DNA of 64,000 nucleotides. It comes from Aliihoeflea sp. 40Bstr573. Lineage in GTDB: Bacteria > Pseudomonadota > Alphaproteobacteria > Rhizobiales > Rhizobiaceae. The stretch covers positions 1-64,000 of the forward strand of contig NZ_JAAAMH010000007.1 of NCBI RefSeq assembly GCF_024105655.1. Direction: 5' to 3'. The notes below the pieces were generated by a model. It did not search any database and was not told the origin of the DNA. It worked only from the letters and a program-made list of their open reading frames with translations. Of the stretch, positions 1 through 64,000 are shown in pieces. Both the position numbers and the translations under genes were made by a program. Each line of letters starts with the position of its first letter. Within the stretch, counting starts at the first letter, position 1.

Positions 1-530
1 AAATGCTCGGCGGAGCGTTTGCCGCCAGTCGTCTTCGTATTCATGTTCGTTCCTTCGTCTTCGACGAGAACCGAACACTCCTTAAATCACACCCTCAACT
101 CTGTGCCATAGGCGCTGATCCCGAACATGCTCGGGCAGATCATGCAGTCCTTCGCCGTCACGCTCATCCTGGCACTTTGTGCCTCGGCGGTGACGTCGCT
201 GGTCTTCTCGCCCGTCGCCGCTGCATACTGGCTCGGAAGGCATGAGGCACCACCTGACCGGAAAACAGGCTCGTGGTCCGTCTCTCTGACCACTCTTTAC
301 GAGAAAACCCTGACCAACAGCCTTCGCAGTCCTTCGCTGATGGTCGTCTGCACCGTAGCGACCATCGCCGCCGGCATGTGGCTACTGGCCGAACTGCCCC
401 GCTCTTTTCTGCCTAAGACGGACAACGGTCATGTCGTCGTCACGATGGAGACGCGGCCTGACATTTCGACAAGCGGCATGCTTGAAGAGCAGGCTCAAGT
501 TGCGCGCATAATCGGCGGGTTCTCATATAT
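1..530 (+). pseudogene. RND efflux permease fragment, cut by IS3 element
   Basis: This is a piece of an inner-membrane RND (AcrB-type) proton-driven efflux pump. The open part, from about 127, reads through a membrane segment with the family pattern SFAVTLILALCASAVTSLVFSP, then a cytoplasmic stretch, another hydrophobic segment, and the start of the second porter domain with LPRSFLPKTDNGHVVV, which is typical of RND pumps. Upstream in the same frame there is a TAG stop just before 112, and the preceding codons do not resemble the family, so the gene is already broken there. The 3' side ends exactly at the left end of the IS element, and the rest of the permease is not found beyond the element. 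Family assignment is good; the remainder of the gene lies outside the window or is lost. Confidence 0.65.
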
Positions 531-589
531 TGACCTGAGACCCCAATCTCCTCCGGCCTGAGGGAGAGTCCTGGGTTTCGTTTTAGGCC

Positions 590-1429
590 TCATGCGGCCT
601 GTTTTTCCAGCGTGGATTTCATTGCGAACTCGGCCGGCGGCATGTTGCCGAGGGCCGAGTGTGGTCGGTGATGGTTGTAGTCCTCCTTCCATGAGGTGAT
701 GGCGCTGCGGGCCTCGGTGAGCGTCGAGAACAGCGTGTCATTGAGGCACTCGTCCCGGAAGCGCCCGTTGAAGCTCTCGACGAAGGCGTTCTGTGTCGGC
801 TTGCCCGGAGCGATGTAGTGCCATTCGACGTCGGTCTGCTGGCACCACCGCAGGACCGCCATCGAGGTCAACTCTGTGCCGTTGTCGGAGACGATCGTGT
901 CCGGCCGGCCGCGCCAGCGGATGATGGCGTCGAGCTCGCGCACGACACGCAGGCCCGACAGCGAGGTGTCTGCGACGAGTGCCAGGCACTCCCGCGTGTA
1001 GTCGTCGACGATGGCCAGCACCCGGAAGCGACGACCGTCAGTGAAGGTGTCGGAGACGAAGTCCAGGCTCCAGCGGGCGTTGGCGCGATCGGGAACGAGC
1101 ATGGGCCTTCGTGTGCCCAGCGCCCGTTTCCGGCTGCCGCGACGGCGCACCTGCAGCTTCTCTTCCCGGTAGAGGCGCCGCAGCTTCTTCTGGTTCATCA
1201 CGATGCCCTGCCGGTCCAGCATGACGTGGATCCTCCGATAGCCGAATCGCCGGCGCTCCGCCGCCACGGCCTTCATCGCCTCGCGCAACGGAGCATCGTG
1301 CGGACGGGTGCTGATGTAGCGCACCGTCGAACGGTCGATCCTCAGAGCCTGGCACGCCCGACGCTGGCTCACCCCATGCACCTCGCAGGCATGAACCACC
1401 GCCTTCCGCTTCGCGTCGGGCGTCACCAT
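590..1429 (-). CDS. IS3 family transposase OrfB (DDE integrase domain)
   Basis: This is the catalytic half of the IS3 transposase. The N-terminus has a helix-turn-helix region ([18 protein letters not shown]) and an HTH_21-like segment ([12 protein letters not shown]). The rve integrase core follows, with the acidic triad visible in [14 protein letters not shown] and [15 protein letters not shown], then the usual [15 protein letters not shown] tail. The length of 279 residues is normal. It overlaps OrfA by 7 bp in the -1 frame. The end of orfA on the coding strand contains seven A residues just before its stop, a standard slippery site for a programmed -1 frameshift that makes the OrfAB fusion. 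It appears intact. Confidence 0.93.
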
Positions 1430-1689
1430 TTTTTTGCGGCGACATCCTTCAGGATCGCGTTGTCCAGCATCTGATCGGCCAAGAGCTTCTTCAGCCGGGC
1501 GTTCTCGTCCTCAAGAGCCTTCAGGCGACGGGCATCCGACACCTCCATGCCGCCGAACTTCGCCTTGAACTTGTAAAAGGTCGCTGCCGAGATGCCGTGC
1601 TTGCGGCAGACATCCGCCGTCTTCGCACCGGCCTCCTGCTCCTTCAGCATCCCGATAATCTGTTCCTCGGTGAACCGTGATGGTCGCAT
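1423..1689 (-). CDS. IS3 family transposase OrfA (HTH_Tnp_1)
   Basis: This is the DNA-binding half of the IS3 transposase, 88 residues. It begins [19 protein letters not shown], carries the HTH pattern [20 protein letters not shown], and ends in a leucine-rich stretch ([15 protein letters not shown]) that would mediate dimerisation. The ATG at 1689 is chosen because GGAGACGG lies a few bases upstream and IS3 OrfA proteins normally start just before the FTEEQI motif. A longer frame exists upstream but has no family similarity. The stop overlaps the orfB start, with the A7 slippery run just upstream. Confidence 0.9.
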
Positions 1690-1751
1690 CGTCCGTCTCC
1701 ATGATCGACGGACTCTACCCAAATCTGGAGGAAGTTCAGGGTCTCAGGTCA

Positions 1752-2645
1752 CTCAGCAAATGGTCGAAGACAGTCTCGGCCTCCTTGGCTCTGAGCTTAG
1801 GAGCGATTGCCAACAACTTTTCGGCGCGGCGCCCGAGGTCGGCGGAAAAGATCGGGGGCGCGCAACGCAGCACGCGCCTGCGCGGCCAGCAAACGCTTGG
1901 CTTGTTCGGAGCCAAGCTCGATGTCCATGACGCGCGCCGCGACCATCGAGCGCCGTGATCGCGCCGCGCTTTTGCCGACAATCATTTCGGTACCGAGCAG
2001 CGGCACCGCATGGGTCCAGACAAGACGTTGCGCCAGCAAAACATCGGCGAGCCAGGATTCGACCATGGGCACAAAGCCATGGCGCTGGACTATCGCCGAA
2101 GCGCCCAAGAGCGGCGCTATGATGCCTTCGCTTGCAACGAGCTGCCCCAGCTCGTGGGCCAGATCGCTGATGACCTCGTCATCGTGGCTATAGCCGAAAG
2201 CCTTCGGGGCCGCAGCCAGATATTTTGCCGTCAGCAGTTTTCCGGCAGGCCGGGCTGCCAGCTGACGCCAGGCAAGCAGCAGGGAGCCGGCGGGCCCCAC
2301 ATCGTCTCCAAGCCTGGTCAGCAGGACAGCGTCACGAAGTGCGGCTTCATCCTCGACCCGTCCCGCTTGTGTTGTCGTTACCGCGGCGGCGGTGCGCGCA
2401 AGGCGCTGGCGCCAGGCCCCGGCCCATTTTTCTTCTTCGCCCACGATTTGATCGAGGGCGCCGATGGCGGCGCCAGCCGTGAGGGCAATGTCCTCGATAG
2501 CATTTGGCCCAAAGCCTTGTGGCGCAATTGTTGGGGCATCGTGGTTGCCTTGCGCAGCCAGCTCGGCACAGACGCCAGCGGCACGGCGACGGCGCGCAGG
2601 CCATGGTGAAGTGGTGAGGGTCTTGTGCGGGGAATCTTTCGACAC
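1752..2645 (-). pseudogene. DUF1403 family protein, frameshifted and truncated by IS3
   Basis: I recognise the DUF1403 family from the order of conserved pieces: GAAIGALDQIVGEEEKWAGA, WRQRLARTAAAV, EDEAALRDAVLLTRLGDDVGPAG and a C-terminal LGRRAEKLLAIAPKLRAKEAE. The last piece is in a different frame from the rest. The shift lies near 1850 at a run of five G residues. The natural frame then runs straight into the IS end at 1751, where LLSDLRP takes its last residues from the element. The gene is therefore both frameshifted and cut at its 3' end. DUF1403 genes commonly sit beside a tyrosine recombinase in rhizobial mobile regions, as here (divergent neighbour). The molecular function is unknown. 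Confidence 0.68.
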
Positions 2646-3061
2646 AAGATCTTCACGGCGGTTCTGGCAATCGAAAAGGCCAAATACCGCCGCACCTGTC
2701 GCATATTCATAATGATTGATAATGTTGCCTTATCGTTCGTCGTGCGAGACCCCTGAAAATGGCCTCTGTCGTCGATCAAAAGCCCGAAGAATGACCTCGG
2801 CACCACTCTGTTCAATCCCCGGATACGGCCCGGGCCGTCGACGACGCGCAGCCGTGGCCTCGGCGGTCACGACCGCGCGCGCGACCCCGATCGCCGTCGA
2901 TATGCCGGATATCGGCGAAATGGTCTCATGACCATGGGCCGACAGAACGAGTATCCGGACGAAGCCCATGGCTCGCAGACCTTCGGGCATTCGCAGTCCT
3001 TCGAAAGGTCCACTGGATCTTCCGATACGCCCGAAGGGTACAGGACGCTCACCATTCGCCG
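2646..3061. other. Intergenic region between divergent DUF1403 and recombinase relics
   Basis: No convincing gene. An AT-rich patch around 2700-2735 (ATTCATAATGATTGATAATG) lies upstream of the DUF1403 start and could hold promoters. The reading frames here have no recognisable domains. Confidence 0.4.
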
Positions 3062-4109
3062 TTGGCAAAGCCAAACCGTTGGCTTTCCGCGGGCGATGCC
3101 GACCCCTCCCCCTCCCCTGCCCGTTCCGACAGAAGCCGCCAAGCAGCTTCCCGGCCATCTCGATGCCTGGCCGGCCGGGCGCGCAACTATGTCGAAGCGT
3201 CCAGCTCGCAAAACACCCGGTGCGCCTATGCGTCCGACTGGAAACAGTTTGCCAGCTGGTGCCGCCGCCAGGGTTTTGCGCTCACGCCGCCCGATCCGCA
3301 GCGGGTCGGGCTCTACATCGCGGCGCTGGCCTCCGGCGACAAGAAATCGGTGGCGACGATCGAGCGGCGGCTGTCCGCCCTGTCCTGAAATATGCGCAGC
3401 GCGGCGAGCCGCTCGAACGCAAGGACCGTCACATCGCCACCGTCACGGCCGGCATCCGCAACAGGCACGGTGCCCCGCCGCGGCAGAAGGAAGCGATTCT
3501 GCCGGACGACCTGATCGCCATGCTGGAAACGCTCGACCGGGGAAGCCTGCGCGATCGGGCGATGCTGTTGCTGGGCTTCGCCGGGGGGGGGGCTGCGTCG
3601 CTCCGAGATCGTCGGCCTCGATGTCGGCCGCGCCCAGACCGAAGATTCGTGCGGCTGGATTGAGATTTTCGACAAGGGCCTGCTGGTCATCCTGCGCGGC
3701 AAGACCGGCTGGCGCGAGGTCGAGATCGGCCGGTTCGTCCGACGCGACCTGCCCGGTGGTGGCGCTCCAAACCTGGCTGAGGCTCGGCCGCATCGCCCAT
3801 GGCCCGCTGTTCCGCCGCGTTTCCGGGCAAGGCAAAAAAGTCGGCGCGGATCGGCTGCACGACCAGGAGGTGGCCCGGCCGGTCAAGCGCGCCGCGCGGG
3901 CGGCCGGCGTGCGCGGCGACCTGACGGAAGGTGAACGGCACAGGCTTTTTGCCGGCCATTCGCTGCGCGCCGGTCTCGCCTCCTCGGCCGAGGTCAACGA
4001 GCGCTACGTGCAAAAGCAGCTCGGCGATGCGTCGGCGGAAATGACGCGCAAATATCAGCGTCGCCGCGACCGCTTTCGCGTCAATCTCACCAAGGCGTCC
4101 GGGCTGTAG
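3062..4109 (+). pseudogene. Tyrosine recombinase (phage-type integrase), multiply frameshifted
   Basis: A site-specific recombinase spread over several frames. The N-terminal SAM-like core-binding domain reads NTRCAYASDWKQFASWCRRQG and ends prematurely near 3386. The next frame carries KYAQRGEPLERKDRHIATV and DDLIAMLETLDRGSLRDRAMLLLGFAGG. After a run of ten G residues near 3581-3590 the frame changes again to the first catalytic arginine region (GLRRSEIVGLD) and GKTGWREVEIG. A third shift near 3745 leads to the box II region GHSLRAGLASS and the tyrosine region MTRKYQRRRDRF. All catalytic blocks are recognisable, but at least three frameshifts make it non-functional unless some are sequencing errors at homopolymers. 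It is divergent from DUF1403, its usual partner. Confidence 0.8.
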
Positions 4110-4154
4110 GAGGCAAAAAGGCCCCTCCCCTTCCCTGCGCGTACAGTCTGAAGA

Positions 4155-4673
4155 TCAGCGCCAGGACAACTGATCCTTCGGCAGGCGGCCGCTCGGATCA
4201 CTTACATTGACCTTGTGCGGCCGCTGCGGGCCCCAATCCCAGAGCACCAGGTTTCGGTCGTTGATCTCGGTGCCCGGTGCAAAACTCGGCACGAGAATGC
4301 CGGCGACGCCTCGGCCAAGGAGCCGGTCATACACCGACCACGAGGTCGGCCGGTCGCCCTCTGCAAGGGCCATCGCCCACGCACAGGCCATGTCGTCGAG
4401 GGAGACCGACCATTCCTGCCTCCCCTGTTCGCTGGTCAGGTCCGCGATGTCTTCGCACTGGACGTCATACGCGCACAGCACGCAGGGGTCGATCCGATGG
4501 GCAAAGCCTTGGTTGGCCTCCTTGACCGCCGTCAGGATGCTCAAGCCGAGATAAAGCGCGGGCACCCCCTTTGGGTTGAAGCGCGCGCCCCTTGTCGCTG
4601 CACCATCACCGGAGATCGGCTTGAAGGCCCAGCGCGGATCATGGGCTCGATAGCAGGTTCCGACAAACTTCAC
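4155..4673 (-). CDS. RES-domain toxin of an Xre/RES toxin-antitoxin module
   Basis: Members of this family are NAD+-degrading ADP-ribosyltransferase-like toxins. The sequence has the N-terminal VGTCYRAHDPRWAF, the block RGARFNPKGVPALYLGLS with the signature Arg and Tyr, then TAVKEANQ with the Glu, and the C-terminal NLVLWDW that ends the fold. I choose the GTG at 4673 because it overlaps the antitoxin stop as GTGA, gives 172 residues (usual size), and drops a non-homologous N-terminal extension from the longer frame. Translation is probably coupled to the antitoxin gene just upstream. It lies between two integrase relics, suggesting a stabilisation module left from a mobile element. It looks intact. 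Confidence 0.88.
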   Translation of the reverse strand: MKFVGTCYRAHDPRWAFKPISGDGAATRGARFNPKGVPALYLGLSILTAVKEANQGFAHRIDPCVLCAYDVQCEDIADLTSEQGRQEWSVSLDDMACAWAMALAEGDRPTSWSVYDRLLGRGVAGILVPSFAPGTEINDRNLVLWDWGPQRPHKVNVSDPSGRLPKDQLSWR

Positions 4674-5056
4674 GCAAAGCCGCCGAGCGCCATGTGGTCG
4701 AGATAATCGCGGACGGCGGCCGCCTTGCCATCCTTGACAAGCGCCTCGGCGGTGCGGCCGCCAAAGGCCGGTAGCGGCTGAGCTCGGTACCACGCCATGG
4801 CCTGTTCCTTGCCGCCCGCCCATTCCATCACGCGGCTGATGATCTCGAGCATTTCGCGCAGACGCCCCTGTGTTTTCGCTCCACGGCTGCGTTCGGCCCT
4901 ATACAAGGTCTCCCGGGCAAGGCCAGCCGTTTCTGCCAACTGGGTCTTGGACATTCCAAAGCCGTCCGCAACGTGTCCGATCGTGATCTTCCCGCTGCTA
5001 TCCAAATAGGACCAGAGCAGCGGCCTATCCTGAGCCGCTTCACGCGCATGTCCCAT
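4670..5056 (-). CDS. Xre/MbcA/ParS-type antitoxin (DUF2384)
   Basis: This is the antitoxin partner of the downstream RES toxin, 128 residues. The N-terminal half has an Xre-like helix-turn-helix (GMSKTQLAETAGLARETLYR). The C-terminal half is the MbcA/ParS toxin-binding domain, with AMAWYRAQPLPAFGGRTAEALV and AVRDYLDHMALGGFA, whose C-terminus normally plugs the RES active site. The ATG at 5056 has a good ribosome site (AAGGAG, 6 bases upstream). Such antitoxins usually repress their own promoter together with the toxin. The stop overlaps the toxin GTG, so the two form one operon with antitoxin first. Confidence 0.9.
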   Translation of the reverse strand: MGHAREAAQDRPLLWSYLDSSGKITIGHVADGFGMSKTQLAETAGLARETLYRAERSRGAKTQGRLREMLEIISRVMEWAGGKEQAMAWYRAQPLPAFGGRTAEALVKDGKAAAVRDYLDHMALGGFA

Positions 5057-5110
5057 GGACTTCTCCTTGTCGCATCTGTAGCCATACTTTCGGTACCAAA
5101 TATGTGACGC
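5057..5110 (-). promoter_or_regulatory. Probable promoter/operator region of the toxin-antitoxin operon
   Basis: Immediately upstream of the antitoxin is an AT-richer stretch with a near-palindrome centred on GGTACC (TTTCGGTACCAAA at 5088-5100). Xre-type antitoxins bind such sites for autoregulation. Position and symmetry are the only evidence. Confidence 0.3.
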
Positions 5111-5175
5111 TAGTCGACCTCAATCAAGCCCGTAGCCGCTGAGCGTCAGGAAGCGGCGCGGCTGGTCAATGGGTT

Positions 5176-5392
5176 GTTGTGCCTGGTGATGTCCTTGGCG
5201 ATTTGAACGAAAAGAAACGCGCAACGTTCTTGGCCGGGCATCCCTTGCGCGCGGAAGTGGCCACCTAGTCCGAGGACGATGAGCGCCTTGTGCAAAAACA
5301 GCTTGGCCGCGCCTCAGCCGAATGACCCGCAGATATCAGCGCTGCCGCGGCCAGGTTCCGGGTCAATCTCGCCAAGGCGAGCGGACCCTAGA
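5176..5392 (+). pseudogene. Second tyrosine-recombinase relic (3' end only)
   Basis: This stretch matches the 3' end of the recombinase at about 3905-4109. Decoded with the same frame and tolerating stops, it gives AGHPLRAEVAT, then RLVQKQLGRASAE, then a shifted version of the KYQRR/RFRVNLTKAS tail, which corresponds to AGHSLRAGLASS, YVQKQLGDASAE and the end of the first copy. It contains an in-frame TAG and TGA and a frameshift, so it is dead. It is more decayed than the first copy, which suggests an older insertion or a paralogous element. The toxin-antitoxin pair lies between the two relics. Confidence 0.7.
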
Positions 5393-5782
5393 TCGGAAGT
5401 GTCCGCCGACATCGGCTTGAGCGCATCAACTTGCTGGCATGGCACAGCGGCGGGCCGGGTCAACGCGGATGGGTGTAGCAGAAGACTGTAACTGTTTCGG
5501 CGACAAGACCGTGACGGCGCAGCCCGCGTGGCGTGCGCGGTGATCGGCCTGCCCATGGTGTCGATGTCGCTGATCAGCGTGCCGGGCGACCGCGTGACGG
5601 CCATGCCCTTGCGCTGTGTTCACAGCGCGTCTGCATCCTGGGCGGCAAGACGTTTGCGACTCTTTCCCGAAACCGGGCGAAGCACCAGTCATAACGGGGG
5701 GACGAGAGCAGCGGGCTGCGTTGACGAGGTCAATGCCTTGAGATTATGTGTCGCGCCGACAGTCGGCTAGTTCAACGGGTGC
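5393..5782. other. Unassigned sequence downstream of the recombinase relic
   Basis: About 390 bases with no reading frame I can assign to a family on either strand. Composition is coding-like, so it may be further mobile-element debris. I see no promoter I would defend for the next gene. Confidence 0.3.
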
Positions 5783-5788
5783 GTGTGT

Positions 5789-6556
5789 ATGCTCAGTCTC
5801 GATCTGTCCGATAGATTAGCAGTTGTTACCGGAGGAGCGAGCGGCATCGGTTTGGCAACTGCGAAGTCCCTCCATGAATGCGGGGCCCGCGTTGTAGTGC
5901 TCGACCGAGCTCCCTTCGATCAGCGCGTTGCAGAAATTGGTTTTTGCCGAGCCGACGTCACCGATCCCTGCTCTATCGATGGCGCACTGGAAAGCATCGC
6001 TGCGAAGTTTGGTTTCATCGAAATACTTGTTAATGCTGCTGGGATCATGGAGCGGCCATTGCCCATCCAGCGGGCAAGCGACAAGGAGTGGGATCGTGTA
6101 ATCTCGGTAAATCTCCGGGGCACATATTTGTGCTGTCGGCATGTCGGCCTTCGCATGGCCGAGCTCGGCAAAGGTTCTATTGTCAACGTAGTCTCTGTTG
6201 CTGGATTGAGAGCTAGTCCTTTGCGCGCTTACGGTGCCTCGAAGGCGGCCGTCATCAATCTTACTGAAGGACTGGCCGCTGAATGGGCACTGGCAGGGGT
6301 CCGGGTGAATGCCGTTGCCCCCGGGTTCACCAATACGGCACCGATCGGGATTGCGGCCGCCGCAGGTATGATCTCGATCCAGAAGCTCGCAGATGCTAAT
6401 GCCATGCGCAGGTTGGTGACTGTCCAGGAAGTCGCAAACTCCATTGTATTTCTGGCCTCGGACCAAGCCTCTGCAATCACGGGCGTCACGCTACCGGTCG
6501 ACTGTGGATACCTGGTCGCAGGCGCTTGGGGCCCTTATGGTGCACCAGACGCCTGA
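5789..6556 (+). CDS. SDR family oxidoreductase
   Basis: A classical short-chain dehydrogenase/reductase, NAD(P)-dependent and cytoplasmic, substrate unknown. The sequence shows the nucleotide-binding loop TGGASGIG near residue 14, an acidic residue after beta-2 (VLDRA), NAAGIM, the catalytic serine in VVSVAG, YGASK with Tyr and Lys, and the loop VAPGFTNT. The tail PVDCGYLVAG is usual for the family, and the length of about 255 is standard. The ATG at 5789 puts MLSLDLSDRLAVVTGG at the N-terminus; a GTG six bases earlier is an alternative. No strong ribosome site is seen. Base composition is visibly less GC-rich than the catabolic operons further right, and neighbours are relics, so transfer is likely. 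Confidence 0.9.
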   Translation: MLSLDLSDRLAVVTGGASGIGLATAKSLHECGARVVVLDRAPFDQRVAEIGFCRADVTDPCSIDGALESIAAKFGFIEILVNAAGIMERPLPIQRASDKEWDRVISVNLRGTYLCCRHVGLRMAELGKGSIVNVVSVAGLRASPLRAYGASKAAVINLTEGLAAEWALAGVRVNAVAPGFTNTAPIGIAAAAGMISIQKLADANAMRRLVTVQEVANSIVFLASDQASAITGVTLPVDCGYLVAGAWGPYGAPDA

Positions 6557-6823
6557 TCCGGCCATCCCGGAAGATTCCGGAACCGTCGACCCCATTCAGC
6601 AATCAGGGGCGAGTTTGATTTCGCGAGTTCTCAGCGAGTCGTTATGACGGTTAAGCTTGACACTACCCTGCACCTGCTTTGAGCTAAAGTCGAATTTGAA
6701 AGACGCCCCGCGAGTGGTGGCGCACCAGTATCGCGCCATCGCACATGACAGCAAATGCGCTTTGACTCGCACGAGGCCATCGTAAACTTAAAGTCACGCA
6801 TCCACATTTACCAAACGCCGCCG

Positions 6824-7417
6824 CTAATGTGGACGAATGGCGAGTGCGACGATGTATTTGGCATCGGCGAGTATGACGGTGCGAGACTCGATCGACATTC
6901 CCACCTCAGTCGGCCTTCCACGCACCGACACGATGCCCGATCCGTGGCAATTCCCTATCGCTTCGCTTCTAACCCACGCATGCAAGCGGGCCCGACATGA
7001 GGGCTCTTTCTCCAGAGCGGTCAACCGCCAGTGGTCAATCCCGCTTCCCGATCGTGGTGGCGAGACCACGCATTCCTCAACGTTAATGCCAGCATCTGCT
7101 CGCTGTGCGACTGCGAGCGCAATTGCTTCTGCGCAATGTGCGATGCTGATTGCGAAGGGCTGGCCCACGGCAGGAGCCTGGAAGAAGGGCTTTCCCGTGG
7201 TACTGACGTGCAGCCACCATTTAGCGGCTGGGACAATGCCTCGCGTCTTAAGGGACATCACCTGCCTCATCAGCCCATGGCCGATGACATAGGCTTCCGC
7301 GCGCGGGGGGCTGGAATTGTCTGCCAGCCTCGTCCGCTCCGTCTCATCCAGGAGGGGGTGGTAATCTCGGACGAAGCGGCGCGCGCCCGAAATTGATACG
7401 AGCCAAGCATTGCCCGC
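6824..7417 (-). pseudogene. 4'-phosphopantetheinyl transferase remnant
   Basis: An Sfp-type transferase activates carrier proteins by attaching phosphopantetheine. The frame shows RRFVRDYHPLLDETERTRLA at the N-side, then HGLMRQVMS, GKPFF, the SIAHCAEAIALAVA block (usual FSISHC...) and ADAGINVEE, where families have GxDxE; the metal-binding Asp is replaced by Asn. WVRSEAIGNCHGSGI stands in for the W-x-KEA-xxKxxGxG motif. No ATG, GTG or TTG lies before the homologous start; the first ATG, at 7270, removes a third of the protein. A stop lies just upstream of the homology. I call it a decayed gene, paired with the synthetase remnant next door. Confidence 0.6.
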
Positions 7418-8070
7418 CTAAAAGCGAGTTCCATTGCTGGATGTGGCATCCACATGGTCGCTTTGGCTTCCATCATGAACCGCATTGTCGTGCAGGGATG
7501 CCGACCCAAGTGCTACCTGCCGGCTCTCGCCTTTCTTAAGAAACGAATCTGCCTCCACGCAGGTCCCCTGGCCGAACTTCGTTCCATAGTGCACAAAGGC
7601 GGCGCAACCGATCGTAGCGCCCGAACCATTATCGATGCGATCGGACTTGCAGGTTCCGTCTTCCTGCGAATGCCCCTGAAGTATGCTCGCTCGGTTTGCG
7701 GTACAGTAGTCGCCAATTGTCGTGAGGGAGCGTTCAGGGTTGGTGCACCCGTCGTCGAAAAGATTGGCGCCAACTCGCATCCCGAGCAGCCGCCAGATCG
7801 CGCCCTTCAGGGACATGCCTGACAACCGTGCCAGAGGGGGACGCATTCAGCTTCCAATACCGCTCATGCCGCCAACAATAAGGATCGTACATCGAGCAAA
7901 GGCGGGGTTGCAGGCCCTCGAACGACATCGAGGCGCGTTCGGCCAGGATGAAATAGCCAGCCGTCAGAAACGGGACCGCGGCCGCAATGGCGGGGATGAG
8001 CAGATATTCAAACGCGGCGTAGTAAGTGATGACGCTGCCGACGACGACGAGCAGGAGGTAGAAGTAGATC
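7418..8070 (-). pseudogene. C-terminal remnant of a Pls/PosA-type non-ribosomal peptide synthetase
   Basis: Two frames read in order give the C-terminal part of the epsilon-poly-lysine-synthetase-like family. The first frame (about 8070 to 7840) has hydrophobic segments (GSVITYYAAFEYLLIP) followed by CSMYDPYCWRHERYWKL. The second (from about 7830) has GAIWRLLGMRVG, FDDGCTNPERSLTTIGDYCT, a hexapeptide-repeat region with GHSQEDGTCKSDRI, and FVHYGTKFGQG...DSFLKKGE. The adenylation and carrier domains are absent, since a glycosyltransferase on the other strand begins about 160 bases further right. Frameshift and missing domains make this a relic. The neighbouring transferase remnant would have served it. 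Confidence 0.7.
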
Positions 8071-8233
8071 CATCAAAGGTTCAACGCTCTGTCCAAAGGA
8101 GGGGATGAGGTTACGCCGGGATTGTCCATTATGATCTGCGGACCACCCCCATTTCGGGTGCCCGGCCGATTGGCGCATCCACGAGTTCCGTTAAACTGCG
8201 ACAAGCTGCAATCCGAGGCAGGAGCTACCGGAA

Positions 8234-9439
8234 ATGCTTTGCACCCTCTCTCTGTCCGCAGCCTACCTGGCAAGCGCGGCATTGGCGGTTCCAACACTGG
8301 TCTACTGTGTCCAATGCGTCGCTGGGCTGCTGCCGGGCCGCGCCGTCCATCCCCGGTACAGCGGTCCCCGGCCGACGGTGGCAATCATCGTGCCGGCTCA
8401 CAATGAGGAGGTCGTGATCGCGCACACGCTCGCGTCGGTTCGTCCGCAGCTGCGACCCGGCGACCGCCTCCTGGTCGTTTCCGACAACTGTACGGACCGG
8501 ACCGCAGCGCTGGCTGCCGAAGGCGGGGCGGAAGTGCTTGAACGCACGGACCCCGTGCGTCGAGGCAAGGGATACGCTCTGGATGCCGGCATGCGCTTCC
8601 TTACGGCGTCTCCTCGTGACCACGTCATGATCATTGACGCAGATTGCGAACTTGACGAAGGAGCGATCGACCATCTGGTTTCGATGGCCGCAGCCACCGG
8701 CGAACCAGTCCAGGGCAGGAACCTTATGAAGGCGCCGTGCGATGCTCCTTTGGAGACCCGCGTTGCGGAGTTCGCATACCTGATAAAAAACATGGTGCGA
8801 CCGGTCGGCATGAGCCGGCTTGGCCTTCCCTCCCCGTTGATGGGGACAGGCATGGTCCTCCCCTGGCACATCATGAACAAGGCGGATCTGGCACACGGAC
8901 ATATCACCGAGGACATCAAGTTGAGCATCGACGTCGCCCAGGAAGGACATTCCCCGGTCTTCTGTCCCGCCTACGGCATCGTAAGCTATTTTCCTCGCTC
9001 AAGCGGCGGCACTTTCTCGCAACGTCAGCGATGGGAAGGTGGGCACCTGAAGATGGTGGGAACGGCTTTGATGCACTTTCTCAAGCCGAGATCGATCAAG
9101 ACATGGCCCGCGTTCTTCCTTCTCCTCGACCGGATGGTTCCACCCATAACCCTTCTGTTCATGATGCTCGCTGGGCTCACGCTGCTGACGGCTCTCCTGG
9201 CATTTGCCGGTGCCGGCAGCGGGCCCCTCGCGGTCTCACTGAGCAGCCTGATGTTTTTCCTTGGGACAACATTCTCGGTGTGGGTTGCACGTGGAATGCA
9301 GATACTGCCGATTTCTCTGGTCAGAGCTGTGCCCCTGTTCATCCTGCAAAGAGCAGGAGGGTACTGGAAGTTTGCCACGACCGGTCTCGGTCGCGAGTGG
9401 ATTCGAACTGAACGGACGAAAGAACGCGACTCGTTCTGA
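8234..9439 (+). CDS. Glycosyltransferase family 2, membrane-anchored
   Basis: A 401-residue processive-type glycosyltransferase that would transfer a sugar from an activated donor at the inner face of the membrane. One N-terminal hydrophobic segment precedes the GT-A domain: VAIIVPAHNEE near residue 50, VVSDNCTD, GKGYALDAG, the metal-binding DADCE near 135, HITEDIKLS, and SQRQRWEGGH, the Q-x-x-RW motif of cellulose/hyaluronan-type enzymes. Several hydrophobic segments follow in the last 130 residues. The start has AGGAG nine bases upstream. It is divergent from the Pls/PosA remnant, and no other polysaccharide genes are adjacent, so the product is unknown. Confidence 0.88.
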   Translation: MLCTLSLSAAYLASAALAVPTLVYCVQCVAGLLPGRAVHPRYSGPRPTVAIIVPAHNEEVVIAHTLASVRPQLRPGDRLLVVSDNCTDRTAALAAEGGAEVLERTDPVRRGKGYALDAGMRFLTASPRDHVMIIDADCELDEGAIDHLVSMAAATGEPVQGRNLMKAPCDAPLETRVAEFAYLIKNMVRPVGMSRLGLPSPLMGTGMVLPWHIMNKADLAHGHITEDIKLSIDVAQEGHSPVFCPAYGIVSYFPRSSGGTFSQRQRWEGGHLKMVGTALMHFLKPRSIKTWPAFFLLLDRMVPPITLLFMMLAGLTLLTALLAFAGAGSGPLAVSLSSLMFFLGTTFSVWVARGMQILPISLVRAVPLFILQRAGGYWKFATTGLGREWIRTERTKERDSF

Positions 9440-9565
9440 TCACGGGCGAAGCGTCGCACAGCAATAGACGACAAACTTGAGCGAACTGTCTACCTTAGTG
9501 CTCATGCTGCAGGCACGCTTTGCGAAGCAATAGGGCCAGTTCGGTCATCAAGAAAGCAAAGCGAT

Positions 9566-10237
9566 TTAGTCGCCAAGTGCTTGTGCGAGCACCTCGCTTG
9601 ACGAATCCAGCGGCAGGGGCAAATCGATCGCATCTCCCCCGGGTGCGTAAACGCGTACGGTGCCTGCGCTTGCCCCCCGCATTGCCGCCAACAAATCCTG
9701 CGAAGCCACGGTTTCGACTAGGCACCCTTGTGCCGTGCACCGGGAAGGGACCATAGCCTCGCTGAAATCGCCGATCTTCACCTCCGCGCCGCGTTGTATG
9801 TCAATCCCGAGCGGCAGGGCCATCTGCAGGCGGGACACGTCGGTACCTTGCCCCTTCGCGATCGCAACGACCATTGCGACTTGATCGTTGACTCGAGCCC
9901 GCAGGATTGCTTGGCACATCCGCGGCTCGGCATCCTGTTCGACGCATTCGAGTTGCCAGCCATCTTCGTTCTCTGCGGTATTTGAAGTTTCCTGTGCAGA
10001 TTGTCTGGCCGGCTGCGGCGATGCCGGGGATCGGACAGACGGCGCCGACGGAACAGCTTGGGGAACACTGGTAGGCGGCGGTGCGGTAGGCGCCTGTTCG
10101 GGTAGCCCGATCGTCGGTTCGGACTGCAGCGGGGCCACCTGAGGTCCGTCATTTGGATTGATCTGCGCCCATGCGGACGAAGCCAGCAACATGAGCGTAC
10201 CGGCGATCAAGGGCGTCCCTATGCGAATTGGCGACAT
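9566..10237 (-). CDS. Invasion-associated locus B (IalB) family protein
   Basis: A secreted periplasmic protein of about 223 residues. The ATG at 10237 follows GGGAGA and opens a clear signal peptide (RIGTPLIAGTLMLLASSAWAQ). A proline/serine-rich linker of about 75 residues follows, then the IalB domain: DGWQLECVEQDAEPRMCQA with paired cysteines, LPLGIDIQRGAEVKI, and VPSRCTAQGCLVE with the second cysteine pair. IalB was named in Bartonella, but the family is widespread in non-pathogenic alphaproteobacteria and its biochemical role is not settled. An in-frame ATG 57 bases upstream would put extra residues before the signal peptide and lacks a ribosome site. It is convergent with the glycosyltransferase gene. 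Confidence 0.82.
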   Translation of the reverse strand: MSPIRIGTPLIAGTLMLLASSAWAQINPNDGPQVAPLQSEPTIGLPEQAPTAPPPTSVPQAVPSAPSVRSPASPQPARQSAQETSNTAENEDGWQLECVEQDAEPRMCQAILRARVNDQVAMVVAIAKGQGTDVSRLQMALPLGIDIQRGAEVKIGDFSEAMVPSRCTAQGCLVETVASQDLLAAMRGASAGTVRVYAPGGDAIDLPLPLDSSSEVLAQALGD

Positions 10238-10385
10238 GTTATCTCCCGCTCTCATGCTCGGCTGCAGGTGTACTTGAAACCTGCAGTCGCGCAATTCCTT
10301 TTATTGTGTCAGCGTCAGTTTCGGCCATTGCCTGCCACCGGCTGCATTGTTAATAGCAAACAATAAAAGGGGAAAGGGAGCCGGC

Positions 10386-10769
10386 ATGACGTGGCGTATC
10401 GCACTTGGCGCATTGATCTTGACGCTGGGCGTGGCTACGGCATCGGCCCAACCCTCGGACGCCTACGTCAACCAGGTCGATCGGTCGGCGCGAAGCGTCA
10501 TCGTGGCCCCGTCGGGTAACGGCCTGCACGGTTCCGCATACATCATACAAGTGCCGGAGACGGCTCGGCCCGTGCCCCCCCGCGTGGTCCAGCGCCGGGC
10601 GCCCGCCCGTGCCGCCGCGCCCGCGCCCGCTCCGCAGACGGCGGCCATCCAGCCTGCCCGGCAAGTCGCTGTCTATCCCTTTGTGGGCAGCGGCGTCGCG
10701 CTGGCGTTGTCGCAGGCGTCCGCAACGCGGCGCTTTCCCGACGTCGGAGCGGGCGTCGGCGCGCCGTAG
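10386..10769 (+). CDS. Small secreted protein upstream of the curli genes, function unknown
   Basis: A 127-residue protein that I do not recognise. The ATG at 10386 has GGGAG upstream and starts a signal peptide (MTWRIALGALILTLGVATASAQ). The mature part has a short polar segment with SVIVAPSGNGLHGSAYIIQV, a proline/alanine-rich linker, and a C-terminal segment. The NGLHGSAYIIQ piece faintly recalls a single curlin-like strand with Asn/Gln, but one unit is not enough to call it. It is on the same strand as csgG, about 290 bases upstream, and divergent from IalB. It may belong to the curli locus by position only. Confidence 0.6.
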   Translation: MTWRIALGALILTLGVATASAQPSDAYVNQVDRSARSVIVAPSGNGLHGSAYIIQVPETARPVPPRVVQRRAPARAAAPAPAPQTAAIQPARQVAVYPFVGSGVALALSQASATRRFPDVGAGVGAP

Positions 10770-11062
10770 TGAGGCTTATCCACGAAATGCTGCGCTCTCG
10801 CCAAGATTAACCTTGCCAGTTAACCAATGCAAACCAGGAAGGCGTTTCGTTTCGACAGTGTCCTTTGCGCCACAGTTCTACCGGCTTCGCTTTTCGACAG
10901 AATTGAATCGGTGTCCCCGCTTGTTAGGCCTCATCTGAACAGCTATTGAGCGTCGTTGTTGTGCGTCCGGCGCGACGAAGCAGGCAATGAGCAGTTGATC
11001 TGCGCGCATTCGATGAAGCGCGGTTCCACGCTCATGCCGGACGAGGGGATGAGGGGTTTGTG

Positions 11063-11917
11063 ATGGGTCATGCGGGCATCTTGAGTGCGCTGGTTTCGAC
11101 GAGTATCGCGCTGGCGGGCTGCGCGACGGGGCAGCAATTGCCGACGCCGCCCGCTCAACTGGAATCGCTGACCAAGACCACGCTCAAGGTCGAGGCGGTC
11201 CCCGCGCCCGCGCAGCCGGTCGACGTCGCCGTCTACGAATTCCCGGACCTCACCGGCCAGGCCAAGCCCAACGACAACTTCGCCGAATACAGCCGCGCCG
11301 TCACGCAGGGCGGCGCGAACCTTCTCATCGACGTGCTGAAGTCTACGGGCAACGGCCAGTGGTTCCGCGTGGTCGAGCGAGGCGGGCTGAAGAATCTCGT
11401 CCAGGAACGCACGCTGATCGAAAACACCCAGCGCGCCTACAGCCCCGGTGCGCCGAACCTGCCGCCCGTGCGCTTCGCCGGGCTCATTCTCGAAGGCGGC
11501 ATCGTCGGCTACGATTCCAACGAACGGACCGGCGGCGCCGGCGCCCGCTATCTCGGCATCGGCGGTGACGTCCAGTACCGCTCGGATCTCGTGACGATTT
11601 CGCTGCGCGCGGTCAGCGTCCAGACGGGCGAAGTCCTCGCCTCTACCACGACCTCCAAGCAGATATACTCGTATATGATGCGCGGTGGGGCCTACAAATT
11701 TGCTGCGCCCGAGGAGTTGCTCGAGATCGAGATCGGCAATTCTTACAACGATCCCGGCCATCTTGCCGTGCGCGAGGGAATCGAGTTGGCCGTCTATTCC
11801 TTGATCGTCGACGGTCTTAAGACCGGGCTCTGGCGTCTGGGAGATACCGCGGCACAGGAGAAGTTGATCCGAGAATTCTCGACATCGTACGCTAGAAAGC
11901 TGCCGCAAGGAGCGTAG
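11063..11917 (+). CDS. csgG: Curli secretion channel lipoprotein CsgG
   Basis: CsgG forms the nonameric outer-membrane pore that exports curli subunits. The N-terminus has a lipoprotein signal with the lipobox LAGC, then the CsgG fold: VAVYEFPDLTGQAKPND, VTQGGANLLIDVLKSTGNGQWFRVVERGG, NLVQERTLIENTQRAY, GLILEGGIVGYDSN, GARYLGIGGDVQYRSD and VSVQTGEVLASTTTSKQIYS, all close to the enterobacterial protein. At 284 residues it is the usual length. The ATG at 11063 follows GAGGGG; an overlapping GTG three bases earlier is possible. It is followed by a strong terminator, so it is expressed separately from the large curlin gene. CsgE, its usual gatekeeper, is not visible in the window. Confidence 0.95.
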   Translation: MGHAGILSALVSTSIALAGCATGQQLPTPPAQLESLTKTTLKVEAVPAPAQPVDVAVYEFPDLTGQAKPNDNFAEYSRAVTQGGANLLIDVLKSTGNGQWFRVVERGGLKNLVQERTLIENTQRAYSPGAPNLPPVRFAGLILEGGIVGYDSNERTGGAGARYLGIGGDVQYRSDLVTISLRAVSVQTGEVLASTTTSKQIYSYMMRGGAYKFAAPEELLEIEIGNSYNDPGHLAVREGIELAVYSLIVDGLKTGLWRLGDTAAQEKLIREFSTSYARKLPQGA

Positions 11918-12004
11918 TCGATGCAGTCGCACGGTTTCAGGTTGCCCTTGAATCGATAGCCGTGCCCTGACACGCTCTACCTGACATTATTTCTAAGTTC
12001 GTGC

Positions 12005-12040
12005 GCCTCGCCGGGAAACCGGCGGGGCGTATTTCGTTTT
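12005..12040 (+). terminator. Rho-independent terminator after csgG
   Basis: Stem GCCTCGCCGG (12005-12014), loop GAAA, stem CCGGCGGGGC (12019-12028) with one G-T pair, then a T-rich tail (ATTTCGTTTT). Confidence 0.85.
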
Positions 12041-12297
12041 GGCACATGCGCGCACAGTCTGACGCGGGATTTGTTTCAGTTCGAAGCATATCATGTCTCT
12101 TGTATCATTTTGAACGAGTCATCATGAATTTTAGAGAGTCACGATTCACCATTTAGCGATTTAGAAAGTATTTTGACTTGCGACTCTGCAATCGTGGATG
12201 ATATTAACCCGGCGTTAACCGTCGCTCCCAGGGGCACGGGGGGCAATTTTGGGCGGGGGAGGGTCTCCCGCGGGTCAAGGCGTCAGGGAGACAAGAC
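12041..12297 (+). promoter_or_regulatory. AT-rich control region and ribosome site of the giant curlin gene
   Basis: About 250 bases of unusually AT-rich sequence lie between the csgG terminator and the curlin start, unlike anything nearby. TTGACT at 12173-12178 could be a -35 element, but no -10 element lies at ideal spacing (GATATT at 12200 is 21 bases away). GGGAGA sits at 12286-12291, just before the ATG. Curli promoters are usually heavily regulated, and this length fits that. Confidence 0.45.
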
Positions 12298-15200
12298 ATG
12301 TCACGAACTAAACTTTTGGCGGGCGTCGCAATGATCGCCCTCACCGGCGCGGCGCACGCGCAGACGACGACCGAAGAGGGCAACAGCGCCTTCGTCGGCC
12401 AGCGCGACCGCAGCAACTATGCGTATCTGTCGCAGTTCGGCAGCAACGACGCGTTCGTCTATCAGTACGGACAGCAGAACGTCTTCACGCCGCTGCCGAC
12501 GAATGGCGAAGGCGGTGACGCGCAGGTCGGCTCCAACACGCTCGGCGTGATGCAGCGCGGCAGCCTCAACTTCATCGGCGACAACTTCCTGCAGAAGGGG
12601 AGCAACATCGCCGGCATCGCCCAGTTCGGCGAGGGCAACATCGTCAACAAGTTCCTGCAGACCGGCCAGAACCGTGGCGCGATCTTCCAGGGCGGTTATG
12701 CCAACCTGGCGCAGAGCGAGCAGACCGGCACCGGCAACGATACCGGCATCATCCAGTTGAATGGCAACGATTCGGCCGAGGGCAACTACGCATTCAGCAG
12801 CCAGCTCGACGGCACCAATGTTGAGGCGACCAACTCGTTTGCGGGCATCATCCAGGGCGGAACGACCAACGTCGCCACCAACGCGCAGAGCCAGCAGACC
12901 GGCTCGGACGCAACCATCGTGCAGGCCGGCGCACGCAACGTCGCCGCGAACACCCAGAAGATCGACATCTACAACCAGGCCTCGACGATCTCGCAGTATG
13001 ACATCGGCCAGGACAACGAGGCTGGCATCGTGCAGGTCGGCAGCGACAACGTCGCCGCCAACAGCCAGGATTCGAGCACGCGCGGCAGCGTCGGCATCAT
13101 TCAGGGCGGCGAACGCAACGACGCGTTCAACTTGCACACCGGCGGCACCGCCCACATTGCGGCGATCGCCCAGTTCGGCGACGACAACACCGCCACGAAC
13201 CTGAGCCGTGACGGCACCGGCAACGCGGCCACCACACTCCAGATCGGCGACGACAATATCGCCACGAACAATTCGAAGGACGGCTTCGGCGACGTCGCCG
13301 GCATCGTCCAGCTCGGCGAAACCAACACCGCCTTCAACAACCAGGTCGGCGCCGACAATCTTTCGCCGGGCACGAACGCTTCGGCCCTCATCGTCCAGGA
13401 CGGCGCGGGCAACATTGCGGCCAACCAGCAGACCGGCCAGGTCGATGGCGGCAACAATTCGGCCGGCACGCTCCAGGTCGGCGATCTCAACCAGGGATAC
13501 AACACCCAGTCCGCCGGCGTGGACAATGCCGCAGGCATCGCGCAGTTCGGCGACGGCAATACCGGCGTCAATACGCAGACCGGCGGTTCCGACGCGACGG
13601 CCCTGATCATCCAGGGCGGCTCGGGCAATGTCGGCGTCAATACGCAGACCAATGTCGATCCGACCTCGGCCACCATTCTCCAGCTCGGCTCCGGCAACAC
13701 CGGCGTCAACACGCAAACCGACGTCGTCAATTCCAGCGCGCTGATCGTGCAGTACGGCGAAGGCTCCGCCGACAATCTGGGCGCCAACACCCAGACGGAC
13801 GTGACCGGCAGCTCGGCCAACATCATTCAGGGCAATGACGGCGGCGCGCTCAACCAGGCCTTCAATACGCAGGTCGACGTGACGAGCTCGGCAGCCTGGA
13901 TCGCCCAGTTCGGCTCGGGCAATACGGGCGCGAACACGCAGCAGGCCGGTAGCGCGGGCGTCGATGCGGCGATCCTGCAGGTTGGCGACGGGAATGTTGC
14001 CAGCAACACGCAGGGTTCAGAAGTTGCGTATGCGGGCGCAAGCTTTACCGCGGACCTGAATAACTATTCGGGTGGTCTGGCAGGGCCGTTGTATGAACTC
14101 AACTGGCGATATCGAACTGACTACCTTGCCTCCAGCTTTGCCGGCGGTCTTGCTTCGGTGCGCGCCGAAAATTCTAATGCTGCTGTAGTTCAGGTCGGCG
14201 ACGTAAACGTTGCATCGAACACCCAACTTGGCCACTACACACCTGGGACCGGTGCATCGCAAGGGTACACGAAATTCGAGTGGAAGAAGATTGGTACCAG
14301 GCAAATCGGAACTGTTCCATTATTCGGCTGGCCCATCTACGGCGATGACTACGATTGGGTTCAGACTGAAAGTGTAGCGGCTGTCGACAATGCTCCTGGC
14401 ACCGTAATCCCAACCGTCGACTCCAACGCCATCATCGGTCAGTTCGGCGACGGCAACCTCGCTTCCAACCAGCAGATCGCGACCAACGGCGCCGATGCCG
14501 CTTCGGTCCAGATCGGCGACGGCAACGACGCCTTCAACGTCCAGACGCTGTCGGCGGACTCCAACGCGGCGAACCTGCAGATCGGCGACGACAATCTCGC
14601 CGCCAACAGCCAGACCGCTACCTCGGGCGCCAATGCGGCCAACGTTCAGGTCGGCGACGACAACATCGCCGGCAACACGCAGACCGCACTCACGACCGAC
14701 TCGAACGCGATGAACGTTCAGGTTGGCGACCTCAACACCGGCTCGAACTTGCAGACGGCCACGCTCGGTTCGGATGCAGCGAACGTCCAGGTCGGTGACG
14801 ACAACGATGCCGGCAACGTCCAGACCGCAACCGAGGCGGCGACCGCCGTCAACGTGCAGGTCGGCGACGACAATTTGGCGAGCAATCTCCAGGCCGGCGT
14901 GACCGATGCGCTCGCTGTCAACGTGCAGATCGGCGACGGCAACACGGCGAGCAACGCGCAGCAGAATGGCAGCTCCGCAGTCGCGGCTCTCATCGTGCAG
15001 GACGGCAACGGCAACAATGCCGCCAACGTCCAGGGCGTCGAGACGGTGACCCTGGAAGTGCTCGATATCCCCGTCAACACGGCAAACTCGCCTGCAACAT
15101 TGTCGGCAGCCGCGATCGTCCAGTCGGGTGATGGCAACACGGCAACCAACATCCAGGGCGGTTCCGTCGAAGTCACGAACATTCCGGGCATCTTGGAAGT

Positions 15201-15855
15201 CAACCTTCCCGGCCCAGTCGCGGCGTCTGTTGCAGGCATCGCGCAGTTCGGTGACGGCAACACGGCATCGACCTTCCAGCTCGCCAGCGTCGGCGCAATC
15301 TCCGGCACCGTTCAGATCGGCGACCTGAACACGGCGTCGACGGTGCAGTCGCTCGTTGCCGGCGTGGCGGCTGCCACGGTGCAGGACGGGACGAGCAACA
15401 CCGCCTCGACCCTGCAGACGACCTCCGCGCTCTCCGTTGCCGGAACGATCCAGAGCGGGACGGGCAACGCGGCCGGCACCACCCAGCAGAACGGTTCGGG
15501 CAACAACGCCCTCACCATTCAGCAGGGCAATGCGAACTCCGCCACGACGCTGCAGATCGCCAGCGTGGGCAGCAACTCGCTGACCGTCCAGAATGCCGAC
15601 AATTCCGGTGCTCTGGTCTCGCAGACGGGCAATGCTCAGAACTCCGCGGTCTATCAGTCCGGTGCCTACAGCTATGCGCTGGTGAACCAGATCGACAGCG
15701 GCAACTCTTCGCTGGTCGTTCAGCAGGGCACCGGCTCCAATGCCACAGAAGCCAACTTCGCATCGGTCGCGCAGTCGGGCTCCGCGAACAGCTCCTTCGT
15801 CGGCCAGTACGGGCGCGGCAACGTCGCCGTGGTCTCGCAGTCGAACGGGAACTGA
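12298..15855 (+). CDS. Giant curlin-repeat amyloid protein (CsgA-like)
   Basis: A secreted curlin of 1185 residues, about eight times the size of enterobacterial CsgA. A Sec signal (KLLAGVAMIALTGAAHAQ) is followed by roughly 45 repeats, hand-counted as Q-x-G-x-x-N units spaced about 22-23 residues, with forms such as VQVGDDNIAGNTQTA. These Asn/Gln/Gly patterns form the beta-solenoid of curli amyloid. Two stretches, about residues 577-622 and 642-710, break the pattern: they are rich in Trp, Tyr, Lys and Arg (ELNWRYRTDY, KFEWKKIG, DDYDWVQTE) and visibly less GC-rich. The C-terminus ends SQSNGN. Export through CsgG and chaperoning by CsgH are expected. A hairpin separates it from csgH. Being a major fibre subunit is an inference from repeats and context. 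Confidence 0.9.
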   Translation: MSRTKLLAGVAMIALTGAAHAQTTTEEGNSAFVGQRDRSNYAYLSQFGSNDAFVYQYGQQNVFTPLPTNGEGGDAQVGSNTLGVMQRGSLNFIGDNFLQKGSNIAGIAQFGEGNIVNKFLQTGQNRGAIFQGGYANLAQSEQTGTGNDTGIIQLNGNDSAEGNYAFSSQLDGTNVEATNSFAGIIQGGTTNVATNAQSQQTGSDATIVQAGARNVAANTQKIDIYNQASTISQYDIGQDNEAGIVQVGSDNVAANSQDSSTRGSVGIIQGGERNDAFNLHTGGTAHIAAIAQFGDDNTATNLSRDGTGNAATTLQIGDDNIATNNSKDGFGDVAGIVQLGETNTAFNNQVGADNLSPGTNASALIVQDGAGNIAANQQTGQVDGGNNSAGTLQVGDLNQGYNTQSAGVDNAAGIAQFGDGNTGVNTQTGGSDATALIIQGGSGNVGVNTQTNVDPTSATILQLGSGNTGVNTQTDVVNSSALIVQYGEGSADNLGANTQTDVTGSSANIIQGNDGGALNQAFNTQVDVTSSAAWIAQFGSGNTGANTQQAGSAGVDAAILQVGDGNVASNTQGSEVAYAGASFTADLNNYSGGLAGPLYELNWRYRTDYLASSFAGGLASVRAENSNAAVVQVGDVNVASNTQLGHYTPGTGASQGYTKFEWKKIGTRQIGTVPLFGWPIYGDDYDWVQTESVAAVDNAPGTVIPTVDSNAIIGQFGDGNLASNQQIATNGADAASVQIGDGNDAFNVQTLSADSNAANLQIGDDNLAANSQTATSGANAANVQVGDDNIAGNTQTALTTDSNAMNVQVGDLNTGSNLQTATLGSDAANVQVGDDNDAGNVQTATEAATAVNVQVGDDNLASNLQAGVTDALAVNVQIGDGNTASNAQQNGSSAVAALIVQDGNGNNAANVQGVETVTLEVLDIPVNTANSPATLSAAAIVQSGDGNTATNIQGGSVEVTNIPGILEVNLPGPVAASVAGIAQFGDGNTASTFQLASVGAISGTVQIGDLNTASTVQSLVAGVAAATVQDGTSNTASTLQTTSALSVAGTIQSGTGNAAGTTQQNGSGNNALTIQQGNANSATTLQIASVGSNSLTVQNADNSGALVSQTGNAQNSAVYQSGAYSYALVNQIDSGNSSLVVQQGTGSNATEANFASVAQSGSANSSFVGQYGRGNVAVVSQSNGN
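12380..15850 (+). repeat. Tandem curlin repeat array in DNA (about 66-69 bp unit)
   Basis: The coding sequence is a long array of degenerate units around CAGGTCGGCGACGACAAC or similar, one per curlin strand-turn-strand. The middle part (14450-15000) is the most regular, with many near-identical units, suggesting recent expansion. Units near both ends are more diverged. Such arrays are prone to slippage and assembly collapse. Confidence 0.85.
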
Positions 15856-15861
15856 TGATCT

Positions 15862-15895
15862 GGCGGGGCGTCGCGAGGCGCCCCGCCATTCTTTT
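15862..15895 (+). terminator. Hairpin with T-run between giant curlin and csgH (attenuator)
   Basis: Perfect 9-bp stem GGCGGGGCG (15862-15870) with CGCCCCGCC (15879-15887), loop of 8, followed by ATTCTTTT. It starts 6 bases after the curlin stop and ends 20 bases before csgH. It may reduce read-through so that the subunit is made in excess over the chaperone. Confidence 0.8.
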
Positions 15896-15914
15896 CGAAA
15901 TCCGGGAGGCTCGC

Positions 15915-16319
15915 ATGATCGGCAAATCGCTCATCGCAACGGGTCTCCTCCTTTTCTCCAGCGCAAGCGAAGCTTCGATGAACGGCCAGACGATCGACGG
16001 CGACATCCTCGACCCACGCATCGCCGCATGCGGCGTGACGGTCGACGGCAATGGCGGCGTGTTCCTGCGGCCCTTCATCGAAACCTCGCACGAACTGGCC
16101 GGCACCTACCGCTTCGCCATCTCCAGCTGGTCGGGCTCCAACTCGAACACGACCAGCCAGGCGAACCGGTTTTCCGGAGGGACGCTCGGCTCGAGCGTGG
16201 TCGGAATCGGGCGGGCCTCCAAGGTCTCGATCGACCTCGAGGTGACGGAAGCGAACGGCGCGGCGCTCTGCCGCGTGAAGACGGACATCGATCTCGACGA
16301 GGGCGCGATCCGGCTGTGA
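15915..16319 (+). CDS. csgH: CsgH-like curli chaperone / amyloid inhibitor
   Basis: CsgH is a small periplasmic beta-sandwich protein found in alphaproteobacterial curli loci that holds back subunit polymerisation. The 134-residue product has a signal peptide (MIGKSLIATGLLLFSSASEA), then VTVDGNGGVFLRPFIE, HELAGTYRFAISSWSGSNSN and TSQANRFSGG, the strand pattern of that family, and two cysteines (ACGV and LCRV) that could pair. The ATG at 15915 has GGGAGG upstream; a longer frame from 15855 runs through the terminator hairpin and is rejected. It lies between two curlin genes in the same direction, which supports the assignment. Identification is by pattern and context, not by alignment. Confidence 0.75.
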   Translation: MIGKSLIATGLLLFSSASEASMNGQTIDGDILDPRIAACGVTVDGNGGVFLRPFIETSHELAGTYRFAISSWSGSNSNTTSQANRFSGGTLGSSVVGIGRASKVSIDLEVTEANGAALCRVKTDIDLDEGAIRL

Positions 16320-16350
16320 GGCGCGGATCGGGGCAACAGGGGACTGGCAC

Positions 16351-16956
16351 ATGACGAGCTGGACGAAACGACTTGCAGGCGCAATGGCCGCGCTGGCCCT
16401 GTCGGTGGGCATTGCCGCGGCGACGGAAATCCGCATCGTCAACGAGGCGGACTATGGCGGTGCGCGCGCGGAGGCGGTCGTCTCCAGCCTGATGCAGCCG
16501 ATCAACCCGTTCGTCGCCGGGCAGGCCGGCAACACGACCTCGATCGCGCAGATCGGCACCGGCCATTCGGTCAATTCGTCGATCGAGGGGCATTCCAGCG
16601 CCTCGCTGATCGCGCAGGAAGGCACACGCAATCGCGCGGTTCAGGCGATAGAGGGCAGCAATTCGGCGCTGCTCCTCGTCCAGTCGGGCACCAGCAACAA
16701 CGTCCTGCAGGCGAGCCGCGGCGACAACAACTTCCAGCTCGTCGGCGTGTCGGGCAGCAACAACGATGTCGGTTACGTGCAGGTGGGCAACAATCTTGCC
16801 GGCGTCCTCGACGTGCGCAATTCGCACAACACAACCGTCGTCGCGTTCCAGACCAATCAGTCGCGCAACTTCCTGATGCCGACGGGCATCAGTGGGCTGA
16901 ATAACGTCGCCGTCGTGATTGTGCCCGGCAAGATGTATGTGCTACCGAAGAGATAA
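16351..16956 (+). CDS. Curlin-repeat protein (CsgA/CsgB-like), about five repeats
   Basis: A secreted protein of 201 residues with a signal peptide (GAMAALALSVGIAAA). An N-terminal segment contains SSLMQPINPF, also present in the minus-strand curlin at about 17,560 (TSELMQPI), then about five to six curlin units: TTSIAQIGTGHSVNSSIEG, ASLIAQEGTRNRAVQAIEG, ALLLVQSGTSNNVLQASRG and so on. The C-terminal 40 residues are not repeat-like and end in a basic tail (MYVLPKR), a feature associated with the nucleator CsgB in enterobacteria. I would guess a minor or nucleating subunit, but this is inference. Confidence 0.8.
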   Translation: MTSWTKRLAGAMAALALSVGIAAATEIRIVNEADYGGARAEAVVSSLMQPINPFVAGQAGNTTSIAQIGTGHSVNSSIEGHSSASLIAQEGTRNRAVQAIEGSNSALLLVQSGTSNNVLQASRGDNNFQLVGVSGSNNDVGYVQVGNNLAGVLDVRNSHNTTVVAFQTNQSRNFLMPTGISGLNNVAVVIVPGKMYVLPKR

Positions 16957-17007
16957 TCTGTCCACCGGCTGTATTGCGCCGTTGTTCTTGTTCCGGAGGA
17001 TTCTCAA

Positions 17008-17277
17008 ATGAAGGTTTTGGCTGCCGCTCTTCTTGCTGGCGCTGTGCTTGCCGGCGGCGCCGCCCAGGCATCCGAGCTCGTCTATCGGCCGATCAACCCG
17101 TCGCTCGGCGGCGATCCGCTGAATGGAAACTGGCTCCTGTCGCAGGCGACGGCGCAGACCGAAGGCGGCGGCTCGCCGGGCTTCTCGATCGACTTCCCGG
17201 ATTTCGGCGGCGTCGCGCAGCCCGATCCGGATCTCGTCGAGCAGCCCGAGGTCGATCCCGCCGGCACCGGCGACTGA
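17008..17277 (+). CDS. csgF: Curli assembly protein CsgF
   Basis: CsgF binds the outer mouth of CsgG and couples secretion to nucleation. After a signal peptide (VLAAALLAGAVLAGGAAQA) the mature protein starts ELVYRPINPSLGGDPLNGNWLLSQATAQ, the most conserved part of the family; in Escherichia coli this N-terminus inserts into the CsgG channel. At 89 residues it is clearly shorter than the enterobacterial protein (138); the C-terminal half is reduced to an acidic, proline-rich tail. The ATG has GGAGG upstream. It is last in the plus-strand run of curli genes and is convergent with another curlin-like gene. Confidence 0.9.
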   Translation: MKVLAAALLAGAVLAGGAAQASELVYRPINPSLGGDPLNGNWLLSQATAQTEGGGSPGFSIDFPDFGGVAQPDPDLVEQPEVDPAGTGD

Positions 17278-17309
17278 CGCCTGCGGGCCGGCCGTCCGCT
17301 TGAGCGCGA

Positions 17310-17699
17310 TCAGCGCTGGCGGATGATCGCGACGTTGCCGTTGCCCTGCTGCGAAACCATCGCCTGGTGACCGATCCCGCGCTGCGTGATCGAGGCGACG
17401 TTGTTGAGGCCGATCTGCTGGATCAGGCCGACATTGCGGCTGCCGAACTGGCTGACCGTGCCCTGGTTGCCGCTGCCCTGCTGCCAGACGAGGCCGAGAT
17501 TTCCCGGGCCGCTCGGCTGCAAGGCGGGCATCTGCATGGCGAGTTCGACGATCGGCTGCATCAGCTCGCTGGTCGTCATCCGCACGGAAGCGGACGTCGG
17601 CGCGATCTGCTGGATATAGGCCGGCGAAGTGAAACTTTGGGCACCAGCCTTGGTGCTAAGGGCGATCAACAAAATGACTGAAATCAGCGCTCTATTCAT
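17310..17699 (-). CDS. Curlin-repeat protein (CsgB-like), opposite strand
   Basis: A 129-residue secreted protein with a signal peptide (ALISVILLIALSTKAGAQ). The middle has SELMQPIVELAMQMP, shared with the plus-strand curlin at 16.4-16.9 kb, followed by three to four curlin units (LVWQQGSGNQGTVSQFG, RNVGLIQQIGLNNVASITQ, HQAMVSQQGNGNVAII). It ends in RQR, and a basic C-terminal repeat is typical of the nucleator CsgB. It is read toward csgF and must have its own promoter near 17.70-17.79 kb. It is probably the nucleator or a minor subunit. Confidence 0.8.
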   Translation of the reverse strand: MNRALISVILLIALSTKAGAQSFTSPAYIQQIAPTSASVRMTTSELMQPIVELAMQMPALQPSGPGNLGLVWQQGSGNQGTVSQFGSRNVGLIQQIGLNNVASITQRGIGHQAMVSQQGNGNVAIIRQR

Positions 17700-17791
17700 C
17701 TCTGTTCTCCGATACAGAGAAAGAGTAGCAGATCGAAATCTAAAATGACGTGAACGTGAATGGTTTACGTCAGGTTTAGATATGTCTCTAT

Positions 17792-17971
17792 TTATTCTGA
17801 TAACTGCTGATCCTTATCGCGGCAGGCCATCCTGACGCAGATCAATTCGCACGCCCGGTTCGCTATTTCAATCGCTTTTCGGCGTGGTGGATCATGAACA
17901 GAAGTTCCTTCCGAGACTTTTTCACACGACGTGACGGCCTCATCAAACATTAAGCGATCGAAATCCGTCAT
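17792..17971 (-). CDS. Possible small protein, function unknown
   Basis: A 59-residue candidate starting MTDFDRLMFDEAVTSCEKV and ending ACRDKDQQLSE, with an alpha-helical pattern and ARRKA-like middle (RRKAIEIANRACELI). The start has only a weak purine-rich sequence upstream. The frame stays open further upstream to about 18445 (217 codons in all), but that part has no recognisable domain, so I give only the better-looking segment. It could equally be non-coding. Confidence 0.3.
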   Translation of the reverse strand: MTDFDRLMFDEAVTSCEKVSEGTSVHDPPRRKAIEIANRACELICVRMACRDKDQQLSE

Positions 17972-18532
17972 GGCCAAAACCCCCGGAGGCTGCCATGAAG
18001 TACAGCGCAATGTTGAACAGCTGTACGTTAGTGCTTGATGTCCTCCAACCTGCCAAGCCGAAACAGTCCGCCACGCCCGGCCAGGTGACGCAAAATGTTT
18101 ACGAGATCGGCCATTTGCCGGTCGGCCAGTCTCCAGGGGAGAGTTGTCATTGAAAGTGGTGATGGCGTCTTTTTCGGTTGGCTGCGTTCGCGCGCCTTCG
18201 AGAATTAAGTCGCAGCCGCACAGATAATCTCCTCGAAATTTACGCCCCGTACGTGTTTGCCTGTATGGTAGGTGCCGCAGTTCGTAGGCTAGCCCGTCGA
18301 TGAGATAACGCAACAGTTCCTCAGCGGCGACGGCACCGGGGTCCTGACGAACTTCTGTTCTTCGGAGATCAGGAGTTTTCAACGCAATAGCTTTCGTGAT
18401 GTTGAATGGGGCCCGCAAGGCGTTCTCGGGCTTCTCGGCTCGCACAGGTTCTAGCTTCTGGTGTTAGTCGAAGATTGCGTCGACGACCTGACGCGGCATA
18501 TTGGTGAGTAGGAGAAGGAAAGGCTGGATAGA
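17972..18532. other. Region without a recognised gene between curli and catabolic clusters
   Basis: About 560 bases, visibly less GC-rich than both sides. A minus-strand frame is open across much of it (contains EELLRYLIDGLAYELRHLPY and GDYLCGCDLIL), which could be a small gene or a relic, but I do not recognise it. The region must also hold the promoter of the araC-type gene; GAAGGAAAGG lies just before its start. Confidence 0.35.
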
Positions 18533-19399
18533 ATGTCCAACGCGCTGCGCATCGCCATCGGCCGGTTCGGGCGGGTGGCTCTTCTCGACATGGACAGGCC
18601 GTTGGTCCGCCACGCGCACCCGCATTGCCACGTGCTGCTGAAGGTCGAGGGGGCGGACACGCAGTTTTCGGTGCGCGACCGCACTGTGCTCCTGACCGAC
18701 GAAAGCGCCGTGCTGATCAACGCCTGGGAGCCGCATGCCTACGCGCATGATCTTTCACGGCCGAAGACGGTGATCCTGGCGCTCTACATCGAACCCCAAT
18801 GGTTGGAACATTTCCGCAAGAACTGGGGTGCCAGCCATGCGCCGGACTTCTTCGAGTCGGCGGTTGGCTCGATCACGCCGAATATCAGGCGGCTTGCCCG
18901 CGAGCTGGCAGAGGCAATGGTGCATGCACCGCAAGCCGCCGCATTGCACGAGGACATGCTCGGCCGGCTGATGATCACGGTCATCGAGCGTTTTACCGCT
19001 TGGCGCGGCGTGCCTCAGTCGATCAGCGCGATGGCCGTGCGCGAGCCGTCCGATTTCCGCATCCGCAAGGCCGTCATGCTGATGAAGGAGAGCCCCGGCA
19101 CGATCTCGGACATGGACACGCTGGCGGCCGATGTGGGCATGTCGCGGGCGCATTTCTTCCGACAGTTCGAAAGTGTCATGCGCGTCAGCCCCCGCGTCTA
19201 TCTCAACGTTCAGCGGCTCGAACGCGCCGTGAGCGCCGTCTCGGACGGACAAGAGACCTTCGCCGACATCGGCGAGCGGCTCGGCTTTTCGGTTCCGGCG
19301 CATTTTTCGCGCTTCTTCCACGATCACGCCGGGTCGTCGCCGAGCGTGTTCCGCTCCGTGACGCGTCTCGCTGGGCCGCAATTTGAGACTCCTCGGTAA
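18533..19399 (+). CDS. AraC family transcriptional regulator
   Basis: A 288-residue one-component regulator. The N-terminal half is a cupin-like ligand-binding domain (RHAHPHCHVLLKVEG near residue 25, DESAVLINAWEPHAY). The C-terminal half has the two AraC helix-turn-helix motifs: TLAADVGMSRAHFFRQFESV and FADIGERLGFSVPAHFSRFFHDHAG, then SPSVFR. It lies 95 bases upstream of the molybdenum hydroxylase operon on the same strand, so it most likely controls that operon in response to an aromatic or related acid. Effector and operator are unknown. Confidence 0.88.
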   Translation: MSNALRIAIGRFGRVALLDMDRPLVRHAHPHCHVLLKVEGADTQFSVRDRTVLLTDESAVLINAWEPHAYAHDLSRPKTVILALYIEPQWLEHFRKNWGASHAPDFFESAVGSITPNIRRLARELAEAMVHAPQAAALHEDMLGRLMITVIERFTAWRGVPQSISAMAVREPSDFRIRKAVMLMKESPGTISDMDTLAADVGMSRAHFFRQFESVMRVSPRVYLNVQRLERAVSAVSDGQETFADIGERLGFSVPAHFSRFFHDHAGSSPSVFRSVTRLAGPQFETPR

Positions 19400-19493
19400 G
19401 TCATGAGACACGCCGGTATCGCCGGTTAGGCTCAATGGCTGTTCCTTCCGTAAATGGTGCTGCTTCCAACGCACGCGCCAGGGAGGAAATGCC

Positions 19494-22472
19494 ATGAACG
19501 AGCACACGCGGCCGAAAAGCCTCGTCGGAAAGTCGGTCGAACGCGTGGAAGATGCGAGCCTGCTCAAAGGCCGCGGGCGCTTTATCGACGATCTTCCGAC
19601 ACGCCGTGATACTGCGCATGCTGCATTCCTGCGCTCGCCGCATGCCCATGCCGAAATCCGCGCCATCGATACCGAAAAGGCCAGGGCCCATCCCGGTGTG
19701 TATGCGGTACTGACCGGCGAAGAGGTCGCAAATCTGACCAACAGCCTCGTCGTCGGAGTGAAGGCTGATGTCGAATGCTGGCCGATGGCGCGAGACCGCG
19801 TCCGCTATGTCGGCGAGCCGGTCGTGCTGGTGGTGGCGGAAAGCCGCTATGTCGCCGAAGACGCGCTGGACCTTGTGGAGGTCACCTACGAGACGTTGCC
19901 TCCCGTGATCGAGCCGCGCGCGGCTCTGCTCGACGACGCGCCGGTGCTCCACCCCTCGCTTGGTACGAACCTGATCAACGAACGCGCGTTCCGCTACGGC
20001 GACCCGGACGCTGCTTTCGCGGTCGCCGCGCACCGGATCGCGATCACCACCGCCTATCCGCGCAATTCCTGCACGCCGATCGAGACCTATGGCGTGATCG
20101 CCGAATACGACCCCGGCGAAGACGCCTACGACGTCACGGCGAACTTCCAGGGGCCTTTCTCCATCCATGCGGTTCTCTCGCGCGCGCTCAAAGTGCCGGG
20201 CAACCGCATGCGGCTGCGCACCCCGCCGGATTCGGGCGGCTCCTTCGGCGTCAAGCAGGGCGTCTTTCCCTATGTCGTGCTTGTCGCCATCGCCGCGCGC
20301 GTCGCCAATCGGCCGGTCAAGTGGATCGAGGATCGCCTGGAGCACCTGACCGCTTCAGTCTCGGCAACCAACCGGGTGACGACGTTGGAAGCGGCGGTGG
20401 AATCCGACGGGCGGATCACGGCGCTTTCCTGGGACCAGATCGAGGATTGCGGCGCACATCTGCGGGCGCCCGAGCCGGCGACGCTCTACCGGATGCACGG
20501 CAACATGACCGGTGCTTACGCGATCGAGAACGTCACCATCCGCAATCGGGTCGTTCTGACCAACAAGACACCGACAGGCCTCAACAGGGGTTTCGGCGGC
20601 CCCCAGATCTATTTCCCGCTGGAACGTCTGGTCCACAAGATCGCCGACGAACTCGGGCTCGACCGGCTTGACGTGATTCGCAAGAACCTGGTGCCGAGTG
20701 ACGCCTTTCCCTACCGCACGGCGACAGGTGCCCTGCTCGATTCCGGCGACTACCAGTCGGCGCTCGACCGTGCCGTCACCGAAGGCGGGCTCGACGAACT
20801 GATCGCCCGGCGCGACGCGGCCCGCGCCGAAGGCCGGCTCTACGGCATCGGCTTCACCGCCGCGGTGGAACCGAGCGTCTCGAACATGGGCTACATCACC
20901 ACCGTCTTGACGCCGGAAGCACGCGCCAAGGCCGGGCTGAAGAACGGCGCGCAGGCCGTGGCGACGGTCGGGATCGATCCGCTCGGATCCGTCACCGTCA
21001 AGGTCGCATCGGTGCCGCAGGGGCAAGGCCACCGCACGGTGCTCGCGCAGGTCGTCGCCGACCGGCTGGGGCTGCCGCTCAGCGCGGTTCGGGTCAACAC
21101 CGAGCTCGACACCAACCGGGACGCCTGGTCGATCGCATCGGGCAATTATGCAAGCCGCTTTGCCCCGGCCGTCGCCGGGACCGCAAAACTCGCGGCAGAC
21201 AGTCTGCGCGGTCGGCTGGCGACCATTGCCGCAGCTCAGCTCAACGTCACCGCCGAACAGGTCGAATTCGCCGACGGCAAGGTGTTCGACAGCGGCAACC
21301 CCGACAATTCCGTCTCCTTCGCGCGTGTTGCCGCGGCCAGCCACTGGGCTCCGGGCACCGTGCCGGAAGGCACCGGGCAGACGATCCGCGAGACCGTGTT
21401 CTGGACGCCCGATGAACTGACCGCGCCGACGCCGCAGGACGGGATCAATTCGTCCCTCTGCCATGGCTTCATCTTCGATTTCTGCGGCGTGGAAATCGAC
21501 CGCGATACCGGCGCGGCGCGCATCGACCGCTACGTGACCATGCATGATTGCGGCACGATCCTTCATCCCGGCATGGTGGACGGCCAGGTACGCGGCGGCT
21601 TTGCCCAGGCGCTCGGTGCCGCACTCTACGAAGAATATGCCTATGGCGCGGACGGGGCCTTCCTGACCGGCACGCTCGCCGACTATCTGATCCCGACCGT
21701 GCTGGAGACGCCGGAGCCGGTCATCCTTCATTTCGAGAGCCCGTCGCCCTTCACGCCGCTCGGCGCAAAAGGTGTCGGCGAAGGCAACTGCATGTCGACG
21801 CCGGTCTGCATCGCCAACGCCATCGCCGATGCGACCAGTGTCGAGGACCTGACGCTGCCGCTCTCGCCGAGCAAGATTTCGGCCCTGATCCACGGCGAGG
21901 AGAAGCCCTCGGCAAAGCCGAAACGCGACGTCAAGCCGATGAAGGCGCGCGCGGGCGAGCGGACGCTTTCTGGCGAAGGGTCCGCTGAGGTTTCCGCCCC
22001 GCGTGAAGAGATTTGGGCGATGCTGCTCGATCCCAAGACGCTGGAAGCGATCATTCCTGGCGCCCACAAGGTCGAAAAGATCTCCGACACCCAATTCCGC
22101 GCCGACGTCACGTTGGGTGTCGGTCCGGTCAAGGGGCGCTACCGGGCCGATATCACCCTGTCGGACATGGTTGAACCGGAAGCGGTGACGCTTTCCGGCG
22201 GCACCGAAGGGGCGCTCGGGTCTGGACGCGGACAGGGTCGCATCACGCTGACCAAGACAGAGACTGGCACCCGGGTCTCCTACAGCTACGAAGCCGGTAT
22301 AGGCGGCAAGGTGGCCTCCGTCGGCGGGCGCCTGCTCGATGGTGCGGCGCGGGTGGTCATCGGCCAGTTCTTCCAGTCGCTTGCCCGGTATGCCGGGCGC
22401 GGCAAGGCCGCCAAGTCCGCTTCGTCCGGCATCTTGGCGCGACTTCGATCGCTCCTGGGGAGGCGCGCATGA
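19494..22472 (+). CDS. Molybdenum hydroxylase large subunit with fused CoxG-like domain
   Basis: This is the molybdopterin-binding subunit of the xanthine dehydrogenase/CO dehydrogenase family, 992 residues. It begins VGKSVERVEDASLLKGRGRFIDD, has LNRGFGGPQIYFPLERL in the cofactor region, and PLGAKGVGEGN with the catalytic glutamate near residue 763. After about residue 800 a linker leads to an extra domain (GSAEVSAPREEIWAMLLD, IPGAHKVEKIS, TEGALGSGRGQGRI, YEAGIGGKVASVGGRLLDGAA) that matches the CoxG/SRPBCC family, normally a separate gene. A hydrophobic/basic tail follows. It lacks the AYxCSFR loop of true CO dehydrogenase, so it should hydroxylate an organic substrate. The stop overlaps the next gene by 4 bases. 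Confidence 0.88.
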   Translation: MNEHTRPKSLVGKSVERVEDASLLKGRGRFIDDLPTRRDTAHAAFLRSPHAHAEIRAIDTEKARAHPGVYAVLTGEEVANLTNSLVVGVKADVECWPMARDRVRYVGEPVVLVVAESRYVAEDALDLVEVTYETLPPVIEPRAALLDDAPVLHPSLGTNLINERAFRYGDPDAAFAVAAHRIAITTAYPRNSCTPIETYGVIAEYDPGEDAYDVTANFQGPFSIHAVLSRALKVPGNRMRLRTPPDSGGSFGVKQGVFPYVVLVAIAARVANRPVKWIEDRLEHLTASVSATNRVTTLEAAVESDGRITALSWDQIEDCGAHLRAPEPATLYRMHGNMTGAYAIENVTIRNRVVLTNKTPTGLNRGFGGPQIYFPLERLVHKIADELGLDRLDVIRKNLVPSDAFPYRTATGALLDSGDYQSALDRAVTEGGLDELIARRDAARAEGRLYGIGFTAAVEPSVSNMGYITTVLTPEARAKAGLKNGAQAVATVGIDPLGSVTVKVASVPQGQGHRTVLAQVVADRLGLPLSAVRVNTELDTNRDAWSIASGNYASRFAPAVAGTAKLAADSLRGRLATIAAAQLNVTAEQVEFADGKVFDSGNPDNSVSFARVAAASHWAPGTVPEGTGQTIRETVFWTPDELTAPTPQDGINSSLCHGFIFDFCGVEIDRDTGAARIDRYVTMHDCGTILHPGMVDGQVRGGFAQALGAALYEEYAYGADGAFLTGTLADYLIPTVLETPEPVILHFESPSPFTPLGAKGVGEGNCMSTPVCIANAIADATSVEDLTLPLSPSKISALIHGEEKPSAKPKRDVKPMKARAGERTLSGEGSAEVSAPREEIWAMLLDPKTLEAIIPGAHKVEKISDTQFRADVTLGVGPVKGRYRADITLSDMVEPEAVTLSGGTEGALGSGRGQGRITLTKTETGTRVSYSYEAGIGGKVASVGGRLLDGAARVVIGQFFQSLARYAGRGKAAKSASSGILARLRSLLGRRA

Positions 22473-23296
22473 AGCCCGCAGCTTTTGACTACCTTCAGGC
22501 CGCAACGCTCGACGAGGCCCTGGACCTGCTGCACGAGGCAGGCGGCGATGCCCGTGTCATCGCCGGAGGCCAGTCGCTGGTGCCGATGCTCAACATGCGC
22601 CTCGCCCGGCCAGCGGTTCTCGTCGACATCATGGGCATCGATGATCTGCGCAAGATCGAGGCCAGCGCCAACGACATCAGGATCGGCGCAGGCGTGCGTC
22701 AGGCGCAGCTCGAAGCATGGCCGAACCTTTCCGCCCGGTTGCCGCTCGTAGCGATGGCCCTGCCTTGGCTCGGCCATGTCCAGACCCGCGCGCGGGGCAC
22801 GGTCTGCGGCTCGCTCGCCCATGCAGATCCGAGCGCGGAGCTGCCGTTGTCGCTGATCGCGCTTCAGGGAAGTCTGCACCTGCGCACGAAACGCAAGCGG
22901 CGCACGGTTGCAGCCGACGATTTCTTCCTCGGCATGATGGCGACCGAGCTTGGCGAAGGCGAAATGATCGAAGCGGTGTCGTTCCCCACCCGCCGCGAGG
23001 GCACCGGATACGGCTTCAATGAAATCGGGCGTCGCCACGGCGATTTCGCCATCACGGCGGTGGCCGCAGTCGTCACCGAGCGATCCGCATCGATCGCCAT
23101 TGCCGGCGTGGACGACCGGCCGCGGCGCTTCGACGTACCGTTGCCGAGCGATCCCGGCCTCGATGATGCGCTGAACGAGATCGCCTGGGACCTCAACGCC
23201 CGCGACGACATTCACGCTTCGGCCAGCTACCGGCGCGAACTCACACGGCGACTTGGCCGCAGGACGATCGAGGAGGCTGCCGCATGTCTCGTCTGA
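22469..23296 (+). CDS. Molybdenum hydroxylase FAD-binding medium subunit
   Basis: This is the electron-transfer flavoprotein subunit (CoxM/CutM type), 275 residues. The FAD pyrophosphate loop is visible as VIAGGQSLVPMLNMRLARP near residue 31. The second loop is TRARGTVCGSLAHADPSAELP, where most relatives have the TIGGS pattern; here it reads TVCGS. A C-terminal CO_deh_flav_C domain follows (GFNEIGRRHGDFAITAV). It overlaps the upstream large-subunit gene (ATGA) and the downstream iron-sulfur gene by 13 bases, so the three subunits are translationally coupled. FAD would pass electrons from the 2Fe-2S subunit to the final acceptor. Confidence 0.9.
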   Translation: MKPAAFDYLQAATLDEALDLLHEAGGDARVIAGGQSLVPMLNMRLARPAVLVDIMGIDDLRKIEASANDIRIGAGVRQAQLEAWPNLSARLPLVAMALPWLGHVQTRARGTVCGSLAHADPSAELPLSLIALQGSLHLRTKRKRRTVAADDFFLGMMATELGEGEMIEAVSFPTRREGTGYGFNEIGRRHGDFAITAVAAVVTERSASIAIAGVDDRPRRFDVPLPSDPGLDDALNEIAWDLNARDDIHASASYRRELTRRLGRRTIEEAAACLV

Positions 23297-23799
23297 AAGC
23301 CCATCAGAAAAGGACCGTCGCCTTCCGGCTCAACGGTCTTCCCGTCAGAGCCGAGGCGGAAAGCCGGACGCTTCTGAGCGACTTCATCCGCCATGAGATC
23401 GGCATGACCGGCACGCATGTCGGCTGCGAGCACGGCGTGTGCGGCGCATGCACGATCCAGGTCGATGGAGCGCCGGCGCGTGCCTGCCTGATGCTCGCCG
23501 TTCAGGCGGAAGGAACCGACATCCGCACCGTCGAAGCGTTATCGCCCGGCGAAGCTCGGCTGTCCGCGCTTCAGGCCGCGTTCAAACGCCATCACGGCCT
23601 GCAATGCGGCTTCTGCACGCCTGGCATCCTGATGTCACTCGATGCGCTGATCGGCGCACGGCCCGACGCAGGACGCGAGGAGGTGCGCGACCATCTTTCC
23701 GGTCACCTGTGCCGGTGCACCGGATACGCGACAATCGTGGAGGCCGCTCTTTCGGCCCTCGATGACATCCGCAGGGAGGAGGCTAACGGCAATGTTTGA
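23284..23799 (+). CDS. Molybdenum hydroxylase 2Fe-2S small subunit
   Basis: This is the CoxS-type iron-sulfur subunit, 171 residues. The plant-ferredoxin cluster motif is GCEHGVCGACTIQVDG with the fourth Cys in RACLML. The second cluster motif is QCGFCTPGILMS with CRCTGYATI. It transfers electrons from molybdenum to FAD. The start overlaps the FAD-subunit gene by 13 bases. The stop overlaps the ligase start by 8 bases (ATGTTTGA), so the ligase is part of the same transcript. Confidence 0.93.
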   Translation: MSRLKAHQKRTVAFRLNGLPVRAEAESRTLLSDFIRHEIGMTGTHVGCEHGVCGACTIQVDGAPARACLMLAVQAEGTDIRTVEALSPGEARLSALQAAFKRHHGLQCGFCTPGILMSLDALIGARPDAGREEVRDHLSGHLCRCTGYATIVEAALSALDDIRREEANGNV

Positions 23800-25312
23800 T
23801 TTGGGAACGAGTTTTGTGGCGAGCGTGGATCGCGATCCACATGCGCTCGCCATCGTGGACGGCGACACGCGCCTGACTTATGGCGAATGGTACGAGCGCA
23901 TTTCGGCACTTGTCGCCGGTCTTGGGGAAATGGGGCTGCGGCGTGGCGACCACGTTTTGACGGCGATGCAGAACCGCTGGGAGAACGCCTCGCTTCATTG
24001 GGCGTGCCAGTTCGTCGGCATCATCGTCACGCCTTTGAACTGGCGCGCCAAGGCTGACGAGGTGGATCACGGCATTGCCGATTCCGGCGCCAAGGCCGTG
24101 TTCTACGAGGAAGTGACCGAGGAAGCCGTCGCCAACTCGGCGAAAGCCGCCGGTCTCGCCAAGAAATCGGCCACCGAACTTGCGGCAATGATGCAGGCGC
24201 ACGCACCGCTCGCCGTGCCGCAGGCATCGGCCGACGACTGGTCGCTGATGCTCTACACCTCCGGCACCACGTCCCGGCCGAAGGGCGTGCCGCGCCGCCA
24301 TCGCGCCGAACGCGCCGGGGCGCTCGCCCATGTGGCGCAGAACCTTTATCGCCTTGGCGAACGCACGCTCGGCGTCATGCCGCTCTATCACACGATGGGG
24401 GTACGCTCGCTGATCGCATCCTCGCTGATCGGCGGCGCGTTCATCTGCCTCCCGCGCTTCGACGCCGGCAAGGCGATCGACCTGATCGAGGCCGAAGGGA
24501 TAACCAACCTCTATCTGGTGCCGACGCTCTATCACGACGTCGTCTACCACGAAGGTTTCTCGCCGCAGCGCGTGAAGTCGGTGACCAAGCTTGGCTATGC
24601 AGGCGCATCGATGACGGATGGACTGCTGCGCAAGCTCGACGACGCCTTCAAGCCGGAACTGTTCGTGAACCATTACGGCTCCTCCGAGATCTACACGTTC
24701 ACCATCGATCAGAAAGCAGCGTCAAAGCCCGGATCGGCGGGACGCGCCGGCATCAACCAGATGATCCGGGTCGCGAAGCTGAACGCGGCAAGCCCCGACG
24801 AACTTGCCGAACCCGGCGAGGAAGGCGAAATCATCGCGCTCGCCAAGAGCGACGAGGCCTTCGAAGGTTACTGGAACAGGCCTGAATCGACCGAAAAGGC
24901 CCTGCGCAAGGGCTGGTACTTCACCGGCGACACCGGCTTCTTCGACAAGGATGGCGATCTGTTCGTCACGGGCCGCGCCGACGACATGATCATCACCGGC
25001 GGCGAGAACGTCTCGCCCGTCGAGGTGGAAAGCTGCCTGTCGCTGCATGACAACGTCGCCGAAGTTGCCGTGGTCGGCCTTCCCGACGAGCGCTGGGGCA
25101 AGATCGTCACCGCCTTCGTCAAGCGCCGCGGCGACGTGACGGTCGAGGAGCTCGACCAGCACTGCAAGACCTCGGGCCTTGCCAATTTCCGCCGGCCCCG
25201 CCGCATCGTCTTCGTCGAGGACATTCCCAAGTCGCCCGTCGGAAAGATTCTGCGCCGAATGCTCGTCGCCGGCGATTACCGCGAAGAACAACGCACCCCC
25301 GAAAACCAATAA
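23792..25312 (+). CDS. Acyl-CoA ligase (AMP-forming), probably for an aromatic or related acid
   Basis: A class I adenylate-forming enzyme, 506 residues, that would activate a carboxylic acid to its CoA thioester using ATP. The P-loop motif is LMLYTSGTTSRPKGVP near residue 150, then YGSSE near 292, the hinge YFTGDTGFFDKDGD, GRADDMIITGGENVSP, and the C-terminal lysine region PKSPVGKILRR. The ATG at 23792 is chosen because GGGAGGAGG lies upstream and relatives start at this point; a longer frame begins inside the iron-sulfur gene. Context suggests that the hydroxylase product or its precursor is the substrate, and BenE suggests a benzoate-like acid, but the specificity cannot be read from sequence. 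Confidence 0.9.
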   Translation: MFDLGTSFVASVDRDPHALAIVDGDTRLTYGEWYERISALVAGLGEMGLRRGDHVLTAMQNRWENASLHWACQFVGIIVTPLNWRAKADEVDHGIADSGAKAVFYEEVTEEAVANSAKAAGLAKKSATELAAMMQAHAPLAVPQASADDWSLMLYTSGTTSRPKGVPRRHRAERAGALAHVAQNLYRLGERTLGVMPLYHTMGVRSLIASSLIGGAFICLPRFDAGKAIDLIEAEGITNLYLVPTLYHDVVYHEGFSPQRVKSVTKLGYAGASMTDGLLRKLDDAFKPELFVNHYGSSEIYTFTIDQKAASKPGSAGRAGINQMIRVAKLNAASPDELAEPGEEGEIIALAKSDEAFEGYWNRPESTEKALRKGWYFTGDTGFFDKDGDLFVTGRADDMIITGGENVSPVEVESCLSLHDNVAEVAVVGLPDERWGKIVTAFVKRRGDVTVEELDQHCKTSGLANFRRPRRIVFVEDIPKSPVGKILRRMLVAGDYREEQRTPENQ

Positions 25313-25345
25313 GCACTCCGCCTGATGAACAGAAGGACTTCCGAC

Positions 25346-26152
25346 ATGGCAGAAAAAGCCACTTTTGACGACAAGCGTCTTGCAGACCTCGACGGCTTCA
25401 CCGTCGTCATCGACGCTGAGCGTCAACGAGCCGACATCACGCTCGACCGGCCGCCCTACAATGTCGTCTCGATGATGGCGCGCGACCAGCTCCGCCTCGT
25501 CTTCGAAGCGCTCGACGAGGACGATCGCGTGCGCATCATCGTCGTCACAGGCGCAGGCGATCACTTCTCTTCCGGGGGCAACATCAAGGGCTTCCTCGAG
25601 GCGAGCCCGGAGCACGTCTCCAAGCTCGCCTGGAACATCGCCGCGCCGGCGCGCTGCTCCAAGCCGGTGATTGCGGCCAATCGCGGCTATTGTTTCGGGG
25701 TCGGCTTCGAACTGTCGCTCGCCTGCGATTTCCGCATCGCGACCGACACCACGCGCTATGCGCTGCCCGAGCAGAAGCTCGGCCAGATTCCCGGCTCGGG
25801 CGGCTCGGCCCGCCTCCAGAAGATGGTCGGGGTCACGCGCACCAAGAACATCGTCATGCGCTCCATGCGCATCACCGGACAGCAGGCCTATGACTGGGGC
25901 ATCGCCTCCGACGTCGTCGCCGACACCGATCTGGAAAAGGCCGTCGATGCCCTGGTCGAGGAGTTGATCGCTTTCTCGCCGATCGCCCAGCGCACCGCCA
26001 AGAAGCTCTTGAACGACACCGACGATGCGCTGCTCACCACCGCGATCGAACTGGAAGGGCATTGCTACAGCCGCCTTCGCCAGTCCGAAGATTTCCGCGA
26101 AGGGGTCAACGCCTTTCACGAAAAGCGAGCCGCCGTCTTCGTCGGTCGCTGA
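25346..26152 (+). CDS. Enoyl-CoA hydratase/isomerase family protein
   Basis: A crotonase-fold enzyme of 268 residues. The oxyanion-hole motifs are visible: HFSSGGNIKGF near residue 73 and NRGYCFGVGFELSLACDFRIA near 110. The segment EQKLGQIPGSGGSARL carries the position of the second catalytic glutamate, here replaced: PEQKLGQIPGSGG has Gln/Lys before the loop and no Glu at the expected place after it. Reaction type is therefore open: hydratase, hydrolase or isomerase. The ATG at 25346 has GAAGGAC nearby. It is 33 bases after the ligase and ends just before a terminator, closing the operon. It probably acts on the CoA thioester made by the ligase. Confidence 0.85.
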   Translation: MAEKATFDDKRLADLDGFTVVIDAERQRADITLDRPPYNVVSMMARDQLRLVFEALDEDDRVRIIVVTGAGDHFSSGGNIKGFLEASPEHVSKLAWNIAAPARCSKPVIAANRGYCFGVGFELSLACDFRIATDTTRYALPEQKLGQIPGSGGSARLQKMVGVTRTKNIVMRSMRITGQQAYDWGIASDVVADTDLEKAVDALVEELIAFSPIAQRTAKKLLNDTDDALLTTAIELEGHCYSRLRQSEDFREGVNAFHEKRAAVFVGR

Positions 26153-26160
26153 AACCAAAG

Positions 26161-26191
26161 CCGGGCCCCGCAAGGGTCCGGCATTTTTTTC
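26161..26191 (+). terminator. Rho-independent terminator closing the hydroxylase-ligase operon
   Basis: Stem GCCGGGCCC (26161-26169) with GGGTCCGGC (26175-26183), one G-T pair, loop of 5, then seven T residues. benE follows with its own ribosome site and must have a promoter or depend on read-through. Confidence 0.88.
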
Positions 26192-26236
26192 ACCGGGCCG
26201 CACCAGGGGGCGCGGCCGTCAATGGGAGGAATTTCA

Positions 26237-27499
26237 ATGAATACGGACGCCAGACATATCATCGAGCCGGCTCCCGGCTTTGCTTCAGGGCTGCGGGACC
26301 TGCCGAAATATCTTACCGTAAAGTCCTTTAGTGCCGGTCTCGTCGCCGCGATCTTCGGCTGCTCCGGCCCGGCGCTCATCGTGATCGGCGCCGCCAATGA
26401 CGGCGGCCTGACCAACGGCCAGACGGTGGCATGGCTGTTCGCCATCTATTTCCTCGGAGGACTGATCAGCCTGTTCCTGGCGCTGCGTTACAAGCAGCCG
26501 ATCACCGGCGCCTATTCGATCCCCGGCGCCGCGATGGTCGCCGGCTCGCTCGCCACTTTCTCCTTCGACCAGGCTGTCGGCGCCTTCATCATGGCTGGCG
26601 CGATCGTGTTCTTTCTCGGCATCTCGGGCCTGATCGGCAAAGTGATGCGCTGGATTCCGATGCCGATCGTCATGGCCATGATCGCCGGTGCATTGATGCG
26701 CTTTGCGACCGGCGCAGTCGGCTCGCTCGGTACCGCACCGCTGATCGCAGGCGCGGCCATTATCGCCTTCTTCGTGTCGATGCGCATGACCAAGACGATA
26801 CCGCCGGTGCTCGCCGCCCTCGTCGCCGGCCTCGTCGCTGCATTCGCAACCGGTTCGGTCGGTGCTGCGGCAACCGATATTGCCTTCGTGTTCCCCGAAT
26901 TCACCGCACCGACCTTTACCATCGACGCGTTTCTGGCGATCGCCGTGCCGCTGGCGCTGCTCGTCATCGGCGCCGAGAATGCACAGGCAACGGGCGTGCT
27001 GATGGCCGAAGGCTACAAGCCGCCGATCAACATGATGACCGTGATTTCTGGCGTCGGCGGCGTTGCTGCAGGCCTGCTCGGCGGTCACAATGCCAACATC
27101 GCCGGACCGATGACCGCGATCTGCTCTTCCGAGCAGGCGGGCGAGAACAAGGAAGGCCGCTATGCCGCGACCGTGGTGAACGGCGTTCTGTTCGGTACCT
27201 TCGGTATCGTGGCGGGCGCGGCCGTGCCGATCGTCATGTCGCTGCCCGGCGCACTGATCGGGACCGTTGCGGGGCTGGCCATGATCGGCGTGCTTCTCGC
27301 AGCGCTACAGAATGCTTTCGGACGGTCGTTCGGCAATCAGACCGGCGCCTTCGTCGCGCTTGCCGTGTCGCTCTCCAACGTGTCGCTGCTCGGGATCAGT
27401 GCGCCATTCTGGGCTCTTGTGGCAGGCGTCGTGGTATCGGCGGTCGTGGAACGGCACGCTTTGACGGCCGCGAGAGCAAGCCCGGCCAGCGCTAGCTAA
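26237..27499 (+). CDS. benE: BenE family benzoate/H+ symporter
   Basis: An inner-membrane transporter of 420 residues with about a dozen hydrophobic segments. It starts with DLPKYLTVKSFSAGLVAAIFGCSGPALIV. The family hallmark is GGHNANIAGPMTAICSSEQAG near residue 280, and ITGAYSIPGAAMV near 95 is also typical. It would import benzoate or a related aromatic acid with protons. The ATG at 26237 is preceded by GGGAGGAATTT; the upstream ATG at 26222 overlaps this ribosome site and is rejected. It follows the hydroxylase-ligase operon and links that cluster to aromatic acids. A strong terminator follows. Confidence 0.92.
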   Translation: MNTDARHIIEPAPGFASGLRDLPKYLTVKSFSAGLVAAIFGCSGPALIVIGAANDGGLTNGQTVAWLFAIYFLGGLISLFLALRYKQPITGAYSIPGAAMVAGSLATFSFDQAVGAFIMAGAIVFFLGISGLIGKVMRWIPMPIVMAMIAGALMRFATGAVGSLGTAPLIAGAAIIAFFVSMRMTKTIPPVLAALVAGLVAAFATGSVGAAATDIAFVFPEFTAPTFTIDAFLAIAVPLALLVIGAENAQATGVLMAEGYKPPINMMTVISGVGGVAAGLLGGHNANIAGPMTAICSSEQAGENKEGRYAATVVNGVLFGTFGIVAGAAVPIVMSLPGALIGTVAGLAMIGVLLAALQNAFGRSFGNQTGAFVALAVSLSNVSLLGISAPFWALVAGVVVSAVVERHALTAARASPASAS

Positions 27500-27520
27500 G
27501 GCGCGGCGCCTCGCAAAATC

Positions 27521-27555
27521 GCGCTCGGCTCCCAGGAGCCGAGCGCTCGTTTCTT
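27521..27555 (+). terminator. Rho-independent terminator after benE
   Basis: Perfect stem GCGCTCGGCTC (27521-27531) with GAGCCGAGCGC, 4-base loop, then TCGTTTCTT. The near-perfect dyad could also end minus-strand transcripts coming from 27677. Confidence 0.85.
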
Positions 27556-27676
27556 GCAGTGGAAAGAGACGATCCGGCGGCAGGACGTCTGGGACGACCT
27601 CGCAATTGCACTCGCTCCCCTGCCCTGAGCATCGAATTCGCAAGCGAGCGCCGCTCACGGGATATCGACGTTCGGA

Positions 27677-28588
27677 TCAGGCCGCGCGGGCCGCCGCCTT
27701 GCCGTTGCGCGCCATCAGCGCGCGGGCACGTTCCAGGCTCTGCGGCTGCTCGTTGCGGTAACGCGGCCCGATTTCCATCATCAGGACCGTATCGGGCAGG
27801 AATTCCAGCTCGGCGAAGATGTCATCCCAGTCGATGTCGCCCCAACCGAGCGGCATGTGCAGATCGCCGATGCCGAGCGCGTTGTTCTCCTGGACGAAGA
27901 ACGGTTTGTAGGAAGCCTGCGGGCGGCCGAAGGAATCATGGACGTGCAGGTGTCCGGCGACCCGCGCCATGGCCCGAAGCTCGTCGCGGAAGTCGAGGCC
28001 GCGATAGGTTGCCTCGATATAGGCGTGGCTGAAATCGATCAGCGCGACGAGGTTGGGATGGTTGACCGCCGCCACCGTCTCGGCCACCTGCGACGGCGTC
28101 TGGCGGTACTGGCCCTGCTCGGCGGTGAAGATGTTCTCGAAGGCGATGCGCACGCCATAGGGCTTGCAGAACTCGGCGAGTTCATGAAGCGCGTCGCGCT
28201 CGCGGCGGTCGGCATCGGCCCGCTCGTGGACCTGGTCGGGGCGCAGATGACCGCCATGCTGGACGAGAATGCCCGCGCCAATTCGATCGCAAAGCTGCGC
28301 CAACGCCTCGGCGGCGGCGAGTTGGTAGCCACAGGTCGCCGGGTCCATGAAGTTCGACGAGACGAGACCGTGCACCGTGTAGCGGAAATCGAACTGGCTC
28401 GTCAGCTTGGCAAGACGGTCTGCCCGCTCGGGGATGATGCGGCCTCCCGCGATGAGGTCGAGGCTCGTCAGCGCGAGTTCCACCGTGTCGACGCCGATGC
28501 CGGCAAGGCGGCGTAGATCCTTTTCGAGGCTGTCGAGCTCGCCGTCGACGGACCCGGAATTGAAGCCCGTGGCAATGATGTTGGACAT
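27677..28588 (-). CDS. Sugar phosphate isomerase/epimerase (TIM-barrel, AP-endonuclease-2 fold)
   Basis: A 303-residue xylose-isomerase-like TIM barrel protein. Metal-ligand strands are recognisable: FRYTVHGLVSS, ILVQHGGHL, IAFENIFT (Glu), LIDFSHAYIEA (Asp, His), GHLHVHDSFG (His, His) and VLMMEIGP (Glu). The substrate of such proteins cannot be predicted; they are epimerases, isomerases or lyases on sugars or polyols. It is the last gene of the peptide-type ABC operon, 33 bases downstream of the second permease gene, so it probably acts on the imported compound or its hydrolysis product. Confidence 0.83.
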   Translation of the reverse strand: MSNIIATGFNSGSVDGELDSLEKDLRRLAGIGVDTVELALTSLDLIAGGRIIPERADRLAKLTSQFDFRYTVHGLVSSNFMDPATCGYQLAAAEALAQLCDRIGAGILVQHGGHLRPDQVHERADADRRERDALHELAEFCKPYGVRIAFENIFTAEQGQYRQTPSQVAETVAAVNHPNLVALIDFSHAYIEATYRGLDFRDELRAMARVAGHLHVHDSFGRPQASYKPFFVQENNALGIGDLHMPLGWGDIDWDDIFAELEFLPDTVLMMEIGPRYRNEQPQSLERARALMARNGKAAARAA

Positions 28589-28620
28589 GTCGGTTCTCCT
28601 TTTGAAGGTTGATGTGGATT

Positions 28621-29502
28621 TCAGCGAACAGTCGGGTCGAGCTTGTCGCGCAACCAGTCGCCGACCAGCGAGATCGAGAGCGTCGTCAGCATGATGATCA
28701 TCGCGGGGGCGAGCATGATCCAGGGTGCGGTGGTCAGGTATTCGCGCCCGAACCCGACCATGTTGCCGAGGCTCGACTGGGGCGGCTGCACGCCGAGCCC
28801 GAGGAAGGACAGCCCGCTTTCCATCAAGATGATCTCGGGAAAGGTCAGCGTCATCGAGACGATCAGCGTCGAGGCAATGTTCGGCAGGATGTGGCGGAAG
28901 TAGACCCGCATGGGCGTTGCGCCGAGTTGCACGACCGCCGATGCATAACCCTGCGCGCTAGCGGAGATCGCAAGTCCGCGCGCGATGCGGGCATAGCGCT
29001 CCCAGCCGTAGAAGCCCATCAGGCAGACAAGAAGCCACATGGACGAGCCGAAGAAGGCGAGCAGCGCCAGGGACATGATGAGAAACGGCAATGCCGCCTG
29101 GAAATCGGCGAGCGCCAGGACCAGATGCTCGACGACGCCGCGGAACTTGGCGGCGGCAAAGCCTAGCGCCGTACCGAAGACGGCCGACAGGATGGTCGCA
29201 CCGAAGGCGATGACCAGGGAGATGCGGATGGACTGGAGAAGGCGCGAAAGGACATCGCGGCCAAGCTCGTCGGTGCCGAGCCAGTGTGTCGGATGGCCCG
29301 GGCCGACGAGGCGGCTCGAAAGGTCCATCGCAGTAATGCCGTAGGGCCGCAATACGTCTGCGAAGATCGCGATGAAGACCATTGCGGCGAGCCAGATGAT
29401 GCCGAGGCCAACGCTGAACGGCGCCGCGTTCCGCGTGCGCAGGAGAAGCCGTTCGGCAAAGCCGCGTCCACGTTGGGCAGTGGCGGTGTCGATCACGGTC
29501 AT
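28621..29502 (-). CDS. ABC transporter permease, DppC/OppC type
   Basis: The inner-membrane subunit of a peptide/nickel-type importer, 293 residues. The OppC_N-like first helix region (GLGIIWLAAMVFIAIFADVLRPYG) and HWLGTDELGRDVLSR are characteristic, and the EAA coupling loop reads YARIARGLAISASAQGYASAVVQLGA. The end SLVGDWLRDKLDPTVR is typical. The ATG at 29502 has GAGGAG upstream. Ten bases separate it from the upstream permease gene. It works with the adjacent DppB-like subunit, the two ATPases and the binding protein of the operon. Confidence 0.93.
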   Translation of the reverse strand: MTVIDTATAQRGRGFAERLLLRTRNAAPFSVGLGIIWLAAMVFIAIFADVLRPYGITAMDLSSRLVGPGHPTHWLGTDELGRDVLSRLLQSIRISLVIAFGATILSAVFGTALGFAAAKFRGVVEHLVLALADFQAALPFLIMSLALLAFFGSSMWLLVCLMGFYGWERYARIARGLAISASAQGYASAVVQLGATPMRVYFRHILPNIASTLIVSMTLTFPEIILMESGLSFLGLGVQPPQSSLGNMVGFGREYLTTAPWIMLAPAMIIMLTTLSISLVGDWLRDKLDPTVR

Positions 29503-29512
29503 GACGCGCTCC

Positions 29513-30439
29513 TCAATGTGCCGCCTGCGAACGCAGGCGCGGGTCGAGCCAGCCATAGAGGAGGTCGACGATCAGGTTGGAGACCACCATGGCCGAGGCG
29601 ATCATGAGGAGGATGCACTGCACGACGGGCAGGTCGCGGTTGGTGACGGAGACGACGAGCAGACGCCCGATGCCGGGCCAGGAGAAGATCGATTCCACCA
29701 CCACGGCGCCGGCGATCAGCGAGCCGACCATGAAGCCGACGATGGTGACGATCGGCACCGCCGCGTTCGGCAGCGCATGGCGCCACACGACGTCCCGCCA
29801 GGCCATCCCCTTGGCCGAGGCGGTGCGCACGTAGGGCTGGCCCATCACTTCGATCATCGCGCTGCGCGAAAACCGCGCCAGTATGCCGATGCCGCCGATG
29901 CTCATCGTGAGCGCCGGCAGGATGGCATGCTGCCAGCTTCCATAACCGCCCGAAGGCAGGATGGCGAACGTCACCGCGAAGACCAGGACGAGCAGCAGGC
30001 CGAGCACGAAGGAGGGCACGGTGAACCCCAGAACCGACAGGAAGATCACGCCGCGATCGGTCGCGCTTTGCCGGTGCAAGGCGGCGTAGACGCCGGCGGG
30101 AATGCCAATGGCAAGCTGGAGCACAAGCGCGGGAACGGTGAGCTGCAGCGTCGATGGAATGCGCTCGAGAACGAGCCTGGCTGCCGGCATGCCGTCACGC
30201 ATCGAAGTGCCGAAATCGCCCGTAAGGATGGAACGGATATAGGCGAGGTATTGCATCCAAAGCGGCTGGTCGAGGCCCCACCGGCTGCGGAACGCCTCGA
30301 TCGCGCTCGTCGGCACGTCCGGACCGAGCATCACCTGCGCCGGATCGCCGGAAAGCCGCAGCACCACGAAAGCGAAGGTCATGACGGCGAAGATCGTGAC
30401 TATCGCGCGCACGAGCCTCGAGAGTACGAAGTTGATCAT
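29513..30439 (-). CDS. ABC transporter permease, DppB/OppB type
   Basis: Partner membrane subunit, 308 residues, starting FVLSRLVRAIVTIFAVMTFAFVV as usual for DppB. It has GDPAQVMLGPD, the EAA loop (EVMGQPYVRTASAKGMAWRDVVWRHAL) and the end LIVDLLYGWLDPRLR. The ATG at 30439 is chosen because homologs begin exactly here and GGGGAAG lies upstream; the longer frame reaching 30544 runs into the ATPase gene. It follows the second ATPase gene by 8 bases. Confidence 0.93.
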   Translation of the reverse strand: MINFVLSRLVRAIVTIFAVMTFAFVVLRLSGDPAQVMLGPDVPTSAIEAFRSRWGLDQPLWMQYLAYIRSILTGDFGTSMRDGMPAARLVLERIPSTLQLTVPALVLQLAIGIPAGVYAALHRQSATDRGVIFLSVLGFTVPSFVLGLLLVLVFAVTFAILPSGGYGSWQHAILPALTMSIGGIGILARFSRSAMIEVMGQPYVRTASAKGMAWRDVVWRHALPNAAVPIVTIVGFMVGSLIAGAVVVESIFSWPGIGRLLVVSVTNRDLPVVQCILLMIASAMVVSNLIVDLLYGWLDPRLRSQAAH

Positions 30440-30447
30440 CGCTTCCC

Positions 30448-31434
30448 CTATGCGGCAACGGAGGTGGGCTCGGGCGAGACCATGTGGCAGGCTGCACTCC
30501 GGTTCGGGCCAACCCAGCGCAGGGGCGGTGTCTCGGCGCGGCAAACGGCGGCGGCGAGCGGGCAGCGCGGATGAAACGGACAGCCGGACGGACGGTCGGC
30601 CGGGTTCGGCGGTTCGCCCTGCAGTATGGTGCGGTCCTTCAGGCGCTGACCCGACACCGGCACGCTGGAGACCAGCGCCTTCGTGTAGGGATGGCGCGGC
30701 GCGCGGAAAAGGACGTTCGAGGTCGCCTCTTCGACGATGTGGCCGAGATACATGACGGCGACGCGGTCGGCGATGTTGCGCACGACCTTGAGGTCGTGGC
30801 TGATGAAGATCATCGCGATGCCGCTCTCCTCCTGCAGGTCGCGCAGCATGTTGACGACCTGTGCCTGGATCGACACGTCGAGCGCGGCGACCGGCTCGTC
30901 ACAGACCAAGAGCTGCGGCCGCGAGGCCAGGGCGCGGGCGATGACGGCGCGCTGGCGCTGGCCGCCGGAAAGCTCGTGCGGAAAGCGTTCCGCCTGGTCG
31001 GGGCGCAGACCGACGGCGGCCATCAGCTCCGCAACACATGTTTCACGCTCAGCCGAGCCGGCGAGCTTGTGGATCTCCAGCGGCTCGCCGATCTGGCTGG
31101 CGATCGGCAGGCGTTTGTCGAGAGCGGCCAGCGGGTCCTGATAGACGAGCTGCATGCGGGCGCGAAGCGCGCGCCACTCAGCCGTCCCAAGGCGCGGCAT
31201 CGGCTTGCCGTCGAACCTCACCTCGCCTGCCTGCGCCGGGTCGATGCCGAGCAGCATCCGGCCGAGGGTCGACTTGCCCGAACCCGATTCCCCGACGATG
31301 CCCAGCGTCTCGCCTGGCATCACCTTCAGGGATACGCCGTCGACGGCGCGCGTGTCGGTCGCTTTCGAAAACAGCCTCTTGCGGCTGTGGTAAATCCTGA
31401 CCAGATCGCTGGCCTCGATCAGTGGCGCGCTCAA
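30448..31434 (-). CDS. ABC transporter ATP-binding protein, DppF/OppF type
   Basis: A cytoplasmic ATPase of 328 residues. Walker A is GESGSGKS near residue 49, the Q-loop is QLVYQDPLAALDKR, the signature is LSGGQRQRAVIA, Walker B is LLVCDEPVAALD, and the H-loop is FISHDLKVV. The C-terminal oligopeptide domain has the cysteine motif GCPFHPRCPLAAAVC, which binds a 4Fe-4S cluster in some relatives. The start overlaps the stop of the upstream ATPase gene by 4 bases. It pairs with that ATPase to power the importer. Confidence 0.94.
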   Translation of the reverse strand: MSAPLIEASDLVRIYHSRKRLFSKATDTRAVDGVSLKVMPGETLGIVGESGSGKSTLGRMLLGIDPAQAGEVRFDGKPMPRLGTAEWRALRARMQLVYQDPLAALDKRLPIASQIGEPLEIHKLAGSAERETCVAELMAAVGLRPDQAERFPHELSGGQRQRAVIARALASRPQLLVCDEPVAALDVSIQAQVVNMLRDLQEESGIAMIFISHDLKVVRNIADRVAVMYLGHIVEEATSNVLFRAPRHPYTKALVSSVPVSGQRLKDRTILQGEPPNPADRPSGCPFHPRCPLAAAVCRAETPPLRWVGPNRSAACHMVSPEPTSVAA

Positions 31435-32432
31435 AGCGCCGCCTCCAGCACCCTTGCCGGTTTCCGGCCTTGTTGCGGAACCGGGACAGGGTTGCGACAG
31501 GCGAGCAGCCGTCCGTTAGTGTCGGCCGTCAGTTCCGGAACGCCGCTGCCGCACGCGTCCATGGCGCGCGAGCAGCGCGGCGAGAACGCGCAGCCCGTGG
31601 GCATCGCCTTCGGGTTCGGCACGGTGCCGGGAATGGGGATCAGCCGGCTTCGCGGTCCGTCGATCTGCGGGATCGCGTCGAAGAGGCCGCGCGTATATGG
31701 ATGACGCGGATGGGCGAACAGCTCGTCGATCCCGCCCGCTTCGACGATCCGCCCCGAATACATCACGCACACCCGGTCGCAGACCTGCGAGACCGCGCCG
31801 AGATCGTGGCTGATGAAGACCGTCGCCATCCCCGTCTCCGCACGGATGTCGGCAAGAAGATCGAGGATCTGCGCCTGAATCGTTGCGTCCAGCGCGGTCG
31901 TCGGCTCATCCGCGATCAAGAGGTCCGGTTGGCCTGCAAGCGCCATCGCGATCATCAGCCGCTGGCACTGGCCGCCGGAAAATTCGTGCGGGAACAGGTC
32001 GAAGCGCCCGCGCGCATCGGGAATGCCGACCATATCGAGAAGGCGCAGCGCTTCCGTCCGCGCCGCCGCGCCGCCAAGGCCGCGATGGATCGACAGCGCC
32101 TCGACGATCTGGCGGCCGACGCGCAGCACCGGGTTGAGCGAACTCGACGGGTCCTGGAAGATCATCGCGATCTTTCCACCGCGGATACCCTCCAACGCGG
32201 CGCGCGGCTGGCCGAGCATTTCGCGCCCCTCGACCTTGACCGAGCCGGTCACGGTCGCCTTGCCGGGCAGCAGTCCGAGTGCCGCCAGCCAGGTGACGGA
32301 CTTGCCGCAGCCCGATTCGCCGACGAGCCCGAGCGCCTCGCCCGGCGCGACATCAAGATCGATGCCATGCAGGACGGTGGTTCCGTCGAATGCGACCTTG
32401 AGGTCGCACAATTCCACGAGATTGGATCGCAT
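31431..32432 (-). CDS. ABC transporter ATP-binding protein, DppD/OppD type
   Basis: The other ATPase subunit. Walker A is GESGCGKS, the Q-loop is MIFQDPSSSLNPV, the signature is FSGGQCQRLMIA, Walker B is LLIADEPTTALD, and the H-loop is FISHDLGAV, followed by the peptide-transporter C-terminal domain with CAFSPRCSRAMDAC. I use the ATG at 32432 (MRSNLVELCDL); the ATG 12 bases upstream directly abuts the GAGGG sequence that would serve as ribosome site. It lies downstream of the binding-protein gene, from which it is separated by a strong hairpin, and overlaps the next ATPase gene by 4 bases. Confidence 0.92.
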   Translation of the reverse strand: MRSNLVELCDLKVAFDGTTVLHGIDLDVAPGEALGLVGESGCGKSVTWLAALGLLPGKATVTGSVKVEGREMLGQPRAALEGIRGGKIAMIFQDPSSSLNPVLRVGRQIVEALSIHRGLGGAAARTEALRLLDMVGIPDARGRFDLFPHEFSGGQCQRLMIAMALAGQPDLLIADEPTTALDATIQAQILDLLADIRAETGMATVFISHDLGAVSQVCDRVCVMYSGRIVEAGGIDELFAHPRHPYTRGLFDAIPQIDGPRSRLIPIPGTVPNPKAMPTGCAFSPRCSRAMDACGSGVPELTADTNGRLLACRNPVPVPQQGRKPARVLEAAL

Positions 32433-32490
32433 CGCGTTCTTCATCCCTCGAACAGGTGGTTCGTATCGCAGCGCCCGTCACGCGCGGGCG

Positions 32491-32529
32491 AAAATGAAAC
32501 AGCACCGGCGAGCGGGTCGCCGGTGCTGT
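32491..32529 (-). terminator. Hairpin with T-run between binding protein and ATPase genes
   Basis: Perfect 13-bp stem ACAGCACCGGCGA (32499-32511) with TCGCCGGTGCTGT (32517-32529), 5-base loop. On the minus strand it is followed by TTCATTTT. Probably a partial terminator that keeps the binding protein in excess over the membrane complex. Confidence 0.78.
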
Positions 32530-32539
32530 CGGGATGGCC

Positions 32540-34171
32540 TCAAAGGTGCCAGTTCTCGGTACGGAAATCCATCGCGAATGCCGGGGCGGCCTTCCACTTC
32601 AGATCCGACTTCATTCCGGTGAAGACCGCATTCTGGTGGAGAACTGTGTAGACCGGGTCCTCGCGCTCGCAGATTTCCAGCATGCGGGCGAAGGCCTTGC
32701 GGCGCTCCTCATGATCCGTGCTGGTTTCCAGAACGACCGACAGCCTGTTGACCTCGTCATTTGTCCATTCGCGCGACTGCTGCACCTGGCCGTTCGGGCC
32801 GAACTGGGCCACCATAGGCGTGACGGGGTCGTTGATGTTGGCCGAGGCCGACCAGTCGCGGATGCCGCGCTCGCCCTCTTCCATGATCTGACCCCAGTTC
32901 TCCACCATCTGGATCTCGACATTGAGGCCGGCCTGGCGCCACATCTCGGCGAGGATCTGACCCGTGGCGGTCTGGTTGGTATAGTAGTTGTTCAACAGGC
33001 GGTACGGGATCGGCTCGCCGTTGTACCCGGCCTCTTGCAAGAGGTCGCGGGCGAGGTCGAGATCGAACTCGGGCACGTTCCAGCCTTCGATGAACATGTC
33101 GCTGCTCTTGAAGGATTCGAACTGCAGGCCCGCCGGGATTACGGTCTCGCCACCCCAAAGTGCGTCGACGATCGCCTGACGGTCGATCGAGTGGGTCAGT
33201 GCGCGGCGCACCAGCGGGTTCTTCAGAACCGGATGGTGCATGTCGAACACGGAGACACGGTGATTGAGGATGGTCGAGCCCTGGACCTCGAAGCCCGGCG
33301 TCGACTGGACGGCGCTGATCTGGTCCGGCGGCAGGTCGCAGGCGAAGTCGTACTGGCCGGAGATGAGACCGTTGACGCGCGATGCGACCTCGGGAACCTC
33401 GACGAAGCGGATTTCCTCAAGCGGTGGACGGCCGCCCCAATAGTCGTCGAAGGCGACCAGGGTCAGCGAGACGTCCGGCCGGTATTCGCCGACCATGTAG
33501 GGGCCAGTCGTGACCGGCTTGCGCGCCCAGTCGGCATAGCTCGCCGCCTCGTCCCAGGCGCGGCGGCTGGCGATCTGGCTGCCATAGGCATAGAGGCGCC
33601 CTTCGAGGGTCACGTCCGGCGTCGCGTTGTGGAAGCGCACCGTATGCGAGTCGATGATCTCGACGCCGGCAAGGGCGGGCCAGAGGCGCCGACCGACGCC
33701 GGGCACGGCAGCGGGCAGTTCGCGCGCGGTTGCGGGCTGGTGCTGTTCGGCGAAGACGGTTTCGCCGCCGGCCGGCTGGGTGTCGCCGAAGACGCGCTCG
33801 GCGGAGAAGGAGAACGCCACGTCCTCGGCGGTCATCTCGTCGCCATTGTGAAACTTCACGCCCTGGCGCAGCTTCAGTTCCAGCGTCTTGTCGTCGATGC
33901 GGGTCCATTCGGTGGCAAGGCCCGGGACCGGGCCCTGATCGCCCATCCAGTCGCGCAGGATCAGGCCTTCCCAAAGATTGGGGAAGAAGACGCGCTCGCC
34001 GACATTGGACTGCTCGTTCCAGATGTCGAGCGTGTTGTTGTTGGTGATCTTCTGCACGGCAACCGTGATCGAACGGCGCTCACCCTGCGCCGAGCCGATG
34101 CGCGGCAAGGCAAGCGTGCTCGCGGCGGCCCCCATCAGGCCGATGGCGCGGCGTCTGTTGATGTTCAGCAT
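32540..34171 (-). CDS. Peptide/nickel-type ABC substrate-binding protein (SBP_5), Tat signal
   Basis: A periplasmic solute-binding protein of family 5, 543 residues. The N-terminus MLNINRRRAIGLMGAAASTLALP has the twin-arginine pattern, so it is probably exported folded. The family signatures are DKTLELKLRQGVKFHNGDEMTAEDVAFSF and RALTHSIDRQAIVDALWGG. Ligands of this family include oligopeptides, glycosides and opines, and sequence does not decide. The ATG at 34171 is chosen because it starts the Tat signal and has a GGA-rich site upstream; the longer frame adds no signal-like residues. It is the first gene of the operon that continues to the TIM-barrel isomerase. It faces the TAXI transporter genes across a 614-base gap. 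Confidence 0.93.
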   Translation of the reverse strand: MLNINRRRAIGLMGAAASTLALPRIGSAQGERRSITVAVQKITNNNTLDIWNEQSNVGERVFFPNLWEGLILRDWMGDQGPVPGLATEWTRIDDKTLELKLRQGVKFHNGDEMTAEDVAFSFSAERVFGDTQPAGGETVFAEQHQPATARELPAAVPGVGRRLWPALAGVEIIDSHTVRFHNATPDVTLEGRLYAYGSQIASRRAWDEAASYADWARKPVTTGPYMVGEYRPDVSLTLVAFDDYWGGRPPLEEIRFVEVPEVASRVNGLISGQYDFACDLPPDQISAVQSTPGFEVQGSTILNHRVSVFDMHHPVLKNPLVRRALTHSIDRQAIVDALWGGETVIPAGLQFESFKSSDMFIEGWNVPEFDLDLARDLLQEAGYNGEPIPYRLLNNYYTNQTATGQILAEMWRQAGLNVEIQMVENWGQIMEEGERGIRDWSASANINDPVTPMVAQFGPNGQVQQSREWTNDEVNRLSVVLETSTDHEERRKAFARMLEICEREDPVYTVLHQNAVFTGMKSDLKWKAAPAFAMDFRTENWHL

Positions 34172-34785
34172 CTGCGTATCCTTCTTCCAGGCAATAAGGT
34201 GCCGCTCCCGCACGAAGGGGTTCGCGCGCGGTGGAGGCGTTCGGGGTTCGTTATTGACCGAGGCGGCCATCAATCGGCTGCGGGGCTAACCCGTGCCGAA
34301 TATCGGGCTGTCGACGATGAGGACTTCAGCAGACATGAACAATGCTCGCCGCCTCGTGGGCTTCACCAAAAGGAAGGCGTCCCGCAAGAGCGAGCCGAAC
34401 CTTCAACCGTCATCGGCATTCAGGTGAAACCGACTTGATGCCGGGTCTAGGTCATCAATGTTACGCGCATGTGACGCCGGGCGGCACGATGTGATGGGAA
34501 AGCCGGTGCCCCGTTTCTTGCTCTCGGACTACCCGATGCCGCTATTTCCTATGGCTCATCTGGCACTCGACCTCTCATGCATCATCGAGGGGCGTGGCGG
34601 CGCGATTGCGATGACGCCGGCGCTGGCACAGGTTCAAAAATCGAATGGCTCAAGCTGCCGACGGCGGCGACACGGTGTGAACAATGGCAAGAATGAGGCT
34701 TGCGCTCTCCCCCTCGAGCAGAAAGATAGCAGCCAGAGATCGAACGAGATCTTCCGGGGACATTATTCAGACCAAGGAGAGAACA
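34172..34785. other. Divergent intergenic region between the SBP_5 and TAXI operons
   Basis: No gene that I can support. It should contain promoters for both operons. Reading frames here lack domains; the longest is a shadow continuing from the minus-strand frames of the neighbours. No dedicated regulator gene is next to either transporter. Confidence 0.5.
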
Positions 34786-35808
34786 ATGACCATTCAATTT
34801 GGCGGTTTGGCAAAGACCGTGGCCATCCTGTCGCTCGCGGGCGGCCTTGCGGCCCTGCCTGCCCTCGCGCAGGACATCCAGTTCTTCCGCATCGCCACGG
34901 GCGGCACCGCCGGCACCTATTTCCCGATCGGCGGCCTTCTCTCCAACGCCATTTCCAACCCGCCCGGCTCGCGCGCCTGCGATGAAGGCGGAAGCTGTGG
35001 CGCGCCGGGCGTCGTCGCAACGGCCCTCGCCTCCAACGGCTCGGTCGCCAACATCAACGGCATCGCCAGCGGCCAGATCGAATCCGGGTTCTCGCAGTCC
35101 GACGTCGCCTACTGGGCGCATACGGGCACAGGCGTTTTCGAAGGCAAGGGCGCGCTGGACAACATCCGCGCCATCGCCAACCTCTATCCGGAAAGCATCC
35201 ACCTCGTCGCCCGCGCGGACGCTGGCATCAACTCGGTGGCCGACCTCGCCGGCAAGAAGGTCTCGCTCGACGAGCCGGGTTCGGGAACGCTGGTCGACGC
35301 ACGCATCATCCTCGAGGCCTATGGCCTGTCGGAGGACGATGTCGAGGCGGAGTTTCTGAAGCCCAATCAGGCGGCCGACCTGATGCGCGACAACAACATG
35401 GATGCGTTCTTCTTCGTCGGCGGCTTCCCGGCCGGTGCGATCACCGAGCTTGCGACCAGCCAGGACATCGTCCTCGTCCCGATCGAAGGACCGGAAGCCG
35501 AAGCGCTGCTGGAAGAATACGGCTTCTTCGCCGAGCACGTCATCCCCGGCGGCACCTATGAAGGCGTGACGGACGATGTCCAGAGCATCAGCGTCGGCGC
35601 CCAGTGGGTGACCAGCGCCGAACAGCCGGACGACCTGATCTACGAGATCACTAAGGCGCTGTGGAACGACAATTCGCGCGCGCTGCTCGACAACGGCCAC
35701 GCCAAGGGCGCGTCGATCAAGAAGGAAACCGCGCTCGAAGGCGTCGGCATTCCGCTCCATCCGGGCGCCGAGCGGTTCTACAAGGAAGCCGGCCTCCTCG
35801 CGGAATAA
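34786..35808 (+). CDS. TAXI family TRAP transporter solute-binding subunit
   Basis: A periplasmic binding protein of 340 residues. After a signal peptide (LAKTVAILSLAGGLAALPALAQ) comes the TAXI hallmark FRIATGGTAGTYFPIGGLLSNAIS, then NPPGSRACDEGGSCGAPG, SNGSVANINGIASGQIESGFSQSD, and KKVSLDEPGSGT. TAXI proteins feed fused TRAP permeases, with ligands such as glutamate or dicarboxylates known in only a few cases. The ATG at 34786 has AAGGAG at ideal distance. The permease gene follows after 104 bases that contain a long hairpin. Confidence 0.94.
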   Translation: MTIQFGGLAKTVAILSLAGGLAALPALAQDIQFFRIATGGTAGTYFPIGGLLSNAISNPPGSRACDEGGSCGAPGVVATALASNGSVANINGIASGQIESGFSQSDVAYWAHTGTGVFEGKGALDNIRAIANLYPESIHLVARADAGINSVADLAGKKVSLDEPGSGTLVDARIILEAYGLSEDDVEAEFLKPNQAADLMRDNNMDAFFFVGGFPAGAITELATSQDIVLVPIEGPEAEALLEEYGFFAEHVIPGGTYEGVTDDVQSISVGAQWVTSAEQPDDLIYEITKALWNDNSRALLDNGHAKGASIKKETALEGVGIPLHPGAERFYKEAGLLAE

Positions 35809-35848
35809 TCCCGGTACCGGGCAGCGGTGCGGCCCGTCCGCCCTTGCC

Positions 35849-35885
35849 ATGCCATTCGCCGATCGCTCGGCGAATGGCATCTGCT
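35849..35885 (+). terminator. Long perfect hairpin between TAXI binding protein and TRAP permease
   Basis: A 14-bp perfect stem (35849-35862 with 35867-35880) closed by TCGC, followed by CTGCTTTT. The position suggests a partial terminator or RNA stabiliser that lowers permease relative to binding-protein expression. Confidence 0.75.
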
Positions 35886-35912
35886 TTTCCATGAACCTGC
35901 AAAGCGACAGCG

Positions 35913-37955
35913 ATGACCAAGTCCGCGACCGATACGGATCAGCCCGACCTTGCCGAACTCGAAGAAAAGTTCGACCCGGAGGTGCGATTCCGCCCGCTCG
36001 GCCCTGCCGTGGGCTGGCTGACCGCCTGTCTGCTGTTCACGCTGTCGGTCTTTCACTATTACACGGCCGGCTTCGGCCTCCTGCGTGAGGTCACGCATCG
36101 CGGCGTGCACATGGCCTTTGTGATCGCGCTTATCTTTATCGTGTTCGCGGCGACGCCAACCGGTCAGAAGACGCTCTATAAATCCTCGCTTCTGCGTCCG
36201 GGCGGCATCCCCCTCCTCGACTGGATCTTCGCCATTGCCGGCGCAGTCTCCGTTCTCTACGTCCCGTGGATCTTCCAGGACCTCGCCTTCCGCGTCGGCA
36301 ATCCGCTGCCGATCGACGTCGCGATGGGCACGATCCTGATCGTCGTTCTTCTCGAAGCCACGCGCCGCTCCATGGGCTGGCCGCTGCCCGTCATCGCCTG
36401 CCTGTTCATGTTGTATGCGGTTTTCGGGCGCAGCGCGCCCGGCATCCTCGTCCATCCGGGCACGAACTGGTCCGGCCTCGTCAACCATCTCTACCTCACC
36501 AGCCAGGGCATCTTCGGCCTGCCTGTCGGGGTCGTGGCGACTTATGTCTTCCATTTCGTGCTCTTCGGCGTGCTTGCGACCCGGATGGGCCTCGGCAAGC
36601 TGTTTATCGACCTCGCATCGGCCGTTGCGGGCCGCTTTTCGGGCGGTCCGGCGAAGGTCTCGGTCCTGTCCTCGGCTCTTCTCGGCTCGATTTCAGGTTC
36701 ATCCATTGCCAACACCGTGACCACGGGGTCGCTGACGATCCCGGCCATGATCCGTGTCGGCTATCCGCGCCACTTCGCCGCCGCCGTGGAGGCCGCCGCG
36801 AGCACCGGCGGGCAGATCACGCCGCCCGTCATGGGCGCTGCCGCCTTCCTTATGGTCGAGTTCCTCGGCATCCCGTACACGGACATCCTGATCGCCGCGC
36901 TCGTTCCTGCCTTCATGCATTTCTTCGGCGTACTGATGCAGGTGCATTTCGAGGCCAAGCGTCTGGGGCTGCGCGGCCTCACCGCGGACGAACTGCCGCG
37001 CGTGTGGTCCGTGCTGCGCCATGACTGGCCGACCGTGATCCCGCTCTTCATCCTGATCGGCGTCCTGATGAACGGCTACACGCCCTATCTCGCCGCTTTC
37101 TGGGGCATCACGGCCTGCATGGTCATCGGCCTTGCCAATCCGCGCAACCGCATCACCGTCCGCGACATCTTCGCCGGCTTCGTTCTCGGCGCCAAATTCG
37201 CCCTTGCGGTCGGTGCCGCTGCGGCGACGGTGGGCATCGTCATTGGCGTCGTCACGCTGACCGGGGTCAGCTTCAAGGTTTCCTACATCGTCACTTCGAC
37301 CGCCGCTGCGTGGGCGGGTGCGATCGAGCCCTTCATCCCGTTCGAGCTGATGCAGCCGGCGACACTGACCCTCGTGATAACGCTTTTCCTGACGGGCATC
37401 GTGTGCGTACTCATGGGCTGCGGCATCCCGACAACCGCGAACTACTTGATTATGGTGACGGTCGCGGCGCCGATCCTCGGCATGCTCGGCGTGCAGCCAC
37501 TCGTCGCGCATTTTTTCGTCTTCTACTACGGCGTCCTCGCCGACATCACGCCACCGGTCGCGCTTGCGGCTTACGCCGCCGCAGGGATTGCCAACGCAAA
37601 CCCGTTCAAGGCAGGCAACACGGCCTTCCGGCTCGGCATCGGCAAGGTGCTGATCCCGTTCGTTTTCGTCTTCTCGCCGTCGCTCCTGATCGTCGTCGAA
37701 GGCTTCACCCTCGAGGCGTTCCTGCTTGCCTTCATCGGCGCGACGCTCGGCATCATGGCACTTTCGGCTGCGTTCTCCGGCTATCTGATCGCGCCGCTTC
37801 GCGCCATCGAGCGGCCCCTCCTGGCGGTCGCGGCGATCCTGATGGTCGCGCCGGAACTGACGACGACGTTGCTCGGCGCGGCGATCCTCATCGCCATCGC
37901 CGTGATGCAACTCGTCCAGTTGCGTATGGCGACTGCCGGCGCCGGAACGCGGTAG
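35913..37955 (+). CDS. TRAP transporter fused permease (4TM/12TM)
   Basis: A 680-residue inner-membrane protein combining the small DctQ-like and large DctM-like parts, as usual for TAXI-TRAP systems. An acidic cytoplasmic N-terminus (about 45 residues) precedes many hydrophobic segments. DctM-type signatures are GRFSGGPAKVSVLSSALLGS with ISGSSIANTVTTGSLTIPAM, EAAASTGGQITPPVMGAAAF, MGCGIPTTANYLIMVTVAAP and YGVLADITPPVALAAYAAAGIA. The last 90 residues are duplicated as a decayed fragment at 40.5-40.75 kb. Sodium- or proton-driven uptake of a carboxylate-like solute is expected. Confidence 0.94.
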   Translation: MTKSATDTDQPDLAELEEKFDPEVRFRPLGPAVGWLTACLLFTLSVFHYYTAGFGLLREVTHRGVHMAFVIALIFIVFAATPTGQKTLYKSSLLRPGGIPLLDWIFAIAGAVSVLYVPWIFQDLAFRVGNPLPIDVAMGTILIVVLLEATRRSMGWPLPVIACLFMLYAVFGRSAPGILVHPGTNWSGLVNHLYLTSQGIFGLPVGVVATYVFHFVLFGVLATRMGLGKLFIDLASAVAGRFSGGPAKVSVLSSALLGSISGSSIANTVTTGSLTIPAMIRVGYPRHFAAAVEAAASTGGQITPPVMGAAAFLMVEFLGIPYTDILIAALVPAFMHFFGVLMQVHFEAKRLGLRGLTADELPRVWSVLRHDWPTVIPLFILIGVLMNGYTPYLAAFWGITACMVIGLANPRNRITVRDIFAGFVLGAKFALAVGAAAATVGIVIGVVTLTGVSFKVSYIVTSTAAAWAGAIEPFIPFELMQPATLTLVITLFLTGIVCVLMGCGIPTTANYLIMVTVAAPILGMLGVQPLVAHFFVFYYGVLADITPPVALAAYAAAGIANANPFKAGNTAFRLGIGKVLIPFVFVFSPSLLIVVEGFTLEAFLLAFIGATLGIMALSAAFSGYLIAPLRAIERPLLAVAAILMVAPELTTTLLGAAILIAIAVMQLVQLRMATAGAGTR

Positions 37956-37970
37956 CAACAAGAAGGCGAC

Positions 37971-37992
37971 AGAGGCCGGCAATGGCCTCTGC
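37971..37992 (+). terminator. Short hairpin after the TRAP permease
   Basis: Perfect 8-bp stem CAGAGGCC / GGCCTCTG with loop GGCAAT, 16 bases after the stop. There is no T-run, so termination would need help; it may protect the 3' end. Confidence 0.4.
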
Positions 37993-38191
37993 CGCTCGGC
38001 GCAATGTCGGGCCAGGCAGCTATCCCTTGTATTCCCGATCGAAAGGGCCTACATCTGCAGGATCGATCTTGCTGACGAATATTGTTTTCGCGCTTCGCGC
38101 CATTCGCGATCTTCCTATTCAACTTCGATCTGACGGCCTGCGGCATTCGGTTGCGGGCTCAGCACCCTTTGTCGATTGAAAGGAAATCGTC

Positions 38192-38401
38192 ATGGCTACC
38201 GGTACAGTTAAGTTCTTCAACTCCACCAAGGGCTTCGGCTTCATCGAGCAGGACGGCGGCGGAGCCGATGTGTTCGTTCACATCTCTGCGGTCGAGCGCT
38301 CGGGCATGAGCACCCTCGTCGACGGCCAGAAGGTCTCGTTTGAAGCGGTCGTTGACCGCCGCAACGGCAAGACGGCCGCCGAAAACCTGCAGGCCGCATA
38401 A
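38192..38401 (+). CDS. Cold shock protein (CspA family)
   Basis: A 69-residue single-stranded nucleic-acid-binding protein with the OB fold. It starts [20 protein letters not shown], containing RNP1 (KGFGFI), and has RNP2 in [13 protein letters not shown]. These proteins act as RNA chaperones in cytoplasm. The gap of 236 bases upstream allows the long 5' leader that is common for csp genes. A terminator lies 68 bases downstream, and a DUF6481 gene follows; the csp-DUF6481 pair is common in rhizobia. It interrupts the catabolic content of the region and may be older core sequence. Confidence 0.95.
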
Positions 38402-38468
38402 GTCAGCAGGCCTATCGTTTCATGGCCGCGACCACGGATGTACTGGCGCGTCCAGCGAGATGGCAAAA

Positions 38469-38496
38469 AGGTCGGACACATGTCCGGCCTTTTTTT
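38469..38496 (+). terminator. Rho-independent terminator between csp and DUF6481 genes
   Basis: Stem AGGTCGGAC (38469-38477) with GTCCGGCCT (38482-38490), one G-T pair, loop ACAT, followed by seven T residues. Confidence 0.88.
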
Positions 38497-38561
38497 GTCC
38501 CTGAGCATCGAGCCACGCTCGTTGCTCCAATCTCTTTGAGGAAAGTACAGAATTGTCACCC

Positions 38562-38933
38562 ATGAAGAACCAGACGCTCGCCGAACGGCTTGCGACCTCC
38601 AACGCGGCGAAGAAAGATCTCCTCGCGAAGTTCAAGGCCAGGCCCGCGATCGATTCTCCGGAAGTTCTCGCAAGGCAGTCGGAGCGCGCGCGCATCTCGC
38701 GCGAACGGGCCGAACGCGCGGCCGAGCGCGACCAGGAAAAGCGCGAGGAAGCCGAACGGCTGGAGCGCATCAAGCTCGAAGAGCGCGCCGAAGCCGAAGC
38801 AGCCTCCAAGGCGGCCATGGTCGCTAAGGAAGAAAGCGACCGTGCGATGGTCAAGCAGTTGCTCGACTACGAAGCCGAACTGAAGAGCAAGCGTGACGCC
38901 CGCTACGCCGCACGCAAGCAGCGCCAGCGTTAG
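38562..38933 (+). CDS. DUF6481 family protein, charged coiled coil
   Basis: A protein of about 123 residues, nearly all helix-forming and highly charged, with a heptad-like Glu/Arg/Lys/Ala middle (ERAERAAERDQEKREEAERL). It starts KNQTLAERLATSNAAKKDLLAKFKARP, the conserved N-terminal part of DUF6481. The function is not known; the family is repeatedly found next to csp genes, which suggests an RNA- or stress-related role (inference). The ATG at 38562 fits homologs, but a TTG at 38553 is better placed behind GAGGAAAG and would add three residues. Confidence 0.85.
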   Translation: MKNQTLAERLATSNAAKKDLLAKFKARPAIDSPEVLARQSERARISRERAERAAERDQEKREEAERLERIKLEERAEAEAASKAAMVAKEESDRAMVKQLLDYEAELKSKRDARYAARKQRQR

Positions 38934-39025
38934 GTGGGTCAAGCCGCGCGCCGTTTCCACGTACCGCGCGGTCGTTCACGGCGGCCCCGGTGCCGCGCCC
39001 CGTTCGAGCGCGGCCGGCAGGCCGG

Positions 39026-40396
39026 TCAGCCAAGCACTTCCCTGACCGCCTCGGCCGTCTTGCTCACGACCTCGTCTGCCTCCGCGCGCGTGAGGCAGAG
39101 CGGCGGGGCGAAGCCGAGGATGTCGCCCTGCGGCATCGCGCGGGCGATGACACCGCGCTTTAGGAGGGATGCCGCGACGGACGGCCCGACCTTTTTCGCC
39201 GGATCGAAGAACGTGCGCTTGTCGCGATCCTCGACGAATTCGACAGCGCACAACATCCCCTCTCCACGCACGTCGCCGACATGGGCATGGCCGCCCAACG
39301 CCTTGCGCATCTCGGCGTTCAGGTAAGCCCCCGTCTCGCTGGCGTTGTTGACCAGTCCCAGGCTGTCGATCAGCTTCAGATTCGCCACGCCGGCCGCGGC
39401 CCCGATTGGGTGTGCCGAATAGGTCCAGCCATGGCCGATGGGGCCGTTCTCGTCAGTGCCCTGCTCGAGGACCTTCCAGACCTTCTGCGAGATGATCGAT
39501 CCGGACAGCGGCGCATAAGCCGAGGTCAGGCCTTTTGCGATCGTGATCATGTCCGGCGCGATGCCGTAGTGGTCGGAGCCGAACATGGTCCCAAGACGCC
39601 CGAAGCCGGTGACGACCTCGTCGGCGATCAGCAGGATGTCGTGCTTCTTCAGCACCGCCTCTATCGCCGCCCAGTATCCGGCAGGCGGGGGCACGATGCC
39701 GCCGGTTCCCAGAACCGGCTCGCCGATGAAGGCCGCGATCGTATCCGCGCCTTCGCGCGCGATCAGCTTTTCCAGTTCGTCCGCGCAATGCGCGACGAAC
39801 TCGGCCTCGCTCATGCCCCGGTCCGCTCGACGGAAAAAATCGGGCGCCTCAGTATGGAGGATGCGCTCCAGCGGCAGGTCAAACTTGTCGTGGAAGAGCT
39901 TCAGGCCGGTCAGCGACCCCGTCACCAGCCCCGAGCCGTGATAGCCGCGCCAGCGCGAGATGATCTTCTTCTTTTCCGGTCGGCCGAGAATGTTGTTGTA
40001 GTACCAGACGAGCTTGACGTTGGTCTCGTTGGCGTCCGAGCCGCCGAGCCCGAAATAGACCTTCGACATGTTCTTCGGCGCGCGTTCCAGCACCATCCTG
40101 GCAAGCGTGATGGACGCTTCCGTGCCGTGGCCGACATAGGCGTGGTAGTAGGCGAGCTCCTTTGCCTGTTCGGCGATCGCCTCCGCGATCTCGGGGCGCC
40201 CATAGCCGACATTGACGCAGTAGAGACCCGCAAACGCGTCGAGGAGACGGTTGCCGTCGCGGTCCTCGATGAAGACGCCCTTGCCGCCGGTGATGATGCG
40301 GGAAGCCGACTCGCCGCGGGCGTGCTGGGCGAGATGGGTCGACGGGTGGAAGAAATGCGCGCGGTCCCACTGGTCGAGCATGTCGTTCTTCAGCAT
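39026..40396 (-). CDS. Class III pyridoxal-phosphate aminotransferase (omega-amino acid type)
   Basis: A fold-type I transaminase of 456 residues. It starts MLKNDMLDQWDRAHFFHPSTH, as in taurine/beta-alanine/putrescine:pyruvate transaminases. Visible are YCVNVGYGRPEIAEAI, FGLGGSDANETNVKL (phosphate-binding), RWRGYHGSG, and LLIADEVVTGFGRLG with the Asp that holds the pyridine nitrogen. The Schiff-base lysine is in DMITIAKGLTSAYAPLSG. The product would be an aldehyde or keto acid from an amine, with pyruvate as likely acceptor. AAGGAG lies upstream of the ATG at 40396; the longer frame reaches into a TRAP fragment. A broken second copy of its 3' half lies at 44.3-44.76 kb. Confidence 0.93.
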   Translation of the reverse strand: MLKNDMLDQWDRAHFFHPSTHLAQHARGESASRIITGGKGVFIEDRDGNRLLDAFAGLYCVNVGYGRPEIAEAIAEQAKELAYYHAYVGHGTEASITLARMVLERAPKNMSKVYFGLGGSDANETNVKLVWYYNNILGRPEKKKIISRWRGYHGSGLVTGSLTGLKLFHDKFDLPLERILHTEAPDFFRRADRGMSEAEFVAHCADELEKLIAREGADTIAAFIGEPVLGTGGIVPPPAGYWAAIEAVLKKHDILLIADEVVTGFGRLGTMFGSDHYGIAPDMITIAKGLTSAYAPLSGSIISQKVWKVLEQGTDENGPIGHGWTYSAHPIGAAAGVANLKLIDSLGLVNNASETGAYLNAEMRKALGGHAHVGDVRGEGMLCAVEFVEDRDKRTFFDPAKKVGPSVAASLLKRGVIARAMPQGDILGFAPPLCLTRAEADEVVSKTAEAVREVLG

Positions 40397-40466
40397 CGCT
40401 TGGCTCCTTGAGTTTGGGTTGCGCCGGTTATGGACCAGCGGCGGGGACGAGGAAAACCCTTGTGCC

Positions 40467-40752
40467 AACAATTTCGTCTTCTTGCCGTCGCGGTTGATCG
40501 TCGCCGAAGGTTTCACCCTCCAAGGCGTGCCTGCCTGCCTGCATCGTCGCGACGCTCGGCATCATGACACGTTCGGCTTCATTATCCGGCTACCTAATTG
40601 CGTCGCTCGGCTATCGAGCGGCCCCTTCGATCCTGATGGTGGCGCGGAACGGACAACGACGTTGCTCGGCGCTACGATCCTCGTTGTCATCGCGGTGATG
40701 CAACTTATGCAGTTGCGTATGGCGACTGCCGACATTGGGGAACGCGCTGACT
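40467..40752 (+). pseudogene. Duplicate fragment of the TRAP permease 3' end
   Basis: The DNA closely follows 37,665-37,950 of the intact permease gene: VVEGFTLEAFLLAF and LGIMALSAAFSGYLIAP appear as VAEGFTLQGVPACL and LGIMTRSASLSGYLIAS across frames, and the end LLGATILVVIAVMQLMQLRMATAD mirrors the last residues of the intact protein. Small insertions and deletions break the frame, and no start exists. It lies in the same orientation as the original, just upstream of the aminotransferase and next to rfbD. Confidence 0.85.
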
Positions 40753-40761
40753 GGTCCGAGG

Positions 40762-41658
40762 TCAGGAGGTTCTATTCCGATAGGTGGCATCGACGAACCG
40801 GCGAACGCCGTCGCGCCAGTGCGGCAGTTCATGCCCGAAGGTCATATTGAACTGACGATTGTCGAGGCGTGAGTTCGCTGGACGCTTGGCGGGCGTGGGA
40901 TATTGCGAGGTGGCGATCGGCTTAACGGCCGCAAAGGCTCCGCCCGCTTCCCGCGACCGTGCGAACACCTCTTCGGCGAAACGGGCCCAGCTCGTGTGGC
41001 CGCCATTCGTCATGTGGAAAACACCGCGCCAGTCGGATTGCGAGGCCCGGTCGGCAATCGCACCGCAGACCGCGAGAATGCCGGCCGCGATATCTGGCGC
41101 AAAAGTCGGTGCTCCCGACTGGTCGGCGACAATGCGCACGACATCCCGATGCTCCGCCAGCTGCAGCATCGTCCGCGCGAAGTTGTTGCCCCATGGCGCA
41201 TAGACCCAGGAGGTGCGCAGGATCACATGCCTGTCATTGGCCCGCATGACCGCCGCTTCTCCAGCCAGCTTAGAGGCCCCGTATATGCCGATCGGGCCGG
41301 TCGCATCCGTCTCGACATAGGGCAGGCTTCCTTCACCCGAGAAGACATAGTCGGTCGAGACATGGACGATTGGCAGCGATGCCTGCGCCGCCTCCGCCGC
41401 AACATTGCCGGCTCCGTCGCGGTTCACGGCGAAGGCGATGTCCGGTTCGCTTTCGGCCCTGTCGACCGCTGTATAAGCGGCAGGGTTGATCACGATATCG
41501 GGTCGGTGACGCGTGATCGCGGCGCGGATGGACGGGGCGTTGGTAATGTCGAGTTCGGGCCGGCCGGCGCAAACAACCTCAATGTCATGCGAAACCGCTC
41601 GTGCCAGAGCCGTCGCGAGTTGCCCGTTCTTGCCCGTTACGAGAAGCCGCAGAACCAT
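40762..41658 (-). CDS. rfbD: dTDP-4-dehydrorhamnose reductase
   Basis: The last enzyme of dTDP-L-rhamnose synthesis: it reduces dTDP-4-keto-rhamnose with NAD(P)H. An extended-SDR protein of 298 residues with LLVTGKNGQLATALA (nucleotide loop), INPAAYTAVDRAE, VSTDYVFSGEG, the catalytic YGASKLAGE, and RTSWVYAPWGNNF. The ATG at 41658 begins directly after the rfbB stop (2 bases between); the longer frame lies inside rfbB. It is the last gene of the rfbA-C-B-D operon. It ends a few bases from the duplicated TRAP fragment. Confidence 0.95.
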   Translation of the reverse strand: MVLRLLVTGKNGQLATALARAVSHDIEVVCAGRPELDITNAPSIRAAITRHRPDIVINPAAYTAVDRAESEPDIAFAVNRDGAGNVAAEAAQASLPIVHVSTDYVFSGEGSLPYVETDATGPIGIYGASKLAGEAAVMRANDRHVILRTSWVYAPWGNNFARTMLQLAEHRDVVRIVADQSGAPTFAPDIAAGILAVCGAIADRASQSDWRGVFHMTNGGHTSWARFAEEVFARSREAGGAFAAVKPIATSQYPTPAKRPANSRLDNRQFNMTFGHELPHWRDGVRRFVDATYRNRTS

Positions 41659-41660
41659 GT

Positions 41661-42719
41661 TCAGGCGACCCTGCCGAGCCTCTCCCCTGCATAGGAGCGC
41701 TCCCGGATCGGTTGCCACCACGACCTGTTTTCAAGGTACCAGTCGATCGTCTTGGCGATACCGGTTTCAAACGTTTCCCGTGCGCGCCAGCCAAGATCGC
41801 GCTCGATCTTCGACGGATCGATGGCGTACCGACGGTCGTGACCCGGGCGGTCAGGAACGAACCGGATCAGGTCACAGTAGCTCGTTCCATCTGCACGTGG
41901 TCGCCGCTGATCGAGAAGATCACAGATCGTCTCGACGACCTGTAGATTGGTCCGCTCCGCACGTCCGCCGACATTGTAGCTTTCGCCCGGCCGTCCCTTC
42001 GTTGCAACCATTTCGAGCGCGCGCGCGTGATCATCGACATAGAGCCAGTCGCGCACGTTGCTGCCCTGTCCGTAAACTGGGATCTCGCACTCGTGAAACG
42101 CGTTCAGAATCACGAGCGGAATGAGCTTTTCGGGAAAATGACAGGGACCGTAATTGTTGGAACAGTTCGATAGGACGACCGGTAGGCCATAGGTCACATG
42201 CCACGCGCGGACCAGATGATCGGACGCGGCCTTGGAAGCCGAATAGGGCGATGAGGGACCATAGGGCGTATCCTCCGTGAAGATGCCACTGTCGAACGGC
42301 AGGTCGCCGAAGACCTCGTCGGTCGAGACGTGGTGGAAGCGAAACGCATCGCGCCGCTCTCCCGTCAGTCCCCGCCAGTAAGCCAGGGCTGCATTCAACA
42401 GCTTGAACGTGCCGACGATGTTGGTCTGGATGAACTGGCCCGGCCCGTCGATCGAGCGGTCGACGTGGCTTTCGGCGGCCAGATGCATGATATGCGTGAT
42501 CTCTTCGGCTCTCAGGATTTCGAGCACCGCTGCATCGTCACAAATGTCCGCTTGGTGAAAGCGATATTGTAATGACGACGCGGCCGCGCCGACCGAGGCG
42601 AGATTGCCCGCATAGGTCAGCTTGTCCAGATTGACGATCCTGACACCCTGCCGGCCGGCGAGGTGGCGGATGACGGCAGAGCCGATGAAACCCGCACCAC
42701 CCGTAACGAGAATGTTCAT
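41661..42719 (-). CDS. rfbB: dTDP-glucose 4,6-dehydratase
   Basis: Second step of dTDP-rhamnose synthesis, NAD-dependent. 352 residues, starting [20 protein letters not shown], with [25 protein letters not shown] (catalytic Asp and Glu), [15 protein letters not shown] (Tyr, Lys), [17 protein letters not shown] and the C-terminal [12 protein letters not shown], all diagnostic. The start overlaps the rfbC stop by 4 bases. The product feeds the epimerase RfbC and then RfbD. The end use of rhamnose (O-antigen or exopolysaccharide) is not indicated by neighbours, as no glycosyltransferases adjoin the operon. Confidence 0.97.
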
Positions 42720-43318
42720 GTCGCGCCCTCCTGCTCGCGTTCGAGAAGGCCGGGCCTCGCTGCCCGGCCGAAAAGTTCGGCTGCGCCGAACGAAGGCGCC
42801 GCCTCATCCTTGGCGGAAAGGTGAAGATCGGCCCTATCGACCGGCCACGCGATCCCAATCTGCGGGTCGTCGAAACGAATGCTTCGGTCGCAGGCCGGAA
42901 CGTAGAGGTCCGTCACCTTGTAGATGACCTCCGTATCCGGCTCGAGCGTGACGAAGCCGTGGGCAAATCCGCGTGGGATAAGAATCTGGTTCCATCTGGC
43001 GGCTGAAACCTCGAGGCCCACCCAGTGGCCGAAGGTCGGCGATGCCGCGCGGATATCGACCGCAACGTCGAAGATTGCGCCCCTGACGACGCGCACCAGC
43101 TTGTCCTGCGCATGGGGTGGTAACTGATAGTGCAGCCCGCGCAAAACGCCCTTGGCGGCCGAATAGGAATGGTTGTCCTGGACAAAGACGAGATCGATCC
43201 CCGCTTCCTGCAGGTGCCGCGAACTGTAGGTTTCCGAGAAGAAGCCGCGCGCGTCGCCGAACTTGCGCGGCACGATTTCCAGCACTTCGGGAATGGCGAG
43301 CGGGCGCACCTCAAGCAC
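42716..43318 (-). CDS. rfbC: dTDP-4-dehydrorhamnose 3,5-epimerase
   Basis: Third enzyme of the pathway, a cupin-fold epimerase of 200 residues. It has [20 protein letters not shown] at the N-terminus, [21 protein letters not shown] with the catalytic His, [18 protein letters not shown] with the Asp partner, and [21 protein letters not shown] with the Tyr. It overlaps rfbA by 8 bases and rfbB by 4. The last 20 or so residues extend beyond the usual end but show no domain. Confidence 0.96.
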
Positions 43319-44189
43319 GGACGATATCCTTCAGTCGTCGCAGATAGGCTGCATATTCGGTCTTGCCGAGCGCATCGGCCCGTTTCATGAGCTGCTCGTC
43401 CGTCAGGTAGCCGAGTGCGAAGCCGATCTCCTCGGGGCACATCACCTTGATGCCCTGTCGCTTTTCGATCGTCCGCACGAAGGCCGTTGCCTCGTGCAGG
43501 CTGTCATGCGTGCCAGTATCAAGCCATGCATAGCCACGGCCGAGGCGCGCGACGTTGAGGTCGCCGCGTGCGAGATAAGCGTTGTTGACGTCGGTGATCT
43601 CCAGTTCGCCGCGCGTCGAAGGCGTGATGCCTGCCGCGATGTCGAGCACGTCGTTGTCGTAGAAATAAAGTCCGGTCACAGCCCAGTTCGACTTCGGGCG
43701 GGCCGGCTTTTCCTCGATCGTCTCGGCCATGCCGGAGCGAGGGTCGAACGAGACGACGCCGTAGCGCTCGGGATCGTCAACCCAATAGGCGAAGACGGTC
43801 GCCCCGGCCGCCTTCAAGCGCGCCTCTTGGCAAAGCCCCGAAAGCCCCGCGCCGTAGAAGATGTTGTCGCCGAGCACGAGTGCGACCGTGTCGGTGCCGA
43901 CGAAATCCCGCCCGATGATGAAGGCCTCGGCAAGGCCGTTGGGGCTTGGCTGTTCCGCATAGGAGATGTCCACGCCGAACATCGACCCGTCACCCAGCAA
44001 CATCTCGAAAGCGGGCTTATCTCGCGGGGTGCTGATGATTAGCATTTCACGAATTCCCGCCAGCATCAGCACACTGATTGGGTAATATATCATCGGCTTG
44101 TCGTAGACCGGCAAAAGCTGCTTCGACACGGCAATGGTCAGTGGAAACAGCCGCGTGCCGGCGCCACCCGCAAGGACGATACCCTTCAA
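43311..44189 (-). CDS. rfbA: Glucose-1-phosphate thymidylyltransferase
   Basis: First enzyme of the pathway: it makes dTDP-glucose from dTTP and glucose-1-phosphate. It contains [48 protein letters not shown]-like [34 protein letters not shown] and [18 protein letters not shown], all typical. I take the TTG at 44189 because GGTGGGG precedes it and relatives begin KGI at this point (292 residues). An ATG at 44216 would add nine residues but has no ribosome site. First gene of the rfbACBD operon, with an AT-rich upstream region. Confidence 0.95.
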
Positions 44190-44290
44190 GACCCCACCCC
44201 GAATCCTAGTATTCATTGATCGAATTACATCAATAATACTTAAGATTTGCAGCCGCAATTATAGATATATATAGACCGAATTACCTATGA
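44190..44290 (-). promoter_or_regulatory. AT-rich promoter region of the rfbACBD operon
   Basis: About 80 bases far richer in A/T than the surroundings, with several TATA-like segments (TATATATCTATAAT on the minus strand). It lies between rfbA and the aminotransferase remnant, so the operon was probably acquired with its own promoter. Exact -35/-10 elements not assigned. Confidence 0.5.
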
Positions 44291-44310
44291 AAGATCTGAT
44301 CGAGGCCAGC

Positions 44311-44757
44311 AGGGGGCCGAGCACTTCGCCCTCCGCCTCTGCCGTCTTCTGGACGATCCCGTCTGCTTCCGCGCGTCAGGCAAAGCGGCGGCGCGAAGCC
44401 GAGGATATCGCCCTGCGGCATCACCCGGGCAATAACGCCGCGCTTGAGGAGAGCGGCCGCGACCGACGGACCGATCTTTCTCGCCGGATCGAAAATCGAT
44501 CGCTTGTCGCGGTCTTCGACGAACTCGACCGCGCACAGCATACCCTGGCCGCGCACGTCGCCGACATGGGCATGGTCGACCAGCGCCTTGCGCATTTCAG
44601 TGTCGAGATAGGCACCGGTCTCGCCGGCATTCATGACAGCCCAGGCTGTCGATCAGCTTCAGATTGGCGCCGCCCGCCGCCGCCCCGATCGGGTGCGCCG
44701 AATAGGTCCAGCCATGGCCGATCGGTCCGTTCTCATCCGTCCCACGCGCCAGCACGT
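44311..44757 (-). pseudogene. Duplicate fragment of the class III aminotransferase (C-terminal part)
   Basis: The reading frame ETGAYLDTEMRKAL, HAHVGDVRGQGMLCAVEF and LLKRGVIARVMPQGDILGF matches the end of the aminotransferase at 39.0-39.5 kb almost residue for residue, then goes out of frame where LCLTRAEADEV is expected (LCLTRGSRRDR). The DNA similarity continues upstream to 44757 through the IGHGWTYSAHPIGAA region, which is in another frame. There is no start or N-terminal half, so it is dead. It ends abruptly in an ABC ATPase fragment. Confidence 0.88.
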
Positions 44758-44909
44758 CCTAGCGAGGTGACGCTCTTGCCCGAGCCCGATTCGCCGACCA
44801 TCGCCAGGGTACTGCCGGGCGCGATGTCGAAATTCAGGTCGTGAACGACCGTGTTGCGGCCAAACGAGATGCTCAGGTTGCGAACCGAAATGACGGGCTT
44901 CTGGTCCAT
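44758..44909 (-). pseudogene. N-terminal fragment of an ABC transporter ATPase (DppD type)
   Basis: About 50 codons remain: MDQKPVISVRNLSISFG, VHDLNFDIAPGS and the Walker A region MVGESGSGKSVTSL. The sequence then jumps directly into the aminotransferase remnant. The ATG overlaps the stop of the permease fragment as TAATG, so these two were once an operon. Confidence 0.82.
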
Positions 44910-45155
44910 TACGATGCATCCTTCAGCCGGGGATCGATGGCATCGCGCAGGCCATCGCCGATCAGGTTGAACGCCAGCACCAGAAAGAGAATCGCGAGGC
45001 TCGGGATGAGCGCGAGGTGGAATGCGCTCAGTATGTTGTCGAAGCCGTCGCGCACCATGCCGCCCCATGTCGGCGTGGGTGGCGCGAGCCCCAGCCCGAT
45101 GAAGGCGAGCGAGGCCTCGGTGCGCACGGCGGTCGCCATCCACAGCGAGGCCATG
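44909..45155 (-). pseudogene. C-terminal fragment of an ABC transporter permease (DppC type)
   Basis: The end of a DppC-like permease: VRTEASLAFIGLGLAPPTPTWGGMV, SAFHLALIPSLAILFLVLAFNLIGDGLRDAIDPRLKD. Upstream of about 45155 the frame stays open but no longer resembles the family, so the N-terminal two thirds are missing. Together with the ATPase fragment it is the scar of a lost peptide transporter operon. Confidence 0.82.
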
Positions 45156-45393
45156 ACATCGCCCCCCGTCTTGGACGGCTGAAGGAGGTTGAAGACTGTC
45201 AGAGCAGACGATTGGCAGAGTTCGCGTGCGTCGCTTGATCTCTCGGCATTCTCCAGCAAATGCTCGGAATAAGCCCCATCGCCACTCTCTCTGGCTATTA
45301 TAACGCCGGCTTATGCATGTCAGCCTGACCGTCGTCTGGATGCGCGGAAATAGGCACGTCGACAGGCGGCGGCTTGCATCGCAGCAAACAATG

Positions 45394-46434
45394 CTACATG
45401 CGGCCAGTCATGCATGATTGGAACGCACCCAGAAACGCTGTCAGATTAGCGCCGAGCGCGTCACAGAGATAGCCGCCCTCCTGTACTATGACCGACGGCA
45501 TGCCGAGGCCGGCGATCGCGGCGGCCATCCGTGCGAACCCCGGGGTGGTCACCGAAAGTCCGCCGAATGGGTCTCCCTCGAACGCGTCAAGCCCGAGCGC
45601 GACCACCAGCGCGCTAGGGGCGAACGCTCGGATGCGGCGCAGTGCCGGCTCCAGCACGGCCATGAACTCGTCATCGCCGGACTTGCGCGGCAGCGGCAGG
45701 TTAAGGTTGTAGCCCAGCCCCGGCCCCTCGCCCCTCTCGTCGGCGTGGCCCCAGAAGAACGGGTAGAAGCGCACCGGGTCGGCATGGATCGAGACGGTGA
45801 GCACGTCGGACCGCGCGTAGAAGATGCCCTGGGTCCCGTTGCCGTGGTGGAGGTCGACGTCGAGGATAGCTACCCTTTCCGCCCCTCCTGCCAGCAGACG
45901 CTGGGCAGCGATCGCCGAATTGTTGAAGAAGCAGAACCCACCGGCGACGTCCGCGAAGGCGTGGTGGCCGGGCGGGCGGCAAAGCGCATAGGCAGCCGAC
46001 GACCCCGTCGCCACCGCGTCGGCCGCATCGACCGCGCTCCAGGCACTCCAGCACGCGCTCTGAAACGTCTCGGCAGAGATCGGACAGGCCGTATCCGCCA
46101 TGTGGTAGCCGGCCTGGCCAACGGCCGACGCCGGATAGCTGCCGCCGCGCGCGATCGGGTGGATATTGGGGATCACCTCCGCCGATGCACCCGCGATGTG
46201 CTGCCAGCGCGCGTAGATGTGCTCGAGGAAATCGAGATATTCGGGCGTGTGGACCGCGGCGATGGGGCCAAGGCCGTGGTCGCGCGGGCGCTCGATCTCG
46301 AGCCCTGCCGCGCGAGCGCCAGCAAGCAGCCGCTCGACGCGTTCGGGCTGCTCCGGGTTCGGCTGGGGCGCACCGCTCGAAAGGAACGCCTTGGGATCGT
46401 GGTGCTTCTGTTCGTCAGCGTAATAGGCTTTCAC
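45394..46434 (-). CDS. Histone deacetylase-like amidohydrolase (acetylpolyamine amidohydrolase type)
   Basis: A zinc hydrolase of 346 residues that removes acyl groups from amines. The charge-relay histidines are in ALCRPPGHHAF near residue 140, zinc ligands in ILDVDLHHGNGTQ near 180 and GLDAFEGDPFGG near 270, and the C-terminal VIVQEGGY is typical. The N-terminal part (HHDPKAFLSSGAPQPNPEQPER) is typical of bacterial acetylpolyamine amidohydrolases. I start at GTG 46434, which overlaps the GNAT stop (GTGA); the longer frame contains the GNAT gene. It is the last gene of the operon with an acetyltransferase, BKACE and aminotransferase, which fits degradation of an acylated amine. Confidence 0.9.
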   Translation of the reverse strand: MKAYYADEQKHHDPKAFLSSGAPQPNPEQPERVERLLAGARAAGLEIERPRDHGLGPIAAVHTPEYLDFLEHIYARWQHIAGASAEVIPNIHPIARGGSYPASAVGQAGYHMADTACPISAETFQSACWSAWSAVDAADAVATGSSAAYALCRPPGHHAFADVAGGFCFFNNSAIAAQRLLAGGAERVAILDVDLHHGNGTQGIFYARSDVLTVSIHADPVRFYPFFWGHADERGEGPGLGYNLNLPLPRKSGDDEFMAVLEPALRRIRAFAPSALVVALGLDAFEGDPFGGLSVTTPGFARMAAAIAGLGMPSVIVQEGGYLCDALGANLTAFLGAFQSCMTGRM

Positions 46435-46934
46435 GGCCGCTCCTGTTTGTTTGCGCGCAGAAGGTTCTGGAATGCATCGCCATAGGCGCCACGCTCCCGC
46501 TCGTCCTCCCGATATGTGATCCCGACGCGCTCGTAGAAGGTCTGCGCACGAAGGTTGGTGACGTCGACGGATAGCCGCAGATAGGCGCCGCCGCGCTCTG
46601 CCGACCATGCCGCGACTGCGCGGACGAGCGCCTCGCCCACCCCGCGCCCGCGAAACTCGCCGGCGACGTAGAGGTCCTGAACGAAAACGCCGCCCCGCCC
46701 GAGCCATGTCGAGAAGATAGGGAAGAACAGCGCCAGTCCCGCCAGAACGCCTTCCGCTTCCGCAATCAACCCATGGAAGGCCGGTTCGGGGCCGAAGCCG
46801 GCGCGGCGCAAGTCCCCGGCGGTGACGGTGATCTTCTCGCGCTGGCCGAGCGCATCGCCCAGTTGCAGAAGCGCTGCGTGAATCGTGTCCACGTCTGCCT
46901 CGAGCGCCGGGCGGATTGCAAACAGGGCAGCCAT
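46431..46934 (-). CDS. GNAT family N-acetyltransferase
   Basis: A 167-residue acetyl-CoA-dependent transferase. Visible are AIRPALEADVDTIHAALLQLG, VFVQDLYVAGEFRGRGVGEALVRAV with the acetyl-CoA pyrophosphate loop (RGRGVG), YLRLSVDVTNLRAQTFYERVG and a C-terminal tail. It resembles diamine/thialysine acetyltransferases in the order of these blocks. It sits between the BKACE gene (overlap TGATG) and the deacetylase-like gene (overlap GTGA), so an acetylase and a deacetylase are made together, possibly for protection and later release of an amine. This is inference. Confidence 0.87.
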   Translation of the reverse strand: MAALFAIRPALEADVDTIHAALLQLGDALGQREKITVTAGDLRRAGFGPEPAFHGLIAEAEGVLAGLALFFPIFSTWLGRGGVFVQDLYVAGEFRGRGVGEALVRAVAAWSAERGGAYLRLSVDVTNLRAQTFYERVGITYREDERERGAYGDAFQNLLRANKQERP

Positions 46935-47881
46935 CAGAATGCGACCCGGTCGCCGCCCTTCAATCCCAAAAGTTCCCGCGCTTCGCCGGGCGTCGCGATC
47001 TCCAGCGACAGCGCTTCGAGGACGGCGCGGATGCGGCGCACCTGGTCGGCATTGGATTTCGCCAACGTGCCGCGCCCGTCATATAGGCTGTCCTCCAGCC
47101 CGACGCGGACATTGCCGCCCATTGCCGCCGCCATCGTGATCATTGGCATCTGATGGCGACCCGCCGCCAGCACAGAGAAGCTGTAGTCGTCGCCGAAAAG
47201 CTTGTCCGCGATCCGCTTCATGTGGGTCAGGTTCTCGGGGTCGGCGCCGATGCCGCCCAGCACTCCGAACACGAACTGGACGAATATATGCCCCGTCACC
47301 AGGCCGCGGTCGCGCAGATGAGCAAGCGAATAGAGGTGCCCGACATCGTAGCATTCGAATTCGAACCGCGTGCCGCAGCCTTCACCCAGCGCCGACAAGG
47401 TGTGCTCCATGTCGGCAAAGGTGTTCTGGAAGATCGAACTGCGCGTCGCTTCGAGCAGCTTCGGCTCCCAGTCGTGCTTCCATTCGGTCTGCTTGTCGAG
47501 CGCGGGAAACAGCGCGAAATTCATCGAGCCCATGTTGAAGGACGACATTTCGGGCTTGGCGCGCAGCGATGCGGCAAGCCGGTCTTCCACCGTCATCAGC
47601 GACGACCCGCCCGTCGAGATGTTGATCACCGCGTCCGTCGACTGCTTGATGCGCGGCAGAAACTGCATGAAGACTTCGGGATCTGCCGAGGGACGGCCAT
47701 CCTTCGGATCGCGCGCATGAAGATGAAGGATCGACGCGCCCGCTTCGGCGGCGGCGATCGCATCGGACGCGATCTGGTCGGGTGTCAGCGGCAGATGCGG
47801 CGACATGGTCGGCGTGTGAACCGAGCCGGTGACCGCGCAGGTGATGATGACCTTGCGGTCGTTCGTCTTCTTGGAAGCCAT
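46934..47881 (-). CDS. BKACE family enzyme (3-keto-5-aminohexanoate cleavage type)
   Basis: BKACE proteins are zinc TIM-barrel enzymes that condense a beta-keto acid with acetyl-CoA and release acetoacetate plus a new acyl-CoA. The 315-residue product has VIITCAVTGSVHTPTMSPHLP, the metal site ILHLHARDPKDGRPS, INISTGG, FNMGSMNF, FECYDVGHL, and VRVGLEDSLYDGRG, all diagnostic. The particular beta-keto acid is unknown; lysine fermentation uses 3-keto-5-aminohexanoate, but aerobic relatives act on many others, including dehydrocarnitine. In this operon a transaminase could supply the keto acid. Ten bases separate it from the aminotransferase gene. Confidence 0.93.
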   Translation of the reverse strand: MASKKTNDRKVIITCAVTGSVHTPTMSPHLPLTPDQIASDAIAAAEAGASILHLHARDPKDGRPSADPEVFMQFLPRIKQSTDAVINISTGGSSLMTVEDRLAASLRAKPEMSSFNMGSMNFALFPALDKQTEWKHDWEPKLLEATRSSIFQNTFADMEHTLSALGEGCGTRFEFECYDVGHLYSLAHLRDRGLVTGHIFVQFVFGVLGGIGADPENLTHMKRIADKLFGDDYSFSVLAAGRHQMPMITMAAAMGGNVRVGLEDSLYDGRGTLAKSNADQVRRIRAVLEALSLEIATPGEARELLGLKGGDRVAF

Positions 47882-47890
47882 GGTCTGCCT

Positions 47891-49276
47891 TCAGCGATTG
47901 ACGGGAAGGTCGAGCTCGGTCGCGAGCGCGTCGAGGGAATCGGCGAGGATCGCAATCATCTCGCCGACCTGTCCGGCGGTGATGATCAGGGGCGGCGCAA
48001 GAATGAAATTGTCGCCCTCGATGCCGTCGCCACGGATGCGCCGCGAATAGATGATCATGCCGCGCTCGTAGGCGAGGTCGACTAGCCGTTGGTTGGCATT
48101 CCTGGCCTTGGGCAGCGGCGCGAAGGTCTCGGGATCAGAGACCAGATCGGCGCCGATGAGCAGTCCCTTGCCGCGCACGCCGGCGATGAAGGGATAGAGC
48201 TTGGCGAGTGATTCAAGCTCGCTCTTGAGCAGATCGCCCATCTTCCCCGCGTTGTCGACGCAGCCGAGCCGTTCGGTCTCGTCGAGGACGGCGAGGCCGG
48301 CTGCGCAGGAGAGCGGATTCCCAGCATAGGTGTAGCCGTGCTGGAAGCCGCCCGCATCGAGGACCGGCTTGACCAGCCGCCGCGACGCGGCCATCGCGCC
48401 GAGCGGCGCATAGCCCGAGCCAATGCCCTTCGAGAGCGTGATGATGTCTGGCCGGCAGTTCCAGTGGTCGCCACCGAGATAGCGTCCGGTGCGCCCTGCC
48501 CCGGTCATCACCTCGTCGTGGATGAGCAGGATGCCATATTTGTCGCAAATTTCGCGGATGCGCGGGAAGTAGCTGTCGGGCGGAACAAGCGCTGCGGTAG
48601 CGGCGCCGCCGATCGGCTCCATGATGAAGGCAAGCACGCTTTCGGGACCTTCGGCGAGGATTTTTTCCTCCAGCATGTCGGCGTAGCGAAGCCCGCGCTC
48701 TTCCATCGCGAAGTTGTCGCGGTCGCGATAGGCGCGTGGCGCCGGGATCGTCGGCATGTCGCGGATCTGCGGCGCGAACGTCTCCGTCAGCGCGAGGTCG
48801 CCGGTCACCGCGAGAGAGCCCATCGTGCCGCCGTGATAGGACGGAAACCGCGAAATCACCTTCCAGCGCTTTGCCTGTCCGGTCACCACCGCCCATTGCC
48901 GCGCCAGCTTGATCGCGGATTCCACCGCCTCTGACCCGCCCGAGACGAAGAAGATCCGGTCGAGATCGCCCGGCATCTTTTCGGCCATGCGGCGCGCGAG
49001 TTCCTCCGCCGGCTCGTTCTCGAAATGCAGCCGGTAGGCGAAAGTCACCCGCTCCATCTGCCGCTTCATGGCCTCGATGACGTTGCGGTTGCCGTGACCG
49101 ACATTGACCACCATCGCCCCGCTCGACCCATCGATCATGCGCCGGCCCTGCGTGTCCCACAGATAGATGCCCTCCGCCCTATCGACGAGCGGCCGGCGAA
49201 GGCGCATCATGTAGAAGAGGTGCGAGGCCGGACGCGACGGTTCGGACGAAATGGCAAAGGGTGTGGCAGCGGTCAT
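47891..49276 (-). CDS. Class III aminotransferase
   Basis: A fold-type I PLP enzyme of 461 residues. It has GSSGAMVVNVGHGNRNVIEAM, FFVSGGSEAVESAIKLARQW, RFPSYHGGTMGSLAVTGD, LLIHDEVMTGAGRTGRY with the Asp contacting PLP, and the lysine in ITLSKGIGSGYAPLGAM. The YNVGHGN-type N-terminus and SYHGGT motif resemble bacterial 4-aminobutyrate/omega-amino acid transaminases. The ATG at 49276 overlaps the upstream gene stop as ATGA; the longer frame is inside that gene. It would convert an amine from the imported substrate to a keto acid or aldehyde for the BKACE step. Confidence 0.92.
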   Translation of the reverse strand: MTAATPFAISSEPSRPASHLFYMMRLRRPLVDRAEGIYLWDTQGRRMIDGSSGAMVVNVGHGNRNVIEAMKRQMERVTFAYRLHFENEPAEELARRMAEKMPGDLDRIFFVSGGSEAVESAIKLARQWAVVTGQAKRWKVISRFPSYHGGTMGSLAVTGDLALTETFAPQIRDMPTIPAPRAYRDRDNFAMEERGLRYADMLEEKILAEGPESVLAFIMEPIGGAATAALVPPDSYFPRIREICDKYGILLIHDEVMTGAGRTGRYLGGDHWNCRPDIITLSKGIGSGYAPLGAMAASRRLVKPVLDAGGFQHGYTYAGNPLSCAAGLAVLDETERLGCVDNAGKMGDLLKSELESLAKLYPFIAGVRGKGLLIGADLVSDPETFAPLPKARNANQRLVDLAYERGMIIYSRRIRGDGIEGDNFILAPPLIITAGQVGEMIAILADSLDALATELDLPVNR

Positions 49277-50934
49277 GGATGCGCCTGTCGCGAAGAGGAG
49301 CCAAGGTAGCGGTCGAGGACGTTTGCGGTTACGCGCTCGACCATGGCGTCGCCGCGCTTCAGCGCCGCGACCCATTCGCAGCTACCGGCGTGGAAGACCT
49401 CGCCCTTGCCGCGCGGGAAATTGACGATCATGCCGCAGCCTCGCTTGACGCGGTCGACCGCCGCATCGCCGTCGTCGCCGACGAGGGTGCGGGCGACGAA
49501 TTTGGCGTCGGCGTCCGATAGGAACTGGTCGTCGGCCGGGATGTCGGCGCTTTCTTCCTTGAGCGACGACATGCCGAGCGCCAGAACCTGCAGGCCTTCG
49601 GGAGCGCCGCTGTCTTCCGTCGGCTCGGGCAGCCCACCTCGGATCACGTAGTCGAGCCCGTCGACCTCGTAGCCGAAAGCGTGGCCTTCGGAGCCAAGAA
49701 TGTCGCCATAATAAATGCCGGTACCGGCGAACGCCCAGTGTTCGGGGCGATAGACGGGAAAGCCGCGCGCGCCGCGCGGGGCGCAGCCACCCCAGCCGAC
49801 ATAGAGCCCTGACGTAGCGTTGAGTCCGAACGTCCTGGCACCCGGACGACCGATCGCCTCGTCCTCCCAGGAGCCGGACATGCGCGTCGGATCACCCGAC
49901 TGGAACACCGGGTCTTCGGCACGCGCGCGATATTTGTAGCAGACCTGCCGCTTACCGCCGTCCTCGAGGCGCGTCTGCCACATGAAATTGCCGGCAAAGC
50001 GGGCGGCCCTGCCACCGCGCTCGACATAGGTGTCGACGGCGTCACGCATCTCCCACGTCCAGTATTCGTCATGGCCGAGAAAGGCGACGCAGTCGTAGCC
50101 GTCGAGGATTTCGGGCGTGAAATGGAGTTCGTGCTGGCTGACGAGATCGACGCCGTAGCCCTGCCGTTCCGCCCAGCGGAAGAAATGACTGTCATAGCTC
50201 GCCCAGCCGGACGAGGCGTATTTCTTCGAGTAGCCGTTGGCATAGGCCCATTCCATGTGCGGATAGCGCGGCGCAGTCGCGAGCGGCGTGTGGATTTCGA
50301 GCGGCACGCGTGGCGCGTCCGGCGGCAGGACGACGAAGCCCCGGCAGAACGGACGCTCGATGCTGACCGTCGTCGCATACTGGTTGCGGTCCGGGCCGGT
50401 GATGCCCTGGTAATGGTTCGACCCGCCCCAGGTGTTGTAGGCAGTCCAGGAGCCGGTCGCGGCGACCTGCAAAACCCGGCCTGGCTTGCGGCCCGGCGAG
50501 GGGCGGACGATGAAGAAATGATGGCAGTGCATCGGCCTGCCGTCGCGGCCCTCGGCCGTCAGCGTGAGGCGGTAGCCGCCGGACGGCCAGTCCGGATCGA
50601 CCGTGAACTCGAACGAGGTCTCCCATCCGCAGCCTGTAACTGAACACTGGTCGGGCGTCTCCTGCCAGCGGGCGGAGAGATTTTCGCGCGCCATGATCGG
50701 CGTCTCGACGCCACCGTCGCGGACGATTTCGAGCCGGTAGCGTTCTGCCGTCGAGCTGACCTGCAGGCGAACCGTCGCGCCGGGCGCGTAGGCATAGGCG
50801 TCGGTGTAGCACCAGATTTCGCCGCGCTCGCCGTCCATGCCGGGATATTCGTAATAGTGCCCGAGGACCGCCTCGCGGCGCTGCTCGGGCGTCAGCCGGA
50901 AATCGGGAAAGTCGTTCTTGCTCATGGCGTCCAT
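49273..50934 (-). CDS. N,N-dimethylformamidase large-subunit-like protein
   Basis: A 553-residue protein matching the beta (large) subunit family of N,N-dimethylformamidase, an iron-dependent amidohydrolase. An N-terminal beta-rich domain (ATVRLQVSSTAERYRLEIVRDGG) is followed by the amidase part: VLQVAATGSWTAYNTWGGSNHYQ, SRPFxRG-like IERPFCRGFVVL, VSQHELHFTPEILDGYDCVAFLGHDEYWTWEM, and YERGGRAARFAGNFMWQTR-like segments. No small alpha subunit gene is adjacent, in contrast to the characterised enzyme. It overlaps the ABC ATPase upstream and the aminotransferase downstream, so it belongs to the operon. It probably cleaves an amide or cyclic amide, not necessarily dimethylformamide. An ATG 9 bases downstream is an alternative start. 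Confidence 0.88.
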   Translation of the reverse strand: MDAMSKNDFPDFRLTPEQRREAVLGHYYEYPGMDGERGEIWCYTDAYAYAPGATVRLQVSSTAERYRLEIVRDGGVETPIMARENLSARWQETPDQCSVTGCGWETSFEFTVDPDWPSGGYRLTLTAEGRDGRPMHCHHFFIVRPSPGRKPGRVLQVAATGSWTAYNTWGGSNHYQGITGPDRNQYATTVSIERPFCRGFVVLPPDAPRVPLEIHTPLATAPRYPHMEWAYANGYSKKYASSGWASYDSHFFRWAERQGYGVDLVSQHELHFTPEILDGYDCVAFLGHDEYWTWEMRDAVDTYVERGGRAARFAGNFMWQTRLEDGGKRQVCYKYRARAEDPVFQSGDPTRMSGSWEDEAIGRPGARTFGLNATSGLYVGWGGCAPRGARGFPVYRPEHWAFAGTGIYYGDILGSEGHAFGYEVDGLDYVIRGGLPEPTEDSGAPEGLQVLALGMSSLKEESADIPADDQFLSDADAKFVARTLVGDDGDAAVDRVKRGCGMIVNFPRGKGEVFHAGSCEWVAALKRGDAMVERVTANVLDRYLGSSSRQAHP

Positions 50935-51698
50935 CAGGCGGCGAGATATTTGCGCAGGAAGGTGCGGGTGCGTTCGTGCTGCGGCGCGCGGAACATGTCT
51001 TGCGGCGCGCCTTCCTCGACCACGACCCCGCCATCCATGAAGAGCACCCGGTCGGCGACCTCGCCAGCAAAGCGCATTTCATGCGTGACGATCAGCATGG
51101 TCATGTGCTCGGCGGCAAGCTGCTTCATGACCGCGTTGACCTCGTCGACGAGTTCGGGGTCGAGCGCCGAGGTCGCCTCGTCGAAGAGCATGACCTTGGG
51201 CTGCATGGCCAGCGCGCGGGCGATCGCCACGCGCTGCTTCTGCCCGCCGGACAGCCGCGAGGGAAATTCGTCGATCTTCTCGGCAAGTCCGACCTTTGCG
51301 AGAAGCTCTTCGGCCAAGCCACGCGCATCGCGCTTGCTCGTTCCTTTGAGAACGATCGGTCCCATGGTGATGTTGTCGAGCACGCTGAGGTGCGGGAACA
51401 GATTGAAGTGTTGGAACACCATCCCCATCTGCTGGCGCACCGCATTGATGTGCCGCTCGAAGGCCCCGCCCTTCAGTGGCTGGTTGACCAGCACCCCGTC
51501 GAGCCAGACCTCGCCCGCGTTCAACGTTTCGAGATGGTTGATCGAGCGCAGCAGGGTCGACTTGCCCGAACCGCTCGGCCCGATAATTGCGACGATCTGG
51601 CCGCGATCGACGGACAGGTCGATGCCCTTGAGCACTTCGAGCGCGCCGAAGGATTTGCGCGCGCCCTTCACTTCGACCATCGGCCGCAAATCGGTCAT
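50934..51698 (-). CDS. Amino acid ABC transporter ATP-binding protein
   Basis: A 254-residue ATPase of the polar amino acid transporter family (HisP/GlnQ). Walker A is [12 protein letters not shown] near residue 38, the Q-loop is [17 protein letters not shown], the signature is [16 protein letters not shown], Walker B is [14 protein letters not shown], and the H-loop is IVTHEM. The ATG at 51698 overlaps the permease stop by 4 bases; the longer frame extends into the permease gene and is a shadow. Its stop overlaps the amidase start, showing that transport and degradation are co-transcribed. Confidence 0.95.
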
Positions 51699-52354
51699 CG
51701 CGAGACCTCCACTTTCCGCTCGACCCGGCGCAAGCCCGCTTCGAGGACGAGATTCAAGATGTAATAGAGCGCCGCCGCCGTGAGGTAGAATTCGAACGGA
51801 CGGAACGTCTCGCTGATGCCGAGCTGGGCGGCGTGGACGAGTTCGGCGATGCCGATGACCGAAACGAGCGAGGATTCCTTCAGGAGCGCGATCATGTTGC
51901 TGCCGATCGGCGGTGCGGTGTTGCGCACGGCCTGCGGCACGACGACGTAGCGCAGCGTCTGCAACCGGCTGAAGCCTATGCTGCGCGCGCCTTCGGCCTG
52001 GCCCGGATCGACCGCGACGATGCCGGCGCGCAGGATGTCGGCATTGTAGACGGCGAAATGCAGTCCGAGCCCGATGATGCCGGCTGCGAGTGCCGGAACA
52101 TCGATGCCGATCTGGACGAGGCCGTAATAGATCAGGAAGAGCTGCAGGAGCAGCGGCGTTCCCATGAACAGCCAGATGAACGCCCGGACGGGATAAGTGG
52201 CGAATTTCGGCGCATAGAGAAGGGTGACAGCGAAGACGATGCCGAAGATGAAGCTCACGACAGCCGACGAAACGGTGAGCACGACCGTCCACCAGACGCC
52301 CATCCACAGGATGCCGGCATAGGGGAGGACGACGGAGAAATCCAAGCCTTGCAT
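51695..52354 (-). CDS. Amino acid ABC transporter permease
   Basis: A HisM/GlnP-type inner-membrane subunit of 219 residues, with [51 protein letters not shown], and the EAA loop [33 protein letters not shown] that contacts the ATPase. It forms a heterodimer with the adjacent permease. Ten bases separate the two genes. Confidence 0.94.
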
Positions 52355-52364
52355 ATGCCGCCCC

Positions 52365-53012
52365 TCAGACGATTTCGTAGCGATTGTCGATCAGATCGAC
52401 GGTGCGGGCGACGGCGTAGACGATGATCATGTAGAGGAGTGCCGCGACGGCGAAGATCTCGAACGGCTTGTAGGTGGAACCGATGAAGCGCTGCGCCGTG
52501 TAGGTCATCTCGATGACCGAAATCGTCGAGACGAGCGCCGACCCCTTGACCAGCGCGACCGCGTTGACGCCAAGCGGCCGGATCATCAGGCGCGCGGCCT
52601 GCGGCAGGATCACCCGGCTCATCGTGTCGAGCCGTCCGAAGCCGATCGTGCGCGCCGCTTCCGCCTGGCCGCGATCTACGGCAAGGATCGCGCCGCGGAT
52701 CGACTCGGCCATGTAGGCGCCGATGTTCATGCCGAGCCCGATGACGCCGGCAGCGAACGGCTCCAGATTGATGCCGATCTGCGGACCGCCGAAATAGAGG
52801 ATGAAGAGCTGGATCAGGCACGGCGTGCCCCGCCAGACGCTGACATAGACCGTCCCGATCATTCGCACCGGAGCCGAGCGCGACAGCTTCGCCGACGCGG
52901 CCAAGGCAGCCACCACGAGACCGAGCAAAAGTGCCAAGGCGGAAATCTGGATCGTGACCAGGGCGGCTTCCAGGAAAAACGGGAAGACGCGCTGCATCAG
53001 CGCAAGGTCCAT
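52365..53012 (-). CDS. Amino acid ABC transporter permease
   Basis: A second HisQ/HisM-like membrane subunit, 215 residues: MQRVFPFFLEAALVTIQISALALLLGL, YVSVWRGTPCLIQLFILYFGGPQ, and the EAA loop GAILAVDRGQAEAARTIGFGRLDTMSRVILPQAARL. The ATG at 53012 has GGAG upstream; the longer frame adds a few residues of unlikely leader. A perfect hairpin lies between this gene and the binding-protein gene. Confidence 0.93.
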   Translation of the reverse strand: MDLALMQRVFPFFLEAALVTIQISALALLLGLVVAALAASAKLSRSAPVRMIGTVYVSVWRGTPCLIQLFILYFGGPQIGINLEPFAAGVIGLGMNIGAYMAESIRGAILAVDRGQAEAARTIGFGRLDTMSRVILPQAARLMIRPLGVNAVALVKGSALVSTISVIEMTYTAQRFIGSTYKPFEIFAVAALLYMIIVYAVARTVDLIDNRYEIV

Positions 53013-53039
53013 GCGGAGAGCTCCGGGCAAATCGGGGAG

Positions 53040-53066
53040 CTTCCGGGCCGGTCATCGGCCCGGAAG
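53040..53066 (-). promoter_or_regulatory. Hairpin between binding-protein and permease genes
   Basis: Perfect 11-bp stem CTTCCGGGCCG (53040-53050) with CGGCCCGGAAG (53056-53066), loop GTCAT. There is no T-run on the minus strand. Probably an mRNA-stabilising or processing structure protecting the upstream binding-protein message. Confidence 0.6.
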
Positions 53067-53081
53067 TCTCATGGCGAGGGA

Positions 53082-53864
53082 TCAGCGAATGTCGCTGCCG
53101 ACCCATTCCATGGCGATCTTTTCGTAGGTGCCGTCTTCCATCATCTCGTCGAGTGCGGCCTGCATGGCTGCCTTGAGTTCCGGATTGTCCTTACGGATCG
53201 CGATGCCGATGGCGACGCTGCCGCCTTCGATGTCCGGCGTGTCGAGACGGCGGATCTTGTCGCCGGTTTCCTTGATGGCCACCATCACCGGAATGTTGTC
53301 GACGACGATGGCGTCGACACGGCCAGCCTTCAGTTCCAGCATCAGCTCGGGAAGGCCCTTGTAGGTGCGGATGTCCCAGCCGCCCTGCTCGCGCGCCCAC
53401 TTCTCGTGCGTTTCGCCCAGCGTGACGCCGAGCGTCTTGCCCTTCAGGTCATCGAGCGCCTGGACCTCGGCGTCGTCCATGACGAAGACCGCGCGGCCGG
53501 CATGATAGTAGGGGCCGACGAAATCGACGGCCTTCTCGCGTTCGGGCGTGATCGTCATCGAGCCGACGATGGTGTCGAACTTGTTGGCGAGCAGCCCGGC
53601 GATGATGCCGTCCCAGGCCGTCGTCACGATCTCGCCCTCGACGCCCATGCGCTTGGCGATTTCCATGCCGATCGACGCGTCGAAGCCGACAACCTCGTTC
53701 TGGTCGTTGACGAAATTGAACGGCGGATACTGGCCGGTCATGGCGATCTTCATGGTGCCGGCCGACTTGATAGCCTCGAGGTCTTCGGCCATTGCGGGCG
53801 ATACCGCGAAGGCGGAGGCGATCAGCAGGCCGGCGGCGGCGATGCCGGAGAGAAGCGATTTCAT
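53082..53864 (-). CDS. Amino acid ABC transporter substrate-binding protein
   Basis: A periplasmic binding protein of family 3, 260 residues. The signal peptide is LLSGIAAAGLLIASAFAVSPAMA. The family signature is FNFVNDQNEVVGFDASIGMEIAKRMG, followed by WDGIIAGLLANKFDTIVGSMTITPERE and GKTLGVTLGETHEKWA. Ligands are polar amino acids, opines or related zwitterions. The ATG at 53864 has AAAGGA upstream. It is the first gene of the eight-gene operon ending with the deacetylase, so its ligand should be the operon's substrate. LysR is divergent. Confidence 0.94.
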   Translation of the reverse strand: MKSLLSGIAAAGLLIASAFAVSPAMAEDLEAIKSAGTMKIAMTGQYPPFNFVNDQNEVVGFDASIGMEIAKRMGVEGEIVTTAWDGIIAGLLANKFDTIVGSMTITPEREKAVDFVGPYYHAGRAVFVMDDAEVQALDDLKGKTLGVTLGETHEKWAREQGGWDIRTYKGLPELMLELKAGRVDAIVVDNIPVMVAIKETGDKIRRLDTPDIEGGSVAIGIAIRKDNPELKAAMQAALDEMMEDGTYEKIAMEWVGSDIR

Positions 53865-53966
53865 TCGGCTTTCCTTTGTTCCTCTGGATGTGGCGCGCGA
53901 AGTCATTGTCATTCTTGGGACGCGTCCAGCGACGCTACCGAACTGCATCCTTGCCTTGCCATATCC

Positions 53967-53977
53967 ATTGCGCAAAT
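53967..53977. promoter_or_regulatory. Candidate LysR-type operator between divergent genes
   Basis: ATTGCGCAAAT is a near-perfect dyad of the kind bound by LysR regulators (T-N11-A class), in the 146-base gap between the LysR gene and the operon it faces. An AT-rich stretch follows to 54005. Position and symmetry only. Confidence 0.35.
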
Positions 53978-54010
53978 AGATAATCGAAATAATCAGGATA
54001 GATTTCGAGA

Positions 54011-54970
54011 ATGCTGCCATCACGAAACGATCGACTGATCTGGGAACTCGACTGGAACCTGCTGCGGACGTTCGTGGTCATCGCGGAGGTCAAGAGCATC
54101 ACGCGCGCAGCCGAGCGCCTAAACCTCAAGCAGCCGAGCGTGAGCAATGCGCTCCGCCGCCTCGAAGCCCGGCTCGGGCGCAAGCTGGTCGAGCGTGACG
54201 CGACCCGGTTCGAACTTACGGATGTCGGCCGCCTGCTCTACGAACAGAGCGTCGAGGTGTTCGGCACCATTTCGCAGCTTCCGCTCCTGATGCGGGGCGT
54301 CAGCGATGACGTGACCGGCCATGTCACTATCGCATTGGCGAGCCATGTCGTATCACCGCTCCTCGACCGCGCGCTCGGCGACTTCCATCGCACCTATCCG
54401 CGGGCCAGCATCACGCTGTCCGTCGCGCCCAGCGTCGAGGTCACCAAGCAGGTGCGCGAGCGGCGGGCCTCGTTCGGCATATGCCTCGTCAGCCAGCGCG
54501 ATCCCGCGCTCGATTACCTCGCCTTCTACCGCGAGTTCTTCGGCTTCTTCTGCGGCCCCGGCCACAGGCTGTACGGGCGCCAGAACCTCACTTTGGCGGA
54601 CTTGGAGGGCGAATCTTCGGTATCCTTTCAGACCGACCACATCTCCGATGCGCTGCGTCCGGTGGCGCTTCTGCGCAGCGAGGCCAAGCTCGACGCCAAC
54701 GTGGTCGGCGTCTCGTCGAGTCTCGAGGAGGTCCGGCGGATGATCCTGGCGGGATTGGGCATCGGGCCCTTGCCGCTCCATGTCGCGCGCCGCGACGTCG
54801 CAGACGGCCTGCTATGGCCCCTGCCCCCATACGCTGCCTTGCCCGCGATCGACATCTACCTGCTGACGAACGCGGAGAAGGTACTCAACCGCGCCGAACG
54901 CGCGCTGATTGGCACCTTGACGGACCTGATCGAGCAGACCCCGTTCGACGACCGGACTTACGGCGCCTGA
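54011..54970 (+). CDS. LysR family transcriptional regulator
   Basis: A 319-residue regulator. The N-terminal winged helix-turn-helix reads LLRTFVVIAEVKSITRAAERLNLKQPSVSNALRRLEARLG, followed by LVERDATRFELTDVGRLL. The rest is a periplasmic-binding-protein-like effector domain (ITLSVAPSVEVTKQV, ILAGLGIGPLPLHVA). It is transcribed divergently from the amino-acid transporter/amidase operon, the usual arrangement for a regulator controlling the facing operon; the effector is probably the imported compound or an intermediate. Confidence 0.92.
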   Translation: MLPSRNDRLIWELDWNLLRTFVVIAEVKSITRAAERLNLKQPSVSNALRRLEARLGRKLVERDATRFELTDVGRLLYEQSVEVFGTISQLPLLMRGVSDDVTGHVTIALASHVVSPLLDRALGDFHRTYPRASITLSVAPSVEVTKQVRERRASFGICLVSQRDPALDYLAFYREFFGFFCGPGHRLYGRQNLTLADLEGESSVSFQTDHISDALRPVALLRSEAKLDANVVGVSSSLEEVRRMILAGLGIGPLPLHVARRDVADGLLWPLPPYAALPAIDIYLLTNAEKVLNRAERALIGTLTDLIEQTPFDDRTYGA

Positions 54971-55531
54971 TCGATGTGCGGTTCGCGGGCAGGACCCCTC
55001 CAGGGAGCAACGGAATCCGTGTTCGCCATGGGGAAGGGTTGCCGCCATAGGGAAGGAAGGCTTGCCGCCATGAGGGAACTCGGCGCCAGAATCGCCGGAT
55101 GCCTCGTCTCGTGAGACGCGCCACGACGACGACAGCCTTCCAAGTTCCGGCATCGTCCCCGTCTCGTATTTACAACGTTCTGACACTGCACCTGACCGGC
55201 AACGCTCCATTCCCGGACGCCTGGAAGAGGTGGGACCTGGCGATCGGGCCGGCCGGCACCGCTGTCAGCGAATCCTTCAGGGGACCCGCCTGCTCCCTCT
55301 GGCGAGGACGTGGATCCGTACCCCCTGAAGCGCCCTTGGCTGGACGTCAAGACGCCTGACGAAAGAAGTCATCCCGGACGTTCGCGGCGTGTCGCGGCAA
55401 GTGAATCCTTCAGAGCCCGCCTCGAAAGGGTCGAGTAGCTGGCGCGTTCGTGATACCGAATTGGGTGTCGAAGGCTATTCGGAGAGACCTGATGTGAACG
55501 CCAGCTACCCGTCGCCAGCATAACGTGAAGC
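54971..55531. other. Non-coding or decayed region before the IS5-type pseudogene
   Basis: About 560 bases with no frame I can assign. GAATCCTTCAG occurs twice (near 55270 and 55405), each time followed by similar GCCT-containing sequence, which hints at a small decayed duplication. GCCGCCAT also recurs near 55040 and 55066. No convincing inverted ends of an element were found here. Confidence 0.35.
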
Positions 55532-56294
55532 CTGCGCTACGAAACTGATCTGACGGATCGGGAGTGGAATTTGATGGCGCCGATGATGCCGGTGGTGGCG
55601 CGAACGGGGCGGCCGCGCAGATGGACGCTGCGCGAGATCATAAAGGTGATCTTCTACGTCATGCGCGGCGGTATCGGCTGGCGGTTGCTGCCTTCCGACT
55701 TCCCGCCCAGAAGTACGGTGTTCCGGTGGTTCTGCCGCTTCCGCGACGAGTGTCGGTTCGAGAAGATCAACCACAGACTGCTGACGCTGGATCGCGAGCG
55801 CTGCGGTCGGGAGGCCTCGCCCACGGCGACGATCATCAGCCAGAGTGTTAAGACCTGCGAGAGCGGCGGGCCGTGCGGCTATGACGCCGGCAAGAAGATC
55901 AAAGGCCGCAAGCGTCACGCGTTGGTCGACACCGACGGTCGGGCGTTGGTGCTGTTCCCGCACCCTGCCAACATACAGGATCGTGACGGCGCGGGTCCGG
56001 TGCTGCAGGCCTCGCGGCGACCGTTTCCCTTCCTCCGCAAGGTCTTCGCAGACGCAGGCTATCAGGGACCGCGCGGAAGTCACCTCCATCGCCGTCGAGA
56101 TCGTCCAGCGGAAGCCTGATCAGGTCGGCTTTGTCGTACAGCCGAGGCGTTCGGTGGTCGAACGCTTCTTCGCATGGATCAGCCGCAACCGAAGGCTCTG
56201 GAAGGACGCGGAGGCCACCATCGAATCTGCCACCGCATTCCTCTACGCCGCAGCCGTTATGATCCTCGTCAGACGCATCGCGCGCCACTCATGA
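55532..56294 (+). pseudogene. IS5-family transposase, start lost and frameshifted
   Basis: An IS5/IS427-type transposase. The first frame reads LRYETDLTDREWNLMAPMMP, where relatives begin with Met before RYETDLTDREW; here the codon is CTG and a stop lies just upstream. It continues with [64 protein letters not shown] with the first catalytic Asp, and VFADAGYQG with the second. Near 56085 the frame shifts; the other frame then carries [18 protein letters not shown] with the catalytic Glu and ends [11 protein letters not shown]. Terminal inverted repeats could not be identified. Non-functional. Confidence 0.85.
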
Positions 56295-56551
56295 GCAGTT
56301 TCGGCACGGACACTTAGGAGGCACTCGATGCCACGGCTCCCGCAAGCTTATGTCCCCAACCGGTTCAGCGCGTATCCCGACTTTAGCTACGCTGCGCCGG
56401 CGAACCCAGAAGTCTTGCTGATTTTGGCAGATTCGCACGCGCAGGCAATCCAAGGCGCCACAGCAGAGGCCGGACGCTTCAGCGGTGTTACCGCCTCGTT
56501 CCGGCACGAGGCATCACGTCCTCTTCCGTCGAGTACACAAAGTCGTTTGAA
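56295..56551. other. Intergenic region after the transposase pseudogene
   Basis: No gene or terminator that I can support. It separates the transposase from the convergent ThDP enzyme gene. Confidence 0.4.
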
Positions 56552-58129
56552 CTAGCTGGCGTATTTCACGACGATTAGAGACGGGCCGTCCTCATCGAGT
56601 GCTGCCTGGAATGCCATGTTGAACGTATCTAGGTCGTCGGCTTTCTTGGCTGCCACACCCATGCCTTCGGCAAGCTGAACCCAATCGAGATCGGGCTTGT
56701 CGAGGTCGATCATGGCAGTGGCGTTCGGGCCAGGCACGCCGAATCCCACATTGGCGAATTCATGGTGCAGCGTCGCATAGGTGCCGTTTGCCAGAAGCAC
56801 GGTCACCACGTTCGCACGCTCGCGCGCCTGCGTCCACAGCGCCTGCAACGTGTACATCGCGCTGCCGTCCGCCTGTAGGCAGACGGTCTTGCGGTGCGGT
56901 GCCGCTATCGCGGCTCCCGTCGCCAGCGGCAATCCGATGCCTATCGCGCCGCCCGTCAACTGGAGATGGTCGTGTGGCGCGGTATGCCGCAGGGCCGGCA
57001 GCAGCTTGAAGCTGGCGCTGATCGACTCGTCGACGAGAATCGCGTCGTCGGGGAGGAGTGCGGCGATGGACGCGCCGAGGCCTTCGAGGGTCATGCCGCC
57101 CCGCCCTGGCTGGCGCTCGCCGCGCCCAAGCAGGCGATGGGCCGAGGCCGGTTTCGACGCTCCGAGGTGGTCTGCGAGCGCATCGAGGAATGTCGCGACT
57201 TCATTAGCTCGGGTCGTGACCGACAATATTTGAGCCTCCGGCGGCAGGACGAGGCTCGGCTTGCCGGGATAGGCGAAGAAGGCGGCCGGCTCAGACAGGC
57301 CGCAGAAGACCGCGTGGCGAACGCCTGACAGCATCTTCAGCGCCTGGTCGACGACATAGGGCACGCGCTCGACCGCCACCGTTCCTGCTCCGCGGCGGGT
57401 CCGGGCGGCGCTCGTCGGGCCGATGAGGCGGCAGCCGGTGGCTTCCGCGATGCGGCCTGCGACCGAAAGGGCCGGGTCGCGCAGGCCCGGACTGCCTATG
57501 AAGAGCGCCGCACCTTCGTTGCGGAGCATGGCGGCCGCCTCGGCAACCACGACCTCATCGATGCGGATCGCCGGCGCGGATCGGCAAGCGCTTGTCACCG
57601 GCTGGCCGCCGGAATTCCAGGCGACGTCCGCCGGCACGATCAGGGTCGCGACCTTGCCGCCACCCTCGCCCGATGCCTCGATGGCTGCGGCGACGTCGCT
57701 GCCAAGCTCGGACGCCGTCATGCTCGTGTGCACCCAGTGCGAGACGGGCCGCGCCAAGCCTTCAATGTCGCTTGACAGGGGTGCGTCGTACTGGCGATGG
57801 TAGGTGGCATGGTCGCCGACGATGGAGAGCATCGGCGTGCCAGCTTTGCGGGCATTGTGAAGGTTCGCGATGCCATTGGCGAGGCCCGGCCCGAGATGGA
57901 GGAGCGACGCCGCCGGACGTTCGGCCATGCGCGCATAACCGTCGGCCGCGCCCGTCACGACGCCTTCGAAGAGCCCGAGCACGCAACGCATCCGGCTGTA
58001 GCGGTCGAGCGCGCCGACGAGGTGCATTTCCGACGTGCCGGGATTGGCGAAGCAGGTGTCGACGCCCGCATCGAGCAGGGTTTCGACGAGGCTTTCGGCG
58101 CCGTTGAGCTGGTTCGTCCTGGTGTCCAT
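56552..58129 (-). CDS. Thiamine-diphosphate enzyme, acetolactate synthase large subunit-like
   Basis: A ThDP-dependent enzyme of about 525 residues with the three-domain fold. The activating glutamate is in LGLFEGVVTGAADGYARM near residue 50. The ThDP/Mg-binding motif is CLQADGSAMYTLQALWTQ near 440, followed after about 25 residues by LLANGTYATL. ADGS replaces the common GDGS, as often seen in the benzoylformate-decarboxylase-like members annotated as acetolactate synthase. No regulatory small subunit is adjacent. It probably decarboxylates or ligates a 2-keto acid in catabolism. The ATG at 58129 has GGGAGG upstream. It lies 18 bases after the IclR gene and is co-transcribed with it. Confidence 0.88.
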   Translation of the reverse strand: MDTRTNQLNGAESLVETLLDAGVDTCFANPGTSEMHLVGALDRYSRMRCVLGLFEGVVTGAADGYARMAERPAASLLHLGPGLANGIANLHNARKAGTPMLSIVGDHATYHRQYDAPLSSDIEGLARPVSHWVHTSMTASELGSDVAAAIEASGEGGGKVATLIVPADVAWNSGGQPVTSACRSAPAIRIDEVVVAEAAAMLRNEGAALFIGSPGLRDPALSVAGRIAEATGCRLIGPTSAARTRRGAGTVAVERVPYVVDQALKMLSGVRHAVFCGLSEPAAFFAYPGKPSLVLPPEAQILSVTTRANEVATFLDALADHLGASKPASAHRLLGRGERQPGRGGMTLEGLGASIAALLPDDAILVDESISASFKLLPALRHTAPHDHLQLTGGAIGIGLPLATGAAIAAPHRKTVCLQADGSAMYTLQALWTQARERANVVTVLLANGTYATLHHEFANVGFGVPGPNATAMIDLDKPDLDWVQLAEGMGVAAKKADDLDTFNMAFQAALDEDGPSLIVVKYAS

Positions 58130-58147
58130 GGGCGGAGCCTCCCTCAT

Positions 58148-58990
58148 TCAGATGATCTTGCGGCCAATGGTCCGTGCCGCTTCGCGCAGGAGCGCGACGT
58201 TGCGGTCGAGTTGCGCCCTGATCGGCTCGGTCAGGCCGGAAATGGAGAGCGAGCCGACAAACCGGCCGTCATGGCCGAAGATCGGTACGCCGAGCCCGGC
58301 GAGGCCGAGCACAAAATCGTCGACGGCGAATTCATAGCCCTGTTCGCGCACGCGCTGCGCGACCACGCGCAATTCCTCGGGATCGGTAACGCTCACCGGC
58401 GTCCGCTTGGGCAGCGGCTGGGCGAGCGCGTGTTCCCGGTCTTCCGGCGACATGTAGGCGAGGAGCACGCGCGGACCGCCGCCGCAGTTCAGCGCGGTGC
58501 GCGTGCCGACCGTAAACCAGGGCGCATCGACATTGGGGATCGCCGCGCGCACCCGCTCGACGCAGAGCCCCATGCCCTCATGGGGTATCCACAGGAAGGA
58601 TGTCGCACCGATCCGGTCGGCGAGATCCCCCAGATAGGGCGCCGCGACCTCGCGCAGCTCGCGGCCGGTATCGACTGCCGACGCGATCTCGAGCAGGCCG
58701 ACCGTCAGCGCGTAAAGCCCGCTGCGGGTATCGTGCTCGACAATACCGGTGACCTGGAGCGTGTGCAGGAGACGACGCGTCGTGCCCTTGTCGAGCTCGG
58801 CGGCACGGGCAAGTTCGGTCAGGGTCTGCCTCGGCTGCGCGGCGGAGAACGCCCGCATTAGCGCGATGCCGCGCTCCAGCGCGCGCACGACCGGAACTCC
58901 CGGCTTTGCGGCCGGTCCTGTCACCATGATTTCGTTGCCGGCGCGGTCAGTCATGGGCGTTCGCGAAGTCGAAATGTCACTAGATGACAC
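58148..58990 (-). CDS. IclR family transcriptional regulator
   Basis: A 280-residue regulator: N-terminal winged helix (VRALERGIALMRAFSAAQPRQTLTELARAAELDKGTTRRLLHTL) and C-terminal ligand-binding domain (SATSFLWIP, LNCGGGPRVLLAYM, GYEFAVDDFVLGLAGLGVPIFG). IclR proteins often repress or activate operons for aromatic or keto-acid use. It is divergent from the ABC transporter operon, and a perfect dyad overlaps its start and the promoter facing that operon. Alternative start at the in-frame ATG 36 bases downstream. Confidence 0.92.
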   Translation of the reverse strand: MSSSDISTSRTPMTDRAGNEIMVTGPAAKPGVPVVRALERGIALMRAFSAAQPRQTLTELARAAELDKGTTRRLLHTLQVTGIVEHDTRSGLYALTVGLLEIASAVDTGRELREVAAPYLGDLADRIGATSFLWIPHEGMGLCVERVRAAIPNVDAPWFTVGTRTALNCGGGPRVLLAYMSPEDREHALAQPLPKRTPVSVTDPEELRVVAQRVREQGYEFAVDDFVLGLAGLGVPIFGHDGRFVGSLSISGLTEPIRAQLDRNVALLREAARTIGRKII

Positions 58991-59032
58991 TAGATATCAT
59001 CTATTGACACCCCTGTCCAGCGTTGGTCTACT
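58981..59032 (+). promoter_or_regulatory. IclR-type operator dyad and promoter of the dipeptide ABC operon
   Basis: Perfect inverted repeat TAGATGA (58981-58987), 9-base spacer, TCATCTA (58997-59003). Directly after it, TTGACA (59004-59009), a 17-base spacer and TCTACT (59027-59032) form a good sigma-70-type promoter reading toward the binding-protein gene. A further ACTAGAT copy lies within the spacer. The dyad would allow IclR to control both its own gene and the transporter. Confidence 0.6.
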
Positions 59033-59113
59033 CCCCAACGTCAGGCTGACAAGACCGGAAAACGGCGACCGGCCGACTGGGAACAATCGCGATCAAGTCC
59101 GATGGAGAGTCCG

Positions 59114-60670
59114 ATGAGAATGCGTACTTACCTTGCAGCCGGCGTAGCCGCGCTCGTCTTTGCCGTGACCTCGGCAGTACATGCGCAGGTCGAGGGCGGC
59201 AGCGTCAGCGTCGTCGTCACGCCAGAGCCGCCGATGCTGATGCAGGCGCTCAACCAGAACGGCCCGACGAACATGATCGCGGGCAACATCTACGAATCCC
59301 TGCTGCGCTTCAACGAAGCGCTGGAGCCGCAGCCGTCCCTCGCCCAGAGCTGGGAAATCTCGGAAGACGGCAAGGTCTACACCTTCAAGCTGCAGGAAGG
59401 CGTGACCTGGCACGACGGCGAGCCTTTCTCGGCCGACGACGTCGTCTTCTCGCTCGACGTCTTCCTGCGCGAGGTTCATCCGCGCTGGCGGCCGATCGTC
59501 AACAACCAGGTCGAGACCATCGAGAAGGTCGATGACAACACCGTGCGCCTAACGCTGAAGCAGCCGTTCGGTCCGCTGCTGCTGGCGATGGAGACGGCGT
59601 CCGCGCCGATCGTACCCGAGCACATCTACGAGGGTACGGACTACGCCTCCAACCCAATGAACAACACGCCGATCGGCACTGGTCCGTTCAAGTTCGAGGA
59701 GTGGAACCGGGGGTCCTACGTCCATCTCGTCAAGAACGAGGACTACTGGATGGATGGCCGGCCCTATCTCGACGAGATCTACTGGCGCTTCATTCCTGAT
59801 GCCGCCGCGCGCGCGGTGGCCTATGAGACCGGCGAGGTCGACGTGCTGACCGGCGGTGCCGTCGACATCTTCGACGTGCCCCGGCTTTCGGAGCTCGACA
59901 ACTCCTGCGTGACCAGCAAGGGCTGGGAGATGTTCGCCCCGCATGCGTGGATCACGATCAACCACCGCAACGGCATCCTGGGCAACCAGCAGTTCCGGCA
60001 GGGACTGATGCATGCGATCGACCGCGAGTTCGGCCGCGACGTGGTCTGGAACGGCTTCGGCGAACTGCCGACCGGCCCGATCTCGTCGAAGACGCGCTTC
60101 TACGACGCCGACGTGCCGACCTATGAATACGACCCGGAAAAGGCGCGCGAGCTGATCGAGGCTTCGGGCTATGACGGCGAGCCGATCGAGTTCCTCGCCT
60201 TGCCCTATGGCGAGACCTGGACGCGCTGGGCCGAGGCGATCCGCCAGAACTTCGCCGATGTCGGCGTCGACCTGCAGATCGTCACCACCGACGTTCCCGG
60301 CTGGACCCAGCGCACCAGCGAGTGGAACTTCGACATGACGTTCAACTTCCTCTACCAGCTCGGCGACCCCGCCATCGGCGTCGCCCGCAGCTACATCTCG
60401 TCGAACATCATCAAGGGCAGCCCCTTCGCCAATGTCGGCGGCTATTCGAACGAGGAGGCGGACAAGCTGTTCGCGGCGGCGGCCAGCACGCCGAGCGACG
60501 AAGAACGACAGGAACTCTACTCGCAGCTCCAGGCGCTTCTCGCCGAAGACCTGCCGGTGCTGTGGCTGCTCGAACTCGACTACCCGACGATCCACCGCTG
60601 CAACATCAAGAACCTCGTGACGACCGCGATCGGCGTCAATGACGGGTTCCGCGACGCCTGGAAGGAATAG
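59114..60670 (+). CDS. Peptide-type ABC substrate-binding protein (SBP_5)
   Basis: A periplasmic family 5 binding protein of 518 residues. Signal peptide MRMRTYLAAGVAALVFAVTSAVHAQ. Typical segments are NIYESLLRFNEALEPQPSLAQSWEISEDGKVYTFKLQEGVTWHDGEPFSADDVVFS split over residues 55-120, and FRQGLMHAIDREFGRDVVW near 290. I use the ATG at 59114, with GGAGAG upstream; the earlier ATG at 59102 overlaps that ribosome site. It is the first gene of a transporter operon under a promoter likely controlled by IclR. The ligand is unknown; the ThDP enzyme on the other side suggests something that yields a 2-keto acid. Confidence 0.93.
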   Translation: MRMRTYLAAGVAALVFAVTSAVHAQVEGGSVSVVVTPEPPMLMQALNQNGPTNMIAGNIYESLLRFNEALEPQPSLAQSWEISEDGKVYTFKLQEGVTWHDGEPFSADDVVFSLDVFLREVHPRWRPIVNNQVETIEKVDDNTVRLTLKQPFGPLLLAMETASAPIVPEHIYEGTDYASNPMNNTPIGTGPFKFEEWNRGSYVHLVKNEDYWMDGRPYLDEIYWRFIPDAAARAVAYETGEVDVLTGGAVDIFDVPRLSELDNSCVTSKGWEMFAPHAWITINHRNGILGNQQFRQGLMHAIDREFGRDVVWNGFGELPTGPISSKTRFYDADVPTYEYDPEKARELIEASGYDGEPIEFLALPYGETWTRWAEAIRQNFADVGVDLQIVTTDVPGWTQRTSEWNFDMTFNFLYQLGDPAIGVARSYISSNIIKGSPFANVGGYSNEEADKLFAAAASTPSDEERQELYSQLQALLAEDLPVLWLLELDYPTIHRCNIKNLVTTAIGVNDGFRDAWKE

Positions 60671-60747
60671 GCGTCCTTCCGATCATCGCCACCCGGCTCC
60701 GACAAGGGTCGGATGGCAATCGCGGCGGATGAGAGGAATGGCTTGAA

Positions 60748-61725
60748 ATGGATTTGATGCGCTTCGTCGCGATGCGGCTCGGCAAGGGCGTGATCGTGCT
60801 CTTTGCGATCGCAGTCCTGAACTTCTTCCTTGTGCGCGCTGCCCCTGGGGATCCGGCCCAGGTGATGGCCGGAGAAGCTGGTGCGGGCGATGAAGTGTTC
60901 CTCGAACAGCTCCGCCAGCAATTCGGTCTCGACCGCCCGCTCTACGAACAGTTGTGGACCTATCTCTCCAACTACGCCACGCTCGATCTCGGCTTCAGCT
61001 ATCGACAGCAGCAGCCGGTGCTCGACCTGATCCTCGACCGCCTGCCTGCCACGCTTCTCCTGACTGGGGCAGCCTTCTTCATCTCGCTCGCGCTCGGCGT
61101 CGTTCTCGGCGCGCTTGCGGCAAGGCGCGTCGGCAATTGGTCCGACAGCGCGATCACAACGCTGGCGCTCGTCTTCTATGCGACGCCGCTGTTCTGGATC
61201 GCGCTAATGAGCCAGATCGTCTTCTCGCTGAAGCTGGGCTGGCTGCCCAATGTCGGCTTCGAAACCATCGGAGGCGGCTATACCGGACTTGAACGCGCAC
61301 TCGACATCGGCCGCCACCTCGTCATGCCTGCGCTGACGCTCGGCCTCTTCTTCACCGCCATCTACGCCCGCATGATGCGCGCCTCCATGCTGGAGGTGGC
61401 CGGCGCCGACTTCGTCAAGACCGCTTATGCCAAGGGCCTGTCGCCTTCGGTCATCACGCGCCGCCACGTCGCGCGCAACGCCATCCTGCCGGTCGTCACG
61501 CTCGCCGGGCTGCAGGCGGGGCAACTCGTCGGCGGGGCGATCCTGACGGAGACGGTCTTCGCCTGGCCGGGCATCGGCCGACTGATGTTCGAGGCACTCG
61601 CCCAACGCGACTATTCGGTCCTGCTCGGCGTCTTCTTCGTCTCGTCGGCAATGGTGGTCGTCTTCAATCTCATCACCGACATCATCTATCGCCTGGTCGA
61701 CCCCCGCATCGAGGCTTCGACATGA
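60748..61725 (+). CDS. ABC transporter permease, DppB type
   Basis: An inner-membrane subunit of 325 residues, starting MRFVAMRLGKGVIVLFAIAVLNFFLVRAAPGDPAQVMAG. The EAA loop is MRASMLEVAGADFVKTAYAKGL, and it ends LITDIIYRLVDPRIE. It is 77 bases after the binding-protein gene, with a small hairpin (TCCGAC/GTCGGA, 60698-60713) between them. It overlaps the next permease gene by 4 bases. Confidence 0.94.
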   Translation: MDLMRFVAMRLGKGVIVLFAIAVLNFFLVRAAPGDPAQVMAGEAGAGDEVFLEQLRQQFGLDRPLYEQLWTYLSNYATLDLGFSYRQQQPVLDLILDRLPATLLLTGAAFFISLALGVVLGALAARRVGNWSDSAITTLALVFYATPLFWIALMSQIVFSLKLGWLPNVGFETIGGGYTGLERALDIGRHLVMPALTLGLFFTAIYARMMRASMLEVAGADFVKTAYAKGLSPSVITRRHVARNAILPVVTLAGLQAGQLVGGAILTETVFAWPGIGRLMFEALAQRDYSVLLGVFFVSSAMVVVFNLITDIIYRLVDPRIEAST

Positions 61726-62558
61726 ACGCGTTCTCCCGCTTTGCCGCCAATCGGGGCGCCCTGATCGGTTTGGCGCTCCTCGTCGTGCTCGTCGCCATCG
61801 TGGTACTCGCGCCGATGCTCTACCCGCAATCGCCATGGCGCATGGTCGGCCGGCCGATGGGTGCGCCGCTCGACGGCGACTTCCTGCTCGGCACGGACAC
61901 ACTCGGCCGAGACGTCGCGGCTGGCATCGTTCACGGCGCGCGGGTGTCGCTCCTGATCGGCATCGTCTCGACCGTCGCCGCGCTTTTGATCGGCGTGCCG
62001 CTCGGCGCGGTCGCCGGCTATTTCGGCGGGATGATCGACGATGCGGTCATGCGTTTCACCGAATTCTTCCAGACCATCCCGAGCTTCGCGCTCGCGATCG
62101 TGCTGGTGGCGATCCTGCAGCCGTCCCTGCCCTCGATCGTGCTCGCCATCGCCATCGTTTCCTGGCCGCCCGTCACGCGGCTCATTCGCGGCGAGGTGTT
62201 GTCGCTGAGAACCCGCGAATACGTCCAGGCGGCGATCACCGTCGGCCAGTCGACGCCGCGCATCATCTTCACGCAGATCCTGCCGAACACGCTCGCGCCC
62301 ATCATCGTCATGGCGTCGCTGATGATCGCGACCGCGATCCTGCTCGAATCCTCCCTCTCCTTCCTTGGGCTCGGCGATCCGAACCTTATGACCTGGGGCT
62401 ATATGGTCGGTGCCGGCCGCTCGCGCATCATCGACGCGTGGTGGATCAGCTTCTTTCCGGGCCTTGCGATCTTCCTCACCGTGCTGGCGCTCAACCTCGT
62501 CGGCGAAGGGATCAACGACGCCCTCAATCCGCGCCTGCGCAAGGAGCTCCGCAAATGA
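61722..62558 (+). CDS. ABC transporter permease, DppC type
   Basis: Second membrane subunit, 278 residues: ALIGLALLVVLVAIVVLAPMLYPQSP, GDFLLGTDTLGRDVAAGIVHGARVS, the EAA loop VLSLRTREYVQAAITVGQSTPRIIFTQILPN, and LNLVGEGINDALNPRLRK. It is coupled by ATGA overlaps to both neighbours. Confidence 0.94.
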   Translation: MNAFSRFAANRGALIGLALLVVLVAIVVLAPMLYPQSPWRMVGRPMGAPLDGDFLLGTDTLGRDVAAGIVHGARVSLLIGIVSTVAALLIGVPLGAVAGYFGGMIDDAVMRFTEFFQTIPSFALAIVLVAILQPSLPSIVLAIAIVSWPPVTRLIRGEVLSLRTREYVQAAITVGQSTPRIIFTQILPNTLAPIIVMASLMIATAILLESSLSFLGLGDPNLMTWGYMVGAGRSRIIDAWWISFFPGLAIFLTVLALNLVGEGINDALNPRLRKELRK

Positions 62559-64000
62559 GCGAACCGATCCTCAAGGTCGAACGGCTTTCGCTCTCCCTGC
62601 CGAGCGTCGCCGACCGCCCCTTCGCATTGAAGAACGCCTCGTTCGATATCGCCGCCGGCGAAACGCTGTGCGTCGTCGGCGAATCGGGCTCGGGCAAATC
62701 GATGATGGCCCATGCGGTGATGGGCCTCTTGCCACCCGCGGTGAACGTGGCGGGCGGCAGCATCAAGCTCGCTGGACGCGAGCTTTTGACGCTCGGCGAC
62801 CGCGAGATGCGTCGGGTGCGCGGGCGCGAGATCGGCATGATCTTCCAGGAGCCGATGACCTCGCTCAACCCGCTGATGCGTATCGGCGACCAAATCCGCG
62901 AGATGTTCGAGGCGCATGGCGCGCTCGATGCGGCGGCGCGCCAGAAGCGCGCGCTCGACCTCATCGAAGAGGTCGGGCTGCCCGATCCGGCGCGCATCGT
63001 GCGCGTCTATCCGCACCAGCTTTCCGGCGGCCAGCGCCAGCGCGTGATGATCGCCATGGCGCTCGCGCTCGAGCCCAAGCTCCTCATCGCCGACGAGCCG
63101 ACGACCGCGCTCGACGTCACCACGCAGGCCCAGATCCTCAACCTGGTCGACCGCCTGCGCAGCGACCACGGCACGGCCGTGCTCTTCATCACCCATGATT
63201 TCGGCGTCGTTGCCGAGATCGCCGACCGCATCGTCGTCCTCCAGAACGGCGAAATCTGCGAGACGGGAAAGACGGCCGAAGTTCTGCGCGCACCCTCCGA
63301 CGACTATACGCGCAAGCTGATCGAAGCGGTGCCGTCGATCACGCCGCCGCCGCCGCGCGTCGTCGAGACCGCACCTGCCGCCCTGACGGTCGCGGGACTG
63401 GCGAAGACGTACAGGAGCGGCGGCTTTTTCACCAAAGGGCGCGAGGTCAAGGCGGTCGATGATGTCGCCTTTGAAATCAGGCCGGGAGAAACGCTCGGGC
63501 TCGTCGGCGAATCCGGGTCCGGCAAGTCGACCGTCGGCCGCTGCTGCCTGCGACTGATCGAGCCAGACAACGGCACGATCCTGCTGGAGACAATCGAAAT
63601 TCAGGGCATGACGCAGCGCGCGCTGCGACCCCACCGCTCGCGCATTCAGATGATCTTCCAGGACCCCTACGCCTCCCTGAACCCACGCCGGTCGGTCGGG
63701 CGGATCATCGCCGAAGGCCCGGTCGCACAGGGCGTCGACAAGAAGGCGGCGATGGCGCGCGCGCGCGAACTGCTCGATCTCGTCGGCCTGACGCCCGGCG
63801 CCGTCGATCGCTACCCGCATGAATTTTCCGGCGGGCAGCGCCAGCGCATCGGCATCGCACGCGCACTCGCGCTCGACCCAAAGGTGCTGATCGCCGACGA
63901 GGCGGTGTCGGCCCTCGACGTCTCGGTGCAGGCGCAGATCCTCGACCTGATCCGCGACATCCAGAACCGCCTCGGCGTGGCCATCCTCTTCGTCACACAC
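62555..64000 (+). CDS. ABC transporter ATPase with two fused nucleotide-binding domains (runs off the window)
   Basis: At least 482 codons, open to the end. The first domain has Walker A GESGSGKSMMAH near residue 43, MIFQEPMTSLNPL, LSGGQRQRVMIAMALA, LLIADEPTTALDVT and FITHDF. After a proline-rich linker (ITPPPPRVVET) the second domain begins near residue 275, with GESGSGKSTVGRC, MIFQDPYASLNPR, FSGGQRQRIGIARALA and VLIADEAVSALDVS. Such DppD-DppF fusions energise glutathione/dipeptide-type importers. In the second Walker B, DEAVSALD replaces DEPxSALD, a common variant. The C-terminal end is outside the window. Confidence 0.94.
   Translation, partial: MSEPILKVERLSLSLPSVADRPFALKNASFDIAAGETLCVVGESGSGKSMMAHAVMGLLPPAVNVAGGSIKLAGRELLTLGDREMRRVRGREIGMIFQEPMTSLNPLMRIGDQIREMFEAHGALDAAARQKRALDLIEEVGLPDPARIVRVYPHQLSGGQRQRVMIAMALALEPKLLIADEPTTALDVTTQAQILNLVDRLRSDHGTAVLFITHDFGVVAEIADRIVVLQNGEICETGKTAEVLRAPSDDYTRKLIEAVPSITPPPPRVVETAPAALTVAGLAKTYRSGGFFTKGREVKAVDDVAFEIRPGETLGLVGESGSGKSTVGRCCLRLIEPDNGTILLETIEIQGMTQRALRPHRSRIQMIFQDPYASLNPRRSVGRIIAEGPVAQGVDKKAAMARARELLDLVGLTPGAVDRYPHEFSGGQRQRIGIARALALDPKVLIADEAVSALDVSVQAQILDLIRDIQNRLGVAILFVTH

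Follow-up and report, generated by a model that had tools for sequence, protein, structure and literature searches.

The csg locus and its giant curlin

We analyzed a 64,000-nucleotide stretch of the draft genome of Aliihoeflea sp. 40Bstr573 (contig NZ_JAAAMH010000007.1; the window). It carries a csg locus built around an unusually long curlin gene (Table 1). An earlier note on this DNA had described a giant curlin of 1,185 residues with about 45 repeats, accompanied by CsgG, CsgF and CsgH. The open reading frame is intact from its ATG start and encodes an apparent signal peptide, MSRTKLLAGVAMIALTGAAHA. By our own count, in which degenerate stretches were counted by length, the protein contains about 43 repeats, so the earlier figure was a fair one. 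All three partners were matched by profiles.

Table 1. Features of the csg locus (positions in the window)
Feature	Position	Strand	Evidence
Small exported-looking protein, upstream of csgG	10386..10769	+	No Pfam match
CsgG, outer-membrane export pore	11060..11917	+	PF03783, E 1.1e-50
Giant curlin, 1,185 aa, ~43 curlin repeats	12298..15855	+	ORF, PF07012, motif periodicity, phmmer
Signal peptide, giant curlin residues 1-21	12298..12360	+	Judged by eye from sequence
Variable block: insertion 1, one repeat, insertion 2; residues ~574-705	14016..14412	+	Divergence, GC3, paired layout
Most regular repeats, 8 units of 23-24 aa, residues 715-900	14440..14997	+	In register with ortholog
Second, short insertion pair around one repeat, residues ~913-976	15034..15225	+	Two 41-residue units
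CsgH, curli anti-aggregation chaperone	15918..16319	+	NF041112, 54.9 bits, cut-off 35
Weakly CsgB-like minor curlin, 201 aa	16351..16956	+	CsgB model, E 1.6e-4
Short CsgF, 89 aa	17008..17277	+	PF10614, above cut-off
Short divergent curlin, 129 aa	17310..17699	-	PF07012, E 1.7e-10

The CsgG match was the single one found in this genome. The CsgH frame, whose start we placed by eye at an internal ATG preceding a signal-peptide-like stretch, fell below the cut-off of the Pfam CsgH model, and its comparison with solved structures gave chance-level matches only (best E 0.24). CsgF matches just positions 4 to 47 of a 132-position profile; only its N-terminal region is recognizable. A search of this genome with the CsgE profile (PF10627) returned no match, while the positive control matched in E. 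coli. The locus also holds features absent from the earlier note, namely, the CsgB-like curlin, the divergent curlin, and two long nonrepeat insertions midway along the giant protein. The CsgB-like protein scored 21.4 bits with the CsgB model, far under the cut-off of 165, and was likewise below the cut-off of Curlin_rpt. This neighborhood recurs around the nine other giant curlins that we compared. Genes for CsgH, the CsgB-like protein, CsgF and the divergent curlin adjoin the giant in all nine, csgG is nearby in eight, and homologs of the small exported-looking protein lie upstream of csgG in five (genomes G002, G066, G110, G633 and G666).

The repeat array

The periodicity described in the earlier note was borne out. 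The protein contains 39 strict Q-x-G-x-x-N motifs, compared to a mean of 1.5 and a maximum of 6 in 1,000 shuffled sequences; 24 of them have the form QxGxxNxAxxxQ, and the most frequent spacing is 23 residues. Using a repeat matrix trained on ten giants, the window's own among them, we detected 32 well-formed units (mean of 0.02 in 50 shuffles). The search with Pfam Curlin_rpt (PF07012) that had been proposed earlier scored 30.2 bits, above the cut-off of 20.7. The narrow CsgA equivalog model NF007470 of NCBIfam, which spans 150 positions, gave 82.8 bits, below its cut-off of 160. With phmmer, residues 235 to 504 matched the CsgA of Pontibacter korlensis (8c50; E 3e-16).

The chain is probably a very long β-solenoid, many times the length of a standard subunit, as had been suggested. 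We take this fold from the family, since our own AlphaFold models were of low confidence (mean pLDDT of 37.7 for the full-length protein and 46.2 for a segment). Foldseek with the modeled segment returned no match at an E value of ≤0.001.

The most regular repeats had been read as a sign of recent expansion at positions 14450 to 15000. Comparison with the closest ortholog, in genome G002, speaks against this. Repeats in register are about 95% identical in DNA between the two genes, whereas off-register repeats are about 66 to 70% identical; the array is therefore older than the split of the two orthologs. The ortholog's independent assembly has the same repeat layout, and the dN/dS of the repeats between the two genes is 0.10 to 0.17.

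Distribution of giant curlins

The earlier note set the length of the protein apart from known systems, which is not supported. Repeat numbers from 4 to 62 have already been published for curlins, according to the available text of PMC10192328. Among close relatives, the window's gene is not alone, but giants are not routine either. The form is real but uncommon, occurring in 8 of 394 genomes of the family and in 2 of 5 genomes of the genus. Since G633 and G304, each a single-contig genome, also carry it, an artifactual array, a possibility raised in the earlier note, is unlikely for the class.

We compared ten giants, including the window's, drawn from the family and the order. Two other long proteins were excluded from this set: the 1,135-residue curlin L014 of G031, a different protein with charged repeats, and the 712-residue open reading frame L016 of G129, an autotransporter fusion. 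The mid-size tandem curlins L017 to L021 yielded no open reading frame that passed the unit finder and stand outside the paired-loop count below. A short form in G135 was considered as an ancestral small curlin and rejected. It is a remnant that lacks both the signal peptide and the N-terminal region, and the 12 kb inspected at its locus showed no csgG.

A paired-loop block that diverges between near-identical genes

What stands out in these proteins is a paired, exchanged-looking block of insertions rather than their length. In all ten giants, two consecutive long inter-repeat insertions, of 44 to 68 and 49 to 85 residues, flank exactly one repeat. The loop borders and the paired placement are conserved throughout, and hardly any residue is conserved inside the loops beyond the borders. 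The position of the long pair varies from 196 to 482 residues from the C terminus, so some loop comparisons are between nonequivalent sites. We found no Pfam match in the window's block, in which W, Y, F, H, K and R together make up a share of 0.18, compared to 0.05 in the flanks.

Only one close pair, the window and G002, shows the block diverging within otherwise near-identical genes. Over 100-base windows, the block is 49 to 55% identical to that of the ortholog, and a codon alignment gives DNA identities of 40.8% for insertion 1 and 37.9% for insertion 2. The flanks are 94.6% (residues 1 to 570), 95.9% (residues 706 to 955) and 97.2% (residues 973 to 1185) identical, with a dS of 0.09 to 0.16. 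The edges of the divergence are sharp, near positions 14016 and 14412. Synonymous sites in the block are saturated; even the repeat between the insertions has synonymous differences at 76% of its synonymous sites, of which there are only about 14. Variation is also seen elsewhere in the gene: single 100-base windows in the N-terminal repeats fall as low as 82%, and the second insertion of the short pair (residues 956 to 972) is 54% identical to its counterpart.

csgH and the gene for the CsgB-like protein are 98.5 to 99% identical between the window and G002, compared to 87% for the conserved genes to the right of the cluster, and the csg cluster of G002 has a different location. Transfer between the two lineages probably occurred.

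The codon composition of the block is also odd. Amino-acid-matched GC3 is lower in the block than in its own flanks in all ten giants (z from -2.0 to -11.5), and in eight it is below the value of any equally long flank window; the weak cases are G304 (z -2.0) and G633 (z -3.1). This difference may partly reflect the strong codon bias of the repeats, whose GC3 is high relative to the other genes of the window (z +6.1).

The loops of the near-identical pair are 36% and 30% identical, a divergence comparable to that seen from one genus to another. Conversely, the loops of G110 and G633 are 66% and 54% alike, though the ends of these genes are just 50% and 66% alike. Insertion 1 is shared at 44 to 66% among G110, G633, G689 and G304, and insertion 2 at 46% between G699 and G209. 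A tree of the inserts had no supported branch and did not reject a clade of the window and G002 (p-AU 0.3); gene-tree conflict is thus not proven for this pair. A flank tree from the C-terminal 230 residues rejected a clade of G110, G633, G689 and G304 (p-AU 0.0016). We give this result little weight; the group was named after the loops had been seen, and its loops are sited differently from the long pair of the window.

Further copies of the block in this draft genome were limited to weak matches within the giant curlin gene itself, and there is thus no evidence of within-strain switching. No relative was found among the viral contigs searched. The plasmid search matched five records, all at less than 60% identity and none covering 80% of the query. 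Among the open-access papers listed in our literature searches, none dealt with a variable block in a curlin.

Possible origins of the block

By analogy with the variable centers of flagellins, the loop pair is probably exchanged by recombination. The protein could instead be an ordinary, very long major curlin whose unconstrained spacer loops drift fast. The published range of repeat numbers and the arc insertions known in degenerate curlins (in the available text of PMC10192328) agree with this, as does a block without a Pfam match. However, saturated synonymous sites are hardly expected between flanks of such low dS, and the repeat between the loops, for all its few sites, has diverged as well. 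The sharp edges, the GC3 shift, and the borders and paired placement kept in ten of ten giants also count against drift, which we consider improbable. The loops might otherwise represent the older state, free of selection, with the flanking repeats and the csgH-csgF region recently homogenized by transfer between the two species. The near identity of csgH and the csgB-like gene and the different placement of the cluster in G002 favor such a history. Yet the loops diverge far beyond the 87% background, which argues against simple vertical divergence, and conversion would be needed on both sides while sparing just the loops. We judge this explanation even less probable than drift.

More of a contender, though still unlikely, is a ligand-binding or enzymatic module that is fixed in each lineage and adapted to a substrate, and not an element of escape or variation. 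The recurrence of loop types and the enrichment in aromatic and basic residues in the window's block would suit such a module; the lack of a Pfam match and the loop interiors, almost devoid of conserved residues across the ten giants, would not. The window does come from a 69-contig draft, and G135 retains only a truncated remnant of the gene, but an assembly artifact or a decaying gene is scarcely credible given the intact frame, the dN/dS of the repeats, the same layout in an independent assembly and the giants in two single-contig genomes.

A model for the giant curlin

We favor, as fairly probable, a long curli scaffold exported by CsgG, with a variable loop pair that is swapped as a block by recombination and serves as a recognition patch. 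The sequence itself shows the gene, its locus, the paired layout, the sharply bounded diverged block and the unusual codon composition; the exchange by recombination, the fold, the exposure of the loops, the route of export, the partners' roles and the purpose of the variation are inferred. The roughly 43 repeats of this major curlin would stack into one long β-solenoid subunit. At the published rise of 4.8 Å per curlin repeat, the subunit would be about 20 nm long. One loop pair per subunit would protrude laterally, each loop being inserted in the outer arc (arc 2) of one of two successive coils. The conserved scaffold would consist of the repeats, and the loop pair would be the variable display element, which lineages would replace blockwise through recombination with divergent alleles. 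CsgH would hold the chain soluble in the periplasm, and the unfolded chain would leave through CsgG and the short CsgF, without CsgE. The CsgB-like and divergent curlins may nucleate or cap the fiber. Recognition is the most likely role of the loops: they would form a patch, recurring at intervals of about 20 nm on the fiber, that confers adhesion specificity or helps the cell to evade phages or predators. More tentatively, and again by analogy, alleles of this patch may cross species by recombination under diversifying selection, which would make the giant curlin a functional amyloid with a genuine variable region and an amyloid equivalent of flagellin or S-layer variation, a possibility we rate as a little short of even.

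Flagellin and S-layer cassettes are known examples of surface filaments in which a variable center can be exchanged while the ends are conserved. The giant curlin resembles these in its conserved, presumably polymerizing scaffold and its sharply bordered divergent segment; here, the scaffold is a probable curlin solenoid, and no second or silent cassette was found in the draft genome. With CsgA (PF07012; P. korlensis R15.5, PDB 8c50), it shares the motif, the 23-residue period, an apparent signal peptide and a csgG/csgF locus. CsgA has 5 repeats in E. coli or 15.5 in R15.5, far fewer than the giant, and, unlike CsgA, the giant has a conserved paired-loop block that diverges between near-identical orthologs. 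Degenerate-class curlins of Sediminicola and Roseovarius, as described in the available text of PMC10192328, likewise have arc-2 or strand insertions between or within repeats. Those of the giant differ from the insertions described there in forming a consecutive pair around one repeat that is apparently exchanged by recombination. Alphaproteobacterial csg operons with csgH (PMC3521004; for CsgC-like chaperones, PMC4838910) have this gene beside the curlin genes and no csgE, as here; in our locus the giant replaces the standard curlin and a short CsgF is kept. The complete enterobacterial curli system, in contrast, includes csgE.

Curli, the protein fibers that bind biofilms together, are mostly regarded as uniform. 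If the model is correct, biofilm amyloids could be specific and variable recognition surfaces with a patch at regular spacing, and the recognition partners of curli would become testable. The giant curlin would also offer a natural template for peptide display on an amyloid scaffold, and a chain thought to cross CsgG unfolded would tolerate insertions of 44 to 85 residues.

The giant curlin and its locus

A search of the giant curlin for strict QxGxxN motifs returned 39, compared with a mean of 1.5 in 1000 shuffles, and their commonest spacing was 23 residues (the mean curlin repeat is 23 residues in the available text of PMC10192328). The protein scored over the cut-off of the Pfam Curlin_rpt model and under that of the narrow CsgA model; judged by its repeats and its locus, it is a curlin-repeat protein. 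An earlier note had credited it with about 45 repeats. Its many-repeat character holds, with 32 well-formed units scored by a position matrix whose training set was ten related giants, the window's among them; about 43 were reached when degenerate stretches were added by length, a count made by hand. Profile matches identified csgG, csgH, a weakly CsgB-like curlin, a short csgF and a divergent curlin as its neighbors, as the same note had said of csgG, csgF and csgH. A genome-wide search gave no csgE match in the window's genome, which fits the absence of csgE from Alphaproteobacteria described in the available text of PMC3521004. Given the diverged intergenic region upstream, regulation of the giant may differ from that of its ortholog.

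Coordinates of the giant curlin and associated features (G, compared genome, G000 being the window's own; C, contig; L, stretch of a compared genome)
Feature	Position	Strand	Observation
Giant curlin	12298-15855	+	Intact frame, 1185 residues
Upstream intergenic region	11918-12297		Strongly diverged from ortholog (46-74% in 11901-12200); genes on both sides well conserved
Block	14016-14412		Residues 574-705: insertion 1, one repeat, insertion 2
Regular repeat stretch	14440-14997
Smaller pair, second insertion			Residues 956-972; divergence also raised, 54% identity to G002
Family-2 glycosyltransferase region	8075-9451		1.4 kb, ORF 8234-9439; adjoins left edge of csg cluster
Second copy of that region	G000 C13:19883-21259		98% identity
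Right-hand genes	from 18533		AraC-type regulator, xanthine-dehydrogenase-like block (names by eye); conserved in 4/5 genus genomes
Curlin repeats plus autotransporter beta-domain	L016:7692-9830	-	G129; single ORF; PF03797 E 6e-39, PF07012 E 4e-9
Charged curlin-repeat ORF	L014:7077-10484	-	G031; 1135 residues, highly charged repeats; PF07012 E 1e-37
Second curlin locus	L023 (G000 C2:38000-52000)		Two curlins, both short (133 and 144 aa)
Giant curlin remnant	L025:6313-7014	-	G135; about the last fifth, without signal peptide

Distribution of giant curlins

Length alone, which the earlier note had stressed, is not new, as published curlins already span 4 to 62 repeats by number of profile hits (PMC10192328, available text). 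Our family, order and class genome samples partly overlap. A curlin profile matched 42 of 151 family genomes. Four of the 42 had open frames of at least 1000 residues at the match: the window's genome, G066, G110 and G031, the protein of G031 being of another kind, with charged repeats. In the class sample, 9 of 289 genomes matched this profile, and the window's aside, the open frames there reached 763 residues at most. A search that took the giant and its ortholog as queries gave matches in 27 of 394 family genomes, eight of them with giants (open frames of 1066-1387 residues), and in 12 of 397 order genomes, the long frames besides the window's being in G304 (1316) and G209 (739). At a stricter limit, a ten-giant profile matched the window's genome and two others among 385 class genomes; these two had frames of 226 and 698 residues, the latter with an internal stop. 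Within the genus, the giant was present in two of five genomes, exactly those carrying csgG. An assembly product is an unlikely origin for giants as a class, since they occur in the single-contig genomes G633 and G304.

Other curlin forms were also seen. The fusion in G129 suggests that its curlin repeats are exported without CsgG. The charged-repeat ORF of G031 differs in detail from the window's giant, and a false start may account for the N-terminal part of this ORF. Stretches L017 to L021, from several relatives, held two to five clustered mid-size curlin ORFs in place of a single giant; at about 390-590 residues from the first possible start, some lengths are perhaps overstated. The window's genome had a single CsgG match, inside the window. 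G135 retains csgH, the csgB-like gene, csgF and the divergent curlin beside its remnant, with no csgG in the surrounding 12 kb, and its operon is apparently decaying.

Repeat history

The closest ortholog lies in G002, a Rhizobiaceae MAG (JACVCH010000015.1, the same sequence as stretch L011, with stretch identity confirmed). Its repeats are in register with the window's, with DNA identities of 94.6% (residues 1-570), 95.9% (706-955) and 97.2% (973-1185), and 100-base windows outside the block ranged from 82% to 100%. Different repeats matched off-register reached just 66-70%. On these values, the regular stretch predates the split of the two species, and the recent expansion that had been proposed for 14450-15000 is not supported.

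A pair of insertions with diverged sequence

We read ten giants (window, G002, G066, G110, G633, G666, G689, G699, G304 and G209). All ten carried a single repeat flanked by two consecutive long inter-repeat insertions, of 44-68 and 49-85 residues. The borders were conserved (an N-x-Q-G end ahead of insertion 1, a Q-x-G-x-x-N repeat between, an S-x-A-x-I strand past insertion 2) and the interiors hardly so. Counted back from the C-terminus, the pair ended at 358-482 residues in the window's giant, G002, G066 and G666 and at 196-263 residues in the remaining six; the first three had a short pair near this second position instead. By the repeat layout in the available text of PMC10192328, the insertions would follow motif b, in arc 2, and therefore a pair of neighboring coils would point them outward along a common edge. 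Structure models (mean pLDDT 37.7 and 46.2) were too weak to show loop projection, and Foldseek gave no match at E<=0.001.

Between the window and G002, BLAST alignments ended at 14015 and resumed at 14413. In 100-base windows, identity was 94% at 13901-14000, fell to 49-55% with many gaps over 14001-14400, and returned to 87% and then 95%. Codon alignment left 40.8% and 37.9% of bases common in insertions 1 and 2, where over 83% of synonymous sites differed; in the repeat between, 76% of about 14 such sites differed. The dS outside the block was 0.09-0.16. Point mutation could hardly produce this divergence. That leaves two histories: a block brought in from a divergent source in place of the former one, or an old polymorphism around which the flanks were homogenized. 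Both would imply recombination around a distinct allele.

Comparisons between giants (ends of 200 residues each) bear on such exchange. The window and G002 shared 92% and 98% of the ends and 36% and 30% of the loops, whereas G110 and G633 shared 50% and 66% of the ends and 66% and 54% of the loops. In rough figures from short gapped alignments, insertion 1 of G002 was nearer those of G699, G110 and G209 (40-42%) than the window's. A tree of the insert, a short and divergent segment, supported no branch; a window and G002 group was not rejected (p-AU 0.3), which does not help the exchange reading. Third-position GC was lower in the block than elsewhere in its own gene in 10/10 giants, and below every equal-length flank window in eight (exceptions, G633 and G304). 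The amino-acid-matched GC deficit persisted in all ten, from z -2.0 (G304) to -11.5 (G699), with -9.2 in the window. Against five other window genes, the window's block was low (z -7.3) and its repeats high (z +6.1), so biased codon use in the repeats gives part of the contrast between block and flank.

Proposed role of the loop block

Curlins are exported unfolded through CsgG, with CsgF at the pore. Building on the observed gene, operon, architecture, sharp-edged diverged block and composition, we propose that each subunit would be about 20 nm long and carry one loop pair on one fiber edge, that recombination would exchange the loop block, and that the loops might serve recognition or escape. 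We lean modestly toward this display reading as a whole, and hold any particular loop partner with less confidence. In the available texts, the curlin solenoid rises 4.8 A per repeat (PMC10192328) and CsgC-like proteins inhibit aggregation (PMC4838910). No report of a paired, exchanged curlin loop block was found in the open-access literature; the paired block, seemingly exchanged, is apparently what is new in the giant.

Placement of the csg cluster

Window positions 9608-17699 matched G002 contig C25, but the genes right of the cluster matched contig C27 of G002. The DNA preceding those genes in G001 and G004 was without similarity to the window's. These matches indicate that the cluster is accessory and differently placed in the two species. 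Both csgH and the csgB-like gene were 98.5-99% identical between the window and G002, above the 87% of shared genes right of the cluster, pointing to recent transfer between the two lineages. With csgG just 90% identical, the cluster itself is mosaic. Window DNA upstream of the right-hand genes had no match upstream of them in the other three of the four genus genomes that conserve them, and this site looks like an insertion hot spot. The glycosyltransferase copies at the left edge and on C13 may reflect a recent duplication or a mobile gene.
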